A DNA stretch of 64,000 nt from Streptomyces sp. TN58 (GTDB lineage Bacteria > Actinomycetota > Actinomycetes > Streptomycetales > Streptomycetaceae): positions 5,276,001 to 5,340,000 of the forward strand of contig NZ_CP018870.1 in NCBI RefSeq assembly GCF_001941845.1, given 5' to 3'. Shown here one piece after another: positions 1 through 64,000 of this stretch (within the stretch, counting starts at the first letter, position 1; every line of letters starts with the position of its first letter). Under the pieces are notes generated by a model. That model was not told where the DNA came from and searched no databases. It saw only the letters and a list, made by a program, of their open reading frames with translations. The position numbers and the translations under genes are program-made.

Positions 1-834
1 AAGGGCACCCCGCGCGGCGACGTCTTCTTCGGCGTGGACAACACGCTGCTCTCGCGCGCCCTCGACAACGGCATCTTCACCCCCTACGAGGCCAAGGGCC
101 TGGGCGAGGTGAAGCCCGAGTACGTGCTCGACAAGGAGCACCGGGTCACCCCGGTCGACTCCGGCGACATCTGCGTCAACTATGACAAGGCGTACTTCGC
201 GGACAGGAAGATCGCCCCGCCGCAGACCCTGGACGACCTGGTCAAGCCGGAGTACAAGGACCTGCTGGTGGTCGAGAACGCCGCGACCTCCTCTCCCGGC
301 CTCGGCTTCATGCTCGCCACCGTCGGCAAGTACGGCGAGGAGGGCTGGAAGGACTACTGGAGCAAGCTGAAGGCCAACGGCGTCGAGGTCGTCGACGGCT
401 GGGAGCAGGCCTACAACGAGCGCTTCTCGGCCTCGGCGGGCGGCAAGAAGGCCAAGGGCGACCGCCCGCTCGTCGTCTCCTACGCCTCCAGCCCGCCGGT
501 CGAGGTGCTGTACGGCGAGCCGCAGCCGGCCGAGGCCCCGACGGGCGTCGCCACCGGCACCTGCTTCCGTCAGATCGAGTTCGCGGGCCTGCTCAAGGGC
601 GCGAAGAACGAGGAGGGCGGCAAGGCCCTGGTGGACTTCCTGATCAGCAAGAAGTTCCAGGAGGACATGCCGCTCCAGATGTTCGTCAACCCCGTCACCA
701 AGGACGCCGCGCTGCCGGAGCTGTTCACCAAGCACGGTGTGGTGGTCGAGAAGCCGGAGAACGTCACTCCGGAGACCATCGCCAAGAACCGTGAGCAGTG
801 GGTCAAGGCATGGACCGCGCTCGTCGTGAAGTAG
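1..834 (+). CDS. Thiamine-type ABC transporter substrate-binding protein (5' truncated by window)
   Basis: The reading frame is open from base 1, so the N-terminus (signal peptide and lipobox expected there) lies outside the window; 277 codons remain. The remaining protein looks like the ThiB/TbpA family of periplasmic-binding proteins: a GVDNTLLSRAL segment at the left edge, a TSSPGLGFML segment near residue 100 and a GWEQAYNERFS segment near residue 140 match the conserved positions of that family. By family it would capture thiamine or a phosphate ester outside the membrane and hand it to the permease encoded next. The stop codon at 832-834 lies inside the start region of the permease gene, which implies translational coupling. 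Iron(III)-binding proteins share the fold, so the substrate is inferred rather than shown. Confidence 0.85.
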   Translation, partial: KGTPRGDVFFGVDNTLLSRALDNGIFTPYEAKGLGEVKPEYVLDKEHRVTPVDSGDICVNYDKAYFADRKIAPPQTLDDLVKPEYKDLLVVENAATSSPGLGFMLATVGKYGEEGWKDYWSKLKANGVEVVDGWEQAYNERFSASAGGKKAKGDRPLVVSYASSPPVEVLYGEPQPAEAPTGVATGTCFRQIEFAGLLKGAKNEEGGKALVDFLISKKFQEDMPLQMFVNPVTKDAALPELFTKHGVVVEKPENVTPETIAKNREQWVKAWTALVVK

Positions 835-2602
835 GCGGTACGAAGGAGCCGGGCGCGGCGCCGGCCGGCCGCGCCCAGGCCCCCGCCCCGGTCCCCGGCC
901 CGCCCGCCCCGGTTCACGGACCGGGGCGGGGGCGCGGGCAGGGCGAGAGCGAGAGCGGGCGGGCCACCGCCGTCCGCCTCGCCCTGATGGCCGTCCCCCT
1001 CGCCTTCTTCGGGCTGTTCTTCGCCTACCCCGTCGCCGCGATCGTCGGCCGCGGCCTCAAGACCGACACCGGCTGGCAGTTCGGCCGCCTCGGCGAGGTG
1101 CTCGCGCGGCCCGACATCGCCGACGTGCTGTGGTTCACCACCTGGCAGGCGCTCGCCTCCACCGCGCTCACCCTGCTGATCGCCCTCCCCGGCGCCTACG
1201 TCTTCGCGCGCCTGGAGTTCCCCGGAAAGCAGCTGCTGCGGGCCGTGGTGACCGTTCCCTTCGTGCTGCCGACCGTGGTCGTCGGCACCGCCTTCCTGGC
1301 GCTGCTCGGACGCGGCGGACTGCTGGACGAACTGGCCGGCGTCCGCCTCGACACCACCGTCTGGGCGATCCTCCTCGCGCACGTCTTCTTCAACTACGCC
1401 GTCGTCGTCCGCACGGTCGGCGGGCTGTGGTCCCAGCTCGACCCACGCCAGGAGGAGGCCGCGCGGGTGCTGGGCGCCGGCCGGTTCGCCGCCTGGCGCA
1501 GGGTGATCCTGCCCGCGCTGGCCCCGGCCGTGGCGGCGGCCTCCCTGATGGTGTTCCTCTTCACCTTCAGCTCCTTCGGCGTCGTCCTGATCCTGGGCGG
1601 ACCCGCCTACTCCACCCTGGAGGTGGAGGTCTACCGGCAGACCGCGCAGCTCCTGGACCTGTCGACGGCCGCCGTGCTGACGATGGTGCAGTTCGCCGCG
1701 ATCGGCGCGATCCTCGCCCTGCACGCCTGGACCGTGCGCCGGCGCGAGACCGCGCTGCGCCTGGTCGACCCGGGCCGCACCGCGCACCGACCGCGCGGCT
1801 GGGCCCAGCGCACCCTGCTGGGCGGGGTCCTGCTGACCGTCGGGCTGCTGATCGTGGCGCCGCTGGCCGTGCTCGTCGAGCGCTCCTTCGACACCCCCGG
1901 CGGCTACGGCCTCGGCTTCTACCGGGCCCTGCAGGACACCGGCGCCGGTGGCGGCACCTTCCTGGTGCCGCCGCTGGAAGCGGTCGGGAACTCCCTGCGG
2001 TACGCGCTCGCCGCCACCGCGATCGCCCTGCTCGTCGGCGGTCTCGCGGCCGCCGCCCTGACCCGGCGCGGGGGCCGCTTCGTACGGGGCTTCGACGCGA
2101 TGCTGATGCTCCCGCTCGGGGTGTCCGCCGTCACCGTCGGCTTCGGCTTCCTGATCACCCTGGACGAGCCGCCGCTGGACCTGCGGACCTCGTGGATCCT
2201 GGTGCCGCTGGCTCAGGCGCTGGTGGGCGTGCCGTTCGTCGTACGGACCATGCTGCCCGTCCTGCGCGCCGTCGACGGGCGGCTCCGGGAGGCCGCAGCG
2301 GTGCTCGGCGCGTCACCGCTGCGCGCCTGGCGGGAGGTGGACCTGCCGCTGGTGCGCAGGGCGCTGCTGATCGCGGCCGGGTTCGCCTTCGCCGTGTCGC
2401 TGGGGGAGTTCGGCGCGACCGTCTTCATCGCCCGGGCGGACCGGCCGACGCTGCCGGTGGCCGTGGCGCGGCTGCTGGGGCGGGCCGGTGAGCTGAACTA
2501 CGGGCAGGCGATGGCCCTGAGCACGATCCTGATGCTGGTGTGCGCGGTGTCCCTGCTGGTGCTGGAGCGACTGCGACCCGACAAGACCTCCGGAGAGTTC
2601 TG

Positions 2603-2603
<1 letters not shown>
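810..2603 (+). CDS. ABC transporter permease, fused two-unit type (ThiP-like)
   Basis: A 597-residue, very hydrophobic protein with two homologous permease halves of about six membrane segments each. Each half carries the binding-protein-dependent transport (EAA-type) loop that contacts the ATPase: EEAARVLGAGRFAAWRRVILP in the first half and REAAAVLGASPLRAWREVDLP in the second. Fused permeases of this size are typical of thiamine (ThiP) and ferric iron importers. The N-terminal 45 residues are an Ala/Pro/Gly-rich cytoplasmic tail. The ATG at 810 was chosen; a GTG at 798 in the same frame would add four residues. Both overlap the upstream gene, and neither has a strong ribosome binding site. 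The stop overlaps the ATPase start by one base (TGATG). Confidence 0.85.
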
Positions 2604-3619
<1,016 letters not shown>

Positions 3620-3650
3620 CGTACGGCCCGGGCCTGACGTCAGCCGGACG

Positions 3651-4907
3651 TCATCCGGCCTTCGGCAGGACGCCGTCGCAGGCGATCGGCAGGTGCCGGG
3701 GCCCACGCAGCACCGCGTTCTGTCGGTACTGCGGCGGGTCCTGGAGCAGCCGCGGGTTCACCAGCCGGCGGGCCAGCTCGCTCAGCGCCAGCTGCGCCTC
3801 CTGCCGGGCCAGCGGCGCTCCGAAGCAGCTGTGGATGCCGCTGCCGAGCCCCAGGTGCTGGATGTCCTTGCGGTCCGGGTCGAAGCGGTCCGGGTTCTCG
3901 AACCGCTTGGGGTCGCGGTTGCCGGACGCCAGCATCAGCCACAGGGACGCCCCCTTGGGGATGGCGACCCCCGCGACCTCGATGTCGCACAGCGTGGTGC
4001 GCTGCGGCAGCAGCTGCACCGGCGGCTCGTACCGCAGCAGCTCCTCCACGATCGGGATCGCCAGGCCCGGGTCCTCGCGCAGCCGCTTGAGCACGTCGGG
4101 GTGGCGCAGCAGCGTCAGCATGCCGTTGGTGATCAGGTTGACCGTCGTCTCGTGGCCCGCGATGAGCAGCAGCGCGGAGGTGCTGAGCGCCTCCATGGTG
4201 GTCATCGCACCGTCCGGGCCGTCCGCGGTCGCCAGCTGCGACAGCATGTCGTCGCCGGGGTTCTTGCGCCGCTCCTCGATCAGCCCGGCCAGGTACATGC
4301 CCAGCTCCATCCGGGCGTCCATGGTGCCCTTGCCCCGCTGGGCGGGGTCCGCGTCCGGGTCGGGGTCCAGGCTGGCGGCCAGGGTCTCCGCCCACACGTG
4401 GAAGCGCGGTTCGTCCTCGTGGGGGACCCCGAGCAGCCGGCAGATCACCGTGACCGGGAAGGGGTAGGCGAACTGGTCGACCAGGTCGACCCGGTCCAGG
4501 TCGCCGGAGGTGGCGATGCCGTCGATGAGCCCGTCGACGAGGCCGTGCAGCTCGCCGCGCATGTCGTGCACCCGGCGCGGGGAGTGCGGCGGCCCGAACG
4601 GCCGGTTCGTCATGCGCCGCAGGCGGTCGTGGTCCGGCGGATCGAGCTTGAGGAAGGAGGGCGGCAGGGCCGTCCCCTCGTCGTCGGCGGACTGCCCCAG
4701 CGGATCGTCGCCGGTCGCCTTCAGGTTGCGCGAGTCGGAGCTGATCCGCGGGTCGTGCAGCAGGCTCTGGATCTCGTGGTACGTGCTGACCACGTACGGG
4801 CCGTTCCCCTCGTGGGACACCGGCGTCCGGCGCAGCTCCTCGTACAGCGGGTACGGATTGGCCCGGTTCGCGTAGTCGATGATCTCCCGCAGGAGGGCTT
4901 GTGTCAT
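3651..4907 (-). CDS. Cytochrome P450
   Basis: A 418-residue bacterial P450. The I-helix oxygen-binding motif is LLIAGHETTVNLI, the K-helix ExxR is EELLRYEPP, and the haem-binding loop is GLGSGIHSCFG with the thiolate Cys at about residue 361. The loop reads HLGLGSG where FGxG is more usual. It is the third gene of an operon behind its own ferredoxin and ferredoxin reductase, so the whole electron chain is co-encoded. The start ATG at 4907 follows GAGGACC. From memory the sequence resembles the CYP147 family, some members of which hydroxylate fatty acids; substrate and family number are not established here. Confidence 0.93.
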   Translation of the reverse strand: MTQALLREIIDYANRANPYPLYEELRRTPVSHEGNGPYVVSTYHEIQSLLHDPRISSDSRNLKATGDDPLGQSADDEGTALPPSFLKLDPPDHDRLRRMTNRPFGPPHSPRRVHDMRGELHGLVDGLIDGIATSGDLDRVDLVDQFAYPFPVTVICRLLGVPHEDEPRFHVWAETLAASLDPDPDADPAQRGKGTMDARMELGMYLAGLIEERRKNPGDDMLSQLATADGPDGAMTTMEALSTSALLLIAGHETTVNLITNGMLTLLRHPDVLKRLREDPGLAIPIVEELLRYEPPVQLLPQRTTLCDIEVAGVAIPKGASLWLMLASGNRDPKRFENPDRFDPDRKDIQHLGLGSGIHSCFGAPLARQEAQLALSELARRLVNPRLLQDPPQYRQNAVLRGPRHLPIACDGVLPKAG

Positions 4908-4946
4908 GGCGGGTCCTCGTGGTCCTCGGGGGCGGGCGCGGCGGGG

Positions 4947-6350
4947 TCAGTGCCCGGGGGTGAAGGTCATCTTCCGGTCGGCCGGCGAGTAGCCGCTGAG
5001 GGTGATGGTCGGGCCGTGGGTGGGTACCGAGGGGTCCGGGAAGTCGGCCGGCACCGGCTTGTTCCCCTCCGGCCTGCGGTCCACCGTGGTGAACGGCGGC
5101 GGGAACGGCGCCGTGCCCTCGATCTGCTGCTCGTAGAACGGCAGCCAGCGGCAGTTGTCGAAGGTCACGGCGGCGATCACCCGCCCCTGGTAGCCGTAGA
5201 CGGCCGCGAACCGGCGCTCGGCCAGCGAGCCCTGGGTGACGATGATCTCGGTCCCCATCGGCGGCACCCCGACCGACTTGATGTTCACACCGAACTGCGA
5301 GGACCAGAAGGCCGGCACCCACAGGTGCGGGCGGCGGTCCGTGCTCTCGCTGAGCATGTTGTGCGCGGCGGTCTCGGCCTGCGCGACGGCGTTGCCCCAG
5401 TGCTCCAGGGACAGGAACTGGTAGCCGAACAGGGCGTGCGGCGAACGCGCCACGTCACCCGCGACGTAGATGTCGTCGGTGACGATGCCCCGGACGTCGA
5501 AGGCCCGGCAGCCCGCGTCGCAGGCGATGCCCCGGGGCCCGGCGCCCAGGCCCGACCCCGCCAGCCACTCGGTGTTGCGCTGCGCGCCGAGGGAGACGAC
5601 CACCACGTCCGCCTCCACGGTGGAGCCGTCGGAGAGGTGGGCGGCGCGGACCCGGCCGGCGGGATCGCCCTCCAGCGCGGTGACCATGACGCCGGTGCGC
5701 AGGTCGACCTCGTGCTCCCGGTGCATCTCGGCCGCGACTTCACCGATCACCGCGCCGAGCGCGCCGACCAGCGGGGCCGAGCCGCGTTCGGCGACGGTCA
5801 CCTTCAGGCCGCGTTCCCGGCAGGCGGAGGCGATCTCCGACCCGGTGAACCCGGCTCCGATGACGAGGACCCGGCGGGGACGGGCGGCGAGGGCCCGTTG
5901 CAGTCCTTCGCCGTCGTCGCGGGTGCGCAGGACGAAGACCCCTGCGAGTTCGCCCTCCTCCGGGTTGGGCCAGGGCCGGGCCCGGACGCCGGTGGCGATC
6001 AGCAGCCGGTCGTACTCGACCTCGTCGCCGTTGCCGAGCCGGACCCGGCGGGCGGCCATGTCCAGGCCCGTCGCGGGCACTCCGAGGCGCCAGTCGGCGT
6101 CGATCGCCCGGCGGCGGGGGAGTGCGGTGTGGTCCGCCGCCGCGTTGCCCAGCAGGACCTGCTTGGACAGCGGCGGCCGGTCGTACGGCTCGTGGGGCTC
6201 GTCGCCGATCATCGTGAGCGACCCGGTGAACCCCTTGTCGCGCATGGTCTCGGCGGCCCGCAGACCCGCGAGCGAAGCGCCGACGACGACGATTCGGCCC
6301 TCGCGCTTGAGCTGCTCCAGGGATCCGTCGCGTGTGCCTCCACCGCTCAC
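4947..6350 (-). CDS. FAD-dependent ferredoxin reductase
   Basis: A 467-residue flavoprotein with two dinucleotide-binding folds. The FAD-binding site near residue 20 is VVVGASLAGL, with the usual second glycine changed. The NAD(P)-binding site near residue 155 is VLVIGAGFTGSEIA. The DxxxAGD-like flavin motif is DDIYVAGDVA. The C-terminal domain is that of oxygenase-coupled NADH-ferredoxin reductases. It would pass electrons from NAD(P)H to the ferredoxin encoded upstream and so to the P450 encoded downstream. The GTG start overlaps the ferredoxin stop (GTGA) and has GGAGG ahead of it, implying coupled translation. The C-terminal region has an atypical VDRRPEGNKPVPAD stretch that I cannot assign. 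Confidence 0.9.
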   Translation of the reverse strand: MSGGGTRDGSLEQLKREGRIVVVGASLAGLRAAETMRDKGFTGSLTMIGDEPHEPYDRPPLSKQVLLGNAAADHTALPRRRAIDADWRLGVPATGLDMAARRVRLGNGDEVEYDRLLIATGVRARPWPNPEEGELAGVFVLRTRDDGEGLQRALAARPRRVLVIGAGFTGSEIASACRERGLKVTVAERGSAPLVGALGAVIGEVAAEMHREHEVDLRTGVMVTALEGDPAGRVRAAHLSDGSTVEADVVVVSLGAQRNTEWLAGSGLGAGPRGIACDAGCRAFDVRGIVTDDIYVAGDVARSPHALFGYQFLSLEHWGNAVAQAETAAHNMLSESTDRRPHLWVPAFWSSQFGVNIKSVGVPPMGTEIIVTQGSLAERRFAAVYGYQGRVIAAVTFDNCRWLPFYEQQIEGTAPFPPPFTTVDRRPEGNKPVPADFPDPSVPTHGPTITLSGYSPADRKMTFTPGH

Positions 6351-6604
6351 CGTGAACCTCCGGAACCGGCGCCCGCCCCGGCCTCCTGGGGCACCACGCC
6401 CGCCATGTCCTCGTCGGTGAGTTCGAGGAGGATCGCGCCGACGGGGCAGGCGGCCACGGCGCGGGCGACGTTCTCACGCTGCTCGGCGGCCGCCTCGGGG
6501 TTGTAGAGGAGCGACTCGTCGCCGTGCATGGCGAAGACGTCGGGAGCGAGGAAGGCGCACTGGGCGTATCCCTGGCAGCGGTTGAGGTCGACGACAAGCC
6601 TCAT
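6347..6604 (-). CDS. Small 3Fe-4S-type ferredoxin
   Basis: An 85-residue ferredoxin. Only three cluster cysteines are visible: C10 and C16 in CQGYAQC and C54 in ACPVGAI. The position that carries the extra cysteine in 4Fe-4S proteins is not a cysteine, as in the 3Fe-4S ferredoxins that serve Streptomyces P450s. The C-terminus is Gly/Ala-rich. The ATG at 6604 was chosen because it starts the conserved MRLVVDLNRC segment and follows GAAGGG; a longer upstream frame exists but has no family likeness. First gene of the ferredoxin, reductase and P450 operon. Confidence 0.9.
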   Translation of the reverse strand: MRLVVDLNRCQGYAQCAFLAPDVFAMHGDESLLYNPEAAAEQRENVARAVAACPVGAILLELTDEDMAGVVPQEAGAGAGSGGSR

Positions 6605-6728
6605 GACGGATCGGCCCTTCCCTCGGCTGTTGATCCCCGTCGCCCCCCGGCTACCCCCGGTCCCTCCCTCTGTCCACCAGCATGCATGCGGCGCCCGTAC
6701 GCCGCCTGCCGGAGCACGGACCACCTGG

Positions 6729-7376
6729 TCAGGACGGGTTCACGGCTGGCCCGGAGCGGTCCGTGGGCGCTGCTTGGCGCCGGACGCGCAGGATGTGGAC
6801 GCTGAGGACCAGCGCCCAGGCCGGGAACAGCAGCTCCGACCAGGGCACGCCGGCTCCCACCACGATCAGCACCAGGCCGACGAGGGTGCCCAGCAGGGCC
6901 AGGGGCCGGGGGAAGACGCCGAGCTTCCGCCCGATCATCGAGGTCGCCAGCACGAACACGGCGGCCATGCGCATCGCGTACGTCGCGAGCAGGGTGTAGG
7001 CGTAGTGGCGCCCGAAGTCGGAGGGCGTCTGCTCGTCCAGTACGGTGCCGGCCGCCGCGGCGGCCGCGAAGAGGGCCGCCACGAACACGAAGCCGCTGCC
7101 GAGGAACACGGTCGCGATGAACCGGTCCTCGGCCGCGCCGGTGTGAGCGCGCAGGGCCCCCATGAACCAGAGGAAGAAGATGCCGGCGAACGGCACGATC
7201 TGCAGCGCCGTCTGGACCGCCCAGCGGCGGTCAGGGTCGATGGCCGCGTCGGCGGCGTCGCCGGCCGGAACGGAGATCCGCATCAGGACGATCGCCGCAC
7301 CGAGCAGCAGGGCGAAGGCGACACCGGCCAGGCCGGCCGCGCGCGGCGTCTTCAGCCGGTCGGTCGTGGGCTCCAT
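6729..7376 (-). CDS. Uncharacterised integral membrane protein
   Basis: A 215-residue protein with about six hydrophobic segments (roughly residues 14-33, 58-76, 88-112, 128-150, 160-180 and 180-196) and a basic, polar C-terminus. No catalytic motif is visible. The layout (a large loop containing WAVQTALQIVPFAG followed by an FLWFMGALR helix) is common in unannotated actinobacterial membrane proteins. The start ATG follows GAGGGG. It is transcribed toward the ferredoxin operon with 124 bases between them, so co-transcription is possible but not shown. Confidence 0.75.
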   Translation of the reverse strand: MEPTTDRLKTPRAAGLAGVAFALLLGAAIVLMRISVPAGDAADAAIDPDRRWAVQTALQIVPFAGIFFLWFMGALRAHTGAAEDRFIATVFLGSGFVFVAALFAAAAAAGTVLDEQTPSDFGRHYAYTLLATYAMRMAAVFVLATSMIGRKLGVFPRPLALLGTLVGLVLIVVGAGVPWSELLFPAWALVLSVHILRVRRQAAPTDRSGPAVNPS

Positions 7377-7518
7377 GGACCCCTCGCTCTCTCCCCCGGT
7401 CCAGCAAGCGACAGCCGCCGCCGCGCCACCACCGGGGGCGGCCGACCGGGTGAGGGAGCGGGGGCGGCGCCGGCCGCGGTACTGGTACCGGTGCCGGTCG
7501 CCGCCCGCACGGCCGGGG

Positions 7519-8424
7519 TCAGCCGACCGGCTGCGGCACCGGGGCCGCCGTCTCCTCCTCGGCTCCCTCGTGCTTGCCGTACCAGGCGACCGCCACCGCG
7601 CCGGCCACCGCCATGACGAAGCCGGTGACCGCCAGCCAGGCGAGGCCGGGGCGGGACGCGTCTCCGAGCCAGAGCACCCCGATCGCGCCGGGCAGCACCG
7701 TCTCGCCGACGACGAGGGCCGCGGTGGCTCCGTTGACCGAGCCGATCTGCAGGGCGACGGTGTGCAGGTACATGCCGCCGATGCCGGCCAGCAGGATGGC
7801 GTAGAGGGCCGGGTCGGTGAGCAGGGTGCCCAGGTCCAACGGGTCGACGCCGTCCAGGATCCGCACGCCGACGCCGAGCGCGCCGAAGCCCAGGCCCGAC
7901 AGCAGGCCCGCCAGGATCGCGGCGCCGCCGCCGAGGAGGCGGACGGCCACCGTGCCGCCGACCATCAGCAGCGTGGTGATCCCCAGCAGCCACCAGTGCG
8001 TGGACATCGGCGCGTGATGGCCGCCCTCGTGGCCCGCCGCCGTCGCCAGCAGCACCAGGGCGGTGCAGACGACCCCGATCGACGCCCACTCCTTGCGGCT
8101 CAGCCTGATGCCCAGCATCTTCACGCTCAGCACGGCCGTGATCACCAGGTTGGCGCTGATCACCGTCTGGGACAGGAAGAGCGGGAGGAGGCGGGCGGCC
8201 AGGGCGCCGAGGCCGAAGCCGACGAAGTCCAGGATCGTGCCGACGATGAACTCCCACGTCATCGCCGCCTTCGCGGTGGACGAGAGGTTGGGGCCGCCGT
8301 GGGCGGTCACCCCGGCCGCCGTCGGGGACATCCGGGCGGCGCGGCGCGATCCGACGGCTTGCAGCACGGATCCCGTGCCGTAGCAGATGGATGCCGCGAC
8401 AGCGGTCAGCAGGCCTATGAGCAC
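7519..8424 (-). CDS. DMT/EamA-type membrane transporter
   Basis: A 301-residue protein with nine to ten predicted membrane helices arranged as two similar halves, the pattern of the drug/metabolite transporter superfamily. It starts at a GTG (8424) preceded by CGGAG at good spacing. A histidine cluster (GHEGGHHAP) lies in the central loop, and a charged C-terminal tail ends the protein. No substrate can be inferred. The 142 bases between this gene and the next one downstream hold no clear signal. Confidence 0.82.
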   Translation of the reverse strand: MLIGLLTAVAASICYGTGSVLQAVGSRRAARMSPTAAGVTAHGGPNLSSTAKAAMTWEFIVGTILDFVGFGLGALAARLLPLFLSQTVISANLVITAVLSVKMLGIRLSRKEWASIGVVCTALVLLATAAGHEGGHHAPMSTHWWLLGITTLLMVGGTVAVRLLGGGAAILAGLLSGLGFGALGVGVRILDGVDPLDLGTLLTDPALYAILLAGIGGMYLHTVALQIGSVNGATAALVVGETVLPGAIGVLWLGDASRPGLAWLAVTGFVMAVAGAVAVAWYGKHEGAEEETAAPVPQPVG

Positions 8425-8527
8425 CGATGGCTCCGTTCACGTCTGGCAGGTATTGCGGTACCTCTGCCAGACGCCGGAATCGGCCCGGAAGTTGCCTGTG
8501 GAGCCCGACTTGTCGAGGAAGCCCGGC

Positions 8528-9619
8528 TCAGCGCATCGACGCGAGCACGCCGGGGACCTCGTCCACCGAGTCGACGAGCGCGATCCGCGACTCCATCGCC
8601 CGGCCCCGGGCCAGCGCCCGCAGCAGCGGCCAGACCGGGAGGTGCTCGGTCCAGTGGGCGCGGTCGACCAGGACCATCGGTGCCGGCTCGCCCCGGGAGC
8701 CGTAGTAGTTGGGGGTCGCGGCGTCGAACACCTCCTGCACGGTGCCTGCCGCCCCGGGCAGGAAGACCACGCCCGCGGTGGACCGGGCCAGGAGACCGTC
8801 CTCGCGGGTGGCGTTCGCGAAGTACTTCGCGATGTGCGCGGCGAAGGCGTTCGGCGGCTCGTGGCCGTAGAACCAGGTGGGGATGCCCACCGAGTCGCCG
8901 CCGCCGGGCCAGCGCTCCCGTACGGCGAAGGCCGCGTGCGCCCAGTCGGACACGGACGGCTCGAAGGAGGGGGCCTTGGCCAGCAGCTCCAGGGCCTCCT
9001 CCAGGGCCTCGTCCGGGGCCGGCGCCAGGTAGGCGCCGAGGTTGGCGGCCTCCATCGCACCGGGGCCGCCGCCCGTGGCCACGGTCAGCCCGGACCGGGT
9101 CAGCGCCCGCCCGAGCTCCACCGCACCGCGGTAGCCGGCACTGTCGCGGGCCATGGCGTGGCCGCCCATCACGCCCACCACGCGGGCCGCGGCGAGGTGT
9201 TCGTCGAGGGCGTCGGAGATGGCGTCGTCGTGCACCGAGCGCAGCATCGAGGAGAAGACGTCGCCGTCGCCCGCGGTCTCCTGGAACCAGGCGTACGCCC
9301 CGGCGTCCGGGGTGGCTTCGTAGCCGTCGGGCAGACCGGCGAACAGCTCCTCCGGGGTGTAGAGCAGGCCCCGGTACGGGTTGAAGGGCAGGTCCGGAAC
9401 GGGCGGGAAGACCAGCGCGCCGTCCGCGCGGACCTTCGCCGAGGCATCGGGCTCCATCGCGCAGCCCAGGAAGACGGCCGCCGAGGTGTCGGCGGCCAGC
9501 AGCGCGAAGGTCCGCTCCAGCAGGTTGACCGACTGGATGCGGTAGCCGCTGAGCGAGCCGCGTGCCACGACCTGGTCGAATTCGGCGAGCGTCTCGATCT
9601 CGATGTCTGCGTTGACCAT
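8528..9619 (-). CDS. LOG-family (lysine decarboxylase-like, TIGR00730-related) protein
   Basis: A 363-residue protein whose C-terminal two thirds carry the LOG fold: GGHAMARDS near residue 150, GGGPGAMEAAN near residue 190 and a late PGAAGTVQEVFD. The last is the PGGxGTxxE motif with one Gly changed to Ala. LOG enzymes split nucleoside 5'-monophosphates at the N-glycosidic bond; many bacterial members are still labelled lysine decarboxylases. The extra N-terminal region of about 140 residues is unusual and may bind a partner or a longer substrate. The ATG at 9619 was chosen; the upstream frame runs antisense through the ABC genes. Confidence 0.82.
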   Translation of the reverse strand: MVNADIEIETLAEFDQVVARGSLSGYRIQSVNLLERTFALLAADTSAAVFLGCAMEPDASAKVRADGALVFPPVPDLPFNPYRGLLYTPEELFAGLPDGYEATPDAGAYAWFQETAGDGDVFSSMLRSVHDDAISDALDEHLAAARVVGVMGGHAMARDSAGYRGAVELGRALTRSGLTVATGGGPGAMEAANLGAYLAPAPDEALEEALELLAKAPSFEPSVSDWAHAAFAVRERWPGGGDSVGIPTWFYGHEPPNAFAAHIAKYFANATREDGLLARSTAGVVFLPGAAGTVQEVFDAATPNYYGSRGEPAPMVLVDRAHWTEHLPVWPLLRALARGRAMESRIALVDSVDEVPGVLASMR

Positions 9620-9645
9620 TCGGCCCACCCTAAGGGCTGTCTGCC

Positions 9646-10719
9646 TCAGCGGGTCAGCGCCAGCGACGTCAGCTGTGCCACACCCCAGCTGAGGGGTACG
9701 CACACGGCCACGAGCGCGGTGGCCCGCAGACCCGCCGCCGTGCGCAGGACCCGTGCGGGGGCTGCGAGATCGAGCATGGCCTCGCGTCCGGCGGCCCCCG
9801 TACGGCGGCCCTCCGCCGCGGATGTGAGAAGGGTCGCGGTGGCGCACAGCGCGACCAGCGCGGCGGCCGGCCAGGCCAGCGGCCCCAGCGGAACGTGCAG
9901 CCCGCCCCGGTCCCGCAGGGCGAGGGCGGTCAGGGCTCCGGCGGCCACTGAGCACAGCACGCCCAGCGGCGGCCCGATCCGGGGGGCCTGCTCCTGCAGG
10001 TACCGCCCGGCCAGCAGCCGGAGCGCGCCCGGGCGCACGGCCTGGACCAGGCTGCCGCAGGCGTAGGCCAGACCCGGTCCGGCCAGGGCGAGTCCGACGG
10101 CGGTCAGTACCCAGCCCGCGAGGACCCCGCCGCCGTCCCGGCCGGCGTAGGCCTCGACGGCGAGCCCGCAGGCGGTCAGCGCGATGCCCCAGGGCAGGGC
10201 GGTCTGCGGAGCCAGCGGCCGGCGCGGACGCAGCGCGAGCACGGTGGCGGCCGACGCGGTCACCGGTACGAGGCCCAGCAGGGTCAGGGCGGCCGCCAGG
10301 GGCAGCGGCTGCTCGGCGTGGAGCAGCCGGGCACCGGTGCCGTCGAACGGCAGCCCGGCGAGGTCCCCGCGCAGGTGGAGGAAGACGGCCAGGGCGAGGG
10401 CGCTGCCCAGGGTGCAGGCGACGGCCGTGGAGATCGCGGCGGCCAGGGACAGCCGTACGGGCCCCAGCCCGGCGGCGTCCAGCCCCTCGCGGGGCCGGGG
10501 CGCGGGGTCGGCGCGGGCCACGGCGACGGCGAAGTGGACCGTCGCGGCCAGCGGGACCAGCGCCCACAGCAGGCGAGGGAACGATCCGGCAGGCCGGTCC
10601 ACGGCGGCGGCGAGTACGTACAGCAGCAGGAAGCCGGTCCCGGCGGAGGCGGCGGCGACGAGCAGCCTGCGCAGCTGCACGGCGGGCCGGGCGCCGCGGG
10701 CTAGGCGGAGAGCGAGCAC
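9646..10719 (-). CDS. ABC transporter permease, multi-helix (FtsX/exporter-like)
   Basis: A 357-residue protein with about eight to nine membrane helices and short charged loops. It begins at a GTG (10719) inside the 3' end of the ATPase gene, a 19-base overlap. The frame continues further upstream, but that part is antisense to the ATPase and does not look like protein. Its partner is the ATPase directly upstream, so the pair is a two-gene exporter or a lipoprotein or peptide handling system of unknown substrate. No large extracellular domain of the MacB type is present. Confidence 0.75.
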   Translation of the reverse strand: MLALRLARGARPAVQLRRLLVAAASAGTGFLLLYVLAAAVDRPAGSFPRLLWALVPLAATVHFAVAVARADPAPRPREGLDAAGLGPVRLSLAAAISTAVACTLGSALALAVFLHLRGDLAGLPFDGTGARLLHAEQPLPLAAALTLLGLVPVTASAATVLALRPRRPLAPQTALPWGIALTACGLAVEAYAGRDGGGVLAGWVLTAVGLALAGPGLAYACGSLVQAVRPGALRLLAGRYLQEQAPRIGPPLGVLCSVAAGALTALALRDRGGLHVPLGPLAWPAAALVALCATATLLTSAAEGRRTGAAGREAMLDLAAPARVLRTAAGLRATALVAVCVPLSWGVAQLTSLALTR

Positions 10720-11456
10720 GCGGCCTGGCCCTCCGGGGTGTCGGGGAGAGGGGAGGTGCCGGCGGTCACCGAGAGGCGGCCGTCGACCAGGGGCAGGCGG
10801 CGGTCCGCGGCGGCGGCGGTGGCCTCGTCGTCGGTGGCCAGCAGCACGGTGATGCCGTGGGAGCGGGCCGCGGTGGTCAGGGTCCGCAGCAGCAGGGCCC
10901 GGTCGGCCCGGTGCAGCGGGGCCGTGGGCTCGTCGGCGTAGAGCACGGACGGCACGGTGACCAGGGACCGGGCCAGGGCGACGCGCTGGCACTCCGCGCG
11001 GCTGAGCGCGGCGGGCCGCTTGCGGGCGAAGGCGCCGATGTCGAGGCGGTCGAGCCATTCGCAGGCGGCGTGCTTGGCGACGCGGTGGGAGGCCCCGGTG
11101 AGCAGCAGCGGCAGCGCGGCGTTCTCCCAGACCTTCAGTTCGGGCAGCAGCTGGGGCTCGGGGCCGAGCCAGCCGAAGCGGTCGCGGCGCAGCCGTTCGC
11201 GGGACAGGTCTCCCATGGTGTGCACGGGGACGCTGTTGAACCAGACCTCGCCCTCGGAGGGGAGCAGCTGCCCGGACAGGCACCGCAGCAGGGTCGTCTT
11301 GCCGCTGCCCCGGGCTCCCGTCAGGGCCACGATCTCGCCCTCGCGGACTCCGAGCGAGACATCGACGAGGGCGGGGGCACCGTCGTGCGCGTAGTGCAGG
11401 GACCGCGCCCACAGCACGTCGTTGTCCGGCGGGGCATTGTCCGGTGGGGCCACCAT
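10701..11456 (-). CDS. ABC transporter ATP-binding protein with degenerate signature motif
   Basis: A 251-residue ATPase: Walker A GARGSGKT near residue 45, Walker B VLYADEP near residue 165. The signature that should read LSGGQ is LSRAECQRVAL, and the switch region is LLATDDE without the usual histidine. The start ATG at 11456 follows GGAGG at ideal spacing and opens MVAPPDNAPPDND. The loss of the signature glycines and the switch histidine suggests slow or altered ATP turnover, or a partner that supplies a second site. It overlaps the permease gene, so the two should be made together. Confidence 0.85.
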   Translation of the reverse strand: MVAPPDNAPPDNDVLWARSLHYAHDGAPALVDVSLGVREGEIVALTGARGSGKTTLLRCLSGQLLPSEGEVWFNSVPVHTMGDLSRERLRRDRFGWLGPEPQLLPELKVWENAALPLLLTGASHRVAKHAACEWLDRLDIGAFARKRPAALSRAECQRVALARSLVTVPSVLYADEPTAPLHRADRALLLRTLTTAARSHGITVLLATDDEATAAAADRRLPLVDGRLSVTAGTSPLPDTPEGQAACSLSA

Positions 11457-11551
11457 GGCGTACACCTCCGTCCGAGGGAACGAAACGGAGCCCTTCCGGT
11501 CACTGGCGCCGTAGTCAGATGTAAGGAGATGAACCGCTTGGATGCTGACAG

Positions 11552-11604
11552 CACACGGCCCGGACCCCCGCGTTCTCACTCGAACGAGGGATCCGGGCCG
11601 TGTG
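11552..11604 (-). terminator. Terminator hairpin of the aminotransferase gene
   Basis: A 13-bp perfect stem pairs 11552-11564 with 11592-11604 (CACACGGCCCGGA and its complement). The loop itself can form a small CGTTC/GAACG hairpin. It lies 46 bases after the stop of the minus-strand aminotransferase and before the ABC ATPase leader, so it most likely ends the aminotransferase transcript. No T-run follows, as is usual in Streptomyces. Confidence 0.6.
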
Positions 11605-11649
11605 ATCGGACCATCGCACCGTCGGTCTGTCAGACCGTCCGAGGCCTGG

Positions 11650-13011
11650 TCAGAGCTTCGTCCACGCCTCGGTGAGCACCGTGCGCAGGATGCCTTCGAT
11701 CTCGTCGAAGGTCCCCTGGTCCGCGGTCAGCGGCGGCGCCAGCTGGATGACCGGGTCGCCGCGGTCGTCGGCCCGGCAGTACAGGCCGTTCTCGAAGAGC
11801 GCCTTGGACAGGAAGCCGTAGAGCACGCGCTCGGTCTCCTCGTCCGTGAAGGACTCCTTGGTGACCTTGTCCTTGACGAGCTCGATGCCGTAGAAGTAGC
11901 CGTTGCCGCGGACGTCGCCGACGATCGGCAGGTCGTGCAGCTTCTGCAGCGTCTTGAGGAAGGCGCCCTCGTTGTCCAGCACGTGCTGGTTGAGGCCTTC
12001 CTTGTCGAAGATGTCGAGGTTGGCGAGGGCCACGGCGGAGGACACCGGGTGTCCGCCGAAGGTGTAGCCGTGCAGGAAGGTGTTGTCGCCCTTGTAGAAC
12101 GGCTCCGCGATGCGGTCCGAGACGATGCAGGCGCCGATCGGGGAGTAGCCCGAGGTCATGCCCTTGGCGCAGGTGATCATGTCCGGTACGTAGTCGAACT
12201 TGTCACAGGCGAACATCGTGCCGAGGCGGCCGAAGGCGCAGATCGTCTCGTCGGAGACGAGGAGCACGTCGTACGCGTCGCAGATCTCGCGGACCCGCTG
12301 GAAGTAGCCGGGCGGCGGCGGGAAGCAGCCGCCGGCGTTCTGCACCGGCTCCAGGAAGACGGCGGCGACGGTGTCGGCGCCCTCGAAGAGGATCTGCTGC
12401 TCGATCTGGTCGGCGCACCAGCGGCCGAAGGCCTCGGGGTCGTCGCCGTAGATCGGGGCGCGGTAGATGTTGGTGTTCGGGACCTTGTGCGCACCCGGCA
12501 CCAGCGGCTCGAAGGGAGCCTTGAGGGCCGGCAGACCCGTGATCGACAGGGCGCCCTGCGGGGTGCCGTGGTAGGCGACCGCACGCGAGATGACCTTGTA
12601 CTTGGTGGGCTTGCCCTGCAGCTTGAAGAACTGCTTGGCCAGCTTCCAGGCGGTCTCGACGGCCTCGCCGCCGCCGGTGGTGAAGAAGACCTTGTTCAGG
12701 TCGCCCGGGGCGTAGTGCGCCAGGCGCTCGGCGAGCTCGACGGCCTTGGGGTGGGCGTAGGACCACACGGGGAAGAAGGCCAGTTCCTGCGCCTGCTTGT
12801 AGGCGACCTCGGCCAGCTCCTTGCGGCCGTGACCGGCGTTGACCACGAACAGGCCGGCGAGACCGTCGAGGTAGCGCTTGCCCTTGTCGTCGAAGATGTA
12901 CGTGCCCTCACCGCGGACGATGGTGGGGACGGGGGAGTTCTCGTAGGACGACATGCGGGTGAAGTGCATCCACAGGTGGTCGTACGCGGTCTTGGAGAGG
13001 TCCTGGGTCAC
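11650..13011 (-). CDS. Class III PLP-dependent aminotransferase (polyamine/beta-amino acid type)
   Basis: A 453-residue fold-type I aminotransferase. The N-terminus MTQDLSKTAYDHLWMHFTRM, the cofactor-phosphate loop TGGGEAVETAWK, the VSDETICAFGR segment with the PLP-ring Asp and the lysine in TCAKGMTSGYSP are the class III hallmarks. The best family fit is the omega-amino acid:pyruvate or putrescine/GABA-type aminotransferases. It starts at a GTG two bases after the stop of the Lrp regulator gene, so the two form one operon, divergent from an aminobutyraldehyde-type dehydrogenase. That context points to diamine or GABA breakdown; the exact amino donor is inferred. Confidence 0.88.
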   Translation of the reverse strand: MTQDLSKTAYDHLWMHFTRMSSYENSPVPTIVRGEGTYIFDDKGKRYLDGLAGLFVVNAGHGRKELAEVAYKQAQELAFFPVWSYAHPKAVELAERLAHYAPGDLNKVFFTTGGGEAVETAWKLAKQFFKLQGKPTKYKVISRAVAYHGTPQGALSITGLPALKAPFEPLVPGAHKVPNTNIYRAPIYGDDPEAFGRWCADQIEQQILFEGADTVAAVFLEPVQNAGGCFPPPPGYFQRVREICDAYDVLLVSDETICAFGRLGTMFACDKFDYVPDMITCAKGMTSGYSPIGACIVSDRIAEPFYKGDNTFLHGYTFGGHPVSSAVALANLDIFDKEGLNQHVLDNEGAFLKTLQKLHDLPIVGDVRGNGYFYGIELVKDKVTKESFTDEETERVLYGFLSKALFENGLYCRADDRGDPVIQLAPPLTADQGTFDEIEGILRTVLTEAWTKL

Positions 13012-13013
13012 GG

Positions 13014-13502
13014 TTATCGGGTTCCCCACATGTAGGTCTGCTTCTTCAGCTTCAGGTAAACGAAGCTTTCGGTAGATCGCACGCCGGGGAGCGTGCGGAT
13101 CCTCTTGTTGATCGTTTCCAGCAGGTGGTCGTCGTCCTCGCAGACGATCTCCACCATCAGGTCGAACGAGCCGGCGGTCATCACCACGTACTCGCACTCG
13201 GCCATGGCGGTCAGCGCGTCGGCCACCGGGTCGAGGTCGCCCTCGACGTTGATGCCGACCATGGCCTGACGCCGCAGGCCCACGGTGAGCGGGTCGGTGA
13301 CGGCGACGATCTGCATGACGCCCTGGTCGAGCAGCTTCTGCACGCGCTGGCGCACAGCCGCCTCCGACAGGCCGACGGCCTTGCCGATCGAGGCGTAAGG
13401 ACGGCGGCCGTCCTCCTGCAGTTGCTCGATGATCGCCAGGGACACAGCATCGACCGAAGGGGACGGTTGTCTGTTCCTGGAATCTGCGCTTCGACTGGCC
13501 AC
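13014..13502 (-). CDS. Lrp/AsnC-family transcriptional regulator
   Basis: A 162-residue regulator: an N-terminal helix-turn-helix (residues about 15-60, with YASIGKAVGLSEAAVRQRV as the recognition region) and a C-terminal ligand-binding RAM domain, with VMTAGSFDLMVEIVCEDD typical of the effector fold. The GTG at 13502 opens MASRSADSRN, the usual N-terminus for such proteins; a TTG at 13538 would add 12 residues. It is encoded ahead of the aminotransferase and back to back with the aldehyde dehydrogenase, so it very likely controls both promoters, and probably its own, in response to an amino compound. Confidence 0.9.
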   Translation of the reverse strand: MASRSADSRNRQPSPSVDAVSLAIIEQLQEDGRRPYASIGKAVGLSEAAVRQRVQKLLDQGVMQIVAVTDPLTVGLRRQAMVGINVEGDLDPVADALTAMAECEYVVMTAGSFDLMVEIVCEDDDHLLETINKRIRTLPGVRSTESFVYLKLKKQTYMWGTR

Positions 13503-13530
13503 GAGCCCACTGTGCACGAGGAGTCGTCTG

Positions 13531-13545
13531 TTCCGCAAGACGGAA
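13531..13545. promoter_or_regulatory. Candidate Lrp-type operator palindrome
   Basis: TTCCG-N5-CGGAA forms a 15-bp inverted repeat just upstream of the Lrp start and within the divergent promoter region (13503-13686). Fifteen base pairs with a central spacer is the usual shape of Lrp/AsnC boxes. The surrounding DNA is distinctly more AT-rich than the genes. A TAGGCT hexamer at 13634-13639 could be the -10 box for the dehydrogenase gene. Binding is inferred. Confidence 0.4.
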
Positions 13546-13686
13546 TCGATGAAATCCGTTGTTTGGCGACTCTGATCTCACCGATTTCGTAGGTGGTGGC
13601 CTTCGGGTCTGTCGAAAGCCTCCGCCCAGGGGCTAGGCTTGGTATTCGTCTCAATCGTTGGACATGTGATCAGGAGTGTGGCTGTA

Positions 13687-15126
13687 GTGACCACCGAACT
13701 GCGTCGTCTGCGCAACTACATCGGCGGGGAGTTCAAGGACGCCGCCGACGGGCGCACCACCGAGGTGGTCAACCCGGCCACCGGAGAGGTGTACGCGACC
13801 GCGCCGCTCTCGGGCCAGGCCGACGTCGACGCCGCCATGGCCGCCGCCGCGGCCGCGTTCCCGGGCTGGCGCGACACCACCCCCGCCGAGCGCCAGAAGG
13901 CGCTGCTGAAGATCGCCGACGCCTTCGAGGCGCGCGCGGACGAGCTCGTCGCCGCGGAGTCGGAGAACACCGGCAAGCCGCTGGGCCTCACGGCCAGCGA
14001 GGAGCTGCCGCCGATGGTGGACCAGATCCGCTTCTTCGCGGGCGCCGCCCGCCTGCTGGAGGGCCGCTCGGCCGGCGAGTACATGGACGGGATGACCTCG
14101 ATCATCCGCCGCGAGCCGGTCGGCGTGTGCGCCCAGGTCGCGCCGTGGAACTACCCGATGATGATGGCCGTCTGGAAGTTCGCCCCGGCCATCGCGGCGG
14201 GCAACACGGTCGTGCTCAAGCCCTCCGACACCACCCCGGCCTCCACCGTGCTGATGGCGGAGATCATCGACTCGGTCCTGCCCAAGGGCGTCTTCAACGT
14301 CATCTGCGGTGACCGCGAGACCGGCCGGGCGATGGTCGAGCACTCGACCCCGGCCATGGCCTCGATCACCGGCTCGGTGCGTGCGGGCATGCAGGTCGCC
14401 GAAAGCGCCTCCAAGGACGTCAAGCGCGTCCACCTGGAGCTCGGCGGCAAGGCCCCGGTCGTCGTCTTCGAGGACGCCGACATCCCCAAGGCCGTCGAGG
14501 ACATCGCGGTCGCCGGCTACTTCAACGCCGGCCAGGACTGCACCGCCGCCACCCGCGTGCTCGTGCACGAGTCGATCCACGACGAGTTCGTCGCCGCGCT
14601 GGCCAAGGCCGCCGCGGACACCAGGACCGGCGCGCCGGACGACGAGGACGTGCTGTACGGCCCGCTGAACAACCCGAACCAGCTCAAGCAGGTGGCGGGC
14701 TTCATCGAGCGGCTCCCCGCCCACGCCAAGGTCGAGGCGGGCGGCCACCAGGTCGGCGAGAAGGGCTACTTCTACGCCCCGACCGTGGTCTCCGGCCTCA
14801 AGCAGGACGACGAGATCATCCAGAACGAGGTCTTCGGCCCCGTCATCACCGTCCAGTCCTTCACGGACGAGTCCCAGGCCCTGGAGTACGCGAACGGCGT
14901 CGAGTTCGCCCTCGCCTCCTCCGTGTGGACCAAGGACCACGGCCGCGCGATGCGCATGTCCAAGAACCTCGACTTCGGCTGCGTGTGGATCAACACCCAC
15001 ATCCCGCTCGTCGCCGAGATGCCGCACGGCGGCTTCAAGAAGTCCGGCTACGGCAAGGACCTCTCCGCCTACGGCTTCGAGGACTACACACGCATCAAGC
15101 ACGTGATGACCTCGCTCGACGGCTGA
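13687..15126 (+). CDS. Aldehyde dehydrogenase, gamma-aminobutyraldehyde/betaine-aldehyde type
   Basis: A 479-residue NAD(P)-dependent aldehyde dehydrogenase. The cofactor glycine is in SITGSVRAG, the general-base Glu is in HLELGGKAPVVVF, and the nucleophile Cys is in FNAGQDCTAATRV. These AGQDCTA and ELGGKAP versions are typical of enzymes acting on aminoaldehydes. The GTG at 13687 follows AGGAG at 13672-13676. It is divergent from the Lrp and aminotransferase operon, which suggests joint regulation. A close paralogue lies at 22065-23579 in front of the polyamine transporter genes. Predicted role: oxidation of 4-aminobutanal or a related aldehyde to the acid. Confidence 0.9.
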   Translation: MTTELRRLRNYIGGEFKDAADGRTTEVVNPATGEVYATAPLSGQADVDAAMAAAAAAFPGWRDTTPAERQKALLKIADAFEARADELVAAESENTGKPLGLTASEELPPMVDQIRFFAGAARLLEGRSAGEYMDGMTSIIRREPVGVCAQVAPWNYPMMMAVWKFAPAIAAGNTVVLKPSDTTPASTVLMAEIIDSVLPKGVFNVICGDRETGRAMVEHSTPAMASITGSVRAGMQVAESASKDVKRVHLELGGKAPVVVFEDADIPKAVEDIAVAGYFNAGQDCTAATRVLVHESIHDEFVAALAKAAADTRTGAPDDEDVLYGPLNNPNQLKQVAGFIERLPAHAKVEAGGHQVGEKGYFYAPTVVSGLKQDDEIIQNEVFGPVITVQSFTDESQALEYANGVEFALASSVWTKDHGRAMRMSKNLDFGCVWINTHIPLVAEMPHGGFKKSGYGKDLSAYGFEDYTRIKHVMTSLDG

Positions 15127-15155
15127 CCGGCCGTACCGATCGCGGCAGGACCCTG

Positions 15156-15196
15156 AAGGGGCGGGCGGTGGACACATGTCCACCGCCCGCCCCTTT
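15156..15196 (+). terminator. Strong terminator hairpin after the aldehyde dehydrogenase
   Basis: A perfect 19-bp stem pairs 15156-15174 with 15177-15195 around a two-base turn (effectively a small loop), followed by TTTC. It begins 30 bases after the stop codon and clearly separates this unit from the membrane protein gene that follows. Confidence 0.85.
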
Positions 15197-15259
15197 CGCG
15201 TTCGCCGCCGGGCCCGCGGGACGGGGCGGACGGGCTCAGGTCACGGTCTCGAAACAGAA

Positions 15260-15295
15260 CTGAACATGTTCAAGCAAATGGCTGAACGTGTTCAG
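15260..15295. promoter_or_regulatory. Paired operator-like palindromes over a predicted promoter
   Basis: Two related 14-bp palindromes, CTGAACATGTTCAA at 15260-15273 and CTGAACGTGTTCAG at 15282-15295, lie with centres 22 bp apart, two turns of the helix. The second overlaps a plausible -35 (CTGAAC, 15282-15287). A TAGGCT -10 follows at 15305-15310, 17 bp further on, six bases before the ATG of the membrane protein gene. The shape suits a TetR- or GntR-type dimer pair repressing that gene. No regulator gene is adjacent, so the protein is unknown. Confidence 0.55.
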
Positions 15296-15316
15296 AAATG
15301 TGCGTAGGCTTTCCCC

Positions 15317-15784
15317 ATGATCGAGAGAAGCGCCCTTGAGCGGCGGATCCGTGTCTGGCTGATCGTCTTCGTCGTCTGCCTGGTGCTCAGCGGCATCACG
15401 GCCTTCCCCCTGGTCAGCGAGCTCCGCTGGTCCAACGCCCTGATCGACAACGTCTGGCTGCGCCGGGTGGGCGACGGACTGGACCGGGCGGACGCCGAAT
15501 ACCCCTTCCTCCTCTACGGAACCGACTGGCTCGCCTTCGCCCACCTCGTGATCGCCGTCTTCTTCTACGGCGTGTACCGCGACCCCGTCCGAAACATCTG
15601 GGTCGTCGAGGCCGGCATGATCGCCTGCGCCGGCGTGATCCCGCTGGCCCTGATCTGCGGCCCGATCCGCGGCATCCCCTTCTGGTGGAGCGTCATCGAC
15701 ATGGCCTTCGGCGTCTTCGGAGTGATCCCCCTGCTGATCCTGCGCCGCATGATCAAGCGCCTGGAGACCGAGACCGCCGCCTAG
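15317..15784 (+). CDS. Small uncharacterised membrane protein under apparent tight control
   Basis: A 155-residue protein with four hydrophobic helices (about residues 13-33, 66-88, 95-115 and 122-143), a basic N-terminus (RSALERRIR) and a basic C-terminus (RRMIKRLE). I do not recognise the family and see no catalytic motif. The start ATG lies six bases after a TAGGCT -10 box, so the mRNA is probably leaderless. The paired palindromes upstream suggest a dedicated repressor. It is bounded by strong terminators on both sides, so it is a single-gene unit. Confidence 0.75.
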   Translation: MIERSALERRIRVWLIVFVVCLVLSGITAFPLVSELRWSNALIDNVWLRRVGDGLDRADAEYPFLLYGTDWLAFAHLVIAVFFYGVYRDPVRNIWVVEAGMIACAGVIPLALICGPIRGIPFWWSVIDMAFGVFGVIPLLILRRMIKRLETETAA

Positions 15785-15843
15785 CTAGGGTCTGTATCGA
15801 GTTGCCCCGCGGCGTCCGCGGGGCAACTCGATACAGGCCCTAG
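15785..15843. terminator. Very long bidirectional terminator hairpin
   Basis: A near-perfect 28-bp inverted repeat: CTAGGG at 15785-15790 pairs with CCCTAG at 15838-15843, with one interior mismatch and a three-base CGT loop. It starts one base after the stop codon of the membrane protein gene. Flanked by CTAG at both ends, it could terminate transcription from both sides. Confidence 0.75.
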
Positions 15844-15864
15844 AGGCGAGTCGTTCCGAAGTGA

Positions 15865-16029
15865 TCAGTGGTCGTAGGTGGTCAGGGACCGTGTGATCGG
15901 CTGTCCGGTCCTGTGGTTGTGCCAGATCGCTGCGGCCGGCGCGAGGGCGCGTGGGGCGACGCGGACAGCGACACCCTCGAAGGTCCGGCCGCCGCGCCCC
16001 AGGCCGAGCCGGCCTTTGCGTTCGAAGGC
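15865..16029 (-). pseudogene. 3' remnant of an IS982-type transposase gene
   Basis: On the minus strand 54 codons end in a stop at 15865-15867 and read like the C-terminus of IS982-family transposases of Streptomyces: GGRTFEGVAVRVA near the middle, AAIWHNHRTGQPITRSL and the terminal TYDH. Upstream of this block the frame loses the expected sequence (no catalytic core, no helix-turn-helix), so only the tail survives. No terminal inverted repeats or target duplication are visible. The rest of 15844-16123 holds no gene I can support. Confidence 0.6.
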
Positions 16030-16123
16030 GGCGACGACCTTGCCCTCCGCGTGTCCCTGTCCGGCCCGAAATCGCCCGAACCCCGGCCTCATGTCCATGC
16101 CATCGATGTCATAGTCTGACGTT

Positions 16124-16594
16124 GTGTGGACAACGCTTGCGCCGCTCATCGGCGTCCTGCTCGGCGGGCTCATGTCGATACTGACCCAGCGCTCGGCAGG
16201 ACACGCCTTGGAACGCGGCGAGGCGCGCCGCAGTGCTCGTGAACTTGCCGAGGCGCGCCGTAACGAGCGTCTCACTCACCTCGTCGAATTTCTGTCTGCG
16301 GTGCAGGAAGCAGAACGAGTCGCGGTGGATCGGCATCACCACAACCTGGCTGACGAGCAGTGGCAGGCCCGGGCACGGCAGGTCCTTGACAGGGTGTGGG
16401 TGACGCAGAAGACGATCCACATACTGTGCGCGCCCGAGGTCGGCGAAGCGGCACGCAGCCTCGCCTGGGCAGTACAGGAGGTGATCAGAAAGGGCCCCGA
16501 AGACCCGGAAGATCCACAGGACGAGAAGGTCTGGGCGCACATACGTCCGAGTCGACAGGCATTCCTTGATCTCGTGCGCGACCAGCTGAGTTGA
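16124..16594 (+). CDS. Hypothetical protein, one membrane anchor plus helical domain
   Basis: A 156-residue protein: an N-terminal membrane helix (residues about 4-22), then a long Ala/Arg/Glu-rich segment (residues 27-55) with coiled-coil character, then a helical domain ending near the stop. No known motif. It starts at a GTG six bases after TAGTCT, again a leaderless pattern. Codon use is less GC-extreme than in neighbouring genes, and the gene adjoins a transposase remnant, which suggests acquired DNA. A 183-codon frame on the other strand covers the same bases but has no protein-like features. Confidence 0.55.
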   Translation: MWTTLAPLIGVLLGGLMSILTQRSAGHALERGEARRSARELAEARRNERLTHLVEFLSAVQEAERVAVDRHHHNLADEQWQARARQVLDRVWVTQKTIHILCAPEVGEAARSLAWAVQEVIRKGPEDPEDPQDEKVWAHIRPSRQAFLDLVRDQLS

Positions 16595-16697
16595 ACCCCG
16601 GGCGGGATTCAGCAGCTGTCGTGCACCTCGGAATGACTCGTCCAGTGCTGCGGTCGCCACGACGATGCCGAGGGCCGGTGTCGGCGCGGCGCGGACG

Positions 16698-17387
16698 TCA
16701 CCGACCGAACTCGGCCCGCACCGCCGTCAGCACGTCCACCCGGTTCGTGGTGATCGCGTCGACGCCCGCCGCGATGAGCCCCTTCATCGTCCGCCTGGTG
16801 TCGGCGGTCCAGGCCGACACCAGCAGGCCGTCCCGGTGCAGGGCGTCCGCCAGCTCCCGGCTCACTAGCCCGAAGCGGTAGTTGAGCCAGCGCGGCGCCA
16901 CCGCGTCGATCAGGACCCGCCGGGGCGGCGAGAGCGTGGTCCAGGTCAGCGCGATCTCCGCGCCGGGATCGGCCGCGCGGAGCGCCAGCATCGATCCCGG
17001 TCCGGCGCAGTAGAACGTACGCTCGCGCGCACCGCACTCCCGGACCAGGTCCACGACGCTGCGCACCGCCTCGGGCGTGGCGCCCGGGAGGTCGAGCATC
17101 AGCCGGCCCGCCCCGGCGTCCGTCAGCGCGTCGCGCAGCGTCGGGATGTCGTCCCCGGTCAGCTCCTTGAGCTGGGCGGCCGAGATCTCGTCGAGCCGCA
17201 CGTCGTGGTTCCACAGACGCTGGAGCGACTCGTCGTGGAGGAGGACCGGCACCCCGTCACGGGTCAGCCGTACGTCGACCTCGACCGCGTCCGCCCCGCG
17301 GGCGAAGGCGGAGCGGATGGAGGGCAGGGTGTTCTCACGGACGCGGTAGGGATCGCCGCGGTGGCCGATCGCAGTCAGGGTGCGCAT
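16698..17387 (-). CDS. Glycerophosphodiester phosphodiesterase family protein
   Basis: A 229-residue TIM-barrel enzyme with the family residues in place: the HRG...EN pair at residues 9-20 (GHRGDPYRVRENT), EVDVRLTRDGVPVLLHD near residues 36-53 with metal ligands Glu and Asp and the catalytic His, and a terminal AGVDAITTNRVD. It would hydrolyse glycerophosphodiesters to glycerol-3-phosphate and an alcohol. No signal peptide is present, so it is cytosolic. It follows the deaminase gene by 21 bases on the same strand, so the two may be co-transcribed. Confidence 0.9.
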   Translation of the reverse strand: MRTLTAIGHRGDPYRVRENTLPSIRSAFARGADAVEVDVRLTRDGVPVLLHDESLQRLWNHDVRLDEISAAQLKELTGDDIPTLRDALTDAGAGRLMLDLPGATPEAVRSVVDLVRECGARERTFYCAGPGSMLALRAADPGAEIALTWTTLSPPRRVLIDAVAPRWLNYRFGLVSRELADALHRDGLLVSAWTADTRRTMKGLIAAGVDAITTNRVDVLTAVRAEFGR

Positions 17388-17408
17388 GGCCCCATTCTCG
17401 GGGGGACG

Positions 17409-18434
17409 TCAGCGCGCGAGCCATTGCTCCGTGTACGTGTCGATCTCCGCGTTGAGCTTCTCCTTGCCGGCCGGGTCCAGGAAGGAGGCCTCGACGGCGT
17501 TCTTCGCGAGCTGCGCGAGCCCGCGCTCGTCGAGGTCGAGGAGGCGCGCGGCCACCGCGTACTCGTTGTTGAGGTCGGAGCCGAACATCGGCGGGTCGTC
17601 GCTGTTGATCGTGACGAGCACGCCCGCCGCGACCATCTCCCTGACCGGGTGCAGGTCGAGGTCGGTCACCGCGCGGGTGGCGATGTTCGAGGTCGGGCAG
17701 ACCTCCAGCGCGATGCGGTGCTCGGCCAGGTACGCGAGCAGCTCCGGGTCCTGGACGGAGCTGGTGCCGTGGCCGATGCGTTCGGCGCCCAGGTCGCGGA
17801 TGGCGTCCCAGACGGTCTCCGGGCCGGTGGTCTCGCCGGCGTGCGGCACGCTGTGCAGGCCGGCGGCCCGGGCCTGGTCGAAGTACGGCTTGAACTGCGG
17901 GCGCGGGACGCCGATCTCGGGTCCGCCGAGGCCGAAGGAGACCAGGCCCTCGGGGCGCAGGTCGACGGCGAGCCGCGCGGTCTCGGCGGCGGCTTCGAGG
18001 CCGGCCTCGCCGGGGATGTCGAAGCACCAGCGCAGGATGACGCCCAGCTCCTGCTCGGCGGCCTTGCGGGCGTCCTCGATGGCCTCCATGAAGGCCTTCT
18101 CTTCGATGCCGCGGCGGGTGGAGGAGTACGGGGTGATGGTCAGCTCGGCGTAGCGGATGTTCTGCCGGGCCATGTCGCGGGCGACCTCGAAGGTCAGCAG
18201 CCGCACGTCCTCGGGGGTGCGGACGAGGTCGACGACCGACAGGTAGACCTCGATGAAGTGGGCGAAGTCCGTGAAGGTGAAGTAGTCGGCGAGGGCGTCG
18301 GGGTCGGTGGGCACCTTCGAGTCCGGGTGCCGGGCGGCGAGCTCGGCCACGATGCGCGGTGAGGCCGAGCCGACGTGGTGGACGTGCAGCTCGGCCTTGG
18401 GCAGCCCCGCGATGAAGGGGTGCAGGTCGGTCAT
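17409..18434 (-). CDS. Adenosine-deaminase-fold enzyme, probably aminodeoxyfutalosine deaminase
   Basis: A 341-residue amidohydrolase. The first zinc ligands are in KAELHVHHVGSASP (His18 and His20), later ligands are in HAGETTGPETVWDAI and GHGTS, and the final Asp is in TINSDDPPMFGSDL. True adenosine deaminases read HLHLEGS; here the Glu after the HxH motif is Val, followed by SAS. From established work, a Streptomyces COG1816 protein once called adenosine deaminase acts on 6-aminodeoxyfutalosine in the menaquinone pathway, and I recall the same HxH..VGSAS form for it. The start ATG at 18434 follows GGAGG. Function is inferred from that resemblance. Confidence 0.8.
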   Translation of the reverse strand: MTDLHPFIAGLPKAELHVHHVGSASPRIVAELAARHPDSKVPTDPDALADYFTFTDFAHFIEVYLSVVDLVRTPEDVRLLTFEVARDMARQNIRYAELTITPYSSTRRGIEEKAFMEAIEDARKAAEQELGVILRWCFDIPGEAGLEAAAETARLAVDLRPEGLVSFGLGGPEIGVPRPQFKPYFDQARAAGLHSVPHAGETTGPETVWDAIRDLGAERIGHGTSSVQDPELLAYLAEHRIALEVCPTSNIATRAVTDLDLHPVREMVAAGVLVTINSDDPPMFGSDLNNEYAVAARLLDLDERGLAQLAKNAVEASFLDPAGKEKLNAEIDTYTEQWLAR

Positions 18435-18546
18435 GGGGGGTGCCTCCGGATGGGCGGGGGTGCGGGCAGGTCGCCCTCATCGTAGGCACGGCCGTGACTG
18501 TGGGTGGCAGCGCTTAGCATGGCCGTACGAGAGAGGGGGGCTCCGT

Positions 18547-19242
18547 ATGAACGACAGCAGTCCCGAGCCGCGGGACCCGTGGGCGCCGCCGGAGCGGCCC
18601 GTGGTGGACCTGGGCAAGACGCAGGGCGCGCACGGGACACCGGGCACGCATGCGGCGCACGGCCCGCCGGCGGGGTCGGGCCCGCCGTCCGTGCACGACC
18701 AGCCGACGCTCGCCGGCCTACCGGTCGACGGGACGGCCCCCGCCGTGCCCGGCCCCGGCACGGCGGCCTACGGCTACCCGGCGGCCCAGCCCGGCTACGG
18801 CTACCCCGGCGACGCCGGCTACCCCGCCCCCGGCCATCCCGGGTACCCGGGCCATCCCGCGCAGCACGGGTACCCCGCCCAGCCCGGGTACCCGTTCCCC
18901 GGCGCGTACCCGCCGTACGGGCGCCGGCCCAGCAACGGCTTCGGCATCACCTCGCTCGTCCTCGGCATCCTCGCGGTCGTGGGCTGCGTCACCAGCTTCA
19001 TAGCCGTGGCACTCGGCATCGGGGCCGTCGTCTTCGGCGCCCTCGGCAAGGGCAAGGCCAACCGCGGCGAGGCCGACAACGGCGGGGTGGCCCTGGCGGG
19101 CATCATCCTGGGCGGGATCGGCATCGCGCTGGGCCTCCTGATGCTGCTCGCCATCTTCGCGCCGTTCCTCGACCGCGGCCGGGACGACGGCCCGCGCTAC
19201 GAGAGCCCGTATTCGGACTCACGGCTTCACGAACGGGTCTGA
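18547..19242 (+). CDS. DUF4190-type membrane protein with Gly-Tyr-Pro-rich N-terminus
   Basis: A 231-residue protein. Residues 1-130 are disordered and rich in Pro, Gly and Tyr with repeated GYP motifs. Residues about 135-205 form two to three membrane helices of DUF4190 type (GFGITSLVLGILAVVGC and GVALAGIILGGIGIAL) around a GKGKANRGEADNGG loop. The C-terminus is charged. The ATG at 18547 follows AGAGGGGGG; a TAGCAT -10-like hexamer is at 18515-18520. Function is unknown; such proteins are common near the actinobacterial cell envelope. Its end overlaps the end of the convergent Ro gene by 16 bases. Confidence 0.8.
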   Translation: MNDSSPEPRDPWAPPERPVVDLGKTQGAHGTPGTHAAHGPPAGSGPPSVHDQPTLAGLPVDGTAPAVPGPGTAAYGYPAAQPGYGYPGDAGYPAPGHPGYPGHPAQHGYPAQPGYPFPGAYPPYGRRPSNGFGITSLVLGILAVVGCVTSFIAVALGIGAVVFGALGKGKANRGEADNGGVALAGIILGGIGIALGLLMLLAIFAPFLDRGRDDGPRYESPYSDSRLHERV

Positions 19243-20825
19243 AGCCACGGCCAGTCGGCGTTCCGGCCGCCCTCGATGAGCGAGACCATCCGGAAGGCCG
19301 CGTCGGTGAGCCCGCCGAAGGTGTGCCGGTTCCCGCTGCCCGAGGGCGCGTGCCCCACCCGGTAGCCGGCCAGGTTCCAGGTGTAGACGGGCACCTCGGA
19401 CGGCACGTGCTGCGTCGGGTCCCCGCCGTAGCCGTAGGAAGCCGCCTGCTCGTCCGTCACGATCAGCACCCGGTCGTGGTTCCGGTAGTGCCTCTTGACC
19501 GCCTCGGCCGTGTTGGTGCCGCCGAGGTCGCCGAACCGTTCGAGCACCTTCAGCACGGACTCCCCCCGCTTGTGGGGGACTTCCGCGCTGGACGTGCCGA
19601 ACTGCACGAGGTCCGCGCGCTCGGCCCGCAGCGCCACCGCCGCTCCGAACACGGCGGCGGCGTCGGCCCGGTTGAGCCGGGAGCGGTCCGACAGCGGGGA
19701 CCACATCGACCCCGAGCGGTCGACGAGGACCAGCGTGCGGCCGGGCAGCGCTGGTACGTTGGCCAGCGAGTGCCCCAGGGCCTGCTCCAGCGGGTACGCC
19801 CAGCGCAGCGAGGGCGCGTGCTGGTAGGCGGCCAGGTAGCGGAAGGGGAACTGCCGGGACCGGGCCACGGCCTCCGGGTCGGAGATCTTCGCGGCGACCT
19901 GCGCGGCCACCGCGTCCGATACCCCGGCCTCGTCGAAGTTGCGCAGGTTGCGCAGCAGCGCCATCGCCCCCATGGACGGGATGACCGCCTCCCAGGCGGC
20001 CGCGTCCAGCGGCCCCTGCTGCCAGCCGGCCAGCGCTTCCCACGTCATGCCCGCCGCCGCCAGCCGTTCGGCGCCGTCGGCGGCGAGGACCACCCCGCGC
20101 CGCTCGGAGACCGGCAGCTCCATCAGCGCCCGGTGGGCGGCGAGGGTGCGGGCGCCCGCCGGGACCTGCGCGGTCTGCGGGTTGTGCCGGCGGTCCAGGG
20201 CGTAGCGGAACAGCTCGCCCTGCCAGGGCTTGTCCGGGTCGGGGGAGGCGTGCACGAGGTTGAGGACGTCACCGAAGCGGTAGGCCTTGGAGTCGGTGTC
20301 GTACTTGAGCAGCGAGGTGCCGGAGTACAGCCGGCGCACGGCGTCGGCGATCCCGCGCTTGACGGGCTTGGGCACGTTCCGCCCGTACGTGGCCGTCCAG
20401 TAGGCCAGCAGCTCGCCGGGCTCGTCCGCACGCCGCAGTACGGAGTCCACGACGCGGCGGTTCGACGGCCCGTCGGTGGCGCCCGCGTCCAGCCTGGCCT
20501 TCACGTACTCGGCGGCGCCGACGAGAGAGGCGGTGCGCATGTTCGCGTCACCGCGCAGCCAGCCCAACAGGCCCGCCGTCCAGGCGGGATCCTCGACGGC
20601 GAGGGTGCCCACGAGCGCGGCGAACCGGTCGTCGCGCGCCTCGCCGCTCTCGTACGCGGTGCGCTGGGTGACGAAGTTGGCGACGGCGAGCAGGAAGAGC
20701 TCGGAGCGCGGATCGCGCAGGTGGCCGGGGCCGCCCTCGGCGGTGCGGGCGCGCCCGGCGGAGCGGACGGGCGAACTGGGCGAGGCGGGCGCCGACTTGA
20801 GCGCGCGCAGGTTGAACCGAGCCAT
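19227..20825 (-). CDS. rsr: Ro60/Rsr-family RNA-binding protein (TROVE and vWA domains)
   Basis: A 532-residue orthologue of the Ro60 autoantigen. Residues about 40-350 form the TROVE ring of helical repeats (the ELFLLAVANFVTQRT and WLRGDANMRTAS regions are typical). Residues 360-532 form a von Willebrand A domain with an intact MIDAS: DRSGS at 369-373, the GGTNT threonine near 438 and the TDE aspartate near 458. Ro rings bind the stems of Y RNAs on their outer face and single-stranded ends of misfolded RNAs in the hole, and in bacteria they work with nucleases in rRNA and tRNA turnover. The ATG at 20825 follows GGGGGGA, which can be hidden in a hairpin. Three Y RNA genes lie directly upstream on the same strand. 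Confidence 0.93.
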   Translation of the reverse strand: MARFNLRALKSAPASPSSPVRSAGRARTAEGGPGHLRDPRSELFLLAVANFVTQRTAYESGEARDDRFAALVGTLAVEDPAWTAGLLGWLRGDANMRTASLVGAAEYVKARLDAGATDGPSNRRVVDSVLRRADEPGELLAYWTATYGRNVPKPVKRGIADAVRRLYSGTSLLKYDTDSKAYRFGDVLNLVHASPDPDKPWQGELFRYALDRRHNPQTAQVPAGARTLAAHRALMELPVSERRGVVLAADGAERLAAAGMTWEALAGWQQGPLDAAAWEAVIPSMGAMALLRNLRNFDEAGVSDAVAAQVAAKISDPEAVARSRQFPFRYLAAYQHAPSLRWAYPLEQALGHSLANVPALPGRTLVLVDRSGSMWSPLSDRSRLNRADAAAVFGAAVALRAERADLVQFGTSSAEVPHKRGESVLKVLERFGDLGGTNTAEAVKRHYRNHDRVLIVTDEQAASYGYGGDPTQHVPSEVPVYTWNLAGYRVGHAPSGSGNRHTFGGLTDAAFRMVSLIEGGRNADWPWLQTRS

Positions 20826-20830
20826 GAGAA

Positions 20831-20858
20831 TCCCCCCGAATTCGATGGAAGCGGGGGA
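20831..20858 (-). promoter_or_regulatory. Hairpin masking the ribosome binding site of rsr
   Basis: On the minus strand, TCCCCC at 20858-20853 can pair with GGGGGA at 20836-20831, which is the ribosome binding site five bases before the rsr ATG. The loop is 16 bases. A competing C-run ends the last Y RNA at 20869-20873, so folding of that RNA could influence whether the site is open. Visible base pairing; regulation is inferred. Confidence 0.45.
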
Positions 20859-20864
20859 GGCGTT

Positions 20865-21017
20865 GCGCGGGGGATGCCCGAGATCGGAAGTCGGCGGCGG
20901 ACTTGAATCAGCTGCTCTAAGCTTCTGAGCTAGCGGCCTGAGCCGGGCGGGACTTGAACCCGCGACCTGCTGATGGACAGAAGTAACCGCCACCTGCGCA
21001 CCGGGCATCCCCCACGC
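20865..21017 (-). ncRNA. Y RNA with circularly permuted tRNA-like domain (YrlA type), third of array
   Basis: Minus-strand RNA of about 153 nt. The ends pair over 12 perfect bp (21002-21013 with 20869-20880), extendable to 16 bp. Next come the conserved GTGCGCA (20995-21001) opposite CTTCCGATCT (20881-20890), then an inner 8-bp stem (20987-20994 with 20893-20900). Inside lies a tRNA mimic in permuted order: anticodon-stem 3' strand (20969-20974), T-arm with loop TTCAAGT (20947-20963), a short acceptor-like hairpin with TCAG loop (20934-20945), D-arm (20914-20930), anticodon-stem 5' strand (20907-20912). The Ro-binding stem replaces the anticodon loop. This is the architecture of bacterial YrlA RNAs. 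Ends are predicted from pairing only. Confidence 0.85.
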
Positions 21018-21019
21018 GG

Positions 21020-21092
21020 CCTCCCGAGATCAAGGTGGCGGCGGCCTGGGTTTCTTTACGGAAGAAGGAGCCGCAGCCTGCGCACCGGGAGG
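21020..21092 (-). ncRNA. Minimal Y RNA without tRNA-like domain, second of array
   Basis: Minus-strand RNA of about 73 nt. The outer stem CCTCCCG/CGGGAGG pairs 21086-21092 with 21020-21026. The conserved GTGCGCA (21079-21085) faces CCTTGATCT (21027-21035), close to the ACUUGAC strand of the Ro-binding site in animal Y RNAs. An inner stem of 8 positions with one mismatch pairs 21071-21078 with 21037-21044. The cap is a small TTCTT/AAGAA hairpin (21062-21066 with 21052-21056) where the other two RNAs carry the tRNA mimic. Only a few bases separate it from the third RNA, so the array is probably made as one transcript and cut. Confidence 0.75.
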
Positions 21093-21106
21093 TGCGTGAC
21101 GTAGGT

Positions 21107-21240
21107 GTCCAGAGAACAAGGCCGGCGAAACCACATGGTGCTCTGCCAACTGAGCTACACCGGCCCGAAGCCGGTGACGGGACTCGAACCCGCGACCGCC
21201 CGATTATGAGTCGAAGTAGGTCTCGCCTTCGCACCTGGAC
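21107..21240 (-). ncRNA. Y RNA with circularly permuted tRNA-like domain (YrlA type), first of array
   Basis: Minus-strand RNA of about 134 nt. The ends pair GTCCAG/CTGGAC (21235-21240 with 21107-21112). GTGCGAA (21228-21234) faces CCTTGTTCT (21113-21121). The inner stem is 9 bp with one G-U pair (21219-21227 with 21124-21132). The tRNA mimic is permuted: a Met-like CTCATAA segment near 21204-21210, T-arm with canonical loop TTCGAGT (21177-21193), acceptor-like 7-bp hairpin CACCGGC/GCCGGTG (21158-21176), D-arm GCTC/GAGC (21140-21155). It shares GTGCG and TACTTC (21213-21218) with the third RNA. Tools that look for tRNAs may report broken tRNA-Met pieces here; the half-order is reversed, so it cannot be a normal tRNA. 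Confidence 0.85.
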
Positions 21241-21247
21241 GAGGAAC

Positions 21248-21253
21248 ACGTTA
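21248..21253 (-). promoter_or_regulatory. Predicted -10 box of the Y RNA array
   Basis: TAACGT on the minus strand ends seven bases before the first paired base of the first Y RNA (21240), exactly where a start of transcription at the RNA 5' end would need it. A weak -35 (TGGCGG) lies 18 bp upstream. It falls between the NADAR stop (21283) and the array. Confidence 0.45.
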
Positions 21254-21282
21254 GGCGGGGGCCTTCCGGCTCCGCCAGCCAA

Positions 21283-21870
21283 TTACGCCGCGCCCGGATC
21301 CCCGCCGCCCGAGCCGTCCGCAGCGCCTTCGCGCAGCCGCGTCCGGGCCTCCATCAGCGCGAAGCCCAGCAGGTTCAGCCCGCGCCAGCGCGCCGGATCC
21401 AGGGCGCGCTCGTCGTCGGCGGCCAGTCCGATGCCCCAGATCCGGTCCATCGGGCTCGCCTCCACCAGCACCCGGTCCCCGGTGCCCAGCAGGTAGGCGC
21501 GCAGCGCCGGGTCGGAGCCGAACTTGTGCACGCTGCCCTCCACGACGAGGGCGAACCGCTCCCGCTCCCACGTCGCGTTGTCGAAGCCGCGCACCAGCCG
21601 TCCGACCTTCTTCGCCTCGGCCGGGCTGCTCGCCGCAACCGCGGCGCGCTCGGCCTCGGAGTCCCCGAACAGCCGGGCCTTGCCGGCCATCATCCAGTGC
21701 TCGGCCGTCGCATAGCGGACGTCACCGACGGTGAACGAGGACGGCCACCACTGGCTCAGGCAGCTCGGACCGAGCTTGCCGTCGGGCCGCGGCCGGTGCC
21801 CCCAGAACGGCAGGTACTTCAGTCGCTCACCACGGCTGACCTGCTTGATCAGGTCGTCGATCATCTCCAT
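21283..21870 (-). CDS. NADAR-family protein (YbiA-like)
   Basis: A 195-residue protein with the NADAR pattern: the LSQWWPSSFTVGDVRYATAEH core near residues 40-60 with EHWMMAGKARLF after it, then a late DRIWGIGL. Family members act on NAD- or ADP-ribose-linked N-glycosides; some remove ADP-ribose from guanine, others clear intermediates of riboflavin synthesis. The ATG at 21870 (MEMIDDLIKQ) is preferred to upstream frame extensions, though no good ribosome binding site is seen. It lies just upstream of the Y RNA and Ro genes on the same strand, so read-through into the array is possible. Confidence 0.85.
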   Translation of the reverse strand: MEMIDDLIKQVSRGERLKYLPFWGHRPRPDGKLGPSCLSQWWPSSFTVGDVRYATAEHWMMAGKARLFGDSEAERAAVAASSPAEAKKVGRLVRGFDNATWERERFALVVEGSVHKFGSDPALRAYLLGTGDRVLVEASPMDRIWGIGLAADDERALDPARWRGLNLLGFALMEARTRLREGAADGSGGGDPGAA

Positions 21871-21979
21871 GCACGCGAGTGTGGCACCCGCCACTGACAC
21901 TTCGTACGGGTTTTCCGGCGCGCCTCGACACATGGTCGACCGATTCCGTCGCGTAATCAAAAGGAAACAACGGAATCAC

Positions 21980-22046
21980 TTGGCCGAGGGCACCACCTCT
22001 GCCAGGATCGGCACTCAATTCGAGCTGTAGCTCCCACTGTAGCTAC
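21980..22046 (+). promoter_or_regulatory. Promoter and repeat upstream of the polyamine operon
   Basis: A -35 TTGGCC (21980-21985) and a -10 CAGGAT (22003-22008) are 17 bp apart, close to the vegetative consensus. Downstream, CTGTAGCT occurs twice (22025-22032 and 22037-22044), and GTAGCT/AGCTAC forms an inverted repeat (22027-22032 with 22041-22046) just before the ribosome binding site. The repeat sits where a repressor or an mRNA hairpin could act. Function is inferred. Confidence 0.45.
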
Positions 22047-22064
22047 GGAGAGCGTGAGAGCGTG

Positions 22065-23579
22065 ATGGGCAACCGCTTCCAGGTCAGAGACCGCTTCGCA
22101 GGCGGCGCGCAGTACATCGACGGAAAGCTCCGGGCCGGGACCTCCGGCCGGTCACACACCGTGGTCGACCCGGCCACCGGCGAGGAGGTCCTGACCTACG
22201 AGCTGGCCGGCACCGAGGACGTCGACGAGGCCGTCGCCGCCGCCCGGCGGGCCTTCCCGGCCTGGTCCGGCGCCACCCCCGGCGAGCGCTCCGACGCCCT
22301 GCACCGGCTGGCCGCCGTACTGGCCGAGCAGGCAGGGGACTTCGCATACGCCGAGTCCCTCCAGTGCGGCAAGCCGCTCAAGCTGTCCACGGAGTTCGAC
22401 GTACCGGGGACCATCGACAACACCGCCTTCTTCGCGGGCGCCGCCCGCCACCTCCAGGGGCAGGCCGCCGCTGAGTACTCGGGCGACCACACCTCCTACG
22501 TACGCCGCGAGGCCATCGGGGTCGTCGGCTCCATCGCCCCCTGGAACTACCCGCTCCAGATGGCCGCCTGGAAGATCCTCCCGGCGATCGCGGCCGGCAA
22601 CACCATCGTGCTCAAGCCCGCCGAGCTCACCCCGCTGACCTCCCTGATGTTCGCCCAGGCGGCCAAGGACGCCGGCCTGCCCGACGGCGTGATCAACATC
22701 GTCACCGGCGCCGGCCGCGACGCCGGAGAGCACCTGGTGGGCCACCCCGACGTGGTGATGACCTCCTTCACCGGCTCCACCGCCGTCGGCAAGCGGGTCG
22801 CGGAGATCGCCACCGCCACCGTCAAGCGCCTGCACCTGGAGCTCGGCGGCAAGGCCCCCTTCGTCGTCTTCGACGACGCCGACCTGGAGGCCGCCGCGCA
22901 CGGCGCCGTCGCCGCCTGCCTGATCAACACCGGCCAGGACTGCACCGCCGCGACCCGGGCCTACGTACAGCGCCCCCTGCACGACGCCTTCACCACCCGG
23001 GTCGCCGAGCTGATGGAGACCGTCCGCCTGGGCGACCCCTTCGCGCCCGGCACCGACCTCGGCCCGCTGGTCTCACACGCCCAGCGCGACCGCGTCGCCG
23101 GCTTCGTCGAGCGCGCCCGCGGCTACGCCACCGTCGTCACCGGCGGCGAGGCCCCGGGCGGCGAGCTCGCCGCCGGCGCGTACTACCGGCCCACCCTGAT
23201 CACCGGCGCCGCCCAGGACAGCGAGGTGGTCCAGTCGGAGATCTTCGGCCCCGTCCTCGTGGTGCTGCCCTTCGACAGCGACGACGAGGGCATCGCACTG
23301 GCCAACGACACCCCGTACGGACTCGCGGCCTCCGCCTGGAGCCGCGACCTCTACCGGGCGAACCGCGCCACCCGCGAGATCAAGGCGGGCTGCGTGTGGG
23401 TCAACGACCACATCCCGATCATCAGCGAGATGCCCCACGGCGGCTACAAGGCGAGCGGCTTCGGAAAGGACATGTCCGCCTACTCCTTCGAGGAGTACAC
23501 GCAGGTCAAGCACGTGATGTTCGACAATACGGCGGTCGCCGCGAAGGACTGGCACCGCACGATCTTCGGGGACCGATAA
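22065..23579 (+). CDS. Aldehyde dehydrogenase, gamma-aminobutyraldehyde type (polyamine operon)
   Basis: A 504-residue aldehyde dehydrogenase. The folding glycine is in SFTGSTAVGKRV, the general base in HLELGGKAPFVVF and the nucleophile in INTGQDCTAATRA. It is the first gene of an operon with PotD, PotA, PotB, PotC and an FAD amine oxidase, so it most likely oxidises the aminoaldehyde made from imported putrescine. It is a clear paralogue of the enzyme at 13687-15126. The ATG at 22065 is used; a GTG three bases earlier is in frame, and GGAGAG lies upstream. Confidence 0.9.
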   Translation: MGNRFQVRDRFAGGAQYIDGKLRAGTSGRSHTVVDPATGEEVLTYELAGTEDVDEAVAAARRAFPAWSGATPGERSDALHRLAAVLAEQAGDFAYAESLQCGKPLKLSTEFDVPGTIDNTAFFAGAARHLQGQAAAEYSGDHTSYVRREAIGVVGSIAPWNYPLQMAAWKILPAIAAGNTIVLKPAELTPLTSLMFAQAAKDAGLPDGVINIVTGAGRDAGEHLVGHPDVVMTSFTGSTAVGKRVAEIATATVKRLHLELGGKAPFVVFDDADLEAAAHGAVAACLINTGQDCTAATRAYVQRPLHDAFTTRVAELMETVRLGDPFAPGTDLGPLVSHAQRDRVAGFVERARGYATVVTGGEAPGGELAAGAYYRPTLITGAAQDSEVVQSEIFGPVLVVLPFDSDDEGIALANDTPYGLAASAWSRDLYRANRATREIKAGCVWVNDHIPIISEMPHGGYKASGFGKDMSAYSFEEYTQVKHVMFDNTAVAAKDWHRTIFGDR

Positions 23580-23627
23580 ACCGATCACCGCCCGACCGGC
23601 GGTCCACCTCCCGAAAGGCCACAGCGC

Positions 23628-24878
23628 ATGGAGCAGTACGAGCCCGACCGCCTCTCGGCGGCGCAACTCGCCGCGATGCGGCGCAGCATCGGCAGCGGCC
23701 GCGGCGCCCTCACCCGCCGCTCGCTGCTTCGCGCCTCCGGAGTCGGAGCGCTCACCCTCGGCGGCGTGTCCACCCTCGCGGGGTGCGGCATCCCGCCCGC
23801 CAAGCGGGAGGGCGACGCGGCCGCCGCCTCCGACGACCACTCGGACCGGGAGAAGGAGATCAACTTCTCCAACTGGACCGAGTACATGGACACCAGCGAG
23901 GACGAGAAGTCACGTCCCACCCTGGAGGAGTTCACCAAGCGGACCGGGATAGAGGTCAAGTACACCGAGGACATCAACGACAACGTCGAGTTCTTCGGCA
24001 AGATCAAACCGCAGCTCGCGGCCGGCCAGGACACCGGCCGCGACCTGATCGTCGTCACCGACTGGCTCGCCGCGCGCATCATCCGCCTCGGCTGGGCGCA
24101 GAAGCTCGACCCCTCCCACCTGCCGCACGCCTACGCCAACCTCTCCCCGCAGTTCCGCAGCCCCGACTGGGACCCGGGCCGCGCCTACAGCTACCCCTGG
24201 ACCGGCATCTCCACCGTCATCGCCTACAACGAGAAGGCGACCGGCGGGAAGAAGGTGGACTCCGTCACGCAGATGCTCGACGACCCCTCCCTCAAGGGCC
24301 GCGTCGGCTTCCTGACGGAGATGCGCGACAGCGTCGGCATGACCATGCTCGACCAGGGCAAGAACCCCGCCTCCTTCACGGACGCGGACTTCGACGAGGC
24401 GGTCGGCCGGCTCCAGAAGGGCGTGGACAAGAACCAGATCCGGCGCTTCACGGGCAACGACTACACCTCCGACCTGGACAAGGGCGACCTCGCCGCCTGT
24501 CTGGCCTGGGCGGGCGACGTCATCCAGCTCCAGGCCGGCAACCCCGACATCAAGTTCGCCATCCCCGCCGCCGGCTACATCACCTCCAGCGACAACCTGC
24601 TGGTCCCCGTCAAGGCCCGGCACAAGGCCAACGCGGAACGCCTCATCGACTACTACTACGAGCTCCCGGTCGCCGCGCAGCTCGCCGCGTACATCAGCTA
24701 CGTCTGCCCCGTCGAGGGCGTGGGCGACGAGCTGGCGAAGATCGACCCCGAGCTCGCCGAGAACACCCTGATCGTCCCGGACAAGGCGATGACCGCCAAG
24801 TCCCACGCCTTCCGCTCCCTCACCAGCGAGGAAGAGACGGCGTACGAGGAGAAGTTCGCCAAGCTCATCGGCGCGTGA
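23628..24878 (+). CDS. Polyamine ABC transporter substrate-binding lipoprotein (PotD-like)
   Basis: A 416-residue binding protein. It has a long N-region, a twin-arginine motif TRRSLL (Arg30-Arg31) and a lipobox LAGC with Cys53, so it should be folded in the cytoplasm, exported by Tat and lipid-anchored. The mature part begins with the INFSNWTEYMD pattern common to spermidine/putrescine binding proteins and contains a WTGISTVIAYNE strand. The ATG at 23628 follows GAAAGG. It feeds the PotA, PotB and PotC transporter encoded next. Confidence 0.92.
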   Translation: MEQYEPDRLSAAQLAAMRRSIGSGRGALTRRSLLRASGVGALTLGGVSTLAGCGIPPAKREGDAAAASDDHSDREKEINFSNWTEYMDTSEDEKSRPTLEEFTKRTGIEVKYTEDINDNVEFFGKIKPQLAAGQDTGRDLIVVTDWLAARIIRLGWAQKLDPSHLPHAYANLSPQFRSPDWDPGRAYSYPWTGISTVIAYNEKATGGKKVDSVTQMLDDPSLKGRVGFLTEMRDSVGMTMLDQGKNPASFTDADFDEAVGRLQKGVDKNQIRRFTGNDYTSDLDKGDLAACLAWAGDVIQLQAGNPDIKFAIPAAGYITSSDNLLVPVKARHKANAERLIDYYYELPVAAQLAAYISYVCPVEGVGDELAKIDPELAENTLIVPDKAMTAKSHAFRSLTSEEETAYEEKFAKLIGA

Positions 24879-24948
24879 CCGCCGGCGGCGCCGCACCGCG
24901 CCGGCCCCTCCCCCCGACCTCTTCGCCCACCCACCCCCGGGACCATTC

Positions 24949-26097
24949 ATGACCGACAAGACCACGGGAGGCGACGTCCGCCTCTCCGGGATCAGCAAGC
25001 ACTACGGCACCTTCACCGCCGTGCACCCGCTGGACCTGACCATCCCCCAGGGCTCCTTCTTCGCCCTCCTCGGCGCCTCCGGCTGCGGCAAGACCACCAC
25101 CCTGCGCATGATCGCCGGACTGGAGGAGCCCTCCACCGGCACGGTCCACCTCGGCGACCGGGACGTCACCCACCTGCCGCCGTACAAGCGCCCGGTCAAC
25201 ACCGTCTTCCAGAGCTACGCGCTCTTCCCGCACCTGACCATCTTCGAGAACATAGCCTTCGGCCTGCGCCGACGCGGCATCAAGTCGGTCAGGAAGCAGG
25301 TCGACGACATGCTGGACCTGGTCCAGCTCGGCCAGTTCGCCCAGCGCAAGCCCCACCAGCTCTCCGGCGGCCAGCAGCAGCGCGTCGCCGTCGCCCGCGC
25401 CCTGATCAACCACCCGCAGGTGCTCCTCCTCGACGAGCCGCTCGGCGCCCTCGACCTCAAGCTGCGCCGCCAGATGCAGCTGGAGCTCAAGCGGATCCAG
25501 ACCGAGGTCGGCATCACCTTCGTGCACGTCACGCACGACCAGGAAGAGGCCATGACCATGGCCGACACCGTCGCCGTGATGAACGGCGGCCGCGTCGAGC
25601 AGCTGGGCGCCCCCGCCGAGCTCTACGAGAACCCGCGGACCACCTTCGTCGCCAACTTCCTCGGCACTTCCAACCTGATCCAGACCTCCGTGGAGTCCGC
25701 CGGCACCGACGTCGTCGTCACGGCCTCCGGCGCCACCCTCCGACTGCCCGCCGCCCGGTGCTCGACCACGCCCAGAGCCGGCGGGCACCTGCTGGTCGGC
25801 GTCCGCCCGGAGAAGATCTCCCTGGTCCCGGCCGAAGAGGGGCAGGCCGTCGCGACCGGCCGCAACAAGATCACCGGACGGATCGCCGCCTCCTCCTTCA
25901 TCGGCGTCTCCACCCAGTTCGTCATCGACAGCCCGGTCTGCGCCGAGCTGGAGGTCTACGTCCAGAACGTCGAGCGCGACGCCCGCCTGGTCCCGGGAGC
26001 CGAGGTCGTCCTGCACTGGAACCCGGAGCACACCTTCGGCCTCGACGCCGCACAGGACATGGACGCGGGCATCGAGACGGTCGAGGAGAGCGCGTGA
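24949..26097 (+). CDS. potA: Polyamine ABC transporter ATP-binding protein
   Basis: A 382-residue importer ATPase with intact motifs: Walker [10 protein letters not shown] near residue 43, signature [15 protein letters not shown] near residue 138, Walker B VLLLDEP, and the switch His in HVTHDQEE. The C-terminal region of about 130 residues is the TOBE regulatory domain of spermidine/putrescine ATPases. The stop overlaps the PotB start (GTGA), so ATPase and permease are coupled. Confidence 0.93.
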
Positions 26098-27023
26098 CCG
26101 CCACCGCCGCGCCGCCCCAGGCGCCCGCCCCCACCGAACCCCCCGTCCACCGGCCGGCCCTGCGCAAGCGGCTGGTCCCGTACTGGCTGCTGCTCCCCGG
26201 CATGCTGTGGCTGCTGGTCTTCTTCGTCCTGCCGATGGTCTACCAGGCCTCCACCTCGGTGCAGACCGGCTCCCTCGAAGAGGGCTTCGAGGTCACCTGG
26301 CACTTCGAGACCTACTGGGACGCCTTCACCGAGTACCTGCCGCAGTTCCTGCGCTCCCTGCTGTACGCCGGCACCGCCACCGCGCTGTGCCTGCTGCTCG
26401 GGTACCCGCTCGCCTACCTGATCGCCTTCAAGGCGGGCCGCTGGCGCAACCTGCTCCTGGTCCTGGTGATCGCGCCGTTCTTCACCAGCTTCCTGATCCG
26501 CACGCTGGCCTGGAAGACGATCCTGGCCGACGGCGGACCGGTGGTCGCCGGCCTCAACGCGATCGGCTTCCTCGACGTCACCAGCTGGCTCGGCATGACC
26601 GAGGGGAACCGGGTGCTGGCCACGCCGCTCGCGGTTGTCTGCGGCCTGACGTACAACTTCCTCCCCTTCATGATCCTGCCGCTGTACTCCTCGCTGGAGC
26701 GCATCGACACCCGCCTCCACGAGGCGGCCGGGGACCTGTACGCCCGCCCCGCCACGGTCTTCCGGAAGGTCACCTTCCCGCTCTCGATGCCGGGCGTGGT
26801 CTCCGGGACCCTGCTCACCTTCATCCCGGCGAGCGGCGACTACGTCAACGCCGAACTCCTCGGCTCCACGGACACCCGGATGATCGGCAACGTCATCCAG
26901 TCGCAGTACCTGCGGATCCTCGACTACCCGACGGCGGCCGCGCTGTCCTTCATTCTCATGGCCATCGTGCTGATCATGGTCACCATCTACATCCGCCGAG
27001 CGGGGACGGAGGACCTGGTCTGA
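26094..27023 (+). CDS. potB: Polyamine ABC transporter permease B
   Basis: A 309-residue permease with six membrane helices after a Pro-rich N-terminal tail. The EAA-type loop that docks on PotA is EAAGDLYARPATVFRKVTFP near residue 225. It starts at a GTG overlapping the PotA stop and ends overlapping the PotC start by one base. PotB and PotC form the membrane channel for putrescine or spermidine. Confidence 0.92.
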   Translation: MTATAAPPQAPAPTEPPVHRPALRKRLVPYWLLLPGMLWLLVFFVLPMVYQASTSVQTGSLEEGFEVTWHFETYWDAFTEYLPQFLRSLLYAGTATALCLLLGYPLAYLIAFKAGRWRNLLLVLVIAPFFTSFLIRTLAWKTILADGGPVVAGLNAIGFLDVTSWLGMTEGNRVLATPLAVVCGLTYNFLPFMILPLYSSLERIDTRLHEAAGDLYARPATVFRKVTFPLSMPGVVSGTLLTFIPASGDYVNAELLGSTDTRMIGNVIQSQYLRILDYPTAAALSFILMAIVLIMVTIYIRRAGTEDLV

Positions 27024-27829
27024 TGCGCACCCCCCTCACCTGGCTGCGGCGCAACCTGGTCGTGATCGCGGGCCTCGCCACGCTCGCGTACATGATCCTG
27101 CCGAACGTCGTCGTCACCGTCTTCTCCTTCAACAACCCCTCCGGGCGCTTCAACTACGCCTGGCAGGAGTTCTCGCTCGACGCGTGGAAGGACCCCTGCG
27201 GCGTCGCCGACATGTGCGGCTCCCTCGGGCTCTCGCTCCAGATCGCCCTCTGGTCCACGCTCGCGGCGACCGCCCTCGGCACCGCCATCGCCTTCGCGCT
27301 GGTGCGCTACCGGTTCCGGGCGCGCGGCGCGGTCAACTCGCTGATCTTCCTGCCCATGGCCATGCCGGAGATCGTGATGGCCGCCTCCCTGCTCGCGCTC
27401 TTCCTCAACATGGGCATCCAGCTGGGCTTCTGGACGATCCTGATCGCCCACATCATGTTCTGCCTCAGCTTCGTCGTCGCCGCCGTAAAGGCCCGCGTCC
27501 TGTCCATGGACCCGCGGCTGGAGGAGGCCGCCCGGGACCTCTACGCCGGCCCGGTGCAGACCTTCCTGCGGGTGACCCTGCCCATCGCGGCACCGGGTAT
27601 CGCGGCGGGCGCACTGCTCTCCTTCGCGCTCTCCTTCGACGACTTCATCATCACCAACTTCAACTCGGGCAACACCGTCACCTTCCCCATGTTCGTGTGG
27701 GGCTCGGCCCAGCGCGGTACGCCCGTGCAGATCAACGTCATCGGCACGGCGATGTTCGTCATCGCGGTGCTGGTGGTCCTCGCCGGCCAGACCGTCGGCA
27801 ACCGCCGCAAGAAGGCACAACCGAAGTAG
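27023..27829 (+). CDS. potC: Polyamine ABC transporter permease C
   Basis: A 268-residue permease with six membrane helices. The coupling loop is EEAARDLYAGPVQTFLRVTLP near residue 165, and SFDDFIITNFNSG near residue 205 is characteristic of PotC/YdcV proteins. The start ATG overlaps the PotB stop (TGATG). An insertion with two cysteines (CGVADMC, near residues 58-64) in the first periplasmic loop could form a disulphide. Confidence 0.92.
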   Translation: MRTPLTWLRRNLVVIAGLATLAYMILPNVVVTVFSFNNPSGRFNYAWQEFSLDAWKDPCGVADMCGSLGLSLQIALWSTLAATALGTAIAFALVRYRFRARGAVNSLIFLPMAMPEIVMAASLLALFLNMGIQLGFWTILIAHIMFCLSFVVAAVKARVLSMDPRLEEAARDLYAGPVQTFLRVTLPIAAPGIAAGALLSFALSFDDFIITNFNSGNTVTFPMFVWGSAQRGTPVQINVIGTAMFVIAVLVVLAGQTVGNRRKKAQPK

Positions 27830-27859
27830 TTCCGTAGTTCCCGTAGGGAGTTGGAAGAC

Positions 27860-29278
27860 ATGGCCCCAGTCGCCATGCGAAGTGTTGCGAAATCCCTTTC
27901 CGAAGCGAAGCCGGTCCCGTACTGGCTGGACGACCCCGGCAAGCCCGCCCCGCAGCCGGCGCTCACCTCCGACGAGCGCTGCGACCTGCTGGTCGTCGGC
28001 GGCGGCTACAGCGGCCTGTGGACCGCGCTCCTCGCCAAGGAACGCGACCCCGAGCGGGACGTCGTACTGATCGAGAGCAAGGAGGCGGGCTGGGCCGCCT
28101 CCGGCCGCAACGGCGGATTCTGCGCCGCCTCCCTCACCCACGGCCTGGGCAACGGGCTCGCCCGCTGGCCCGGCGAGCTGGCGAAGCTGGAGGAGCTGGG
28201 CGCCCGCAACCTCGACGCCATCGAGGAAGCCGTCGCCCGCTACGGCATCGACTGCGACTTCGAGCGGACCGGCGAGATCGACGTCGCCACCGAACCGCAC
28301 CAGGTCGAGGAGCTGCGCGAACTCCACGAGCAGGCCAGGCGCCTGGGCCTGGCCGGCAGCTCCGAATGGCTCGACCGCGACGCCGTACGCGCCGAGGTCG
28401 ACTCCCCGACCTTCCTCGCCGGCCTCTGGGACCGCGACGGCGTCGCCATGCTCAACCCGGCGAAGCTGGCCTGGGGCCTCAAGCAGGCGTGCCTGGACCT
28501 CGGGGTGCGGATCTACGAGAACACCCGCGGCCTGAAGCTCGCCCCGGCGGGACGCGGGATGACCGTGCAGACCCCCTACGGCACGATCCTCGCCCGCCGG
28601 GTCGCCCTGGGCACCAACATCTTCCCGTCGCTGGTCCGGCGGATCCGCCCGTACACCGTCCCGGTCTACGACTACGCGCTGATGAGCGAGCCGCTGGACG
28701 AGGCGCAGCTCGCCTCGATCGGCTGGAAGAGACGGCAGGGCCTCGGCGACAGCGCCAACCAGTTCCACTACTTCCGGATCACCAAAGACAACCGGATCCT
28801 GTGGGGCGGCTACGACGCGATCTACCCCTACCGCGGCCGGCTCGACTCCGAATACGACCACCGCCCCGAGACCTACCTCCGGCTCGCCGAGCACTTCTTC
28901 ACCGCCTTCCCACAGCTGGAGGGACTGAATTTCAGTCACGCCTGGGGCGGCGCGATCGACACCTGCTCACGCTTCTCCGCCTTCTTCGGCACGGCGTACT
29001 CCGGCAAGGTCGCGTACGCGGCCGGCTACACCGGCCTCGGGGTGGGGGCCACCCGCTTCGGCGCCGACGTCATGCTGGACCTGCTCGACGGGCTCTCGAC
29101 CGAGCGCACCCGGCTGCAGATGGTGAGGTCCAAGCCGATGCCGTTCCCGCCCGAGCCGCTCGCCTGGACCGGGATCGCGCTCACCAAGTGGTCGCTGGCC
29201 CGCGCGGACGCCCTGGGCGGGCACCGGAACCTGTGGCTGAAGGCGATGGACAAGCTCGGCCTCGGCTTCGACAGCTGA
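27860..29278 (+). CDS. FAD-dependent amine oxidoreductase (PuuB-like)
   Basis: A 472-residue flavoprotein. The FAD fold is LLVVGGGYSGLWTALL near residue 45 with the ribose-binding IESKEAGWAASGRNGG segment after it. The C-terminus has GYTGLGVGATRFGADV, which contacts the flavin. This pattern is shared by gamma-glutamylputrescine oxidase and related secondary amine oxidases. Last gene of the polyamine operon, 30 bases after PotC, with GGGAG before the ATG. It probably oxidises putrescine or its gamma-glutamyl derivative to the aldehyde used by the dehydrogenase that heads the operon. No glutamylputrescine synthetase gene is in this window. Confidence 0.87.
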   Translation: MAPVAMRSVAKSLSEAKPVPYWLDDPGKPAPQPALTSDERCDLLVVGGGYSGLWTALLAKERDPERDVVLIESKEAGWAASGRNGGFCAASLTHGLGNGLARWPGELAKLEELGARNLDAIEEAVARYGIDCDFERTGEIDVATEPHQVEELRELHEQARRLGLAGSSEWLDRDAVRAEVDSPTFLAGLWDRDGVAMLNPAKLAWGLKQACLDLGVRIYENTRGLKLAPAGRGMTVQTPYGTILARRVALGTNIFPSLVRRIRPYTVPVYDYALMSEPLDEAQLASIGWKRRQGLGDSANQFHYFRITKDNRILWGGYDAIYPYRGRLDSEYDHRPETYLRLAEHFFTAFPQLEGLNFSHAWGGAIDTCSRFSAFFGTAYSGKVAYAAGYTGLGVGATRFGADVMLDLLDGLSTERTRLQMVRSKPMPFPPEPLAWTGIALTKWSLARADALGGHRNLWLKAMDKLGLGFDS

Positions 29279-29419
29279 CACCGGCTTCCCGGCGCTCCCC
29301 GCCCTTCGCCGTGTGACCTGATTCACCGGCACGGAGTAACGCAACCCGCGTCATAGCCGGACCCGGCCCCGCTCTCTGCAGGTGAGAACGCCTCATCTAC
29401 AGGGAACGGAGGCCGGGCG

Positions 29420-29884
29420 ATGACGACCCCGGGGGACAAGACCGCGGTGGAATGGCTGGCGTCGGCTGCGCCGGACCCCGGGGCCTGCCGGCGGGCATGG
29501 GAGCGCAACCCCCTCGGGGTCGCCCTCCTGCCCGCGGGACGGCTCTGGGACGTACTGATCCTGCCGGGGGAGCTGGGGCTCGCCGCCCTCGACGTACTCG
29601 CCCTCCTCACCGACCGGCCCGGCCCGGTGCTCGCCGACTTCGGCGCGTCGCGGCTGGGCTTCTTCGTGCCCGCGGGCACCGCCTCCCACTGGATCGGCAC
29701 CGGCGTAAGGGGCGCGGGGCGCGGGGCGTGGATCGTGGTCCCGTACCCGGGCCGGGCGACCGGGGGAGTGCGCTGGACGGTGCTCCCGGACGGGGAGGGG
29801 ACCCTCACGGACCCGGTCCTGCTGGAGCTGGCGATGCACGAGGCGGCCGCCCGCGCGCTGGTGGGGGAGTGCCGCACCCGCTGA
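29420..29884 (+). CDS. Hypothetical protein, possibly primase-polymerase-related
   Basis: A 154-residue, acidic, soluble protein with an excellent ribosome binding site (ACGGAGG, 29406-29412). A WDVLILPGELGLAALDVL stretch and a late WIGTGVRGAGRGAWIVVP segment give an alternating strand and helix pattern. Similar short Streptomyces proteins are sometimes labelled as N-terminal bifunctional primase-polymerase domains, but no catalytic DxD is visible here. I cannot assign a function. Confidence 0.65.
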   Translation: MTTPGDKTAVEWLASAAPDPGACRRAWERNPLGVALLPAGRLWDVLILPGELGLAALDVLALLTDRPGPVLADFGASRLGFFVPAGTASHWIGTGVRGAGRGAWIVVPYPGRATGGVRWTVLPDGEGTLTDPVLLELAMHEAAARALVGECRTR

Positions 29885-29908
29885 CCGGTCGGCGCCGGTC
29901 GGCGCCGG

Positions 29909-30382
29909 TCAGCGTCGCTTCGCGTCCATGGTGTCCTTGGCCACCAGGACGTCGTCGCGCCGGCAGAGCCGGTAGAAGTCGACCTCGTTCAGCAGATCAC
30001 GGCCGGAGCGGTAGAACGCGCAGACCGCGTCCGGCGGCCGGGCGGCGGACCGGACATGGCCGGGCGGGTACCGGAACGCCCGGTCCGGGAGCAGCGGGGC
30101 GAGCTCGGCACGGGGCCGCCCCGTCTCCAACCGGGCGAACGCGGACGGCGGGAGGACGCCGGTCGTCAGCTGCCAGGCGAGGAAGACGGCAGCCGGTACG
30201 AAGAACACCGCCGCGACGGCCGGTGCCGCGAAGGCCGGCACGGAACGGCGGCGCGCGGCGGCCCGTACCTCGGCGAGCCGCTCGGCGGACTCCCGCAGGG
30301 CACCGGCGCCCGCGGGCCCGGCTGGCGCGGCGGTCCGGGGGCCGGCGGCGGTGGAAGCGCCGAGATCGCGCAGCGACTGCAC
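29909..30382 (-). CDS. Hypothetical single-pass membrane protein
   Basis: A frame of 157 residues from a GTG at 30382. An Ala/Pro-rich start is followed by a charged helix (LRESAERLAEVRAAARRR), one membrane helix (about 20 residues, PAVAAVFFVPAAVFLAWQL) and a C-terminal domain with FYRSGRDLLNEVDFYRLCRR, which looks genuine. The start is uncertain: ATG codons at 30409 and 30472 lie in the same frame, but that DNA also codes for a LuxR remnant on the other strand, so the original start may have been lost. Confidence 0.5.
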   Translation of the reverse strand: MQSLRDLGASTAAGPRTAAPAGPAGAGALRESAERLAEVRAAARRRSVPAFAAPAVAAVFFVPAAVFLAWQLTTGVLPPSAFARLETGRPRAELAPLLPDRAFRYPPGHVRSAARPPDAVCAFYRSGRDLLNEVDFYRLCRRDDVLVAKDTMDAKRR

Positions 30383-30484
30383 CTGGTCGAGGGCACGGTG
30401 AAGGCGCATGTCAGCGTCGTGCTCGGCAAGTTGGGCGTGCGCAACCGGGTGGAGGCGGCCATCGCCGCCCACGAGGGCGGCCTG
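30359..30484 (+). pseudogene. Remnant of a LuxR-type response regulator (HTH tail only)
   Basis: About 42 codons read as the second half of a LuxR helix-turn-helix domain: AEIAQRLHLVEGTVKAHVS, then VVLGKLGVRNRVEAAIAAHEGGL. The bases before 30359 turn into a Gly-rich run with no receiver domain and no LTPRE start of the HTH. The frame does not stop where such proteins normally end. The piece is therefore the 3' scrap of a lost regulator gene, overlapping the minus-strand hypothetical gene. Confidence 0.6.
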
Positions 30485-30553
30485 ACCCGCGACCCGGCGA
30501 CGACTGACGCCCCCGGGCCGGCAGTGGTGACCTGGCCGGTCAACCGGGACCGC

Positions 30554-30601
30554 TTCAGCCGGCGGGTCCTTCAGCCGGCGGGTCCTTCAGCCGGCGGGTC
30601 G
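30554..30601. repeat. Three tandem copies of a 16-bp unit
   Basis: The unit TTCAGCCGGCGGGTCC occurs at 30554, 30570 and 30586 (last base differs in the third), followed by a partial fourth copy that contains the stop codon of the phosphatase gene (30603-30605). It appears to have expanded from the 3' end of that gene; every copy contains TCA, a stop in one minus-strand frame. Confidence 0.8.
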
Positions 30602-30602
30602 T

Positions 30603-31388
30603 TCAGCGGGAGTTTCGACGCGGACCACGGCAGGACCGCCCCACCGCCAGCAGCAGCGGCGTACACAGCAGCAGGCTGGCCAGCACGTCCAGCGGCCAGT
30701 GGAACCCCCGCAGCACCAGTCCGGCGGCCGTCGCCCCCGTGAGCACGAGCGCGGCGGCCATCGGCCACCGCCGGCCCAGGTGCGGCCCCAGTAGCAGGGC
30801 CGCTCCCGCGTACGCCACGAAGGCCGTCGCGGTGTGGCCCGAGGGGAAATAGCCCGCCGCCCACGGCTCCAGCGGGCCGGGGCGGGCGGTCCACTCCTTC
30901 AGCGGCACGACGAGGGCCGGTACCAGGGCCATCGCCGCCACCGCGGCCGCGGCGCCGCGGCGGTTGCCGCGCAGGGCGGCGTACGCGGCGGCGAGGAGCA
31001 GGGCGGGCAGGGCGACGGGGACGTTCCCGAGGTCGGACAGCGCCTCGGTGACCGTGTCGGGGGCCGTGCGCACCAGTTCGCCGCTCAGCCGGGCGTCCCA
31101 GGACAGCAGCGGGCCCCGCACCAGGACCTGCCAGGTGATCAGGGCGAAGAGGAGGGCGCAGAGCGCGCAGGCGGCGAGTACGCCGGAAAGGGTGGCCGGC
31201 CGTCCCGGAACAGGGGGGATGGTTCCGGGACGGCCGCCCGGACCGGGTTGCCGGACGCCCCGGGGGGTTTGGGGCGGACGGCTGTCCGATCGGTGAGGAG
31301 TGTGCGCGAACGCAGGTCCGGTACGGTGCTGGGGAAGCCCGGTACCGGTATCGCCCCCGGTTGCGCGGGAGCGGGCTGTTTCACTCAT
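30603..31388 (-). CDS. PAP2-family membrane phosphatase
   Basis: A 261-residue protein with about six membrane helices after a 60-residue polar N-terminus. The three phosphatase motifs are present: KEWTARPGP (motif 1), YFPSGHTATAF (motif 2, with the PSGH histidine) and LRGFHWPLDVLAS (motif 3, with His nucleophile and Asp). The last departs from the usual SRxYLGxHxxxD. Members remove phosphate from undecaprenyl pyrophosphate or phosphatidic-type lipids at the outer membrane face. The start ATG at 31388 has only a weak ribosome binding site, so it could lie elsewhere within the N-terminal tail. Confidence 0.85.
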   Translation of the reverse strand: MSETARSRATGGDTGTGLPQHRTGPAFAHTPHRSDSRPPQTPRGVRQPGPGGRPGTIPPVPGRPATLSGVLAACALCALLFALITWQVLVRGPLLSWDARLSGELVRTAPDTVTEALSDLGNVPVALPALLLAAAYAALRGNRRGAAAAVAAMALVPALVVPLKEWTARPGPLEPWAAGYFPSGHTATAFVAYAGAALLLGPHLGRRWPMAAALVLTGATAAGLVLRGFHWPLDVLASLLLCTPLLLAVGRSCRGPRRNSR

Positions 31389-31554
31389 CTGCAGAAACCG
31401 TACGGCAGCGGAAGGGGGACCGACAGCGGGAACGCGCTCCCGCCATCGGCCCCCCACAGCTTCTTCACAGCGCCCGCCCGTTACCGTCGGTACGAGGGGG
31501 GCCGCTGCGCTCGGACGTTCTAGTCGTCGAGCAGGCGGTCGTGCCGGCCGTCGC

Positions 31555-32901
31555 TCAGACGTCCGTGCCGATGGCCGCGAACGCCGCCTCGATCAGGTCC
31601 AGGCCCTCGTTCAGCAGGTGCTCGCCGATCACGATCGGCGGGAGGAAGCGGAGCACGTTGCCGTAGGTGCCGCAGGTGAGGACGAGCAGGCCCTCGGCGT
31701 GGCAGGCCTTGGCGAGCGCGCCGGCCGCCTCCGGGAACGGGGTCTTGGAGACCGGGTCCTTGACCAGCTCGATCGCGATCATGGCGCCGCGGCCGCGGAT
31801 GTCGCCGATGATCTCGTACTTCTCCTGCATGGCCGTCAGGCGGGCCTTCATGACGGACTCGATCTTCTTCGCCTTGGCGTTGAGGTCGAGCTTCTTCATG
31901 GTCTCGATGGAACCGAGCGCACCGGCGCACGCCACCGGGTTGCCGCCGTAGGTGCCGCCCAGGCCGCCCGCGTGGGCGGCGTCCATGATCTCGGCGCGGC
32001 CGGTCACGGCGGCGAGCGGCAGACCGCCCGCGATGCCCTTGGCGGTGGTGATCAGGTCCGGGACGATGCCCTCGTCCTCGCACGCGAACCACTGGCCGGT
32101 ACGGCAGAAGCCGGACTGGATCTCGTCGGCGACGAAGACGATGCCGTTCTCGTTGGCGAACTTCACGATCGCCGGCAGGAAGCCCTTGGCCGGCTCGATG
32201 AAGCCGCCCTCGCCGAGGACCGGCTCGATGATGATCGCGGCGACGTTCTCGGCGCCGATCTGCTTGGTGATCTGGTCGATCGCCTGGGCGGCGGCCTCGG
32301 GGCCGCAGTTCTCGGCACCGGTGGGCCAGCGGTAGCCGTAGGCGACCGGGACGCGGTAGACCTCGGGCGCGAAGGGACCGAAGCCGTGCTTGTACGGCAT
32401 GTTCTTCGCGGTCAGCGCCATCGTCAGGTTCGTGCGGCCGTGGTAGCCGTGGTCGAAGACGACGACGGCCTGGCGCTTGGTGTACGCACGGGCGATCTTG
32501 ACGGCGTTCTCGACGGCCTCGGCGCCGGAGTTGAACAGGGCCGACTTCTTGGCGTGGTCGCCCGGGGTCAGCTCGGCGAGGGCCTCGCACACCTCGACGT
32601 AGCCCTCGTACGGGGTGACCATGAAGCAGGTGTGGGTGAAGTCGGCGAGCTGCGCGGAGGCACGGCGCACGACGGCCTCGGCGGAGGCGCCGACGGAGGT
32701 CACGGCGATGCCGGAGCCGAAGTCGATCAGCTGGTTGCCGTCGACGTCCTCGATGATGCCGCCACCCGCGCGGGCCGTGAAGACGGGCAGCACGGAGCCC
32801 ACGCCGCCGGCCACGGTCTGCAGGCGGCGGGCCTGCAGCTCCTGCGACTTGGGGCCGGGGATCGCGGTGACGATCTTGCGCTCCTGCGGGACAGCGGTCA
32901 T
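31555..32901 (-). CDS. gabT: 4-aminobutyrate aminotransferase
   Basis: A 448-residue class III aminotransferase. The phosphate loop is FNSGAEAVENAVK, the ring-binding Asp is in VADEIQSGFCRTGQW, and the PLP lysine is in TTAKGIAGGLPLAAV. LGGTYGGNPVACAG follows. All fit GABA aminotransferases, which make succinate semialdehyde. The start ATG follows AGGAG. It is divergent from an ATPase gene and followed across that gene by a PucR regulator and an aldehyde dehydrogenase. This is the GABA branch of the polyamine pathway encoded around it. Confidence 0.93.
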   Translation of the reverse strand: MTAVPQERKIVTAIPGPKSQELQARRLQTVAGGVGSVLPVFTARAGGGIIEDVDGNQLIDFGSGIAVTSVGASAEAVVRRASAQLADFTHTCFMVTPYEGYVEVCEALAELTPGDHAKKSALFNSGAEAVENAVKIARAYTKRQAVVVFDHGYHGRTNLTMALTAKNMPYKHGFGPFAPEVYRVPVAYGYRWPTGAENCGPEAAAQAIDQITKQIGAENVAAIIIEPVLGEGGFIEPAKGFLPAIVKFANENGIVFVADEIQSGFCRTGQWFACEDEGIVPDLITTAKGIAGGLPLAAVTGRAEIMDAAHAGGLGGTYGGNPVACAGALGSIETMKKLDLNAKAKKIESVMKARLTAMQEKYEIIGDIRGRGAMIAIELVKDPVSKTPFPEAAGALAKACHAEGLLVLTCGTYGNVLRFLPPIVIGEHLLNEGLDLIEAAFAAIGTDV

Positions 32902-33150
32902 AGAGGGCTCCTGGGGGGTGTTTTCGGACGCACTTGTGTCTTTGTCCGCAGGCTAGGCCCGGGAGCGCGGGTCCTGCATGCTCCGTTCGGTAGTGATCTC
33001 GGCGTGTCCTTGTCCGCGACGGCCATAGGAAGGACGCGGCACATGTCTCGTGGATCAGTACCGGGTACGGGCGCAGCGCGCCCCCCAAGCACCGGGCCGG
33101 GCACTAGATTGAGCGCCGCAGGGCAAGGGATGGGCAGGGGGCAGGGGTTC

Positions 33151-35547
33151 ATGGACACCGAGGGCACGAGCGACGGACAGGCGACCCGCACGGGTCACGT
33201 ACCAAGGCCTGCGACATCCCCCGAGCACCCGCCGAAACCCCGGCACGCCCCCGGGCAGACGCCGGACCTGACCGACTGGATCAGCACCCCGCGCCCGGCC
33301 GCCGAGCCTGGCGTATGGCGCTACGGCCACACTCCGCGGGCGGCGGCGGAGGCCGAGCGGACCCCGGACCGGGCCCTGGCGAGCGGCGCGTTCATCTCGT
33401 TCCTGGCCTGCGTCCTCGTCTGGTCGCTCATGCGCAACACCTACATCCCCTTCTGGGACGCGCCACTGAACCTCTTCACCCCCGACAGCTGGTACTCCGC
33501 GAACGGGGAACCCGTCATGGGGACGGGCGGGATGCGAGCCAAGCCGATCTACGAGCTGCTCTTCGTCTCGGCGATCCTCTACGGCTTCGGCCGACTCGGC
33601 AGCTGGCGGACCGCCTGGCAGCGGCTGGTCGTCGAGCGCGGCCCCTGGGTGCAGGCCCTGGCGGTCGTGCCGGCGGCCTGGGTGACCCTCCTGCTCGTCG
33701 ACAACCACCAGCTGCCGATCCGCCAGCTCGTCTTCGCGTTCCTTCCGTACACCAGTGACCCGGTGGCCAACCTCGCACTCGACAACACGGCCAAAACCGT
33801 GATCGACGTGGTCCTGATCGTGGCGTTCGCCTGGCTCGGCGGTGCGCTCCGGCTCCTGCGGCGCCTACGCGCGGTCCGGGCAGGCGGCGGCCGGGAAGGA
33901 AACCGGGCGGCGCCAGTCGAACCGCCCCGCGCCCACGTGCCGGGGGACGACGGGGATCCGCTGCGCTGGACGCAGTTGCGGGGGGCCGGGTTGGGGGAGG
34001 CGGCCGATCGGCTCGAAGGGGAGGCCGGGGGCGGGCGGATGAACGACGTGGACTACGCGCGCATCCGCCGCGCCTGGGAGTCCGTACGCGTCGACCCCTC
34101 CCGCATGCGGGCCTTCGCCGACTCCGTCCGCGACAAGGGCGCCGGGGCCTGCGTGCACCCCTCCGGCGACCGGGACCTGCCCGTGCGGACCGCCCGGCAC
34201 GACCTGCTGGCCCGGCAGGTGCTGCTCGGCACCGTCGAGGACGGCGTCCGCAACCCGTACGCCCGCCGCGGCACCTCCCTCGCGCTCGACCCCGAAGTGC
34301 TCGGCACCTCCCTGCTCGCCGTCGGCCCCTCCGGCACCGGCAAGACACAGCGCCTGGTGCGGCCCGTCGTGGAGTCCCTCGCCCTCCAGGCGCTCGCCGG
34401 CCAGGCCGCCGTCGTCGCCGTCGGCGCCGCCGGTGCGCAGCTCGGCCCGGACGCCGCCTACGACGTCGTCGTCCGCATCGGCGACCCCGCCTCCGTCTAC
34501 GACCTTGACCTCTACGGCGGGGCCACCGACCCCGACGAGGCGGCGATCCTGCTCGCCGAGGCCTTCGTCGGGGACGTCCCCGGGATCGACGTACGCCGGG
34601 CGGCGACCGCCCTCGCCCAGCTCCTCGGGCCGTTCCGGGCGGCGTACGGCCGCTTCCCCGCCGTGCCCGAGCTGCGCGAACTGCTCGACCAGGTCCCGGC
34701 CGCCTTCGACGCCCTGCGCCGCCAACTCGCGCCAGCCGCCGACGGCACCGGCGGCGCCGCACGGCAGCACGCCATGCTGCGCGAGCTCGACGCCCGTACC
34801 CGCCAGCACGGAGCGCACGGCGACCCCGGACCGGCCCTCGCCGACCGGGTGGCCCTGCTGGACCGGCCCGCCTTCGCCGGGTTCTTCGACACCACCGGCC
34901 AGGGCCGGCCGTTCTCGCTGCGCGCCCTGGAACACCCCATCCGGGTCCGCGTCGACCTGCCCGAGCGGGGGCACGCCGACGCCTCACGGATGCTGGCCCG
35001 GCTGCTGCTGGCCCAGTTCAACGCCGCCGCGGCCGCTCGCGCCGACCGGTCCCTCTTCGCGTTCCTCGCCTTCGACGACGCCTCCCACACCCTGACCGCG
35101 GAGACCGTCCGCGGCGTCCAGCGCCTGCGCTCGGCGCACGCCGGCGTGCTGCTCACCCTGCGCACGCTGGACGACGTACCGGAAGCCCTGCGCACGCCGC
35201 TGCTCGGGGCGGTCGGCTGCCGGATGGCCTTCTCCGGGGTCACCACCTGGGACGGCAAGCGCTTCGCGGAAGCCTGGGGCACCGAGTGGGTGGAGACGCG
35301 CGACGTCACCCACCGCACCGTCTTCGCCGACCAGCCGCTGACGCGGGCGATCCACGCCTTCCGCAAGCTCGTCACCGGCAAGGCGGTCACCACGGACGCG
35401 GTGACCGTGCGGCAGGTGGAACGGGAGCGGTGGTCCGCCTCGGACCTGGCGCACGCCGTGCCGCCCGGGCACGCCGTGCTCTCGCTCACCTCCGTCAAGG
35501 GGGAGCGGGCGGCCCCGCTGCTGGTCCGCCTGGCCGGAACGTCCTGA
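33151..35547 (+). CDS. Membrane-anchored P-loop ATPase, coupling-protein-like
   Basis: A 798-residue protein. Residues 1-75 are polar and disordered. Four hydrophobic segments lie at about 78-97, 130-146, 165-185 and 210-230, then a linker, then an ATPase from about residue 290: Walker A GPSGTGKTQ near 393 and an FLAFDDASH segment near 650 as Walker B. The order of membrane anchor, P-loop near a LLAVGPSGTGKT strand and a late WDGKRFAEAWGTEWVE segment resembles TraG/VirD4-type coupling proteins. No conjugation genes are nearby. The ATG at 33151 follows CAGGGG. The open frame continues upstream antisense to gabT but is not coding there. Confidence 0.8.
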   Translation: MDTEGTSDGQATRTGHVPRPATSPEHPPKPRHAPGQTPDLTDWISTPRPAAEPGVWRYGHTPRAAAEAERTPDRALASGAFISFLACVLVWSLMRNTYIPFWDAPLNLFTPDSWYSANGEPVMGTGGMRAKPIYELLFVSAILYGFGRLGSWRTAWQRLVVERGPWVQALAVVPAAWVTLLLVDNHQLPIRQLVFAFLPYTSDPVANLALDNTAKTVIDVVLIVAFAWLGGALRLLRRLRAVRAGGGREGNRAAPVEPPRAHVPGDDGDPLRWTQLRGAGLGEAADRLEGEAGGGRMNDVDYARIRRAWESVRVDPSRMRAFADSVRDKGAGACVHPSGDRDLPVRTARHDLLARQVLLGTVEDGVRNPYARRGTSLALDPEVLGTSLLAVGPSGTGKTQRLVRPVVESLALQALAGQAAVVAVGAAGAQLGPDAAYDVVVRIGDPASVYDLDLYGGATDPDEAAILLAEAFVGDVPGIDVRRAATALAQLLGPFRAAYGRFPAVPELRELLDQVPAAFDALRRQLAPAADGTGGAARQHAMLRELDARTRQHGAHGDPGPALADRVALLDRPAFAGFFDTTGQGRPFSLRALEHPIRVRVDLPERGHADASRMLARLLLAQFNAAAAARADRSLFAFLAFDDASHTLTAETVRGVQRLRSAHAGVLLTLRTLDDVPEALRTPLLGAVGCRMAFSGVTTWDGKRFAEAWGTEWVETRDVTHRTVFADQPLTRAIHAFRKLVTGKAVTTDAVTVRQVERERWSASDLAHAVPPGHAVLSLTSVKGERAAPLLVRLAGTS

Positions 35548-35661
35548 CCCGAGCCCCCACCCGTACGAGGTGGCAGAATCGAGGGGAGTCGTTCGTACGA
35601 CACGGCGAAAAGCGTCGGCGGCTCCTCCACCGCTCCCTCCCGCTAAGGCCCCTGGTAACCA

Positions 35662-37239
35662 ATGCCGCTGACCCTCGCCTCCCTCGTCCAGCACTCGGCG
35701 CTCAAGCTCAGCGTCCGGGCGGGCGAGAGCCGCCTGGACACCCCCGTGCGCTGGGCCCACGTCAGCGAGCTGGCCGACCCCGTCCCCTACATGGAGGGCG
35801 GGGAACTGCTGCTGATCACCGCCATGAAGCTGGACGCCGACGACCCGCAGGAGATGCGCCGCTATGTACGCCGCCTCGCCGCGGCCGGAGTGGTCGGCAT
35901 CGGCTTCGCGATCGGCGTCAACTACGAGGCGGTCCCCGAGGCGCTGGTCGAAGCGGCACGGTCCGAGGACATGCCCCTCCTGGAGGTGCCGCGCCGGACA
36001 CCCTTCCTCGCGATCAGCAAGGCCGTCTCCGCCGCACTCGCGGCGGACCAGTACCGGGCGGTCACCGCCGGCTTCGAGGCACAGCGCGAGCTGACGCGCG
36101 CCGCGCTCTCCGCCGACGGCCCCGCCGAGCTGCTGGCGAAGCTCGCCGCCCACGTGCACGGCTGGGCGGCGCTCTACGACACCTCCGGCGCGGTCGTGGC
36201 GGCCGCACCCGACTGGGCCGCCCGCCGCGCCGCCCGGCTGACCCCCGACGTGGAGCGGCTGCGGGAGCGGCCGGCGCCCGCGAGCGCCGTCGTCGGAGGC
36301 TCCGAGGACCGCGTCGAGCTGCAGTCCCTGGGCACCGGACGGCGGGCGCGCGGCGCGCTCGCCGTCGGCACGGGGGCCCCGCTGGGCACGGCCGAGCGGT
36401 ACGCCGTCCACTCCGCGGTGGCACTGCTGACGCTCACCACCGAGCGGTCGCGCTCGCTGCACGACGCCGAGTCCCGGCTGGGGGCGGCGGTGCTGCGGAT
36501 GCTGCTGGCGGGGGAGCCGGACCACGCCCGGGCCGTGGCCGGGGATCTGTACGGATCGCTGCTGGACGCGCCGTTCCGGCTGGTCGTGGCCGAGCCGGCG
36601 CTCGCGGGGACGGAGCAGCCCGAAGGGCTGGCGCTGCTGGCCGACACCGTGGAATCGGCGGCCGCCCGCACGGGGGAGGCCCTGCTGGTGGTCCCGGAGC
36701 CGGGCCGGCTCGTGGTCTTGGCCTGCGACGCCGGCGCGGCCGTGCAGGCCTGCACGGACCACGCCGAAGCCCTGGAGGCCCGGCGCGGACGGGACGCGGC
36801 CGGCCCCGAGCCCGACGAGCTGGTGGTCGGACTGTCCGCGCCCGCCGGGCCCGGCGGTGTCGCGGCCGCCCTCAAGCAGGCCGACCAGGCCCTCGCCGTG
36901 GCCCGCCGGCGCGGCCGCCCGATGGTCGAGCACGAGGACATGGCGGTGGGATCGGTCCTGCCGCTGCTCGCCGACGACGCCGTACGGGCCTTCGCGGACG
37001 GCACCCTGCGCGCGCTGCGGGAGCACGACGCGACGGGCCGCGGCGACCTGGTGGCCTCCCTGCAGGCCTGGCTCTCCCGCCACGGCCAGTGGGACGCCGC
37101 CGCCGCCGACCTCGGCGTGCACCGGCACACCCTGCGCTACCGGATGAAGCGGGTCGAGGAGATCCTGGGCCGCTCCCTGGAGGACCCCGACGTCCGCATG
37201 GAGCTGTGGCTCGCCCTCAAGGCCACCACCACCCCGTAG
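35662..37239 (+). CDS. PucR-family transcriptional regulator
   Basis: A 525-residue regulator. The N-terminal PucR domain (residues about 10-130) contains YMEGGELLLITAMKL. A central region (about 180-400) follows. The C-terminal PucR helix-turn-helix (about 460-520) reads HGQWDAAAADLGVHRHTLRYR. Members respond to purines or amino compounds, and some control GABA or alanine catabolism. It lies between the ATPase gene and an aldehyde dehydrogenase gene, with gabT close by. A CGGACAAA motif is found in both the gabT and the dehydrogenase promoter regions, so it probably controls those two. Confidence 0.9.
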   Translation: MPLTLASLVQHSALKLSVRAGESRLDTPVRWAHVSELADPVPYMEGGELLLITAMKLDADDPQEMRRYVRRLAAAGVVGIGFAIGVNYEAVPEALVEAARSEDMPLLEVPRRTPFLAISKAVSAALAADQYRAVTAGFEAQRELTRAALSADGPAELLAKLAAHVHGWAALYDTSGAVVAAAPDWAARRAARLTPDVERLRERPAPASAVVGGSEDRVELQSLGTGRRARGALAVGTGAPLGTAERYAVHSAVALLTLTTERSRSLHDAESRLGAAVLRMLLAGEPDHARAVAGDLYGSLLDAPFRLVVAEPALAGTEQPEGLALLADTVESAAARTGEALLVVPEPGRLVVLACDAGAAVQACTDHAEALEARRGRDAAGPEPDELVVGLSAPAGPGGVAAALKQADQALAVARRRGRPMVEHEDMAVGSVLPLLADDAVRAFADGTLRALREHDATGRGDLVASLQAWLSRHGQWDAAAADLGVHRHTLRYRMKRVEEILGRSLEDPDVRMELWLALKATTTP

Positions 37240-37377
37240 ACCCCGGCACCCGACAGTGACAAACCGGCGCGACCCCGGCGGCGCGTACTACACCCCGGAC
37301 AAACGCCGAATCCCCCGGGGAGTCCTACGGTGGAGGGGTCAGGACCCACCGCACACTTCCGAAGGGCCGGGATTCGC

Positions 37378-38823
37378 ATGACTTCCACCCACGCCTTCTG
37401 GCTCGCCGGCCGCCAGGCCACCGGCGAGGACAGCTTCGACGTCCACTCCCCGTGGGACGGCCGACTGGTCGGCACGGTCAGCGTGCCCACCGACGAGCAG
37501 GTCGAAGAGGCCGTGGCCGCGGCGTACGCCGTGACGGCGGAGTTCTCCGCGACCCCCGCCCACGTACGGGCCGCCGCCCTGGACCACGTGTCCAAGCGGC
37601 TCGTCGAGCGCACCGAGGAGATCGCCCAGCTGATCTCCGCCGAGAACGGCAAGCCCGTCAAGTGGGCCCGCGGCGAGGTCGGCCGCGCGGTGTCCGTGTT
37701 CCGCTTCGCCGCGGAGGAGGCCCGCCGCTTCAACGGCGGCGAGGCCCAGCGCCTGGACACCGACGCCGGCGGCGTCGGCCGTCTCGCGCTGACCCGCCGC
37801 TTCGTCAAGGGCCCGGTCCTCGGCATCGCGCCGTTCAACTTCCCGCTGAACCTGTGCGCCCACAAGGTGGCCCCGGCCATCGCCGTCGGCGCGCCGATCA
37901 TCCTCAAGCCGGCCCCCGCCACCCCGCTGTCCGGCCTGATCCTGGGCGAGCTGCTGGCCGAGACCGACCTCCCGGCCGGCTCCTGGTCGGTCCTGCCGGT
38001 CGCGAACGACAAGATGCCCGCCCTGGTCAAGGACGAGCGCCTCCCCGTCATCTCCTTCACCGGCTCCGACACCGTCGGCTACGCCATCCAGCAGTCGGTG
38101 CCCCACAAGCACTGCACCCTGGAGCTCGGCGGCAATGCCGCGGCCGTCGTCCTGGACGACTGGTCCTCCGAGGCCGACCTCGACTGGGCCGCGACCCGCA
38201 TCGCGACCTTCTCGAACTACCAGGCCGGCCAGTCCTGCATCTCCGTGCAGCGCGTGATCGCCGACGCCTCCGTCTACGACCGCCTCGTCGAGAAGGTCGT
38301 CGCGAAGGTCCAGGCGCAGGTCACCGGCGACCCGAACGACGACGCCACCGACGTCGGCCCGCTCGTCTCCCAGGCCGCCGCCGAGCGCGTAGAGTCCTGG
38401 GTCGACGAGGCCGTGTCCGCCGGCGCCAAGCTGCTCACCGGCGGCAAGCGCGAGGGCGCCTCGTACGAGCCGACCGTCCTGGCGAACGTGCCCGAGGGCG
38501 TCAAGCTCGCCACCGAGGAGGTCTTCGGCCCGGTCCTGACCCTCCTGCGGGTCGAGAACACCGACGAGGCCTTCGCCGCGGTGAACGACTCCAAGTTCGG
38601 CCTGCAGGCCGGCGTCTTCACCCGCAACGTCCAGACCGCGTTCCGCGCCCACCGCGAGCTGGAGGTCGGCGGCGTGATCATCGGCGACGCGCCGTCCTAC
38701 CGCGCCGACCAGATGCCCTACGGCGGCGTCAAGCAGTCCGGTGTGGGCCGCGAGGGCGTCCGCTACGCGATGGACGACTACACCTACGAGCGGGTCCTGG
38801 TCCTGACCGGCCTCGACATCTGA
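37378..38823 (+). CDS. Aldehyde dehydrogenase (succinate-semialdehyde-type role likely)
   Basis: A 481-residue aldehyde dehydrogenase: SFTGSDTVGYAIQ for the cofactor, HCTLELGGNAAAVVLD with the general base, and NYQAGQSCISVQRV with the nucleophile Cys. The C-terminus PYGGVKQSGVGREG is typical of the family. It is less like the other two dehydrogenases of the window (ELGGNA instead of ELGGKA). Position next to PucR and gabT suggests it completes GABA breakdown by oxidising succinate semialdehyde, though close relatives act on glyceraldehyde-3-phosphate or phosphonoacetaldehyde. The ATG at 37378 follows GAAGGG. A canonical terminator follows. Confidence 0.88.
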   Translation: MTSTHAFWLAGRQATGEDSFDVHSPWDGRLVGTVSVPTDEQVEEAVAAAYAVTAEFSATPAHVRAAALDHVSKRLVERTEEIAQLISAENGKPVKWARGEVGRAVSVFRFAAEEARRFNGGEAQRLDTDAGGVGRLALTRRFVKGPVLGIAPFNFPLNLCAHKVAPAIAVGAPIILKPAPATPLSGLILGELLAETDLPAGSWSVLPVANDKMPALVKDERLPVISFTGSDTVGYAIQQSVPHKHCTLELGGNAAAVVLDDWSSEADLDWAATRIATFSNYQAGQSCISVQRVIADASVYDRLVEKVVAKVQAQVTGDPNDDATDVGPLVSQAAAERVESWVDEAVSAGAKLLTGGKREGASYEPTVLANVPEGVKLATEEVFGPVLTLLRVENTDEAFAAVNDSKFGLQAGVFTRNVQTAFRAHRELEVGGVIIGDAPSYRADQMPYGGVKQSGVGREGVRYAMDDYTYERVLVLTGLDI

Positions 38824-38843
38824 TCTCGTACGGCCGAAGAGCC

Positions 38844-38890
38844 GACGGCCGGAGCCCACTGTGCGGGGGCTCCGGCCGTCCCCCTTTTTT
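38844..38890 (+). terminator. Canonical intrinsic terminator after aldehyde dehydrogenase
   Basis: A 14-bp stem pairs 38844-38857 with 38867-38880 (GACGGCCGGAGCCC and its complement) and is followed by CCCC and six T residues. It starts 21 bases after the stop codon. Confidence 0.92.
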
Positions 38891-38911
38891 CAGGGCTCGG
38901 TTCGCCTCCGG

Positions 38912-39316
38912 GGCGCCGGTGCCGGCTCCAGGACGCCGTACGTCCTCGGAACCGCTCGTTCCTCGCGGTTCCTGCGGGCGCTCGGCGTCCTTCGCCGGCG
39001 CGCCCCTTCGGCTCACTCGCCTGGGCGAAGCCGCGCTCGGCCGGGCCGGCGCCGGTGCCGGCTCCAGGACGCCGTACGTCCTTGGGACCGCTCGTTCCTC
39101 GCGGTTCCTGCGGGCGCTCGGCGTCCTTCGCCGGCGCGCCCCTTCGGCTCACTCGCCTGGGCGAAGCCGCGCTCGGCCGGGCCGGCGCCGGTGCCGGCTC
39201 CAGGACGCCGTACGTCCTTGGGACCGCTCGTTCCTCGCGGTTCCTGCGGGCGCTCGGCGTCCTTCGCCGGCGCGCCCCTTCGGCTCACTCGCCTGGGCGA
39301 AGCCGCGCGGCCGGGC
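38912..39316. repeat. Three tandem copies of a 136-bp repeat
   Basis: Copies begin at 38912, 39048 and 39184, exactly 136 bp apart; the third has a four-base deletion near its end (about 39309). Each begins GGCGCCGGTGCCGGC and contains a small GGACG/CGTCC hairpin. Copies differ by only a few bases. Open frames run through the array on both strands but look like repeat-driven artefacts. The whole gap 38824-39435 contains this array, the terminator before it, and two small hairpins after it (39387-39401 is CCGGCC-AGTA-GGCCGG). No gene is supported in it. Confidence 0.92.
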
Positions 39317-39435
39317 CGGATTTCCCTCGCTCGGACGGCCCGGCTTTTCCCGGCGGGCCGGAGAGGGTACGACTCACAGGTAGCACCGGCCAGTAGGCCG
39401 GCACCACCGACTCCGGCGGCGAGGTGAGTCCCCGC

Positions 39436-41394
39436 ATGTCCGCAACACAGCCCGTACAGCCCAGCGGCACACAGCCCAAGGTGACCGAGCGCGAGGCACG
39501 ACAGGTCGCGGAAGCGGCCCGGGAACAGGACTGGCGCAAACCCAGTTTCGCCAAGGAGCTCTTCCTGGGACGGTTCAGGCTCGACCTGATCCACCCCCAC
39601 CCGCTCCCCACCGACGAGGACGTCCGCCGCGGGGAGGCCTTCCTCGCCCGGCTGCGCGAGTTCTGCGAGACCCGAATCGACGGCGCCCGCATCGAACGCG
39701 AGGCGAAGATCCCCGACGAGACCGTGCGCGGGCTCAAGGAGCTCGGCGCCCTCGGGATGAAGATCGACCCCAAGTACGGGGGCCTCGGCCTCACCCAGGT
39801 CTACTACAACAAGGCCCTCGCCCTCGTCGGCTCGGTCAGCCCGGCCATCGGAGCCCTGCTCTCCGCCCACCAGTCGATCGGCGTGCCCCAGCCGCTGAAG
39901 ATGTTCGGCACCCAGGCCCAGAAGGACGCCTACCTGCCGCGCTGCGCCAGCACCGCCATCAGCGCCTTCCTGCTCACCGAACCCGACGTGGGCTCCGACC
40001 CGGCCCGCCTGGCCACCACGGCCGTCCCGGACGGCGACGACGCCTACATCCTCGACGGCGTGAAGCTGTGGACCACCAACGGGGTCGTCGCCGACCTGCT
40101 CGTGGTCATGGCCCGGGTGCCCAGATCGGAGAACCACCGAGGCGGGATCACCGCCTTCGTCGTCGAGGCCGACTCGCCCGGCATCACCGTCGAGCACCGC
40201 AACGCCTTCATGGGCCTGCGCGGCCTGGAGAACGGCGTCACCCGCTTCCACCAGGTGCGGGTCCCCGCCGACCAGCGCATCGGCGCCGAGGGCGCCGGCC
40301 TGAAGATCGCCCTCACCACGCTCAACACCGGCCGGCTCTCCCTGCCCGCCATGTGCGTCGGCGCCGGCAAGTGGTGCCTGAAGATCGCCCGCGAATGGTC
40401 CGGCGTACGCGAGCAGTGGGGCAGGCCGGTCGCCCGGCACGAGGCGGTCGGCGCCAAGATCTCCTTCATCGCCGCCACCACCTTCGCCCTCGAAGCCGTC
40501 GTCGACCTCGCCTCCCAGATGGCCGACGAGGACCGCAACGACATCCGCATCGAAGCCGCCCTCGCCAAGCTCTACGGCTCCGAGATGGCCTGCCTGATGG
40601 CCGACGAACTGGTCCAGATCCGCGGCGGAAGGGGCTTCGAGACCGCCGAGTCCCTGGCCGCCCGCGGCGAGCGCGCCGTCCCCGCCGAGCAGATGCTCCG
40701 CGACCTGCGCATCAACCGGATCTTCGAGGGATCCACCGAGATCATGCACCTGCTGATCGCCCGCGAGGCAGTCGACGCCCACCTGTCGGTGGCCGGCGAC
40801 CTCATCGACCCCGACAAGGACCTCGGCGACAAGGCCAGGGCCGGCGCCCGCGCCGCCGGGTTCTACGCCCGCTGGCTGCCCAAGCTGGCCACCGGCCCCG
40901 GCCAGGTCCCCGGCACCTACCGGGCCTTCCACCCCGGCGGCCACCCCGACCTCTCCACCCACCTGCGCTATGTGGAGCGCAGCGCCCGCAAACTCGCCCG
41001 GTCCACCTTCTACGCGATGTCCCGCTGGCAGGGCCGCATGGAGACCAAGCAGGGCTTCCTCGGCCGGATCGTCGACATCGGCGCCGAACTCTTCGCGATG
41101 AGCGCGGCCTGCGTCCGAGCCGAGCACCTGCGCGCCTCGGGACAGCACGGCCGGGAGGCCTACCAGCTCGCCGACGCCTTCTGCGAGCAGTCCCGGCTGC
41201 GCGTGGAAGAGCTCTTCGGGCGGCTCTGGTCCAACACCGACGACCTCGACCGCAAGGTGGTCGCCGGCGTCCTGTCCGGGACCTACACCTGGCTGGAGGA
41301 GGGCGTCCTCGACCCGTCGGGCGACGGCCCCTGGATCGCGGACGCCGCCCCTGGCGCCTCGACCCGGAAAAACGTGCACCGCCCCATCCGCTGA
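39436..41394 (+). CDS. Acyl-CoA dehydrogenase, very-long-chain type
   Basis: A 652-residue flavoenzyme, longer than the usual 380-400 residues because of a C-terminal helical extension, as in VLCAD/ACAD9-type enzymes. FAD and substrate segments: SAFLLTEPDVGSDPARL near residue 180, LWTTNG, and RINRIFEGSTEIMHLLIA near residue 430, with the Glu of FEGSTEI in the usual catalytic position. The ATG at 39436 follows GAGGTG; an in-frame GTG lies at 39424. The first step of beta-oxidation of long fatty acyl-CoA is the likely role. Confidence 0.9.
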   Translation: MSATQPVQPSGTQPKVTEREARQVAEAAREQDWRKPSFAKELFLGRFRLDLIHPHPLPTDEDVRRGEAFLARLREFCETRIDGARIEREAKIPDETVRGLKELGALGMKIDPKYGGLGLTQVYYNKALALVGSVSPAIGALLSAHQSIGVPQPLKMFGTQAQKDAYLPRCASTAISAFLLTEPDVGSDPARLATTAVPDGDDAYILDGVKLWTTNGVVADLLVVMARVPRSENHRGGITAFVVEADSPGITVEHRNAFMGLRGLENGVTRFHQVRVPADQRIGAEGAGLKIALTTLNTGRLSLPAMCVGAGKWCLKIAREWSGVREQWGRPVARHEAVGAKISFIAATTFALEAVVDLASQMADEDRNDIRIEAALAKLYGSEMACLMADELVQIRGGRGFETAESLAARGERAVPAEQMLRDLRINRIFEGSTEIMHLLIAREAVDAHLSVAGDLIDPDKDLGDKARAGARAAGFYARWLPKLATGPGQVPGTYRAFHPGGHPDLSTHLRYVERSARKLARSTFYAMSRWQGRMETKQGFLGRIVDIGAELFAMSAACVRAEHLRASGQHGREAYQLADAFCEQSRLRVEELFGRLWSNTDDLDRKVVAGVLSGTYTWLEEGVLDPSGDGPWIADAAPGASTRKNVHRPIR

Positions 41395-41490
41395 CCTGCG
41401 ATCATCGCCGCACGTCGGACAGACGTACGAGGATGAGTACGCGTGCGGACCCGGCACGCGTACGAGCACAGCGCGAGGCGGACGAGAACG

Positions 41491-42816
41491 ATGCCGACGG
41501 CCGAGCAGGACCGCACCAGCCGACGGCTGGCCTGGTGCGTGGCGCACCTGCTGCGCCACGCACCGGACCACGTCGTCGTCGACATGACCCGCCGGCTCGA
41601 CCGGCCCACCCTGAAGTACCTCTGCCGCGACGAATGGCTGGCGGCCTCCACCGTCACCCTGCTCCTGCGCCACGGGAACGCCGCCGACCGCGGCTACATC
41701 GCCCGCAACCCCCGCGTCGTGGGCCGGCCCCTGCCCGGCCTGCCCGGACCCGCCCGCTACGCCCGCCGCCGCACACCGCCGGAACTCCTGCCCGTGCTCC
41801 GCGCCGAACTCGGCCGCGACCCCGAAGCGCAACCCCTCACCACCGCCGAACTGGCCGGCCTGCTGCGCCGCCACGGCCGCCGCGGACCACGCGTACCCCT
41901 GGACATCCTGGCGCTGCCCCACGAACTCGACCCGGAACAGCTGATCGCCGAGCACTCCCGGCTGCCCCTGCCGGCCGGCTCCGTCGAGGCGGTGCTGCTC
42001 GTCGCCGACCTGCCACCGCGGACCGCCGGCCGGCTGCTCGCCACCGCCGCCCCGGCGGACGACCGCTCCTGGCACCGGCCCGCCGTACGCGCCGTACGCA
42101 TGGGCCGCCTCACCCACGAGGAACTCGTCACCCACCTCGCCCCCGCCCGACACACCCTGCTCCTCGGCCACCTCCCCGCCCGCCGCTCCCTGCGCTGGAC
42201 CCTGCCCGAACAGGCCGGCATGCAGACCGCGGTGATACGGGCCCTGCGCCCGCTGGGGGACGACCCGCGGCTGTGGGCGGAACTCCTGCGGCACGCCCCC
42301 GGCCACCCCGGGCCGCTGCCCGCACTGGTGGCGGGAATCACCGACGGGACCCTGCCCGAACCGGACGGGGCGGGTGAAGCGGACCCCGCACTCACCCGGG
42401 CCGTACGCCACCTGGTGCCCACGGCCGCCCAACCCACCGGCGACGTGGAACGCGAACTGGCCCTCGCGAGCCTCGCCGTGCCCATGGAAAGCGTCGAGGA
42501 GGACATCCGCTGGGTCCGCGACTGCCTCGACCGCGGCCTGCTCACCGGCGTCGACGTGATCCGCCACAAGCTCCCCGCCTGCTGGGCCCTGGACGAGGAC
42601 CACTGGCTCGGCGACGTGGACCACCCCGACCGGCACGACCACCCCGGCGCCGTCCTCGCCGCCCACGCGGAGGCGTACCGGCTGCTCACCGTCGCCCTCG
42701 GCGACGACCCGCAGGCCTGGTGGCGGACCGCCCGCACGCTCCCCGACTTCGCCGGAACGCTCCCGCACCTCCTCCTGCGGGTCACGGAAGGGGGCTCCGT
42801 GTCAGGCCGCCCCTGA
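41491..42816 (+). CDS. Uncharacterised actinobacterial protein, helical-repeat type
   Basis: A 441-residue Leu/Ala/Arg-rich soluble protein with repeated amphipathic helices (for example RRLAWCVAHLLRHAP, LLLRHGNAADRGYIARNP). The second phrase resembles units of HEAT- or leucine-rich variant repeats used for protein binding. No enzyme motif is seen. It begins at an ATG (41491); an in-frame GTG at 41443 would extend it by 16 residues. It follows the acyl-CoA dehydrogenase and precedes dxr by 21 bases, so it may share a transcript with one of them. Confidence 0.7.
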   Translation: MPTAEQDRTSRRLAWCVAHLLRHAPDHVVVDMTRRLDRPTLKYLCRDEWLAASTVTLLLRHGNAADRGYIARNPRVVGRPLPGLPGPARYARRRTPPELLPVLRAELGRDPEAQPLTTAELAGLLRRHGRRGPRVPLDILALPHELDPEQLIAEHSRLPLPAGSVEAVLLVADLPPRTAGRLLATAAPADDRSWHRPAVRAVRMGRLTHEELVTHLAPARHTLLLGHLPARRSLRWTLPEQAGMQTAVIRALRPLGDDPRLWAELLRHAPGHPGPLPALVAGITDGTLPEPDGAGEADPALTRAVRHLVPTAAQPTGDVERELALASLAVPMESVEEDIRWVRDCLDRGLLTGVDVIRHKLPACWALDEDHWLGDVDHPDRHDHPGAVLAAHAEAYRLLTVALGDDPQAWWRTARTLPDFAGTLPHLLLRVTEGGSVSGRP

Positions 42817-42837
42817 CGAGCGGCAACAATGGGGGGC

Positions 42838-44091
42838 ATGAGCGACCGTCCAGCCCCCCTCGCCGACCCGCACCTCCTCTTCGACGCCGCGGCCGGCCGC
42901 CGGGACATCGTGATCCTCGGGTCCACCGGCTCCATCGGCACCCAGGCCATCGACCTGGCCCTGCGCAACCCGGACCGCTTCCGGGTCACCGCACTGTCCG
43001 CCGCCGGCGGCCGGGTGGCGCTGCTGGCCGAGCAGGCCCGGCTGCTGCGCGTCGAGAAGGTCGCCGTCGCCCGCGAGGACGCCGTACCGGCCCTGAAAGA
43101 GGCGCTGAGCGCCCAGTACGGTCCGGGCGAGGCGCTGCCCGAGATCCTCGCCGGGCCGGACGCCGCGACCGAGATCGCCGCCTCCGCGTGCCACACCGTC
43201 CTCAACGGCATCACCGGATCCATCGGCCTCGCGCCGACCCTCGCCGCCCTGCGGGCCGGCCGGACCCTGGCCCTGGCCAACAAGGAGTCGCTGATCGTCG
43301 GCGGTCCCCTGGTCAAGGCCCTGGCGCAGCCCGGCCAGATCATCCCCGTGGACTCCGAGCACGCCGCGCTCTTCCAGGCACTGGCCGCCGGTACCCGCGC
43401 CGACGTGCGCAAGCTCGTCGTGACCGCCTCCGGCGGACCCTTCCGCGGCCGCACCCGCGCCGAACTGGCGAAGGTCACCGTCCAGGACGCGCTCGCGCAC
43501 CCGACCTGGGCCATGGGACCGGTGATCACCGTCAACTCGGCGACCCTGGTCAACAAGGGTCTGGAGGTCATCGAGGCGCACCTCCTCTACGACATCCCGT
43601 TCGAGCAGATCGAGGTCGTGGTCCACCCGCAGTCGTACGTGCACTCGATGGTGGAGTTCACCGACGGCTCCACCCTCGCCCAGGCCACCCCGCCCGACAT
43701 GCGCGGCCCCATCGCCATCGGCCTCGGCTGGCCCCAGCGCATCCCCGACGCGGCCCCCGCCTTCGACTGGACCAAGGCCTCCACCTGGGAGTTCTTCCCG
43801 CTGGACACCGAGGCCTTCCCCGCCGTCGGCATCGCCCGGCACGTGGGCGCCCTCGGCGGCACCGCACCCGCCGTCTTCAACGCGGCGAACGAGGAGTGCG
43901 TAGAGGCGTTCCTGGCCGGTCGGCTGCCGTTCACAGCAATCATGGATACGGTCTCTGCCGTGGTCGATGAGCACGGGACGCCGGAGTCGGGAACCTCCCT
44001 GACCGTCCAGGACGTCCTCGAAGCAGAGGCCTGGGCCAGGGCCCGGGCGCGGGAGATGGCGGCACGGGCCGCCGCGGAGGCGCGCGCATGA
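42838..44091 (+). CDS. dxr: 1-deoxy-D-xylulose-5-phosphate reductoisomerase
   Basis: A 417-residue enzyme of the MEP pathway to isoprenoid precursors. The NADPH fold is [15 protein letters not shown] near residue 26. Metal and substrate residues are in [17 protein letters not shown] and [23 protein letters not shown] is the family hallmark. It makes 2-C-methylerythritol 4-phosphate. The start ATG at 42838 is seven bases after an AACAAT hexamer, so a leaderless mRNA is possible; an ATG at 42829 is also in frame. It overlaps rseP by four bases, and ispG of the same pathway is two genes downstream. Confidence 0.95.
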
Positions 44092-45389
44092 CACTTCTGA
44101 TGACGGTGCTCGGAATCGTGATCTTCGCGGTCGGCCTGCTGGTCTCCATCGCGTGGCACGAACTGGGGCACCTCTCCACGGCCAAGCTCTTCGGCATCCG
44201 CGTGCCGCAGTACATGGTGGGCTTCGGCCCGACCATCTGGTCGCGGATGAGGGGCGAGACCGAGTACGGGATCAAGGCCATCCCCATGGGCGGCTACATC
44301 CGCATGATCGGGATGTTCCCGCCCGGCGAGGACGGCAAGGTCACCGCCCGGTCCACCTCGCCGTTCCGGTCGATGATCGAGGACGCCCGCTCGGCGGCGT
44401 ACGAGGAGCTCCAGCCCGGCGACGAGACCCGGCTGTTCTATACGCGCAAGCCGTGGAAGCGCGTGATCGTGATGTTCGCCGGGCCGTTCATGAACCTCGT
44501 CCTGGCCGTGGCGATCTTCCTCACCACCCTGATGACCTTCGGGCTGAACACCCAGACCACCTCGGTCGCCACCGTCTCGGACTGCGTCATCCAGCAGAGC
44601 GAGAAGCGCGACAAGTGCCGGCCCGAGGACCCGGCCGCACCCGCCAGGGCGGCGGGCCTGAAGGCAGGCGACAAGATCGTCGCCTTCAACGGCCGCCCGG
44701 TCGACGACTGGTCCGCCCTCCAGAAGGACATCCGCGCCACCGTCGGCGCCGCCACGATCACCGTGGTCCGGGCCGGCGAGCGCGTCGACCTCAAGGCGAA
44801 CCTGATCGAGAACAAGGTCGCCAAGACCGACGGCAACGGAAGGTACGTCAAGGACGAGTACGTCACCGCCGGCTTCCTCGGCTTCGCACCCGCCTCCGGC
44901 TACGTACCGCAGTCCTTCGGCCAGTCCGTCGAGCGCATGGGCGAGATGATGGAGGCCGGCGTACAGTCGCTCGTCGCCCTGCCCTCCAAGGTCCCCGACC
45001 TGTGGAACGCGGCCTTCAACGGCGCCGAACGCAAGCAGGACAGTCCGATGGGCGTCGTCGGCGCCGCACGCGTCAGCGGTGAGATCTTCACCCTCGACAT
45101 CCCCGCCCAGCACCAGCTCGTCTTCTTCCTCAACCTGCTGGCCGGCTTCAACCTCTCGCTGTTCCTCTTCAACATGCTGCCGCTGCTCCCCCTCGACGGC
45201 GGGCACATCGCCGGAGCCCTCTGGGAGTCCCTCCGGCGAGGCGTCGCACGCATCTTCCGCCGCCCCGACCCCGGCCCGTTCGACGTGGCGAAGCTGATGC
45301 CCGTCGCCTACGTGGTCGCAGGCCTGTTCATCTGCTTCACCCTGCTGGTGATGGTCGCGGACGTGGTGAACCCGATCAAGATCACCTAG
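44088..45389 (+). CDS. rseP: RseP-family site-2 zinc metalloprotease
   Basis: A 433-residue intramembrane protease. The zinc site HELGH is at residues 24-28 in the first membrane helix. A single PDZ domain lies at about 175-250 ([17 protein letters not shown]). The third metal ligand is in [12 protein letters not shown] near residue 365. Members cut anti-sigma factors and signal peptides within the membrane. The ATG overlaps the dxr stop (ATGA), implying coupling; this order with dxr and ispG is common in actinobacteria. Confidence 0.93.
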
Positions 45390-45416
45390 CCCGCGGGGGC
45401 GTACCCGGGTCGTACC

Positions 45417-45445
45417 GGAGCCGGGCACGGATCGTGCCCGGCTCC
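45417..45445 (+). terminator. Hairpin between rseP and ispG
   Basis: A 13-bp perfect stem (45417-45429 with 45433-45445) around a GAT loop, 28 bases after the rseP stop. No T-run follows. A TAATCT hexamer at 45499-45504 is a candidate -10 box for ispG downstream, so this hairpin may separate two units. Confidence 0.6.
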
Positions 45446-45563
45446 CTACGTTCGGGTGGCGCACCCCCTCGGATGCACGGCACGCCCCTGGGTTGGCGTA
45501 ATCTCGAAGCCTGGAGCCCGCCGATCTCGGGACCTTGATCCACACCTTGGGGTTGCACAGCAG

Positions 45564-46721
<1,158 letters not shown>

Positions 46722-46744
46722 CTTTCTTCAGGCTCGGCTCGCCT

Positions 46745-46791
46745 GGCCCCGGTGCCGTTCCCGCAGTTCGGGAGCGGGGCCGGGGCCTTTT
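46745..46791 (+). terminator. Terminator after ispG
   Basis: An outer 8-bp stem (46745-46752 with 4680-46787 on the same hairpin, GGCCCCGG/CCGGGGCC) encloses a second stem of nine pairs including one G-U, followed by four T residues. It starts 24 bases after the stop codon. Confidence 0.88.
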
Positions 46792-46870
46792 CGTGACCTG
46801 TGGACGCGGCATCGTCGGGCGCTGCCGGGTACAGTGCGGAGATCAGCAGACTTGGCATGGTGAGGCCCCA

Positions 46871-47716
46871 GTGTTGACGCAGACCACCACCCGGGTCCTT
46901 GAGCCCAGTGATCTCGACGCCGCGCTCGACATCCTCGGACGCGAGCCGGTCGAGAACGCCTTCGTCACCTCCCGGGTCCAGGTCGCCGGGCTCGACCCGT
47001 GGCGCCTGGGCGGCGAGATGTGGGGCTGGTACGCCGACGGCGAGCTCCGCTCGCTCTGCTACGCCGGAGCCAACCTCGTGCCCGTCTGCGCCGAGCCCGA
47101 CGCCGTGCGGGCCTTCGCCGACCGGGCCCGCCGTACCGGCCGCCGCTGCTCCTCCATCGTCGGCCCCGCCGAGCCGACCCGGCGGCTGTGGCAGCTTCTG
47201 GAACCCAGCTGGGGCCCGGCCCGCGAAGTCCGCGCCCACCAGCCCCTCATGGTCATCGACCGCCCCTCCACCACGGTCGAGGCCGATCCACAGGTCCGCC
47301 GGATCCGCAAGAACGAGATGGACCTGATCATGCCCGCGTGCGTGGCCATGTTCACCGAGGAGGTCGGCGTCTCGCCGATGGCCGGGGACGGCGGACTGCT
47401 GTACCAGGCCCGGGTGGCCGAGCTCGTCGCCGGCGGCCGCTCCTTCGCCCGCGTCGAGAACGACAAGATCGTCTTCAAGGCGGAGATCGGCGCCGCCACC
47501 TCCAGCGCCTGCCAGATCCAGGGCGTCTGGGTGGCTCCCGAGTTCCGCGGCCGCGGCCACTCCGAGACCGGGATGGCCGCCGTCGTCGAGTACGCGCTGC
47601 GCGACGTCGCGCCCGTGGTCAGCCTCTACGTGAACGACTTCAACACCGCCGCGCGGGCCGCGTACCGCCGGGTCGGCTTCCGTGAGGTCGGCGCGTTCAT
47701 GAGCGTGCTGTTCTGA
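46871..47716 (+). CDS. GNAT-family N-acetyltransferase with extra N-terminal domain
   Basis: A 281-residue protein. The C-terminal half is a GNAT fold: IQGVWVAPEFRGRGHSETGMA gives the acetyl-CoA pyrophosphate loop, and VSLYVNDFNTAARAAYRRVGF is the late strand and helix. The N-terminal half (residues about 5-130) matches the DUF4081-type domain often joined to actinobacterial GNATs. The GTG at 46871 follows GGTGAGG. The substrate is unknown. Confidence 0.87.
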   Translation: MLTQTTTRVLEPSDLDAALDILGREPVENAFVTSRVQVAGLDPWRLGGEMWGWYADGELRSLCYAGANLVPVCAEPDAVRAFADRARRTGRRCSSIVGPAEPTRRLWQLLEPSWGPAREVRAHQPLMVIDRPSTTVEADPQVRRIRKNEMDLIMPACVAMFTEEVGVSPMAGDGGLLYQARVAELVAGGRSFARVENDKIVFKAEIGAATSSACQIQGVWVAPEFRGRGHSETGMAAVVEYALRDVAPVVSLYVNDFNTAARAAYRRVGFREVGAFMSVLF

Positions 47717-47753
47717 ACCGCCGGACGACCCCGCACGCGGCATTCCGGCGCAC

Positions 47754-47772
47754 CCTTACCGCGAAGTAAGGT
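47754..47772 (+). promoter_or_regulatory. Inverted repeat overlapping a leaderless promoter
   Basis: CCTTAC (47754-47759) and GTAAGG (47766-47771) form an inverted repeat with a six-base spacer. The second arm is part of the TAAGGT -10 box (47767-47772), which sits six bases before the ATG at 47779. A regulator bound here would block the promoter. Inferred from sequence only. Confidence 0.4.
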
Positions 47773-47778
47773 CGCCGC

Positions 47779-48321
47779 ATGCTGCCTTCCGGAGTCCGTA
47801 TCGGCCCCCTCGACCTCGCCGCCCGCGTGGACGAGGCCCTTCGCGTCCAGGCCGTCGCCTTCGGCCTCAGCGAGGAGGAGGTCGGCATCCGGCGCTACAT
47901 CGTCCAGCGCCACATGACCTGCAAGGGCGCCCGCGCCCTCGGCGCCTTCGCCGAGGACGGCGCGCTCACCGGATTCGTGTACGGCATGCCCAACGACCGC
48001 ACCCACTGGTGGTCCACCATCGTCGAGCCCTACCTGCGGGCCGGCGGACACGAGGACTGGCTCGACGGCTCCTTCGTCATCACCGAACTGCACGTCCACC
48101 CCGGCTTCCAGGGCCACGGCATCGGCCGGGCCCTGATCACCACCCTCACCGACGCCGCCTCCGAACCCCGCTCGATCCTCTCCGCCATCGACACCGAGAG
48201 CCCCGCCCGCGGCCTCTACCGGGCCCTCGGCTACGTCGACCTCGCCCGCCAGGTCCACTTCCCGAGCGCGGGCCTGCCGTACGCCGTCATGGGCGCCCCA
48301 CTGCCCCTGACCAGGGCCTGA
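47779..48321 (+). CDS. GNAT-family N-acetyltransferase
   Basis: A 180-residue single-domain GNAT protein. The acetyl-CoA loop is HVHPGFQGHGIGRALITTL near residue 115, and the late SPARGLYRALGYVDLAR segment completes the fold. No ribosome binding site precedes the ATG; a TAAGGT -10 lies six bases upstream, so translation is probably leaderless. Substrate unknown. Confidence 0.85.
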   Translation: MLPSGVRIGPLDLAARVDEALRVQAVAFGLSEEEVGIRRYIVQRHMTCKGARALGAFAEDGALTGFVYGMPNDRTHWWSTIVEPYLRAGGHEDWLDGSFVITELHVHPGFQGHGIGRALITTLTDAASEPRSILSAIDTESPARGLYRALGYVDLARQVHFPSAGLPYAVMGAPLPLTRA

Positions 48322-48324
48322 AAC

Positions 48325-48357
48325 GGTTACCGGGCGCCGACGGCGCCCCGGTAACCT
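48325..48357 (+). promoter_or_regulatory. Hairpin and -10-like box directly before proS
   Basis: GGTTACCGGG...CCCGGTAACC forms a 14-bp stem with one bulged base (48325-48338 with 48342-48356). Its right arm contains TAACCT (48352-48357), six bases before the proS ATG, a leaderless -10 pattern. The hairpin may also end the preceding transcript. Confidence 0.4.
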
Positions 48358-48363
48358 CCCCGC

Positions 48364-50076
48364 ATGTCCACACATCACGTACAGCGCATGTCCCGCCTCA
48401 TGGCCAAGACCCTCCGGGAGGACCCGGCCGACGCCGAAACCCTCAGCCACCGGCTCCTGGTCCGCGCCGGATACGTCCGGCGCAGCTCCGCCGGAGTGTG
48501 GACGTGGCTGCCGCTCGGCAAGCGGGTCCTGGACAACGTCAGCCGCGTCGTCCGCGAGGAGATGGACGCCATCGGCGCCCAGGAGGTGCTGCTCCCGGCC
48601 CTGCTGCCGAAGGAGCCGTACGAGGTCAGCGGACGCTGGTCCGAATACGGCGACCTGCTCTTCCGGCTCAGGGACCGCAAGGGCGCGGACTACCTGCTCG
48701 GCCCCACCCACGAGGAGATCTTCACCCTGGTGGTGAAGGACCAGTGCACGTCCTACAAGGACCTGCCGGTCATGCTGTACCAGATCCAGACCAAGTACCG
48801 CGACGAGGCGCGGCCCCGGTCGGGCGTGCTGCGCGGCCGCGAGTTCCAGATGAAGGACTCCTACTCCTTCGACGTCTCCGACGAGGGACTGGAGGAGTCC
48901 TACCGGCTCCACCGCCAGGCCTACGTCCGCATCTTCGAACGCCTCGGGCTGGACCACCGCATCGTCTCCGCCGTGTCGGGAGCGATGGGCGGATCGGCCT
49001 CCGAGGAGTTCCTGGCACCCGCCGAAGCCGGCGAGGACACCTTCGTGGACTGCCCCTCCTGCGACTACGCGGCCAACACCGAGGCCGTCACCTTCGCGCT
49101 GACGCCCGTGTCCGCGGAGCACCCGGCCCTGGAGGAGGTGGACACCCCCGACACTCCGACCATCGAGACCCTCGCCGCGCACCTCGGGGTCCCCGCCTCG
49201 GCCACACTGAAGAACCTCCTGGTGAAGGTCGACGGCGAGATCGTCGCCGTGGGCGTGCCCGGGGACCGCGAAGTGGACCTCGGCAAGCTGGGTGAACACC
49301 TGGCCCCCGCGGTCGTCGAGCTCGTCACCGCCGAGGACTTCACCGACCGGCCCGACCTCGTCCGCGGATACGTCGGCCCCCAGGGCCTGGAGAAGGTCCG
49401 CTACCTGGCCGACCCGCGGGTCGCGCCCGGCACCGCCTGGGTCACCGGGGCCAACAAGGCCGACACCCACGCCCGCAACGTCGTCTGCGGCCGGGACTTC
49501 GAGGTCGACCAGTACCTCGACGTGGTGGTCGTGGAACCGGGCGACCCCTGCCCCTCCTGCGGCGCCGGACTGCGGCTCGACCGCGCCATCGAGATCGGAC
49601 ACATCTTCCAGCTCGGCCGCAAGTACGCGGACGCCTTCGGACTGGACGTGCTGGGCCGCGAGGGCAAGCCGGTACGCGTCACGATGGGCTCCTACGGCAT
49701 CGGCGTGTCCCGCGCCGTCGCCGCACTCGCCGAGCAGACGGCCGACGAGCGCGGCCTGTGCTGGCCGGCGGCGGTCGCCCCGGCCGACGTCCACGTCGTC
49801 GCGGCGGGCAAGGCCGTACCGCTGGCGCTGGCCGAACAGGCGGCCACGGCCCTGGCCGAGTCCGGGATGCGGGTCCTGCTGGACGACCGCCCGGGCCTCT
49901 CCCCGGGCGTCAAGCTCACCGACGCGGAGCTGATCGGCGTGCCGTGGATCCTGGTGGCGGGCCGCCGCTCGGCCGACGAGGTCGTCGAACTCCAGAACCG
50001 CGCCACAGGCACCCGCGAGGAGCTGCCCCTGGCCGAAGCCCTCGCCCGCCTGAGCGACGCCGCTCCCGCAGCCTGA
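48364..50076 (+). CDS. proS: Prolyl-tRNA synthetase, bacterial type with editing insertion
   Basis: A 570-residue class II synthetase. Motif 2 is in [20 protein letters not shown], motif 3 in [12 protein letters not shown], and the anticodon-binding domain is C-terminal. The insertion of about 180 residues between motifs 2 and 3 is the editing domain that removes misacylated alanine, as in bacterial-type enzymes. CPSC pairs at about residues 224 and 397 are unusual extra cysteines. The ATG at 48364 has no ribosome binding site; see the hairpin and -10 feature just upstream. Confidence 0.95.
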
Positions 50077-50279
50077 GCGATTCCAGCCCCGCCGGCGTGT
50101 GAGGCGCGGGGTCCGGGGCGGAGCCCCGGGGAACGGTGGAAGGGCGGGGCGGGGAGAAGGCCCCGCGCAGCGGCACGCCGTCCGGCCCGGGGCCGCAGGC
50201 GGCGCTGTCGACCCCGGCCGGCCCGGGGCCTTCGGAAGCCGGGCCGACCGGAGCCGGGTCCTCGATGGCAGGGCACCCG

Positions 50280-51281
50280 CTACGGCGGGGACTCGTCCGG
50301 GAACGGCGCCGGGTCCCCGGCCCCGAGGGCCGGGTCCGCCGCCCGGCCGAGGACCGCCGCCTCGTCCGCCGGAGCGGCGTCGATCCCGGCCGGCTCCTGC
50401 GCCGTCCGGTCGACGGCCGCCCGCCGGTCCGCTCCCGCGGCGTCGACCTCGGCCGGCCCGGGGCCTTCGGAAGCCGGGCCGGCCGAGGCCGGTTCCTCCC
50501 GCGCGGCCGCCGCCGGAGGCGGTGGCGCGGCGCGTTCCAGGAAACGCAGCAGCTCCACCGGAAACGGCAGCACCAGCGTGGAGTTCTTCTCGGCGGCGAC
50601 CGCCACGACCGTGTGCAGCAGCCGCAGCTGGAGGGCCGCGGGCTGCTCGGACATGACCTCCGCCGCCTCGGCGAGCTTGTGGGAGGCCTGCAGCTCCGCA
50701 TCCGCGTTGATCACGCGGGCCCGGCGCTCGCGGTCGGCCTCCGCCTGCCGCGCCATCGACCGCTTCATCGTCTCCGGCAGCGACACGTCCTTGATCTCGA
50801 CCCGGTCGATCTGCACGCCCCAGCCCACCGCCGGGCTGTCGATCATCAGCTCCAGGCCCTGGTTCAGCATCTCCCGGTTGGACAGCAGGTCGTCCAGGTC
50901 GGACTTGCCGATGATCGACCTCAGCGACGTCTGCGCCATCTGCGATACGGCGAAGCGGTAGTCCTCCACCGCCACGACCGCGTTCGCCGGATCGACGACC
51001 TTGAAGTACACGACCGCGTCGACGCGCACCGTGACGTTGTCCCGGGTGATGCCCTCCTGCGCGGGCACCGGCAGCGTCACGATCTGCATGTTGACCTTGC
51101 GGAGCCGGTCGATCACGGGAACGATCATGGTGAAGCCCGGAGGCCGGATCTCCTCGCGCAGCCTGCCGAAGCGGAAGACCAGCCCCCGCTCGTACTGCTT
51201 CACCACCCGGGCCGCGGCGCCCAGGTAGACCACGGCGCCCGCACCCGCGGCGACCACTGCCGTCAGCAGTTCCTCGACCAT
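50280..51281 (-). CDS. SPFH/band-7 membrane protein (slipin type)
   Basis: A 333-residue protein: an N-terminal membrane helix (residues about 5-25), then the SPFH domain with VVKQYERGLVFRFGRL, EGITRDNVTVRVDAVVYF and the RAVSQ-like RFAVSQMAQTSLR. A coiled-coil (EADRERRARVINADAELQAS) follows. Past residue 250 is a low-complexity Ala/Pro/Glu tail. Proteins of this type build scaffolds at the membrane and often partner with NfeD proteases; no NfeD gene is seen here. A 40-bp stretch within the tail (from 50442) is repeated downstream of the gene (from 50207). Confidence 0.9.
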   Translation of the reverse strand: MVEELLTAVVAAGAGAVVYLGAAARVVKQYERGLVFRFGRLREEIRPPGFTMIVPVIDRLRKVNMQIVTLPVPAQEGITRDNVTVRVDAVVYFKVVDPANAVVAVEDYRFAVSQMAQTSLRSIIGKSDLDDLLSNREMLNQGLELMIDSPAVGWGVQIDRVEIKDVSLPETMKRSMARQAEADRERRARVINADAELQASHKLAEAAEVMSEQPAALQLRLLHTVVAVAAEKNSTLVLPFPVELLRFLERAAPPPPAAAAREEPASAGPASEGPGPAEVDAAGADRRAAVDRTAQEPAGIDAAPADEAAVLGRAADPALGAGDPAPFPDESPP

Positions 51282-51323
51282 GGCGGCCCCCTGCCGGACA
51301 TACCTACCTATTCACGGTATGCC

Positions 51324-52226
51324 CTACAGCCAGGCGGCGAACTCCAGCAGGAGCTCCGCGTCCCGCCCGCGGCCCGCGGCCACGGCCCGGTTGCCCGATT
51401 CCACCGCCCGGAAGAGGGTCCAGCCCCGCAGCCGGTCCCGGTCCACCTCCAGCGCGTCCGCGAGCTTGTTCACCCGGCGCCGGGCCCCAGCCGCGCCCGC
51501 CGAGGAGGCCACCAGGTCCTCCAGCCGGTCCCGGACCAGCCGTGCCAGGTCGTACGCCCGCTCGCCGACCAGCGGGTCGGGTCCCACCGTCAGCCACGGG
51601 GCCCGCTCGGCCGCCAGGACCTTGCCCTGGCGGAAGTTCCCGTGCAGCAGCAGCTCCTCCGGCGGCGCCGCCAGCAGCTCCTCGCGCGCCGCCAGCGCCG
51701 CGTCGGCCAGCGCCCGCACCTCCGCCGGGGACGCCTTCAGCGCGGCCGACTGGACCCCCGTGCGCTCCGCCACCGTCTCCCACCCGTGCCCGGCGGGCGG
51801 CGCCACCCACAGCCGGCGCAGCGTTCCGCTCGCCTCCAGCAGCGCCTTCGCCTCCGGCAGGGACCGCAGCGAGACCTCCGGGTGCAGCCGTTCCAGCAGC
51901 AGGGCCCCGTCCTCCTCGTGGTGGCGGGTGTCGAGGACCCGTACGGCGCCGAAGCCGCCCCAGTGGGCCAGCGCGGCCAGCTCCCGGTCGGGCCGGGCGT
52001 GCGGGGGCGCCAGCTTCAGAGCCGCCGGGGTGCCGTCCGCGTAGGTGACCAGGACGACCAGGCTGCTGCGGCCGCCCGGGGCCTGTACCCGCTGGGCCCG
52101 CAGGCCCCGCCGGGAGAGCGCGGCCTCGGTGAGCCCGGGCAGCTGCCCCAGCCAGTCCGTGTCCTGCGCCGTTCCCGGCATCTCGCCGAGCGCCCGTACA
52201 AGCCGCTGCGGCGGTTCGAAAGCCAT
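51324..52226 (-). CDS. Aminoglycoside-phosphotransferase-fold protein, predicted pseudokinase
   Basis: A 300-residue protein with the fold and late motifs of the streptomycin 6-kinase group. The catalytic loop that should read HGDxxxGN is HGNFRQGK at 195-202: the catalytic Asp is Asn197 and the metal-binding Asn is Lys202. The metal-binding Asp of the next motif is Gly215 (TVGPDPLVGERAYDL). The AYDLARL helix is kept, so the fold is intact but phosphotransfer looks impossible. The ATG at 52226 is preceded by GAAAGG. A regulatory or ligand-binding role is likely; it should not be annotated as a resistance kinase. Confidence 0.85.
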   Translation of the reverse strand: MAFEPPQRLVRALGEMPGTAQDTDWLGQLPGLTEAALSRRGLRAQRVQAPGGRSSLVVLVTYADGTPAALKLAPPHARPDRELAALAHWGGFGAVRVLDTRHHEEDGALLLERLHPEVSLRSLPEAKALLEASGTLRRLWVAPPAGHGWETVAERTGVQSAALKASPAEVRALADAALAAREELLAAPPEELLLHGNFRQGKVLAAERAPWLTVGPDPLVGERAYDLARLVRDRLEDLVASSAGAAGARRRVNKLADALEVDRDRLRGWTLFRAVESGNRAVAAGRGRDAELLLEFAAWL

Positions 52227-52242
52227 GCGTGCGTGGTCCCTT

Positions 52243-52701
52243 TCAGCTGGTGGGGGCTGGCTGTGCGCGTTCGGCGAGCCCAGGGAAGGCTACGCCGACA
52301 CCGCGCCAGCGTGCCGCGCGCACGGCCGCGGCGCTCAGCGCGTCGGCCGCCTCGCGGCGCAGCGGGCCCTCCGCCGCCCGCACCAGGTCGGAGTACGCGC
52401 CGGCCACCCGGTCCTCGATCACCGCGGCCAGCCGCTCGGCGTCGGCGGGGCCGCGGACCTCGAACGGCAGGGTGTAGGCCGCCTCCGAGGGGCGGGGCGC
52501 CCCGCCCAGCTCGCGCACGGTCCGGGCCAGCGCGTCACGGCGGCCGAGGTGGCCGCCGTACGCCTCCCGGGCCTCCGCGGCGCGGGCACCGGCGGTACGC
52601 GCGCCGATGACGCCGTACCCGTACGCGGCCGCGTGCTCGGCGGCGAGGGCCGCCTGGGCGGCCTCCAGGGCCCGTCCGGCGGTGGAGGGTTCGGGGCTCA
52701 C
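52243..52701 (-). CDS. Ferritin-like DUF4439-type protein
   Basis: A 152-residue all-helical protein. EHAAAYGYGVIGARTAG near residue 22 and a second EDRVAGAYSDLVRAA near residue 96 are the paired helices of the ferritin-like DUF4439 group. The usual EXXH metal set is not complete (no clear ExxH), so metal binding is uncertain. The GTG start overlaps the stop of the lipoprotein gene upstream (GTGA), so the two are translated together. Confidence 0.8.
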   Translation of the reverse strand: MSPEPSTAGRALEAAQAALAAEHAAAYGYGVIGARTAGARAAEAREAYGGHLGRRDALARTVRELGGAPRPSEAAYTLPFEVRGPADAERLAAVIEDRVAGAYSDLVRAAEGPLRREAADALSAAAVRAARWRGVGVAFPGLAERAQPAPTS

Positions 52702-53243
52702 GGCTTCGCTCCGGGGGTCGAGGTCAGCAGGTGGACGTGTACGGCGCCGCAGGCGGCCACCGAGGCCAGCAGCCGGGCCAGCTCACCCGGCGCGCCGGCC
52801 AGGTCGATGGTCCGCGCCTCGGACAGGCTCCGCTCGGCGTCGGCGAGAGCGGTCAGCGCGTCGGCGGGCTTCGCCGGCACCGGCTCGGCGCTCGCCGCGG
52901 GCGCCGCTGCCCCCGTCCCGCCGGACGGCGAGGCGGTGGGGGACGGCGAGCCCGGCCCGGCGGCGGGGGACAGGGCCGCCGTGTGCGCGGCGACGGCGGT
53001 ACGCAGGGGGGCGAGCCGCGAGGCCAGGTCCGGATGGGCGGCGGCGGTGGCGTCGTAACGTTCCAGCAAGCGGGCACTGTCACGGACGGCCGCCTCCCGC
53101 ATCCGCCGTTCGAGTGAAACCACCGGGTCGGAGGCCGCCGGGCGGTCGCCGGTACACCCGGTCAGCAGCGCGGTACCGGCGACGCCGGCGGCCCCGGCGA
53201 GCAGGCTCCTGCGCGTAGGTCTCGAAGGCGGAGTCCAGGGCAC
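52698..53243 (-). CDS. Tat-exported lipoprotein, partner of the DUF4439 protein
   Basis: A 181-residue protein. It opens with a twin-arginine signal TRRSLLAGAAG and a lipobox LLTGC, Cys30. The mature part is Ala-rich and helical with a Pro/Ser/Gly linker in the middle and ends in a helix pair. The start is a GTG at 53243. It overlaps the DUF4439 gene by four bases. Function is unknown; the pair is probably a membrane-associated complex. Confidence 0.82.
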   Translation of the reverse strand: MPWTPPSRPTRRSLLAGAAGVAGTALLTGCTGDRPAASDPVVSLERRMREAAVRDSARLLERYDATAAAHPDLASRLAPLRTAVAAHTAALSPAAGPGSPSPTASPSGGTGAAAPAASAEPVPAKPADALTALADAERSLSEARTIDLAGAPGELARLLASVAACGAVHVHLLTSTPGAKP

Positions 53244-53399
53244 GGCGTCGTCCTAGGGGTGTGGGGCGGGGCAGGGTGTGATCACGGTACCCGGGGCCCT
53301 GCTCGGAGGGCGGACGGCAACACCCTCCGACACCGGATACCCTTTGACCTGACACACGACGGAAACCACAACAGCACACGCGGCCGAGGAGTCACCCGG

Positions 53400-53912
53400 A
53401 TGAGCACCACCCAGAGCGACAGGCTGCGCGGACTGCTGGAGCCGCTCGTCGCCGCCAAGGGCCTGGACCTCGAAGAGATCGAGCTGTCGCGGGCGGGCAA
53501 GCGCCGGATGCTGCGGATCATCGTGGACTCCGACGAGGGCGTGGAGCTGGACGCGTGTGCCGAGCTGAGCCGTGAGGTCTCCGACAAGCTCGACGAATCC
53601 GACGTGATGGGCGAGGACGAGTACGTCCTCGAAGTGAGCTCCCCGGGCGCCGACCGCCCGCTGACCGAGCACCGCCACTACGTACGGGCCATCGGCCGTC
53701 TCGTGAAGTTCCAGCTGTCCGCCGAGGACGCGAAGGGCGCCGGGGAACTGGTCGCCCGCATCCTCGACGTCGACGACGAGGGCATGGACCTCGAAGTTCC
53801 GGGCGTGAAGGGCCGCAAGGCCACCGCCCGCCGCATCGCGTTCACCGACATCGCCAAGGCGCGTGTCGAGATCGAGTTCAACCGCAAGGACAAGAAGGAA
53901 GAGGAGGCGTAG
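53400..53912 (+). CDS. rimP: Ribosome maturation factor RimP
   Basis: A 170-residue protein with the RimP N-terminal domain ([21 protein letters not shown]) and the late [23 protein letters not shown] segment. It is needed for 30S subunit maturation. The ATG at 53400 follows GAGGAG. First gene of the operon that continues with nusA, two bases later. A TTGACC at 53344-53349 is a possible -35 element for the operon. Confidence 0.95.
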
Positions 53913-53914
53913 CC

Positions 53915-54961
53915 GTGGACATCGACATGAGTGCCCTGCGGGGTCTGGTCCGGGAGAAGGAGATCTCCTTCGACCTGCTCGTCGAGGCGATCGAGTCGGC
54001 CCTCCTCATCGCGTACCACCGGACCGAGGGGAGCTTCCGCCGCGCCCGCGTCGTGCTGGACCGCACCAACGGTCACGTGGTCGTGTGGGCGACGGAAGAC
54101 CCGAGGGACCTCGAAGAGGGGCAGGAGCCCAAGGAGTTCGACGACACGCCGTCGGACTTCGGCCGGATCGCCGCGACGACCGCCAAGCAGGTGATCCTCC
54201 AGCGTCTGCGCGACGCCGAGGACGACCTGACCTTCGGCGAGTTCGCGGGCCGTGAGGGCGACGTCATCACCGGCGTCGTGCAGCAGGGCAAGGACCCCAA
54301 GAACGTCCTCGTCGACATCGGCAAGCTGGAGGCCATCCTGCCCGTGCAGGAGCAGGTCCCCGGCGAGGACTACCCGCACGGTCTGCGCCTGAAGGCGTAC
54401 GTCGTGCGGGTGGCGAAGGGTGTCCGCGGCCCGTCCGTGACCCTTTCGCGCACCCACCCGAACCTGGTGAAGAAGCTGTTCTCGCTGGAGGTCCCGGAGA
54501 TCGCCGACGGCAGCGTCGAGATCTCGGCGATCGCCCGTGAGGCCGGCCACCGCACCAAGATCGCCGTCCGGTCCACCCGTTCGGGCCTGAACCCCAAGGG
54601 CGCCTGCATCGGCCCGATGGGCAGCCGCGTGCGCAACGTGATGGCCGAACTGCACGGCGAGAAGATCGACATCGTCGACTGGTCGGACGACCCGGCGGAG
54701 ATGGTCGCCAACGCCCTGTCACCCGCCCGGGTGAGCAAGGTCGAGGTCGTCGACTGGGACTCCCGCTCCGCCCGGGTGACCGTGCCGGACTACCAGCTGT
54801 CCCTGGCCATCGGCAAGGAGGGCCAGAACGCCCGCCTCGCCGCGCGGCTCACCGGCTGGCGCATCGACATCCGGCCCGACACCGAGGCGTCCCCGGATGC
54901 CGACCGCGACGCCGACCGCGACGCGGACCGGGACGCGGACCGGGGCCGGGGCCGGGAATAA
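53915..54961 (+). CDS. nusA: Transcription termination/antitermination factor NusA
   Basis: A 348-residue NusA: N-terminal RNA-polymerase-binding domain, S1 domain near residue 115-180 ([17 protein letters not shown]), two KH domains ([21 protein letters not shown] and [21 protein letters not shown]). The C-terminus is short with an Asp/Arg repeat tail (DADRDADRD). It lacks the acidic repeats of proteobacterial NusA, as usual for actinobacteria. The GTG at 53915 follows AGGAAGAGGAGG. Confidence 0.95.
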
Positions 54962-55008
54962 ACCGGTACCGGACGGGGCTACCCGGACGGTAGACAGGGT
55001 TTGTACGG

Positions 55009-55078
55009 CCGCTGCCGAGGGCAGCGGATCAAGACAACACGACAGCCGTTCGATTTTTCCCCCGGCACTCGTCGGGGG
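55009..55078 (+). promoter_or_regulatory. Two hairpins in the nusA-ylxR spacer
   Basis: CCGCTGCC-GAG-GGCAGCGG (55009-55027) and CCCCCGGC-ACTC-GTCGGGGG (55059-55078, one G-U) lie between nusA and ylxR. The first could attenuate or be read through; the second is 12 bases before the ribosome binding site of ylxR. Visible pairing only. Confidence 0.45.
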
Positions 55079-55108
55079 AGAGGTCGGTACGGGGAGGTAG
55101 ACTTAGGC

Positions 55109-55396
55109 GTGTCTGGCCGGACGCAAGCCCGCGCATGCCCCGAACGCACCTGTGTGGGGTGTCGGGAGCGAGCGGCCAAGAGCGATCTGCTGCGAATCGT
55201 GGCGATCGAGGACGAATGCGTCCCCGATCCTCGCGGTACGCTGCCCGGCCGGGGTGCGTACGTGCACCCTGCCGTGGTCTGCCTCGACCAGGCGGTCCGC
55301 CGCCGGGCGTTTCCCCGGGCCCTCAGGTCCGCCGGAGCGCTCGACACGGCGAACCTGCGCGAAGCCGTGGCCGGGAGAACCGGGACCACAGCGTAA
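55109..55396 (+). CDS. ylxR: YlxR-family RNA-binding protein (RNase P modulator)
   Basis: A 95-residue protein with the family signature PERTCVGCRERAAKSDLLRIV at the start, a PGRGAYVH segment and a basic RRRAFPRALR tail. In Gram-positive bacteria the protein binds RNase P RNA and influences its activity. The GTG at 55109 follows GGGGAGGT. It sits between nusA and infB, the standard location. Confidence 0.93.
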   Translation: MSGRTQARACPERTCVGCRERAAKSDLLRIVAIEDECVPDPRGTLPGRGAYVHPAVVCLDQAVRRRAFPRALRSAGALDTANLREAVAGRTGTTA

Positions 55397-55465
55397 AGAA
55401 GTAGTACGGCACGGATACCCCGTGCGGTCAGGTACCTCGCGAGTTGGAAGTAGGTCGAGATTGCG

Positions 55466-55532
55466 ATGAGCACTCGATGAGTACGCGATGAGTACGCCCA
55501 TGAAGTAGCGACGGTCCGGCGTAACCCGGACC
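55466..55532 (+). promoter_or_regulatory. infB leader: three overlapping mini-ORFs and a hairpin
   Basis: Three tiny frames follow one another with four-base ATGA overlaps: 55466-55480 (MSTR), 55477-55491 (MSTR) and 55488-55508 (MSTPMK). Each stop overlaps the next start. A 7-bp hairpin GGTCCGG/CCGGACC (55513-55519 with 55526-55532) follows two bases before the AAAAGGAG site of infB. GAAGTAGG lies upstream of the first ATG. The arrangement suggests translation of the leader controls initiation factor 2 synthesis; this is inferred. Confidence 0.55.
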
Positions 55533-55545
55533 TAAAAGGAGCGAA

Positions 55546-58635
<3,090 letters not shown>

Positions 58636-58682
58636 GCGCGAGGCGGTTCGCACCGTGTCGTAACTCGGCAGCGAGGCTGCGG

Positions 58683-58725
58683 GGCCGGGGCCGGTCGGCG
58701 GAATATCCGTCGATCGGCCCCGGCC
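58683..58725 (+). terminator. 20-bp hairpin after infB
   Basis: GGCCGGGGCCG (58683-58693) pairs with CGGCCCCGGCC (58715-58725), and the inner arms extend the stem by nine further pairs to a three-base loop. It starts 47 bases after the infB stop. No long T-run follows. ylxP begins about 110 bases later. Confidence 0.75.
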
Positions 58726-58832
58726 GTTGCGTGTACGGTTCTGGTGACCCGGCCGCGCGAGCGCCGGGTGATCCTGCCGGGCGACGGCCCGGCAGGCCAC
58801 CGAACCCGCACCGGCGGGATATCCGGAACTGC

Positions 58833-59126
58833 ATGTACGTGGGGACTCTGTCCTTCGACCTGCTCCTCGGCGACGTCCACTCGCTGAAGGAGAAACGCTC
58901 CGTCGTCCGGCCCATCGTCGCCGAGCTCCAACGAAAGTTCTCCGTGAGCGCGGCAGAGGTGGGCGACCAGGATCTGCACCGCAGGGCCCGTATAGGGGTC
59001 GCGCTGGTGAGTGGGGACGCGGGGTTCCTCTCGGACGTACTGGACCGCTGCGAGCGGCTGGTCGCGGCACGTCCGGAAGTGGAGCTGCTGTCCGTACGAC
59101 GGCGCTTCCACGGTGATGAAGACTGA
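58833..59126 (+). CDS. ylxP: YlxP/DUF503 protein
   Basis: A 97-residue protein with the DUF503 pattern: MYVGTLSFDLLLGDVHSLKEKR then VAELQRKFSVSAAEVGDQDLH. Found in nearly all operons between infB and rbfA and linked to ribosome assembly. The ATG at 58833 is preferred because it begins the conserved segment; the upstream frame lacks homology. Confidence 0.92.
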   Translation: MYVGTLSFDLLLGDVHSLKEKRSVVRPIVAELQRKFSVSAAEVGDQDLHRRARIGVALVSGDAGFLSDVLDRCERLVAARPEVELLSVRRRFHGDED

Positions 59127-59160
59127 TTGCTTGTCTGCAAGAAAAGAAGGAGACGGACCA

Positions 59161-59610
59161 GTGGCCGACAATGCGCGGGCGAAGAAGCTGGCGGACCTCA
59201 TCCGGGAGGTGGTGGCGGAGAAGCTGCAGCGCGGTGTCAAGGACCCCCGCCTCGGTACGCACGTGACCATCACGGACACCCGGGTCACCGGCGACCTGCG
59301 GGAGGCCACGGTCTTCTACACGGTCTACGGCGACGACGAGGACCGCGCCAGCGCGGCAGCCGGCCTGGAGAGCGCCAAGGGCGTCCTGCGCTCGGCGGTC
59401 GGCCGGGCGGCGGGGACCAAGTTCACCCCCACCCTGACCTTCGTCGCCGACGCCCTCCCGGAGAACGCCAAGACCATCGAGGACCTCCTCGACAAGGCGC
59501 GCGCCTCCGACGCCCAGGTGCGCGAGGTCTCCTCGGGCGCCCAGTACGCCGGCGACGCCGACCCGTACAAGAAGCCGGGCGACGACGACGAGGACGCAGC
59601 CGCGGAATGA
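59161..59610 (+). CDS. rbfA: 30S ribosome-binding factor RbfA
   Basis: A 149-residue KH-fold protein: the start ADNARAKKLADLIREVVAEK, then DPRLGTHVTITDTRVTGDLR. It helps mature the 5' end of 16S rRNA. The GTG at 59161 follows AGAAGGAG. The C-terminal acidic tail (DDDEDAAAE) is typical of actinobacteria. The stop overlaps the truB start. Confidence 0.95.
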   Translation: MADNARAKKLADLIREVVAEKLQRGVKDPRLGTHVTITDTRVTGDLREATVFYTVYGDDEDRASAAAGLESAKGVLRSAVGRAAGTKFTPTLTFVADALPENAKTIEDLLDKARASDAQVREVSSGAQYAGDADPYKKPGDDDEDAAAE

Positions 59611-60515
59611 GCACCGACGCAGGGAAGACTCCGGACGGCCTTGTCATCGTCGACAAGCCGTCCGGCTTCACTTCGCACGACGTGGTCGCCAAGATGCGCG
59701 GGATCGCCAAGACCCGCCGCGTCGGCCACGCCGGCACCCTCGACCCCATGGCGACGGGCGTGCTGGTCCTCGGAGTCGAGAAGGCCACCAAGCTCCTCGG
59801 CCACCTCGCGCTCACCGAGAAGGAGTACCTCGGCACGATCCGCCTGGGCCAGAACAGCCTGACGGACGACGCCGAAGGCGAGATCACCTCCTCCACGGAC
59901 GCCACCGGGGTCACCCGGGAAGCCGTGGACGCGGGCGTCGCCAAGCTGTCGGGCGAGATCATGCAGGTCCCGTCCAAGGTCAGCGCGATCAAGATCAAGG
60001 GCGTGCGCTCCTACAAGCGCGCCCGCGACGGCGAGGACTTCGACATCCCGGCCCGGCCGGTGACCGTCTCGTCCTTCCAGGTGTACGACATGCGGGAGGC
60101 GGAGGCCGAGGACGGCACCAAGGTCGTCGACCTCGTCGTCTCCGTCGTCTGCTCCAGCGGCACCTACATCCGCGCCCTCGCCCGCGACCTCGGCGCCGAC
60201 CTCGGCGTCGGCGGGCACCTGACGGCGCTGCGCCGCACGCGGGTGGGCCCCTACAAGCTCGACCGGGCGCGCACCCTGGACCAGCTCCAGGAGGAGCTGA
60301 CCGTCATGCCGATCGGCGAGGCGGCGGCCGCGGCCTTCCCGCGCTGGGACCTGGACGCCCGGCGGGCCTCGCTGCTCGCCAACGGTGTACGGATCGACAT
60401 GCCGGAGGAGTACGGGGAGGGCCGCACGGTCGCGGTCTTCGGGCCGCAGGGCCGGCTCCTCGGACTCGTCGAGAGCAAGAACGGAAAGGCGAAGTCCCTC
60501 GCGGTCTTCGTCTGA
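59607..60515 (+). CDS. truB: tRNA pseudouridine-55 synthase TruB
   Basis: A 302-residue enzyme. The catalytic Asp46 is in GHAGTLDPMATGVL; YIRALARDLG is the substrate-binding helix. It makes pseudouridine at position 55 in the T-loop of tRNAs. The ATG overlaps the rbfA stop by four bases (ATGA). A perfect 16-bp hairpin follows the stop. Confidence 0.95.
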   Translation: MSTDAGKTPDGLVIVDKPSGFTSHDVVAKMRGIAKTRRVGHAGTLDPMATGVLVLGVEKATKLLGHLALTEKEYLGTIRLGQNSLTDDAEGEITSSTDATGVTREAVDAGVAKLSGEIMQVPSKVSAIKIKGVRSYKRARDGEDFDIPARPVTVSSFQVYDMREAEAEDGTKVVDLVVSVVCSSGTYIRALARDLGADLGVGGHLTALRRTRVGPYKLDRARTLDQLQEELTVMPIGEAAAAAFPRWDLDARRASLLANGVRIDMPEEYGEGRTVAVFGPQGRLLGLVESKNGKAKSLAVFV

Positions 60516-60522
60516 CCGCCGA

Positions 60523-60566
60523 CGTGGAGCGGTGAGCGCACCTGCCGTGCCGCTCACCGCTCCACG
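60523..60566 (+). terminator. Terminator after truB
   Basis: A perfect 16-bp stem (60523-60538 with 60551-60566, CGTGGAGCGGTGAGCG and its complement) begins eight bases after the truB stop and ends the rimP-truB operon. Confidence 0.85.
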
Positions 60567-60739
60567 ACCCCCCTCGGGTAGGTCTCTATCCATCCGGCCC
60601 CCGCAATTCACCCGTCCGAGCAGGCGCTCGGAGTGAATGGAGGGAGCGCAAGGGGGCGCGTTCACCGCGTGTGCTTTTCGCGCTGATCTTCACCTGCCTA
60701 ACGTCGTGAGCACGGGGCGTTGCGGGGAGTGGTGCGGCC

Positions 60740-63700
60740 ATGGCGGAGCTCGTCAAGATCTGCGATCCGGCCGGGCGGGAGCGCGGCAGCGGGTTCGTCG
60801 CGGACGACCGCGGAACGGTCGTCACCAGCCACGAGGCGGTCGACGGCCTGACCCGGGTGCTGCTGCACGGTCCCGGACGGACCTGGCTGGCAGAGCCGTC
60901 CGACGTGACCGCACTGCCCGGCCTGGCCCTGGCCCTCGTCCGCACGGACGGGCTCGGGGTGCGGCCGCTGCCGGTGGCACGGCGCGAGACGGTCGACCCG
61001 GGGACCTACGTACGGCTGCCCGCGCGCGGCTGGCGGCAGGCGAGGGTCCTGGGAGCCGCGCGGGCCGCGTACCCGGCGGCCGGCGCGCTGCACGAGGTAC
61101 CCGCGGTGGAGCTGGCCATCGGCACCGACGGACGCGACGCCCTCGCCCAGCGCGATGCCTGCGGCGGGCCGGTCCTGGACGCCGCCACCGGCGCGGTGCT
61201 CGCCGTACTGGGCACCGCTCTCCACACGGAGCACCGCTCCGGCGGCTTCGCGGTGGCGCTACGGGCCGCCGCCGGCACCGATCCGCGGGGCGAACTCGCG
61301 GCGCTGCTCGAACGCAACGCGGCGACCGTGCCAGGCCGGGGCACCGAGCTGAACCTCGCCGGGGCGCTGGAACTGACCGCGGCCACCCTGGACGCGACGG
61401 TGGCGTCCGAGCCGGTGGAACGGCCCCGCATCGCAGCCGAACTGGACGCCTTCACCACCGCCGACCGCCCGGTGCTCGCCCTCGTGGGCAACCCCGGCAC
61501 CGGCCGCACCACGGAACTGACGGCCCTGGCCCTCCGCCGCGCCCACGCACCCCACCCCGCCCCGACCCTCTGGCTCCGCGGCTCCGACCTCCACGCCACC
61601 GACACCACCCTGGCCGACGCGGCCACCCGAGCCCTCACCAAAGCAGCACCCGCGGGTCCACCGTGCGGGGGTTCGGACGGGGTCGGGTGTGTGCGGGGCC
61701 CCGCCGGGTGTGTGCCGGGCGGATGGGCCGACGGCACCGCTTCCCGGCCCGCGGGCCCACCGTGCGGGGGTTCGGACGGGGTCGGGTGTGTGCGGGGCCC
61801 CGCCGGGTGTGTGCCGGGCGGATGGGCCGACGGCACCGCTTCCCGGCCCGCGGGCCCACCGTGCGGGGGTTCCGACGGGGTCGGGTGTGTGCGGGGCCCC
61901 GCCGGGTGTGTGCCGGGCGGATGGGCCGACGGCACCGCTTCCCGGCCCGCGGGCCCACCGTGCGGGGGTTCGGACGGGGTCGGGTGTGTGTCGGGGCGCT
62001 CCCCGCAGGGCGCCGAACGCACCGCTGCCGCGCTTTCCGGCCCTGGGCACCGTTCGGCGCCCGAGGAGACGCCCCGGCGCGCGCCCGGCCCCGGCGGAAC
62101 CCCACCCGCCACCTGGCGCCGACCGGAGCCCGGCCCCGGCGGTACCCCACCCGGCACCCGGCGCCGACCGGAGCCCGGCCCCGGCGGAGCCGGCCCCGCC
62201 CCAGCCGCCGCCCGGCACACCGCCACCCCCGCGGGAGCGACCACGGCAACGGACCTCGCCCGCCTCGTCGCCCGCGCCGGCCGTCCCCTCCTCGTCGTCC
62301 TGGACGCCCCCGAGGAGATCCCGCCGACGCTCGCGCACCGCCTCGCCGAGTGGGCCGAGGCCACCACCGCATGGCTGCGCGCGACCGGAGCCCGGCTGGT
62401 CGTCGCCGCCCGCCCCGAGTACTGGGAGCGGGCCGGCGCCCTCTACCCGCCCGAGGCGCTGCACATCCCCACCCGGGCGGCCCCCCGGCTGCCGGCCGCC
62501 CTCCCGATCACGGACCTCACCGCCGCCGAGGCCGAGACCGCCCGCGCCCGCCTCGGCATCCCGGCCGACGCCGTCCGCGAAGCCGACGCCCGGCACCCGC
62601 TCACCCTGCGCCTGCTCGCCGGTATCCGCGGCGCCGGGGTCACCGCCGGCCGCCCCGGCCGCGACGAGGTGTTCGCCGCGCACCTGGACCTGCTCTGCCT
62701 GCGCACCGCCCTCCGCATCGCCGCCGCTCCCACCCCCACCCCCACCCCCGCTCCCGAAGCCGGCGCCGCCCCCACCCCCACAGCCGGAGGCGCCCCCGCC
62801 CCCGCCCCCGCTCCCGAAGCCGGAGGCGCCCCCCTGCACGCCCCCGGCACCCGGCGGCTCGCCGCCCGCGTCGCAGGCCGCGTGCACGAGGCCGCCCGGC
62901 GCTGCCTCGGGCCCGGGCAGGGGCAGCTGGACCGCGCCTCGTTCGAGGAGCTCTTCCCATGGCGCACCGGCTGGGCGGGCGCCGTCCTCGCCGAGGGGCT
63001 GCTGGTGCCCGCCGGGACCGGCTACCGCTTCGCGCACGAGGAGCTGTCCGACTGGATCCAGGCGGGCCACCTCGACGTGCCCTCCGCCCTCGGCGTCCTC
63101 GTCCACGGCCCCGCCCGGCCCGGTCCGCCCGTGCCCCGGCACCGGACCGGTCCCGTCCTGGAAGCCCTTCACAGGCTCGCCCCGGACCGGCTGCGCGCGG
63201 AACTGACCGGGCTGGTCCACGCCCTGAACGGCTTCGCCGAGGACCCGGCGGCCGCCGACCCGGACCGTGCCTGGTGGGCGGCCCGGCTGCTGCGCGAGAC
63301 CCTTCTCGGCCTCCCCGACGCACACCCCCAGCTGCCCGTCCTGCACGCCCTCGCCGAGCACGTGTCCCGGGCCGGACCGGGGGAGTTCGGCGGCTGGTTC
63401 TGGAACAGGCTCCGGCTGTCCGAGCCCGACCGCCTCGACCTGCTGCGCCGCCTGCTGCCCGCCGACCCCGCCGAGGCGGTCCCCGGCGACCGCTACCTCG
63501 ACGCCGTGGCCCGCCGACTGGCCCGGGACCCGCGGTGCGTGCAGCCGCTGCTCTGCGCCTGGTTCGGCGACGGCCGCCGGCTGCGCGGCCGCCCCGGGGC
63601 CACCGTCGCCACCGCCGCGCAGGCCCTGCTGCACACCCACCGCCGCCTCGCCCCGGACGACCTCACCGAGGCCCTCGTCGACGCCCGGCATCCCCGCGCC

Positions 63701-64000
63701 GACGAACTGCTCGCCGTACTCGCCGAGGAGGAGCCCTCCGCCCTGTGCCGTGCCGTGGACCGCTGGGCCCTCGACGCACGGCCCGGCCGCCGGGCCGCGG
63801 CCGCCGCCCACGGCCTCGCCACCGCCCCGCACGTCCGTACCGCCGCCGACCGGGCGCTGCTGCGCCGCGCCGCCCGGGCTCTGCTCGCCCGGTCCTCCGA
63901 CGCCCCCCTGCACGGGAGCGCCCTCGCCGTGCTGCTGCGCGACCCGCAGGCACGCGCCCGCCACCTCCCCGACGCCCTCGCGTCCTTCGCCGGCCCCGAT
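60740..64000 (+). CDS. Trypsin-like domain fused to P-loop NTPase, altered catalytic residues (3' truncated)
   Basis: An open frame of 1087 codons runs to the window edge without a stop. Residues 1-165 fold like a trypsin-type protease: GSGFVADDRGTVVTSHEAV gives His31, but the serine position GDSGGP reads DACGGPV with Cys141, and the Asp before LALV is missing. A P-loop follows at 250: GNPGTGRTT, with Arg in place of the lysine. Then comes a repeat-rich insert (about 305-490), a Walker B-like PLLVVLDAPEE, an AARPEYW sensor-like strand, a HPLTLRLLAG helix of STAND type and long helical repeats. The ATG at 60740 has GGGGAG upstream. Confidence 0.8.
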   Translation, partial: MAELVKICDPAGRERGSGFVADDRGTVVTSHEAVDGLTRVLLHGPGRTWLAEPSDVTALPGLALALVRTDGLGVRPLPVARRETVDPGTYVRLPARGWRQARVLGAARAAYPAAGALHEVPAVELAIGTDGRDALAQRDACGGPVLDAATGAVLAVLGTALHTEHRSGGFAVALRAAAGTDPRGELAALLERNAATVPGRGTELNLAGALELTAATLDATVASEPVERPRIAAELDAFTTADRPVLALVGNPGTGRTTELTALALRRAHAPHPAPTLWLRGSDLHATDTTLADAATRALTKAAPAGPPCGGSDGVGCVRGPAGCVPGGWADGTASRPAGPPCGGSDGVGCVRGPAGCVPGGWADGTASRPAGPPCGGSDGVGCVRGPAGCVPGGWADGTASRPAGPPCGGSDGVGCVSGRSPQGAERTAAALSGPGHRSAPEETPRRAPGPGGTPPATWRRPEPGPGGTPPGTRRRPEPGPGGAGPAPAAARHTATPAGATTATDLARLVARAGRPLLVVLDAPEEIPPTLAHRLAEWAEATTAWLRATGARLVVAARPEYWERAGALYPPEALHIPTRAAPRLPAALPITDLTAAEAETARARLGIPADAVREADARHPLTLRLLAGIRGAGVTAGRPGRDEVFAAHLDLLCLRTALRIAAAPTPTPTPAPEAGAAPTPTAGGAPAPAPAPEAGGAPLHAPGTRRLAARVAGRVHEAARRCLGPGQGQLDRASFEELFPWRTGWAGAVLAEGLLVPAGTGYRFAHEELSDWIQAGHLDVPSALGVLVHGPARPGPPVPRHRTGPVLEALHRLAPDRLRAELTGLVHALNGFAEDPAAADPDRAWWAARLLRETLLGLPDAHPQLPVLHALAEHVSRAGPGEFGGWFWNRLRLSEPDRLDLLRRLLPADPAEAVPGDRYLDAVARRLARDPRCVQPLLCAWFGDGRRLRGRPGATVATAAQALLHTHRRLAPDDLTEALVDARHPRADELLAVLAEEEPSALCRAVDRWALDARPGRRAAAAAHGLATAPHVRTAADRALLRRAARALLARSSDAPLHGSALAVLLRDPQARARHLPDALASFAGPD
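61652..61995 (+). repeat. In-frame 99-bp tandem repeat, three full copies plus part of a fourth
   Basis: Copies begin at 61652, 61751, 61850 and 61949, exactly 99 bp apart, nearly identical; the fourth stops matching near 61995. Each encodes 33 residues with three cysteines (GPPCGGSDGVGC, GCVPGGWADG). Codon choice (GGG, TGT-GTG) is unlike the host gene. It lies between the Walker A and Walker B regions of the protein. A second, weaker repeat of the phrase RRPEPGPGG follows at about 62080-62190. Confidence 0.92.

Follow-up and report, generated by a model that had tools for sequence, protein, structure and literature searches.

A compact array of three mixed-type Y RNAs ahead of the Ro protein gene in a Streptomyces genome

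In Salmonella, the rsr operon (rsr-yrlBA-rtcBA) carries a yrlB-yrlA pair side by side (PMC7790460, PMC9879122, PMC8394870), and YrlA carries dihydrouridine and pseudouridine introduced by enzymes that act on tRNA (PMC8394870). In RYPER of Deinococcus radiodurans, a Y RNA tethers and gates Rsr with PNPase (PMC4726728, PMC8058203). Metazoans possess several Y RNAs with a common Ro60-binding lower stem and different upper parts (PMC4726728), and mycobacteria have a YrlA candidate (PMC9569102) and a full-length TROVE protein (PMC8628891). These statements follow the portions of the cited papers that were available to us. The role of bacterial Y RNAs, and the reason for their imitation of tRNA, is the question on which the array series described here bears, from a 64,000-nt stretch of the Streptomyces sp. 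TN58 genome (the window) and related rsr loci.

Layout of the locus and likeness to YrlA

The window holds three consecutive RNA units on the minus strand, upstream of rsr, in the same direction and 39 nt from it (Table 1). Units 1 and 2 are separated by 14 nt, and units 2 and 3 by 2 nt. All three share a handle composed of an end stem, a GGUGCG strand facing a GAUCUC-type strand, and an inner helix (usually UACUUC), while each is closed by an end stem of its own distinct sequence. A sequence-only reading had proposed exactly such an array, and its coordinates, strand, lengths and spacers were recovered, together with the end pairing, the facing strands in every unit and the TROVE gene. For the complete TROVE-vWA gene that it described, "complete" refers to the open frame: the Pfam TROVE profile matched the rsr product at 53.6 bits (curated cut-off 23), with the match spanning profile positions 289-351 only, and VWA_2 reached 24.1 bits, just under its cut-off of 27. 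The product contains DRSGSM, which we take to be a DxSxS-type motif, and matched PDB chains 9l5y and 9kop ("TROVE domain-containing protein") at E 7.8e-28. Neither rtcB nor rtcA was found among the six neighbouring proteins scanned.

Table 1. Positions of the features of the rsr locus within the window
Feature	Position	Strand	Remark
rsr (Ro60-like, 532 aa, TROVE and vWA-like part)	19227..20825	-	open frame, ATG at 20825
Y unit 3, 153 nt including extended end stem: Ro-binding stem and tRNA-like module	20865..21017	-	Rfam YrlA, model R3
Y unit 3, model core	20872-21008	-	
Y unit 2, 73 nt: stem-only Y RNA without tRNA-like module	21020..21092	-	model R1
Alternative hairpin CGCACC-TCCC-GGTGCG	21081..21096	-	in the predicted precursor fold, sequesters the Ro strand and the initial bases of unit 2
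Y unit 1, 134 nt: Ro-binding stem and elongator-type tRNA-like module	21107..21240	-	Rfam YrlA, model R2
Putative -10 box TAACGT	21248..21253	-	7 nt ahead of unit 1
Putative -35 box TGGCGG	21272..21277	-	18 nt spacer; tentative assignment

YrlA was the sole Rfam family matched at E up to 1 when 7 kb were searched with cmscan. The matches, on the strand that the sequence-only reading had named for such a search, were to unit 3 (46.0 bits, E 4.9e-8; 1.3e-8 over the whole genome) and unit 1 (38.3 bits, E 8.2e-6; 2.1e-6 over the whole genome); unit 2 had no Rfam match in these 7 kb. Because both scores lie below the YrlA (RF02553) gathering score of 69 bits, a database threshold, we term units 1 and 3 YrlA-like. 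Structurally, both carry conserved Ro-binding strands on the end stem and a tRNA-like module with a T arm, an acceptor-like hairpin and a D arm in permuted order. Unit 2, which at 73 nt has only the inner helix and a small hairpin, lacks this module and is classed as a stem-only Y-like RNA rather than a YrlA. Its GGTGCG and GATCTC strands and its inner helix recur in units 1 and 3, and with them it has the handle common to neighbouring Y RNAs that defines a Y RNA in the wide sense. Purpose-built covariance models gave 142.7 bits for unit 1 (R2), 83.6 for unit 2 (R1) and 125.1 for unit 3 (R3), scores that are not independent since the 28 sequences seeding each model included those of the window. 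The locus reveals Y RNAs that are missed by the Rfam threshold.

Elsewhere in the genome, three further YrlA matches were detected, including two permuted tRNA-like stretches. One (L003) was rejected as a Y RNA because it is a tRNA-Asn pair. The matches near C1:588366-588616 were rejected as tmRNA, ARAGORN listing no gene there; they resemble a pair of permuted tRNA-like modules in which no clear Ro handle is seen. Since a tRNA-Asn pair and permuted tRNA-like stretches also match, the YrlA score alone is no proof, and conservation beside rsr is the stronger evidence.

Conservation of the array and its promoter-like box

Among 80 named actinomycete rsr loci, at least 79 had at least one Y unit and at least 69 had at least two, in counts for which alignments A12 and A13 took 150 of 195 and 150 of 154 matches, respectively, so that weak units may be missing. 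The handle was often repeated two to five times in actinomycete rsr loci. Two or more units were present in 120 of 135 non-duplicate family loci, 63 of which showed the order T1-S-T; the duplicates L128, L131, L134, L135 and L138 had been removed before the family, tree, pairing, promoter and hairpin counts. Named and unnamed loci may overlap, the Rsr of L255 being identical to the query from L223. Within a set of 150 genomes, those without Rsr yielded no Y motif when searched for one with the customary spacing, and in one genome (G066) rsr was mostly deleted and unit 2 retained. Some genomes carry additional Y units unlinked to rsr, which apparently sit between metK and priA; searching the window's genome with model R1 and a pair of exact patterns found no second locus of this metK-priA type. 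A NADAR gene was rejected as a functional partner, as it occurred near only 13 of 259 loci, all close to the window.

The end stems were paired in 97.2% of cells over 344 units (24 of 368 model matches, lacking the motif, having been removed) and in 92.3% over 72 distinct stems, whereas reshuffling the arms gave 66.6% (at most 71.0% over 1000 reshufflings), the units having been found by models that reward pairing. All 5' arms were distinct in 208 of 214 arrays, and own arms paired at 6 or more of 7 positions in 97.6% of cases, against 14.2% for foreign arms of the same array. Within Streptomyces, unit 2 was nearly constant, with double changes at 2 of 20 pairs and a covariation term of -0.31. 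Conservation in related genomes, which the sequence-only reading had made a test of its proposal, was observed, with end stems kept and covarying and the array present in most related rsr loci. Rfam, the related rsr loci and the covarying end stems together support a compact, mixed three-member Y RNA array next to the Ro gene.

A promoter-like TANNGT box stood ahead of 121 of the 135 first units in the family loci, leaving 14 without it, and ahead of 3 of 199 inner units. It lay 7 nt ahead of GTCCAG in 17 of 18 aligned loci and 9 nt ahead of GCCCAG in L036, and T.GC in the -35 region was invariant across all 18. Consensus scanning of 20600-21500 detected neither a sigma-70 promoter nor a terminator-like site. 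A box ahead of the first unit but rarely ahead of inner ones, combined with the lack of a terminator-like site in 20600-21500, indirectly supports the single precursor suggested earlier.

tRNA-like heads and competing explanations

The head of unit 1 scored 38 against permuted tRNA-His and 35 against tRNA-Gly (shuffled maximum 21), and that of unit 3 scored 40 against permuted tRNA-Lys(CTT), with 32 for the next isotype (shuffled maximum 17). By D-arm patterns devised for this analysis, all of the 82 unit 1 heads were elongator-type, while the 111 unit 3 heads comprised 70 elongator, 27 Leu, 7 initiator/Asp and 7 variant or other types. The D-region score computed alongside the named-locus counts used all 345 units, duplicates included. 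A long variable region was present in 23 of the 27 Leu-type unit 3 heads (the other four lacked it) versus 1 of the 70 elongator-type heads, the latter a parsing artefact, as is the unit 3 variable length in L011, L137 and L142. The window's unit 3 is Lys-like whereas that of its nearest relative, L008, is initiator/Asp-type, with Rsr proteins that are 95% identical. Among relatives, the last-unit head seems to have swapped the tRNA type it imitates several times; the tree covers 66 of the 111 loci in which unit 3 was assigned a type, namely those with a full-length rsr, three with cut flanks being omitted. By eye, 21 nt of the D arm in the Leu-type heads of L026 and L037 are identical to tRNA-Leu(CAG) from the genome of the window, and the initiator-type head of L158 shares a 23-nt stretch with tRNA-fMet.

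We consider it likely that the locus is one transcription unit, cut into Y RNAs that are bound by Rsr, with heads refitted over evolution. A promoter ahead of unit 1 would drive the three Y RNAs and rsr together, nucleases would cleave the precursor in its short spacers, and Rsr would bind the handles. The tRNA-headed RNAs (units 1 and 3) may act as tethers or gates between Rsr and a partner able to recognise tRNA bodies, or may do so for a ring exonuclease, of which PNPase in Deinococcus RYPER is the model. The stem-only RNA would yield an Rsr particle without a head, serving as a gate or as a filler that sets the amount of free Rsr. A hairpin is predicted to mask the unit 2 Ro strand as long as the precursor is uncut, and the Y fold may form only after trimming. 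During evolution, the handle would have remained constant, and the head of the last unit would have been repeatedly refitted with the body of another tRNA.

Head swapping could also be neutral, with gene conversion from tRNA genes overwriting the module and any tRNA body serving the partner (PNPase, modification enzymes) equally well, so that the type has no function. We give this somewhat less than an even chance. Several types occupy the same position, as between the window and L008, and the exact stretches in L026, L037 and L158 are shared with tRNA genes; yet unit 1 is constant while unit 3 changes, so that one position has less freedom than the other. The long variable region that mostly accompanies Leu-type D arms also speaks against neutrality, although one conversion could bring both. 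A bolder form of the refitting model, which we hold to be doubtful, would make rsr loci modular panels of tRNA mimics with a fixed handle, heads recaptured from different tRNA genes and head-less copies masked until the precursor is cut. Rsr would then present or withhold tRNA bodies as decoys or tethers, with turnover under an arms race. Such a panel would comprise elongator, Leu long-arm, initiator/Asp, Gln and Glu heads, with Ser/Tyr-like heads at the second metK/priA locus, and its targets could be, for example, enzymes that process, damage or repair tRNA.

When units were folded singly and compared with shuffles, unit 3 was exceptional (z -4.56), unit 2, as the trimmed 73-mer, was modest (z -2.35) with its Y stem formed, and unit 1 was weak (z -1.79, equalled by 6 of 200 shuffles). 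When the precursor (20860-21245) was folded by prediction, the end stems of units 1 and 3 had probabilities of 0.93-1.0 and that of unit 2 just 0.12-0.13, versus 0.83-0.87 for the alternative hairpin, with the 3' arm of unit 2 partly paired ahead of unit 1. The end stem of unit 2 thus stays mostly open in this fold, which weakens the model of a precursor cut into Y RNAs and strengthens one of cis control, whereby the folded array or the alternative hairpin would regulate how stable the rsr mRNA is or how it is translated, the released RNAs being by-products. The co-directional array adjoining rsr fits such a role, as does the masking hairpin, which dominates this fold and, counted as five pairs (GCACC/GGTGC), occurs in 110 of 130 stem-only units versus 0 of 192 tRNA-like units of the family. 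A leader, however, needs neither tRNA-like heads nor unit-specific covarying end stems, and Y units also occur unlinked to rsr; we judge cis control unlikely.

The unclosed stem would also suit a decaying unit 2, with only the tRNA-headed units mattering, as would its shortening to 31-32 nt in five loci and the failure to find it in a few others (L028, L162). However, 28 aligned copies show almost no variation in the end stem and Ro strands, four of the five shrunken copies keep these parts and the fifth (L046) has one extra base, and beside ten further rsr genes a single stem-only unit and no tRNA-like unit was found, which makes decay quite unlikely. That the units are degenerate tRNA genes or remnants rather than Y RNAs is barely credible, because despite the tRNA-like T arm, D arm and acceptor-like pairing and a YrlA model that also matches a tRNA pair, ARAGORN found no tRNA in the window, the tRNA parts are permuted and enclosed by a Y stem, and the array accompanies rsr.

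Comparison with known systems

The related loci form a natural series, with a constant handle, a head that changes between close relatives and head-less versions (~70-78 nt, or 31-32 nt in five loci). In this series the part that binds Ro and the part that imitates tRNA come apart, which makes the question of tRNA imitation testable by head swapping. Within the partly accessible literature searched, which lay outside the main Y RNA surveys, neither Streptomyces Y RNA arrays nor tRNA-type switching of Y RNAs was found described. Chen 2014 (RNA) reportedly states that every species has a tRNA-like domain in at least one of its Y RNAs, which would imply that mixed Y RNA sets were already known.

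The GGUCCGA/CUUGACU strands of metazoan Y RNAs resemble the handle of the window, and their upper parts are not known to be tRNA-like. Metazoan Y RNAs are similar to the array in combining a common Ro-binding stem with differing upper parts (PMC4726728, in the portion available). The mycobacterial yrlA and TROVE genes are a parallel in another actinobacterial genus, where they are treated as horizontally acquired, and the accessible text of these reports makes no mention of arrays (PMC9569102, PMC8628891). With RYPER, as far as the available sections describe it, the proposed likeness is a Y RNA that would act as both tether and gate on Rsr (PMC4726728, PMC8058203). Salmonella YrlA, in the parts of the reports at hand, shares with the array the Ro-binding end stem, the tRNA-like module (D, T and acceptor-like arms) and the adjacency to rsr (PMC7790460, PMC9879122, PMC8394870). 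The earlier claim of novelty for the array needs trimming, as the yrlB-yrlA pair is already published (PMC7790460, PMC9879122). Nevertheless, the window has three units upstream of rsr where the accessible accounts place two downstream in Salmonella, and it differs from YrlA in its sub-gathering scores, in one unit without a tRNA-like module and in a head whose tRNA type varies.

The Y RNA array and its occurrence beside rsr

Three Y-like RNAs of 134, 73 and 153 nt, separated by spacers of 14 and 2 nt, are encoded on the minus strand upstream of rsr, with 39 nt between the array and the rsr ATG (20825), which bears out the compact row of three ahead of the Ro gene described in the sequence-only reading. 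The rsr product is a TROVE protein, and phmmer with Rsr matched two PDB chains, both named TROVE domain-containing protein. An Rfam search covering 7 kb, with an E-value limit of 1, returned YrlA matches only and no other family. The expected YrlA relationship held in part: on the minus strand units 1 and 3 were matched, both under the YrlA gathering score of 69, so that threshold-based annotation would overlook them, and unit 2 had no Rfam match. ARAGORN found no tRNA genes in the window. A gene of the NADAR family (Pfam, 170.8 bits) stops 42 nt upstream of unit 1; such a gene is close to only 13 of 259 loci.

Features of the array and of related loci (window positions unless a genome is named)
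Feature	Position	Strand	Evidence or remark
rsr, Ro60-like gene	19227-20825	-	
Unit 3	20865-21017	-	
YrlA match, unit 3	20888-20993	-	Rfam, 46.0 bits, E 4.9e-8
Unit 2	21020-21092	-	
Hairpin CGCACC-TCCC-GGTGCG	21081-21096	-	predicted; holds first bases and Ro strand of unit 2
Unit 1	21107-21240	-	
YrlA match, unit 1	21110-21231	-	Rfam, 38.3 bits, E 8.2e-6
NADAR-family gene	21283-21960		
Tandem YrlA matches L005/L006	G000 (window's genome):C1:588366-588616	-	30.6 and 30.0 bits
Y-like unit of locus L241	G013:C1:1758259-1758359	-	between metK and priA

We detected rsr-like matches in 91 of 150 genus genomes (several being fragments), 72 of 121 in the family sample, 118 of 197 in the order sample and 30 of 246 in the class sample; these samples overlap. 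The loci were searched with covariance models of stem-only units (R1), of unit 1 (R2) and of unit 3 (R3), each built from 28 seeds that included the window's own units. With T1 for a tRNA-like unit 1, S for a stem-only unit and T for a tRNA-like last unit, the 135 non-duplicate family loci comprised T1-S-T (63), S-T (30), S alone (14), T1-S (5), T1-s-T (5) and other architectures (18). Among 80 named loci, one had no unit, 10 had one, 30 two, 22 three, 14 four and three five. The five-unit loci were two from Planomonospora and one from Nocardia (L314), the last a loose array because 1625 nt separate its units from rsr and the gaps are as wide as 153 nt; a few others (L272, L331) are also loose, with wide gaps. 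In the four- or five-unit arrays at L139, L222, L223, L255 and L256, full units are accompanied by reduced ones of about 111-116 nt. Beside the divergent rsr genes of L092-L094, the first unit (111-113 nt) keeps the T loop and hairpin and seems to have a reduced tRNA-like head, the D arm apparently missing; L092, a locus of the genus sample, is 96.4% identical to locus L287 of Streptomyces sp. SAJ15 over 1701 nt, the single match that ties this sample to Streptomyces.

Stem-only units, end stems and the putative precursor

Unit 2 has no tRNA-like module, and at five loci (L039, L043, L046, L129, L159) it has shrunk to 31-32 nt, namely the end stem, GGTGCG and GATCTC only. Ten further rsr genes (L075-L081, L084-L086), 65-74% identical to the window's rsr, are each preceded by one stem-only unit (E 0.0019 to 6e-7 with R1), and R2 and R3 found no tRNA-like units in roughly 1.5 kb searched beside them. 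Six of the genomes concerned also hold a main-type rsr copy. In some, the stem-only type seems to be the only rsr: G038, G041 and G143 gave one model match per genome, and a genome pattern search revealed no second convincing Y motif.

The 5'-3' end pairing noted from the sequence proved to be conserved and covarying in relatives. Of the pairs that RNAalifold found in 28-sequence alignments, 11 of 38 in unit 1, 13 of 29 in unit 3 and only 2 of 20 in unit 2 showed double changes; the unit 2 end stem was invariant there except for two U-G cells. The end stem does vary when paralogues and other genera are compared: 72 distinct stems were 92.3% paired, compared with 66.6% for reshuffled 3' arms (maximum 71.0% in 1000 reshuffles), figures biased in favour of pairing because the models that found the units reward it. 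All 5' arms differed within 208 of 214 arrays, and good pairing was seen in 97.6% of cases between a 5' arm and the 3' arm of the same unit, and in 14.2% when the 3' arm came from a neighbour. In the window, own-arm duplexes reach -9.5, -14.2 and -28.6 kcal/mol versus -3.3 to -7.7 with foreign arms.

When the entire precursor was folded computationally, units 1 and 3 closed their end stems (probability 0.93-1.0) and unit 2 did not (0.12-0.13); its 3' arm paired in part with sequence preceding unit 1, and the hairpin CGCACC-TCCC-GGTGCG was dominant (0.83-0.87). Trimmed to 73 nt, or with short flanks, unit 2 alone was predicted to adopt the Y fold. The five-pair hairpin form GCACC-TCCC-GGTGC, which requires three bases preceding unit 2, occurred in 110 of 130 stem-only versus 0 of 192 tRNA-like units in the family, and in 56 of 133 versus 8 of 121 outside it. 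The conserved A of GCA is unpaired in the Y fold, which favours the hairpin over a simple lengthening of the end stem as the account of these bases. The hairpin, as modelled, suggests that the middle unit would be masked in the precursor and turned into a Y RNA by cutting at its 5' end.

A promoter-like box, TANNGT, lies 7 nt ahead of GTCCAG in 17 of 18 aligned loci (in L036, 9 nt ahead of GCCCAG), with an invariant T.GC farther upstream (18 nt in the window). Within family loci the box was found 2-24 nt upstream of 121 of 135 first units and 3 of 199 inner units, and over all loci of 163 of 251 and 4 of 373; where unit 1 is missing, it precedes unit 2 instead (e.g. L022, L023). The simplest reading of these sequence patterns would be a single promoter upstream of the array, with transcription continuing towards rsr; the precursor would then be cut within the spacers.

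tRNA-like heads

The heads run T arm, acceptor-like hairpin, D arm, an order permuted relative to tRNA. Scored against 52 distinct tRNA sequences taken from the window's genome, D regions of 345 tRNA-like units averaged 15.8 versus 8.1 for shuffles (shuffle maximum 13). By D-arm patterns written for this analysis, unit 1 heads were elongator-type at 82 of 82 loci, and the 111 unit 3 heads were elongator-type (70), Leu-type (27), initiator/Asp-type (7) and variant or other (7). A variable region of at least 18 nt was present in 23 of 27 Leu-type versus 1 of 70 elongator-type heads; the lone elongator-type case (L142) is a parsing artefact. Two Leu-type heads share an exact 21-nt stretch with tRNA-Leu(CAG) of the window's genome, one initiator-type head shares 23 nt with tRNA-fMet, and the window's unit 3 head resembles tRNA-Lys(CTT) over the D arm and anticodon stem.

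Mapped onto a phylogeny of 66 Rsr proteins, head type required at least 18 changes; Leu-type by itself required 8, well-supported branches forcing 2 of them, and initiator/Asp-type required 5, with 4 forced in this way. Head labels were still clustered, none of 200 shuffles being equally low. The locus nearest to the window's (L008) encodes an Rsr 95% identical, yet carries an initiator/Asp-type head. Further types among 341 heads were Gln (7), Glu (8), Glu-like (10) and other (31). Coarse types differed within 74 of 121 arrays having at least two tRNA-like units, a soft figure because "other" counts as a type and the classes follow our own patterns.

Units apart from an intact rsr, and relation to known Y RNAs

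The Y pattern was present in 82 of 150 genus genomes. Ten genus genomes carry further Y-like units unlinked to rsr (L236-L245); those of L241 are annotated between metK and priA, and by eye L237-L240 and L242-L245 have similar flanks, L236 lying elsewhere. Also by eye, a second unit could be made out at L238, L240, L242 and L244, tRNA-like and with a D arm of Ser/Tyr-like form; the pattern for this type matched 7 of 150 genomes, every one with rsr. More unlinked matches occurred in G007, G049, G052 and G131. The tandem L005/L006 look like permuted tRNA modules with no clear Ro handle (end stem, GGUGCG strand facing a GAUCUC-type strand, inner helix); the ARAGORN listing of the window's genome has neither as tRNA or tmRNA.

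Six rsr-less genomes (G045, G046, G048, G088, G122, G138) gave one match apiece, a number consistent with a reversed control pattern (12 matches over 150 genomes). Their spacings were 6, 7, 9 or 10, the usual being 8; since spacings of 9 or 10 also occur in a few true units, spacing alone does not dismiss two of these six matches. G057 and G082, with only a short rsr fragment, had one such match each. Y units survive beside broken rsr at L246 and L247: in G066 (L247) a deletion fuses a cut unit 3 to the rsr end and unit 2 survives. In G125, rsr is broken, yet units 2 and 3 are seemingly intact.

A literature search without the main Y RNA surveys returned no described Streptomyces Y arrays, no stem-only unit as a conserved array member and no tRNA-type exchange in Y RNAs; earlier descriptions are possible. 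Passages of five papers (PMC7790460, PMC8394870, PMC4726728, PMC9879122, PMC8058203) already place a Y RNA adjoining rsr and propose YrlA as a possible inhibitor of an anticodon nuclease. Parts of these sources likewise describe Y RNA tethering to PNPase (PMC4726728, PMC8058203), modification of the tRNA-like module by tRNA enzymes (PMC8394870), and adjacent yrlB and yrlA in Salmonella (PMC7790460, PMC9879122).
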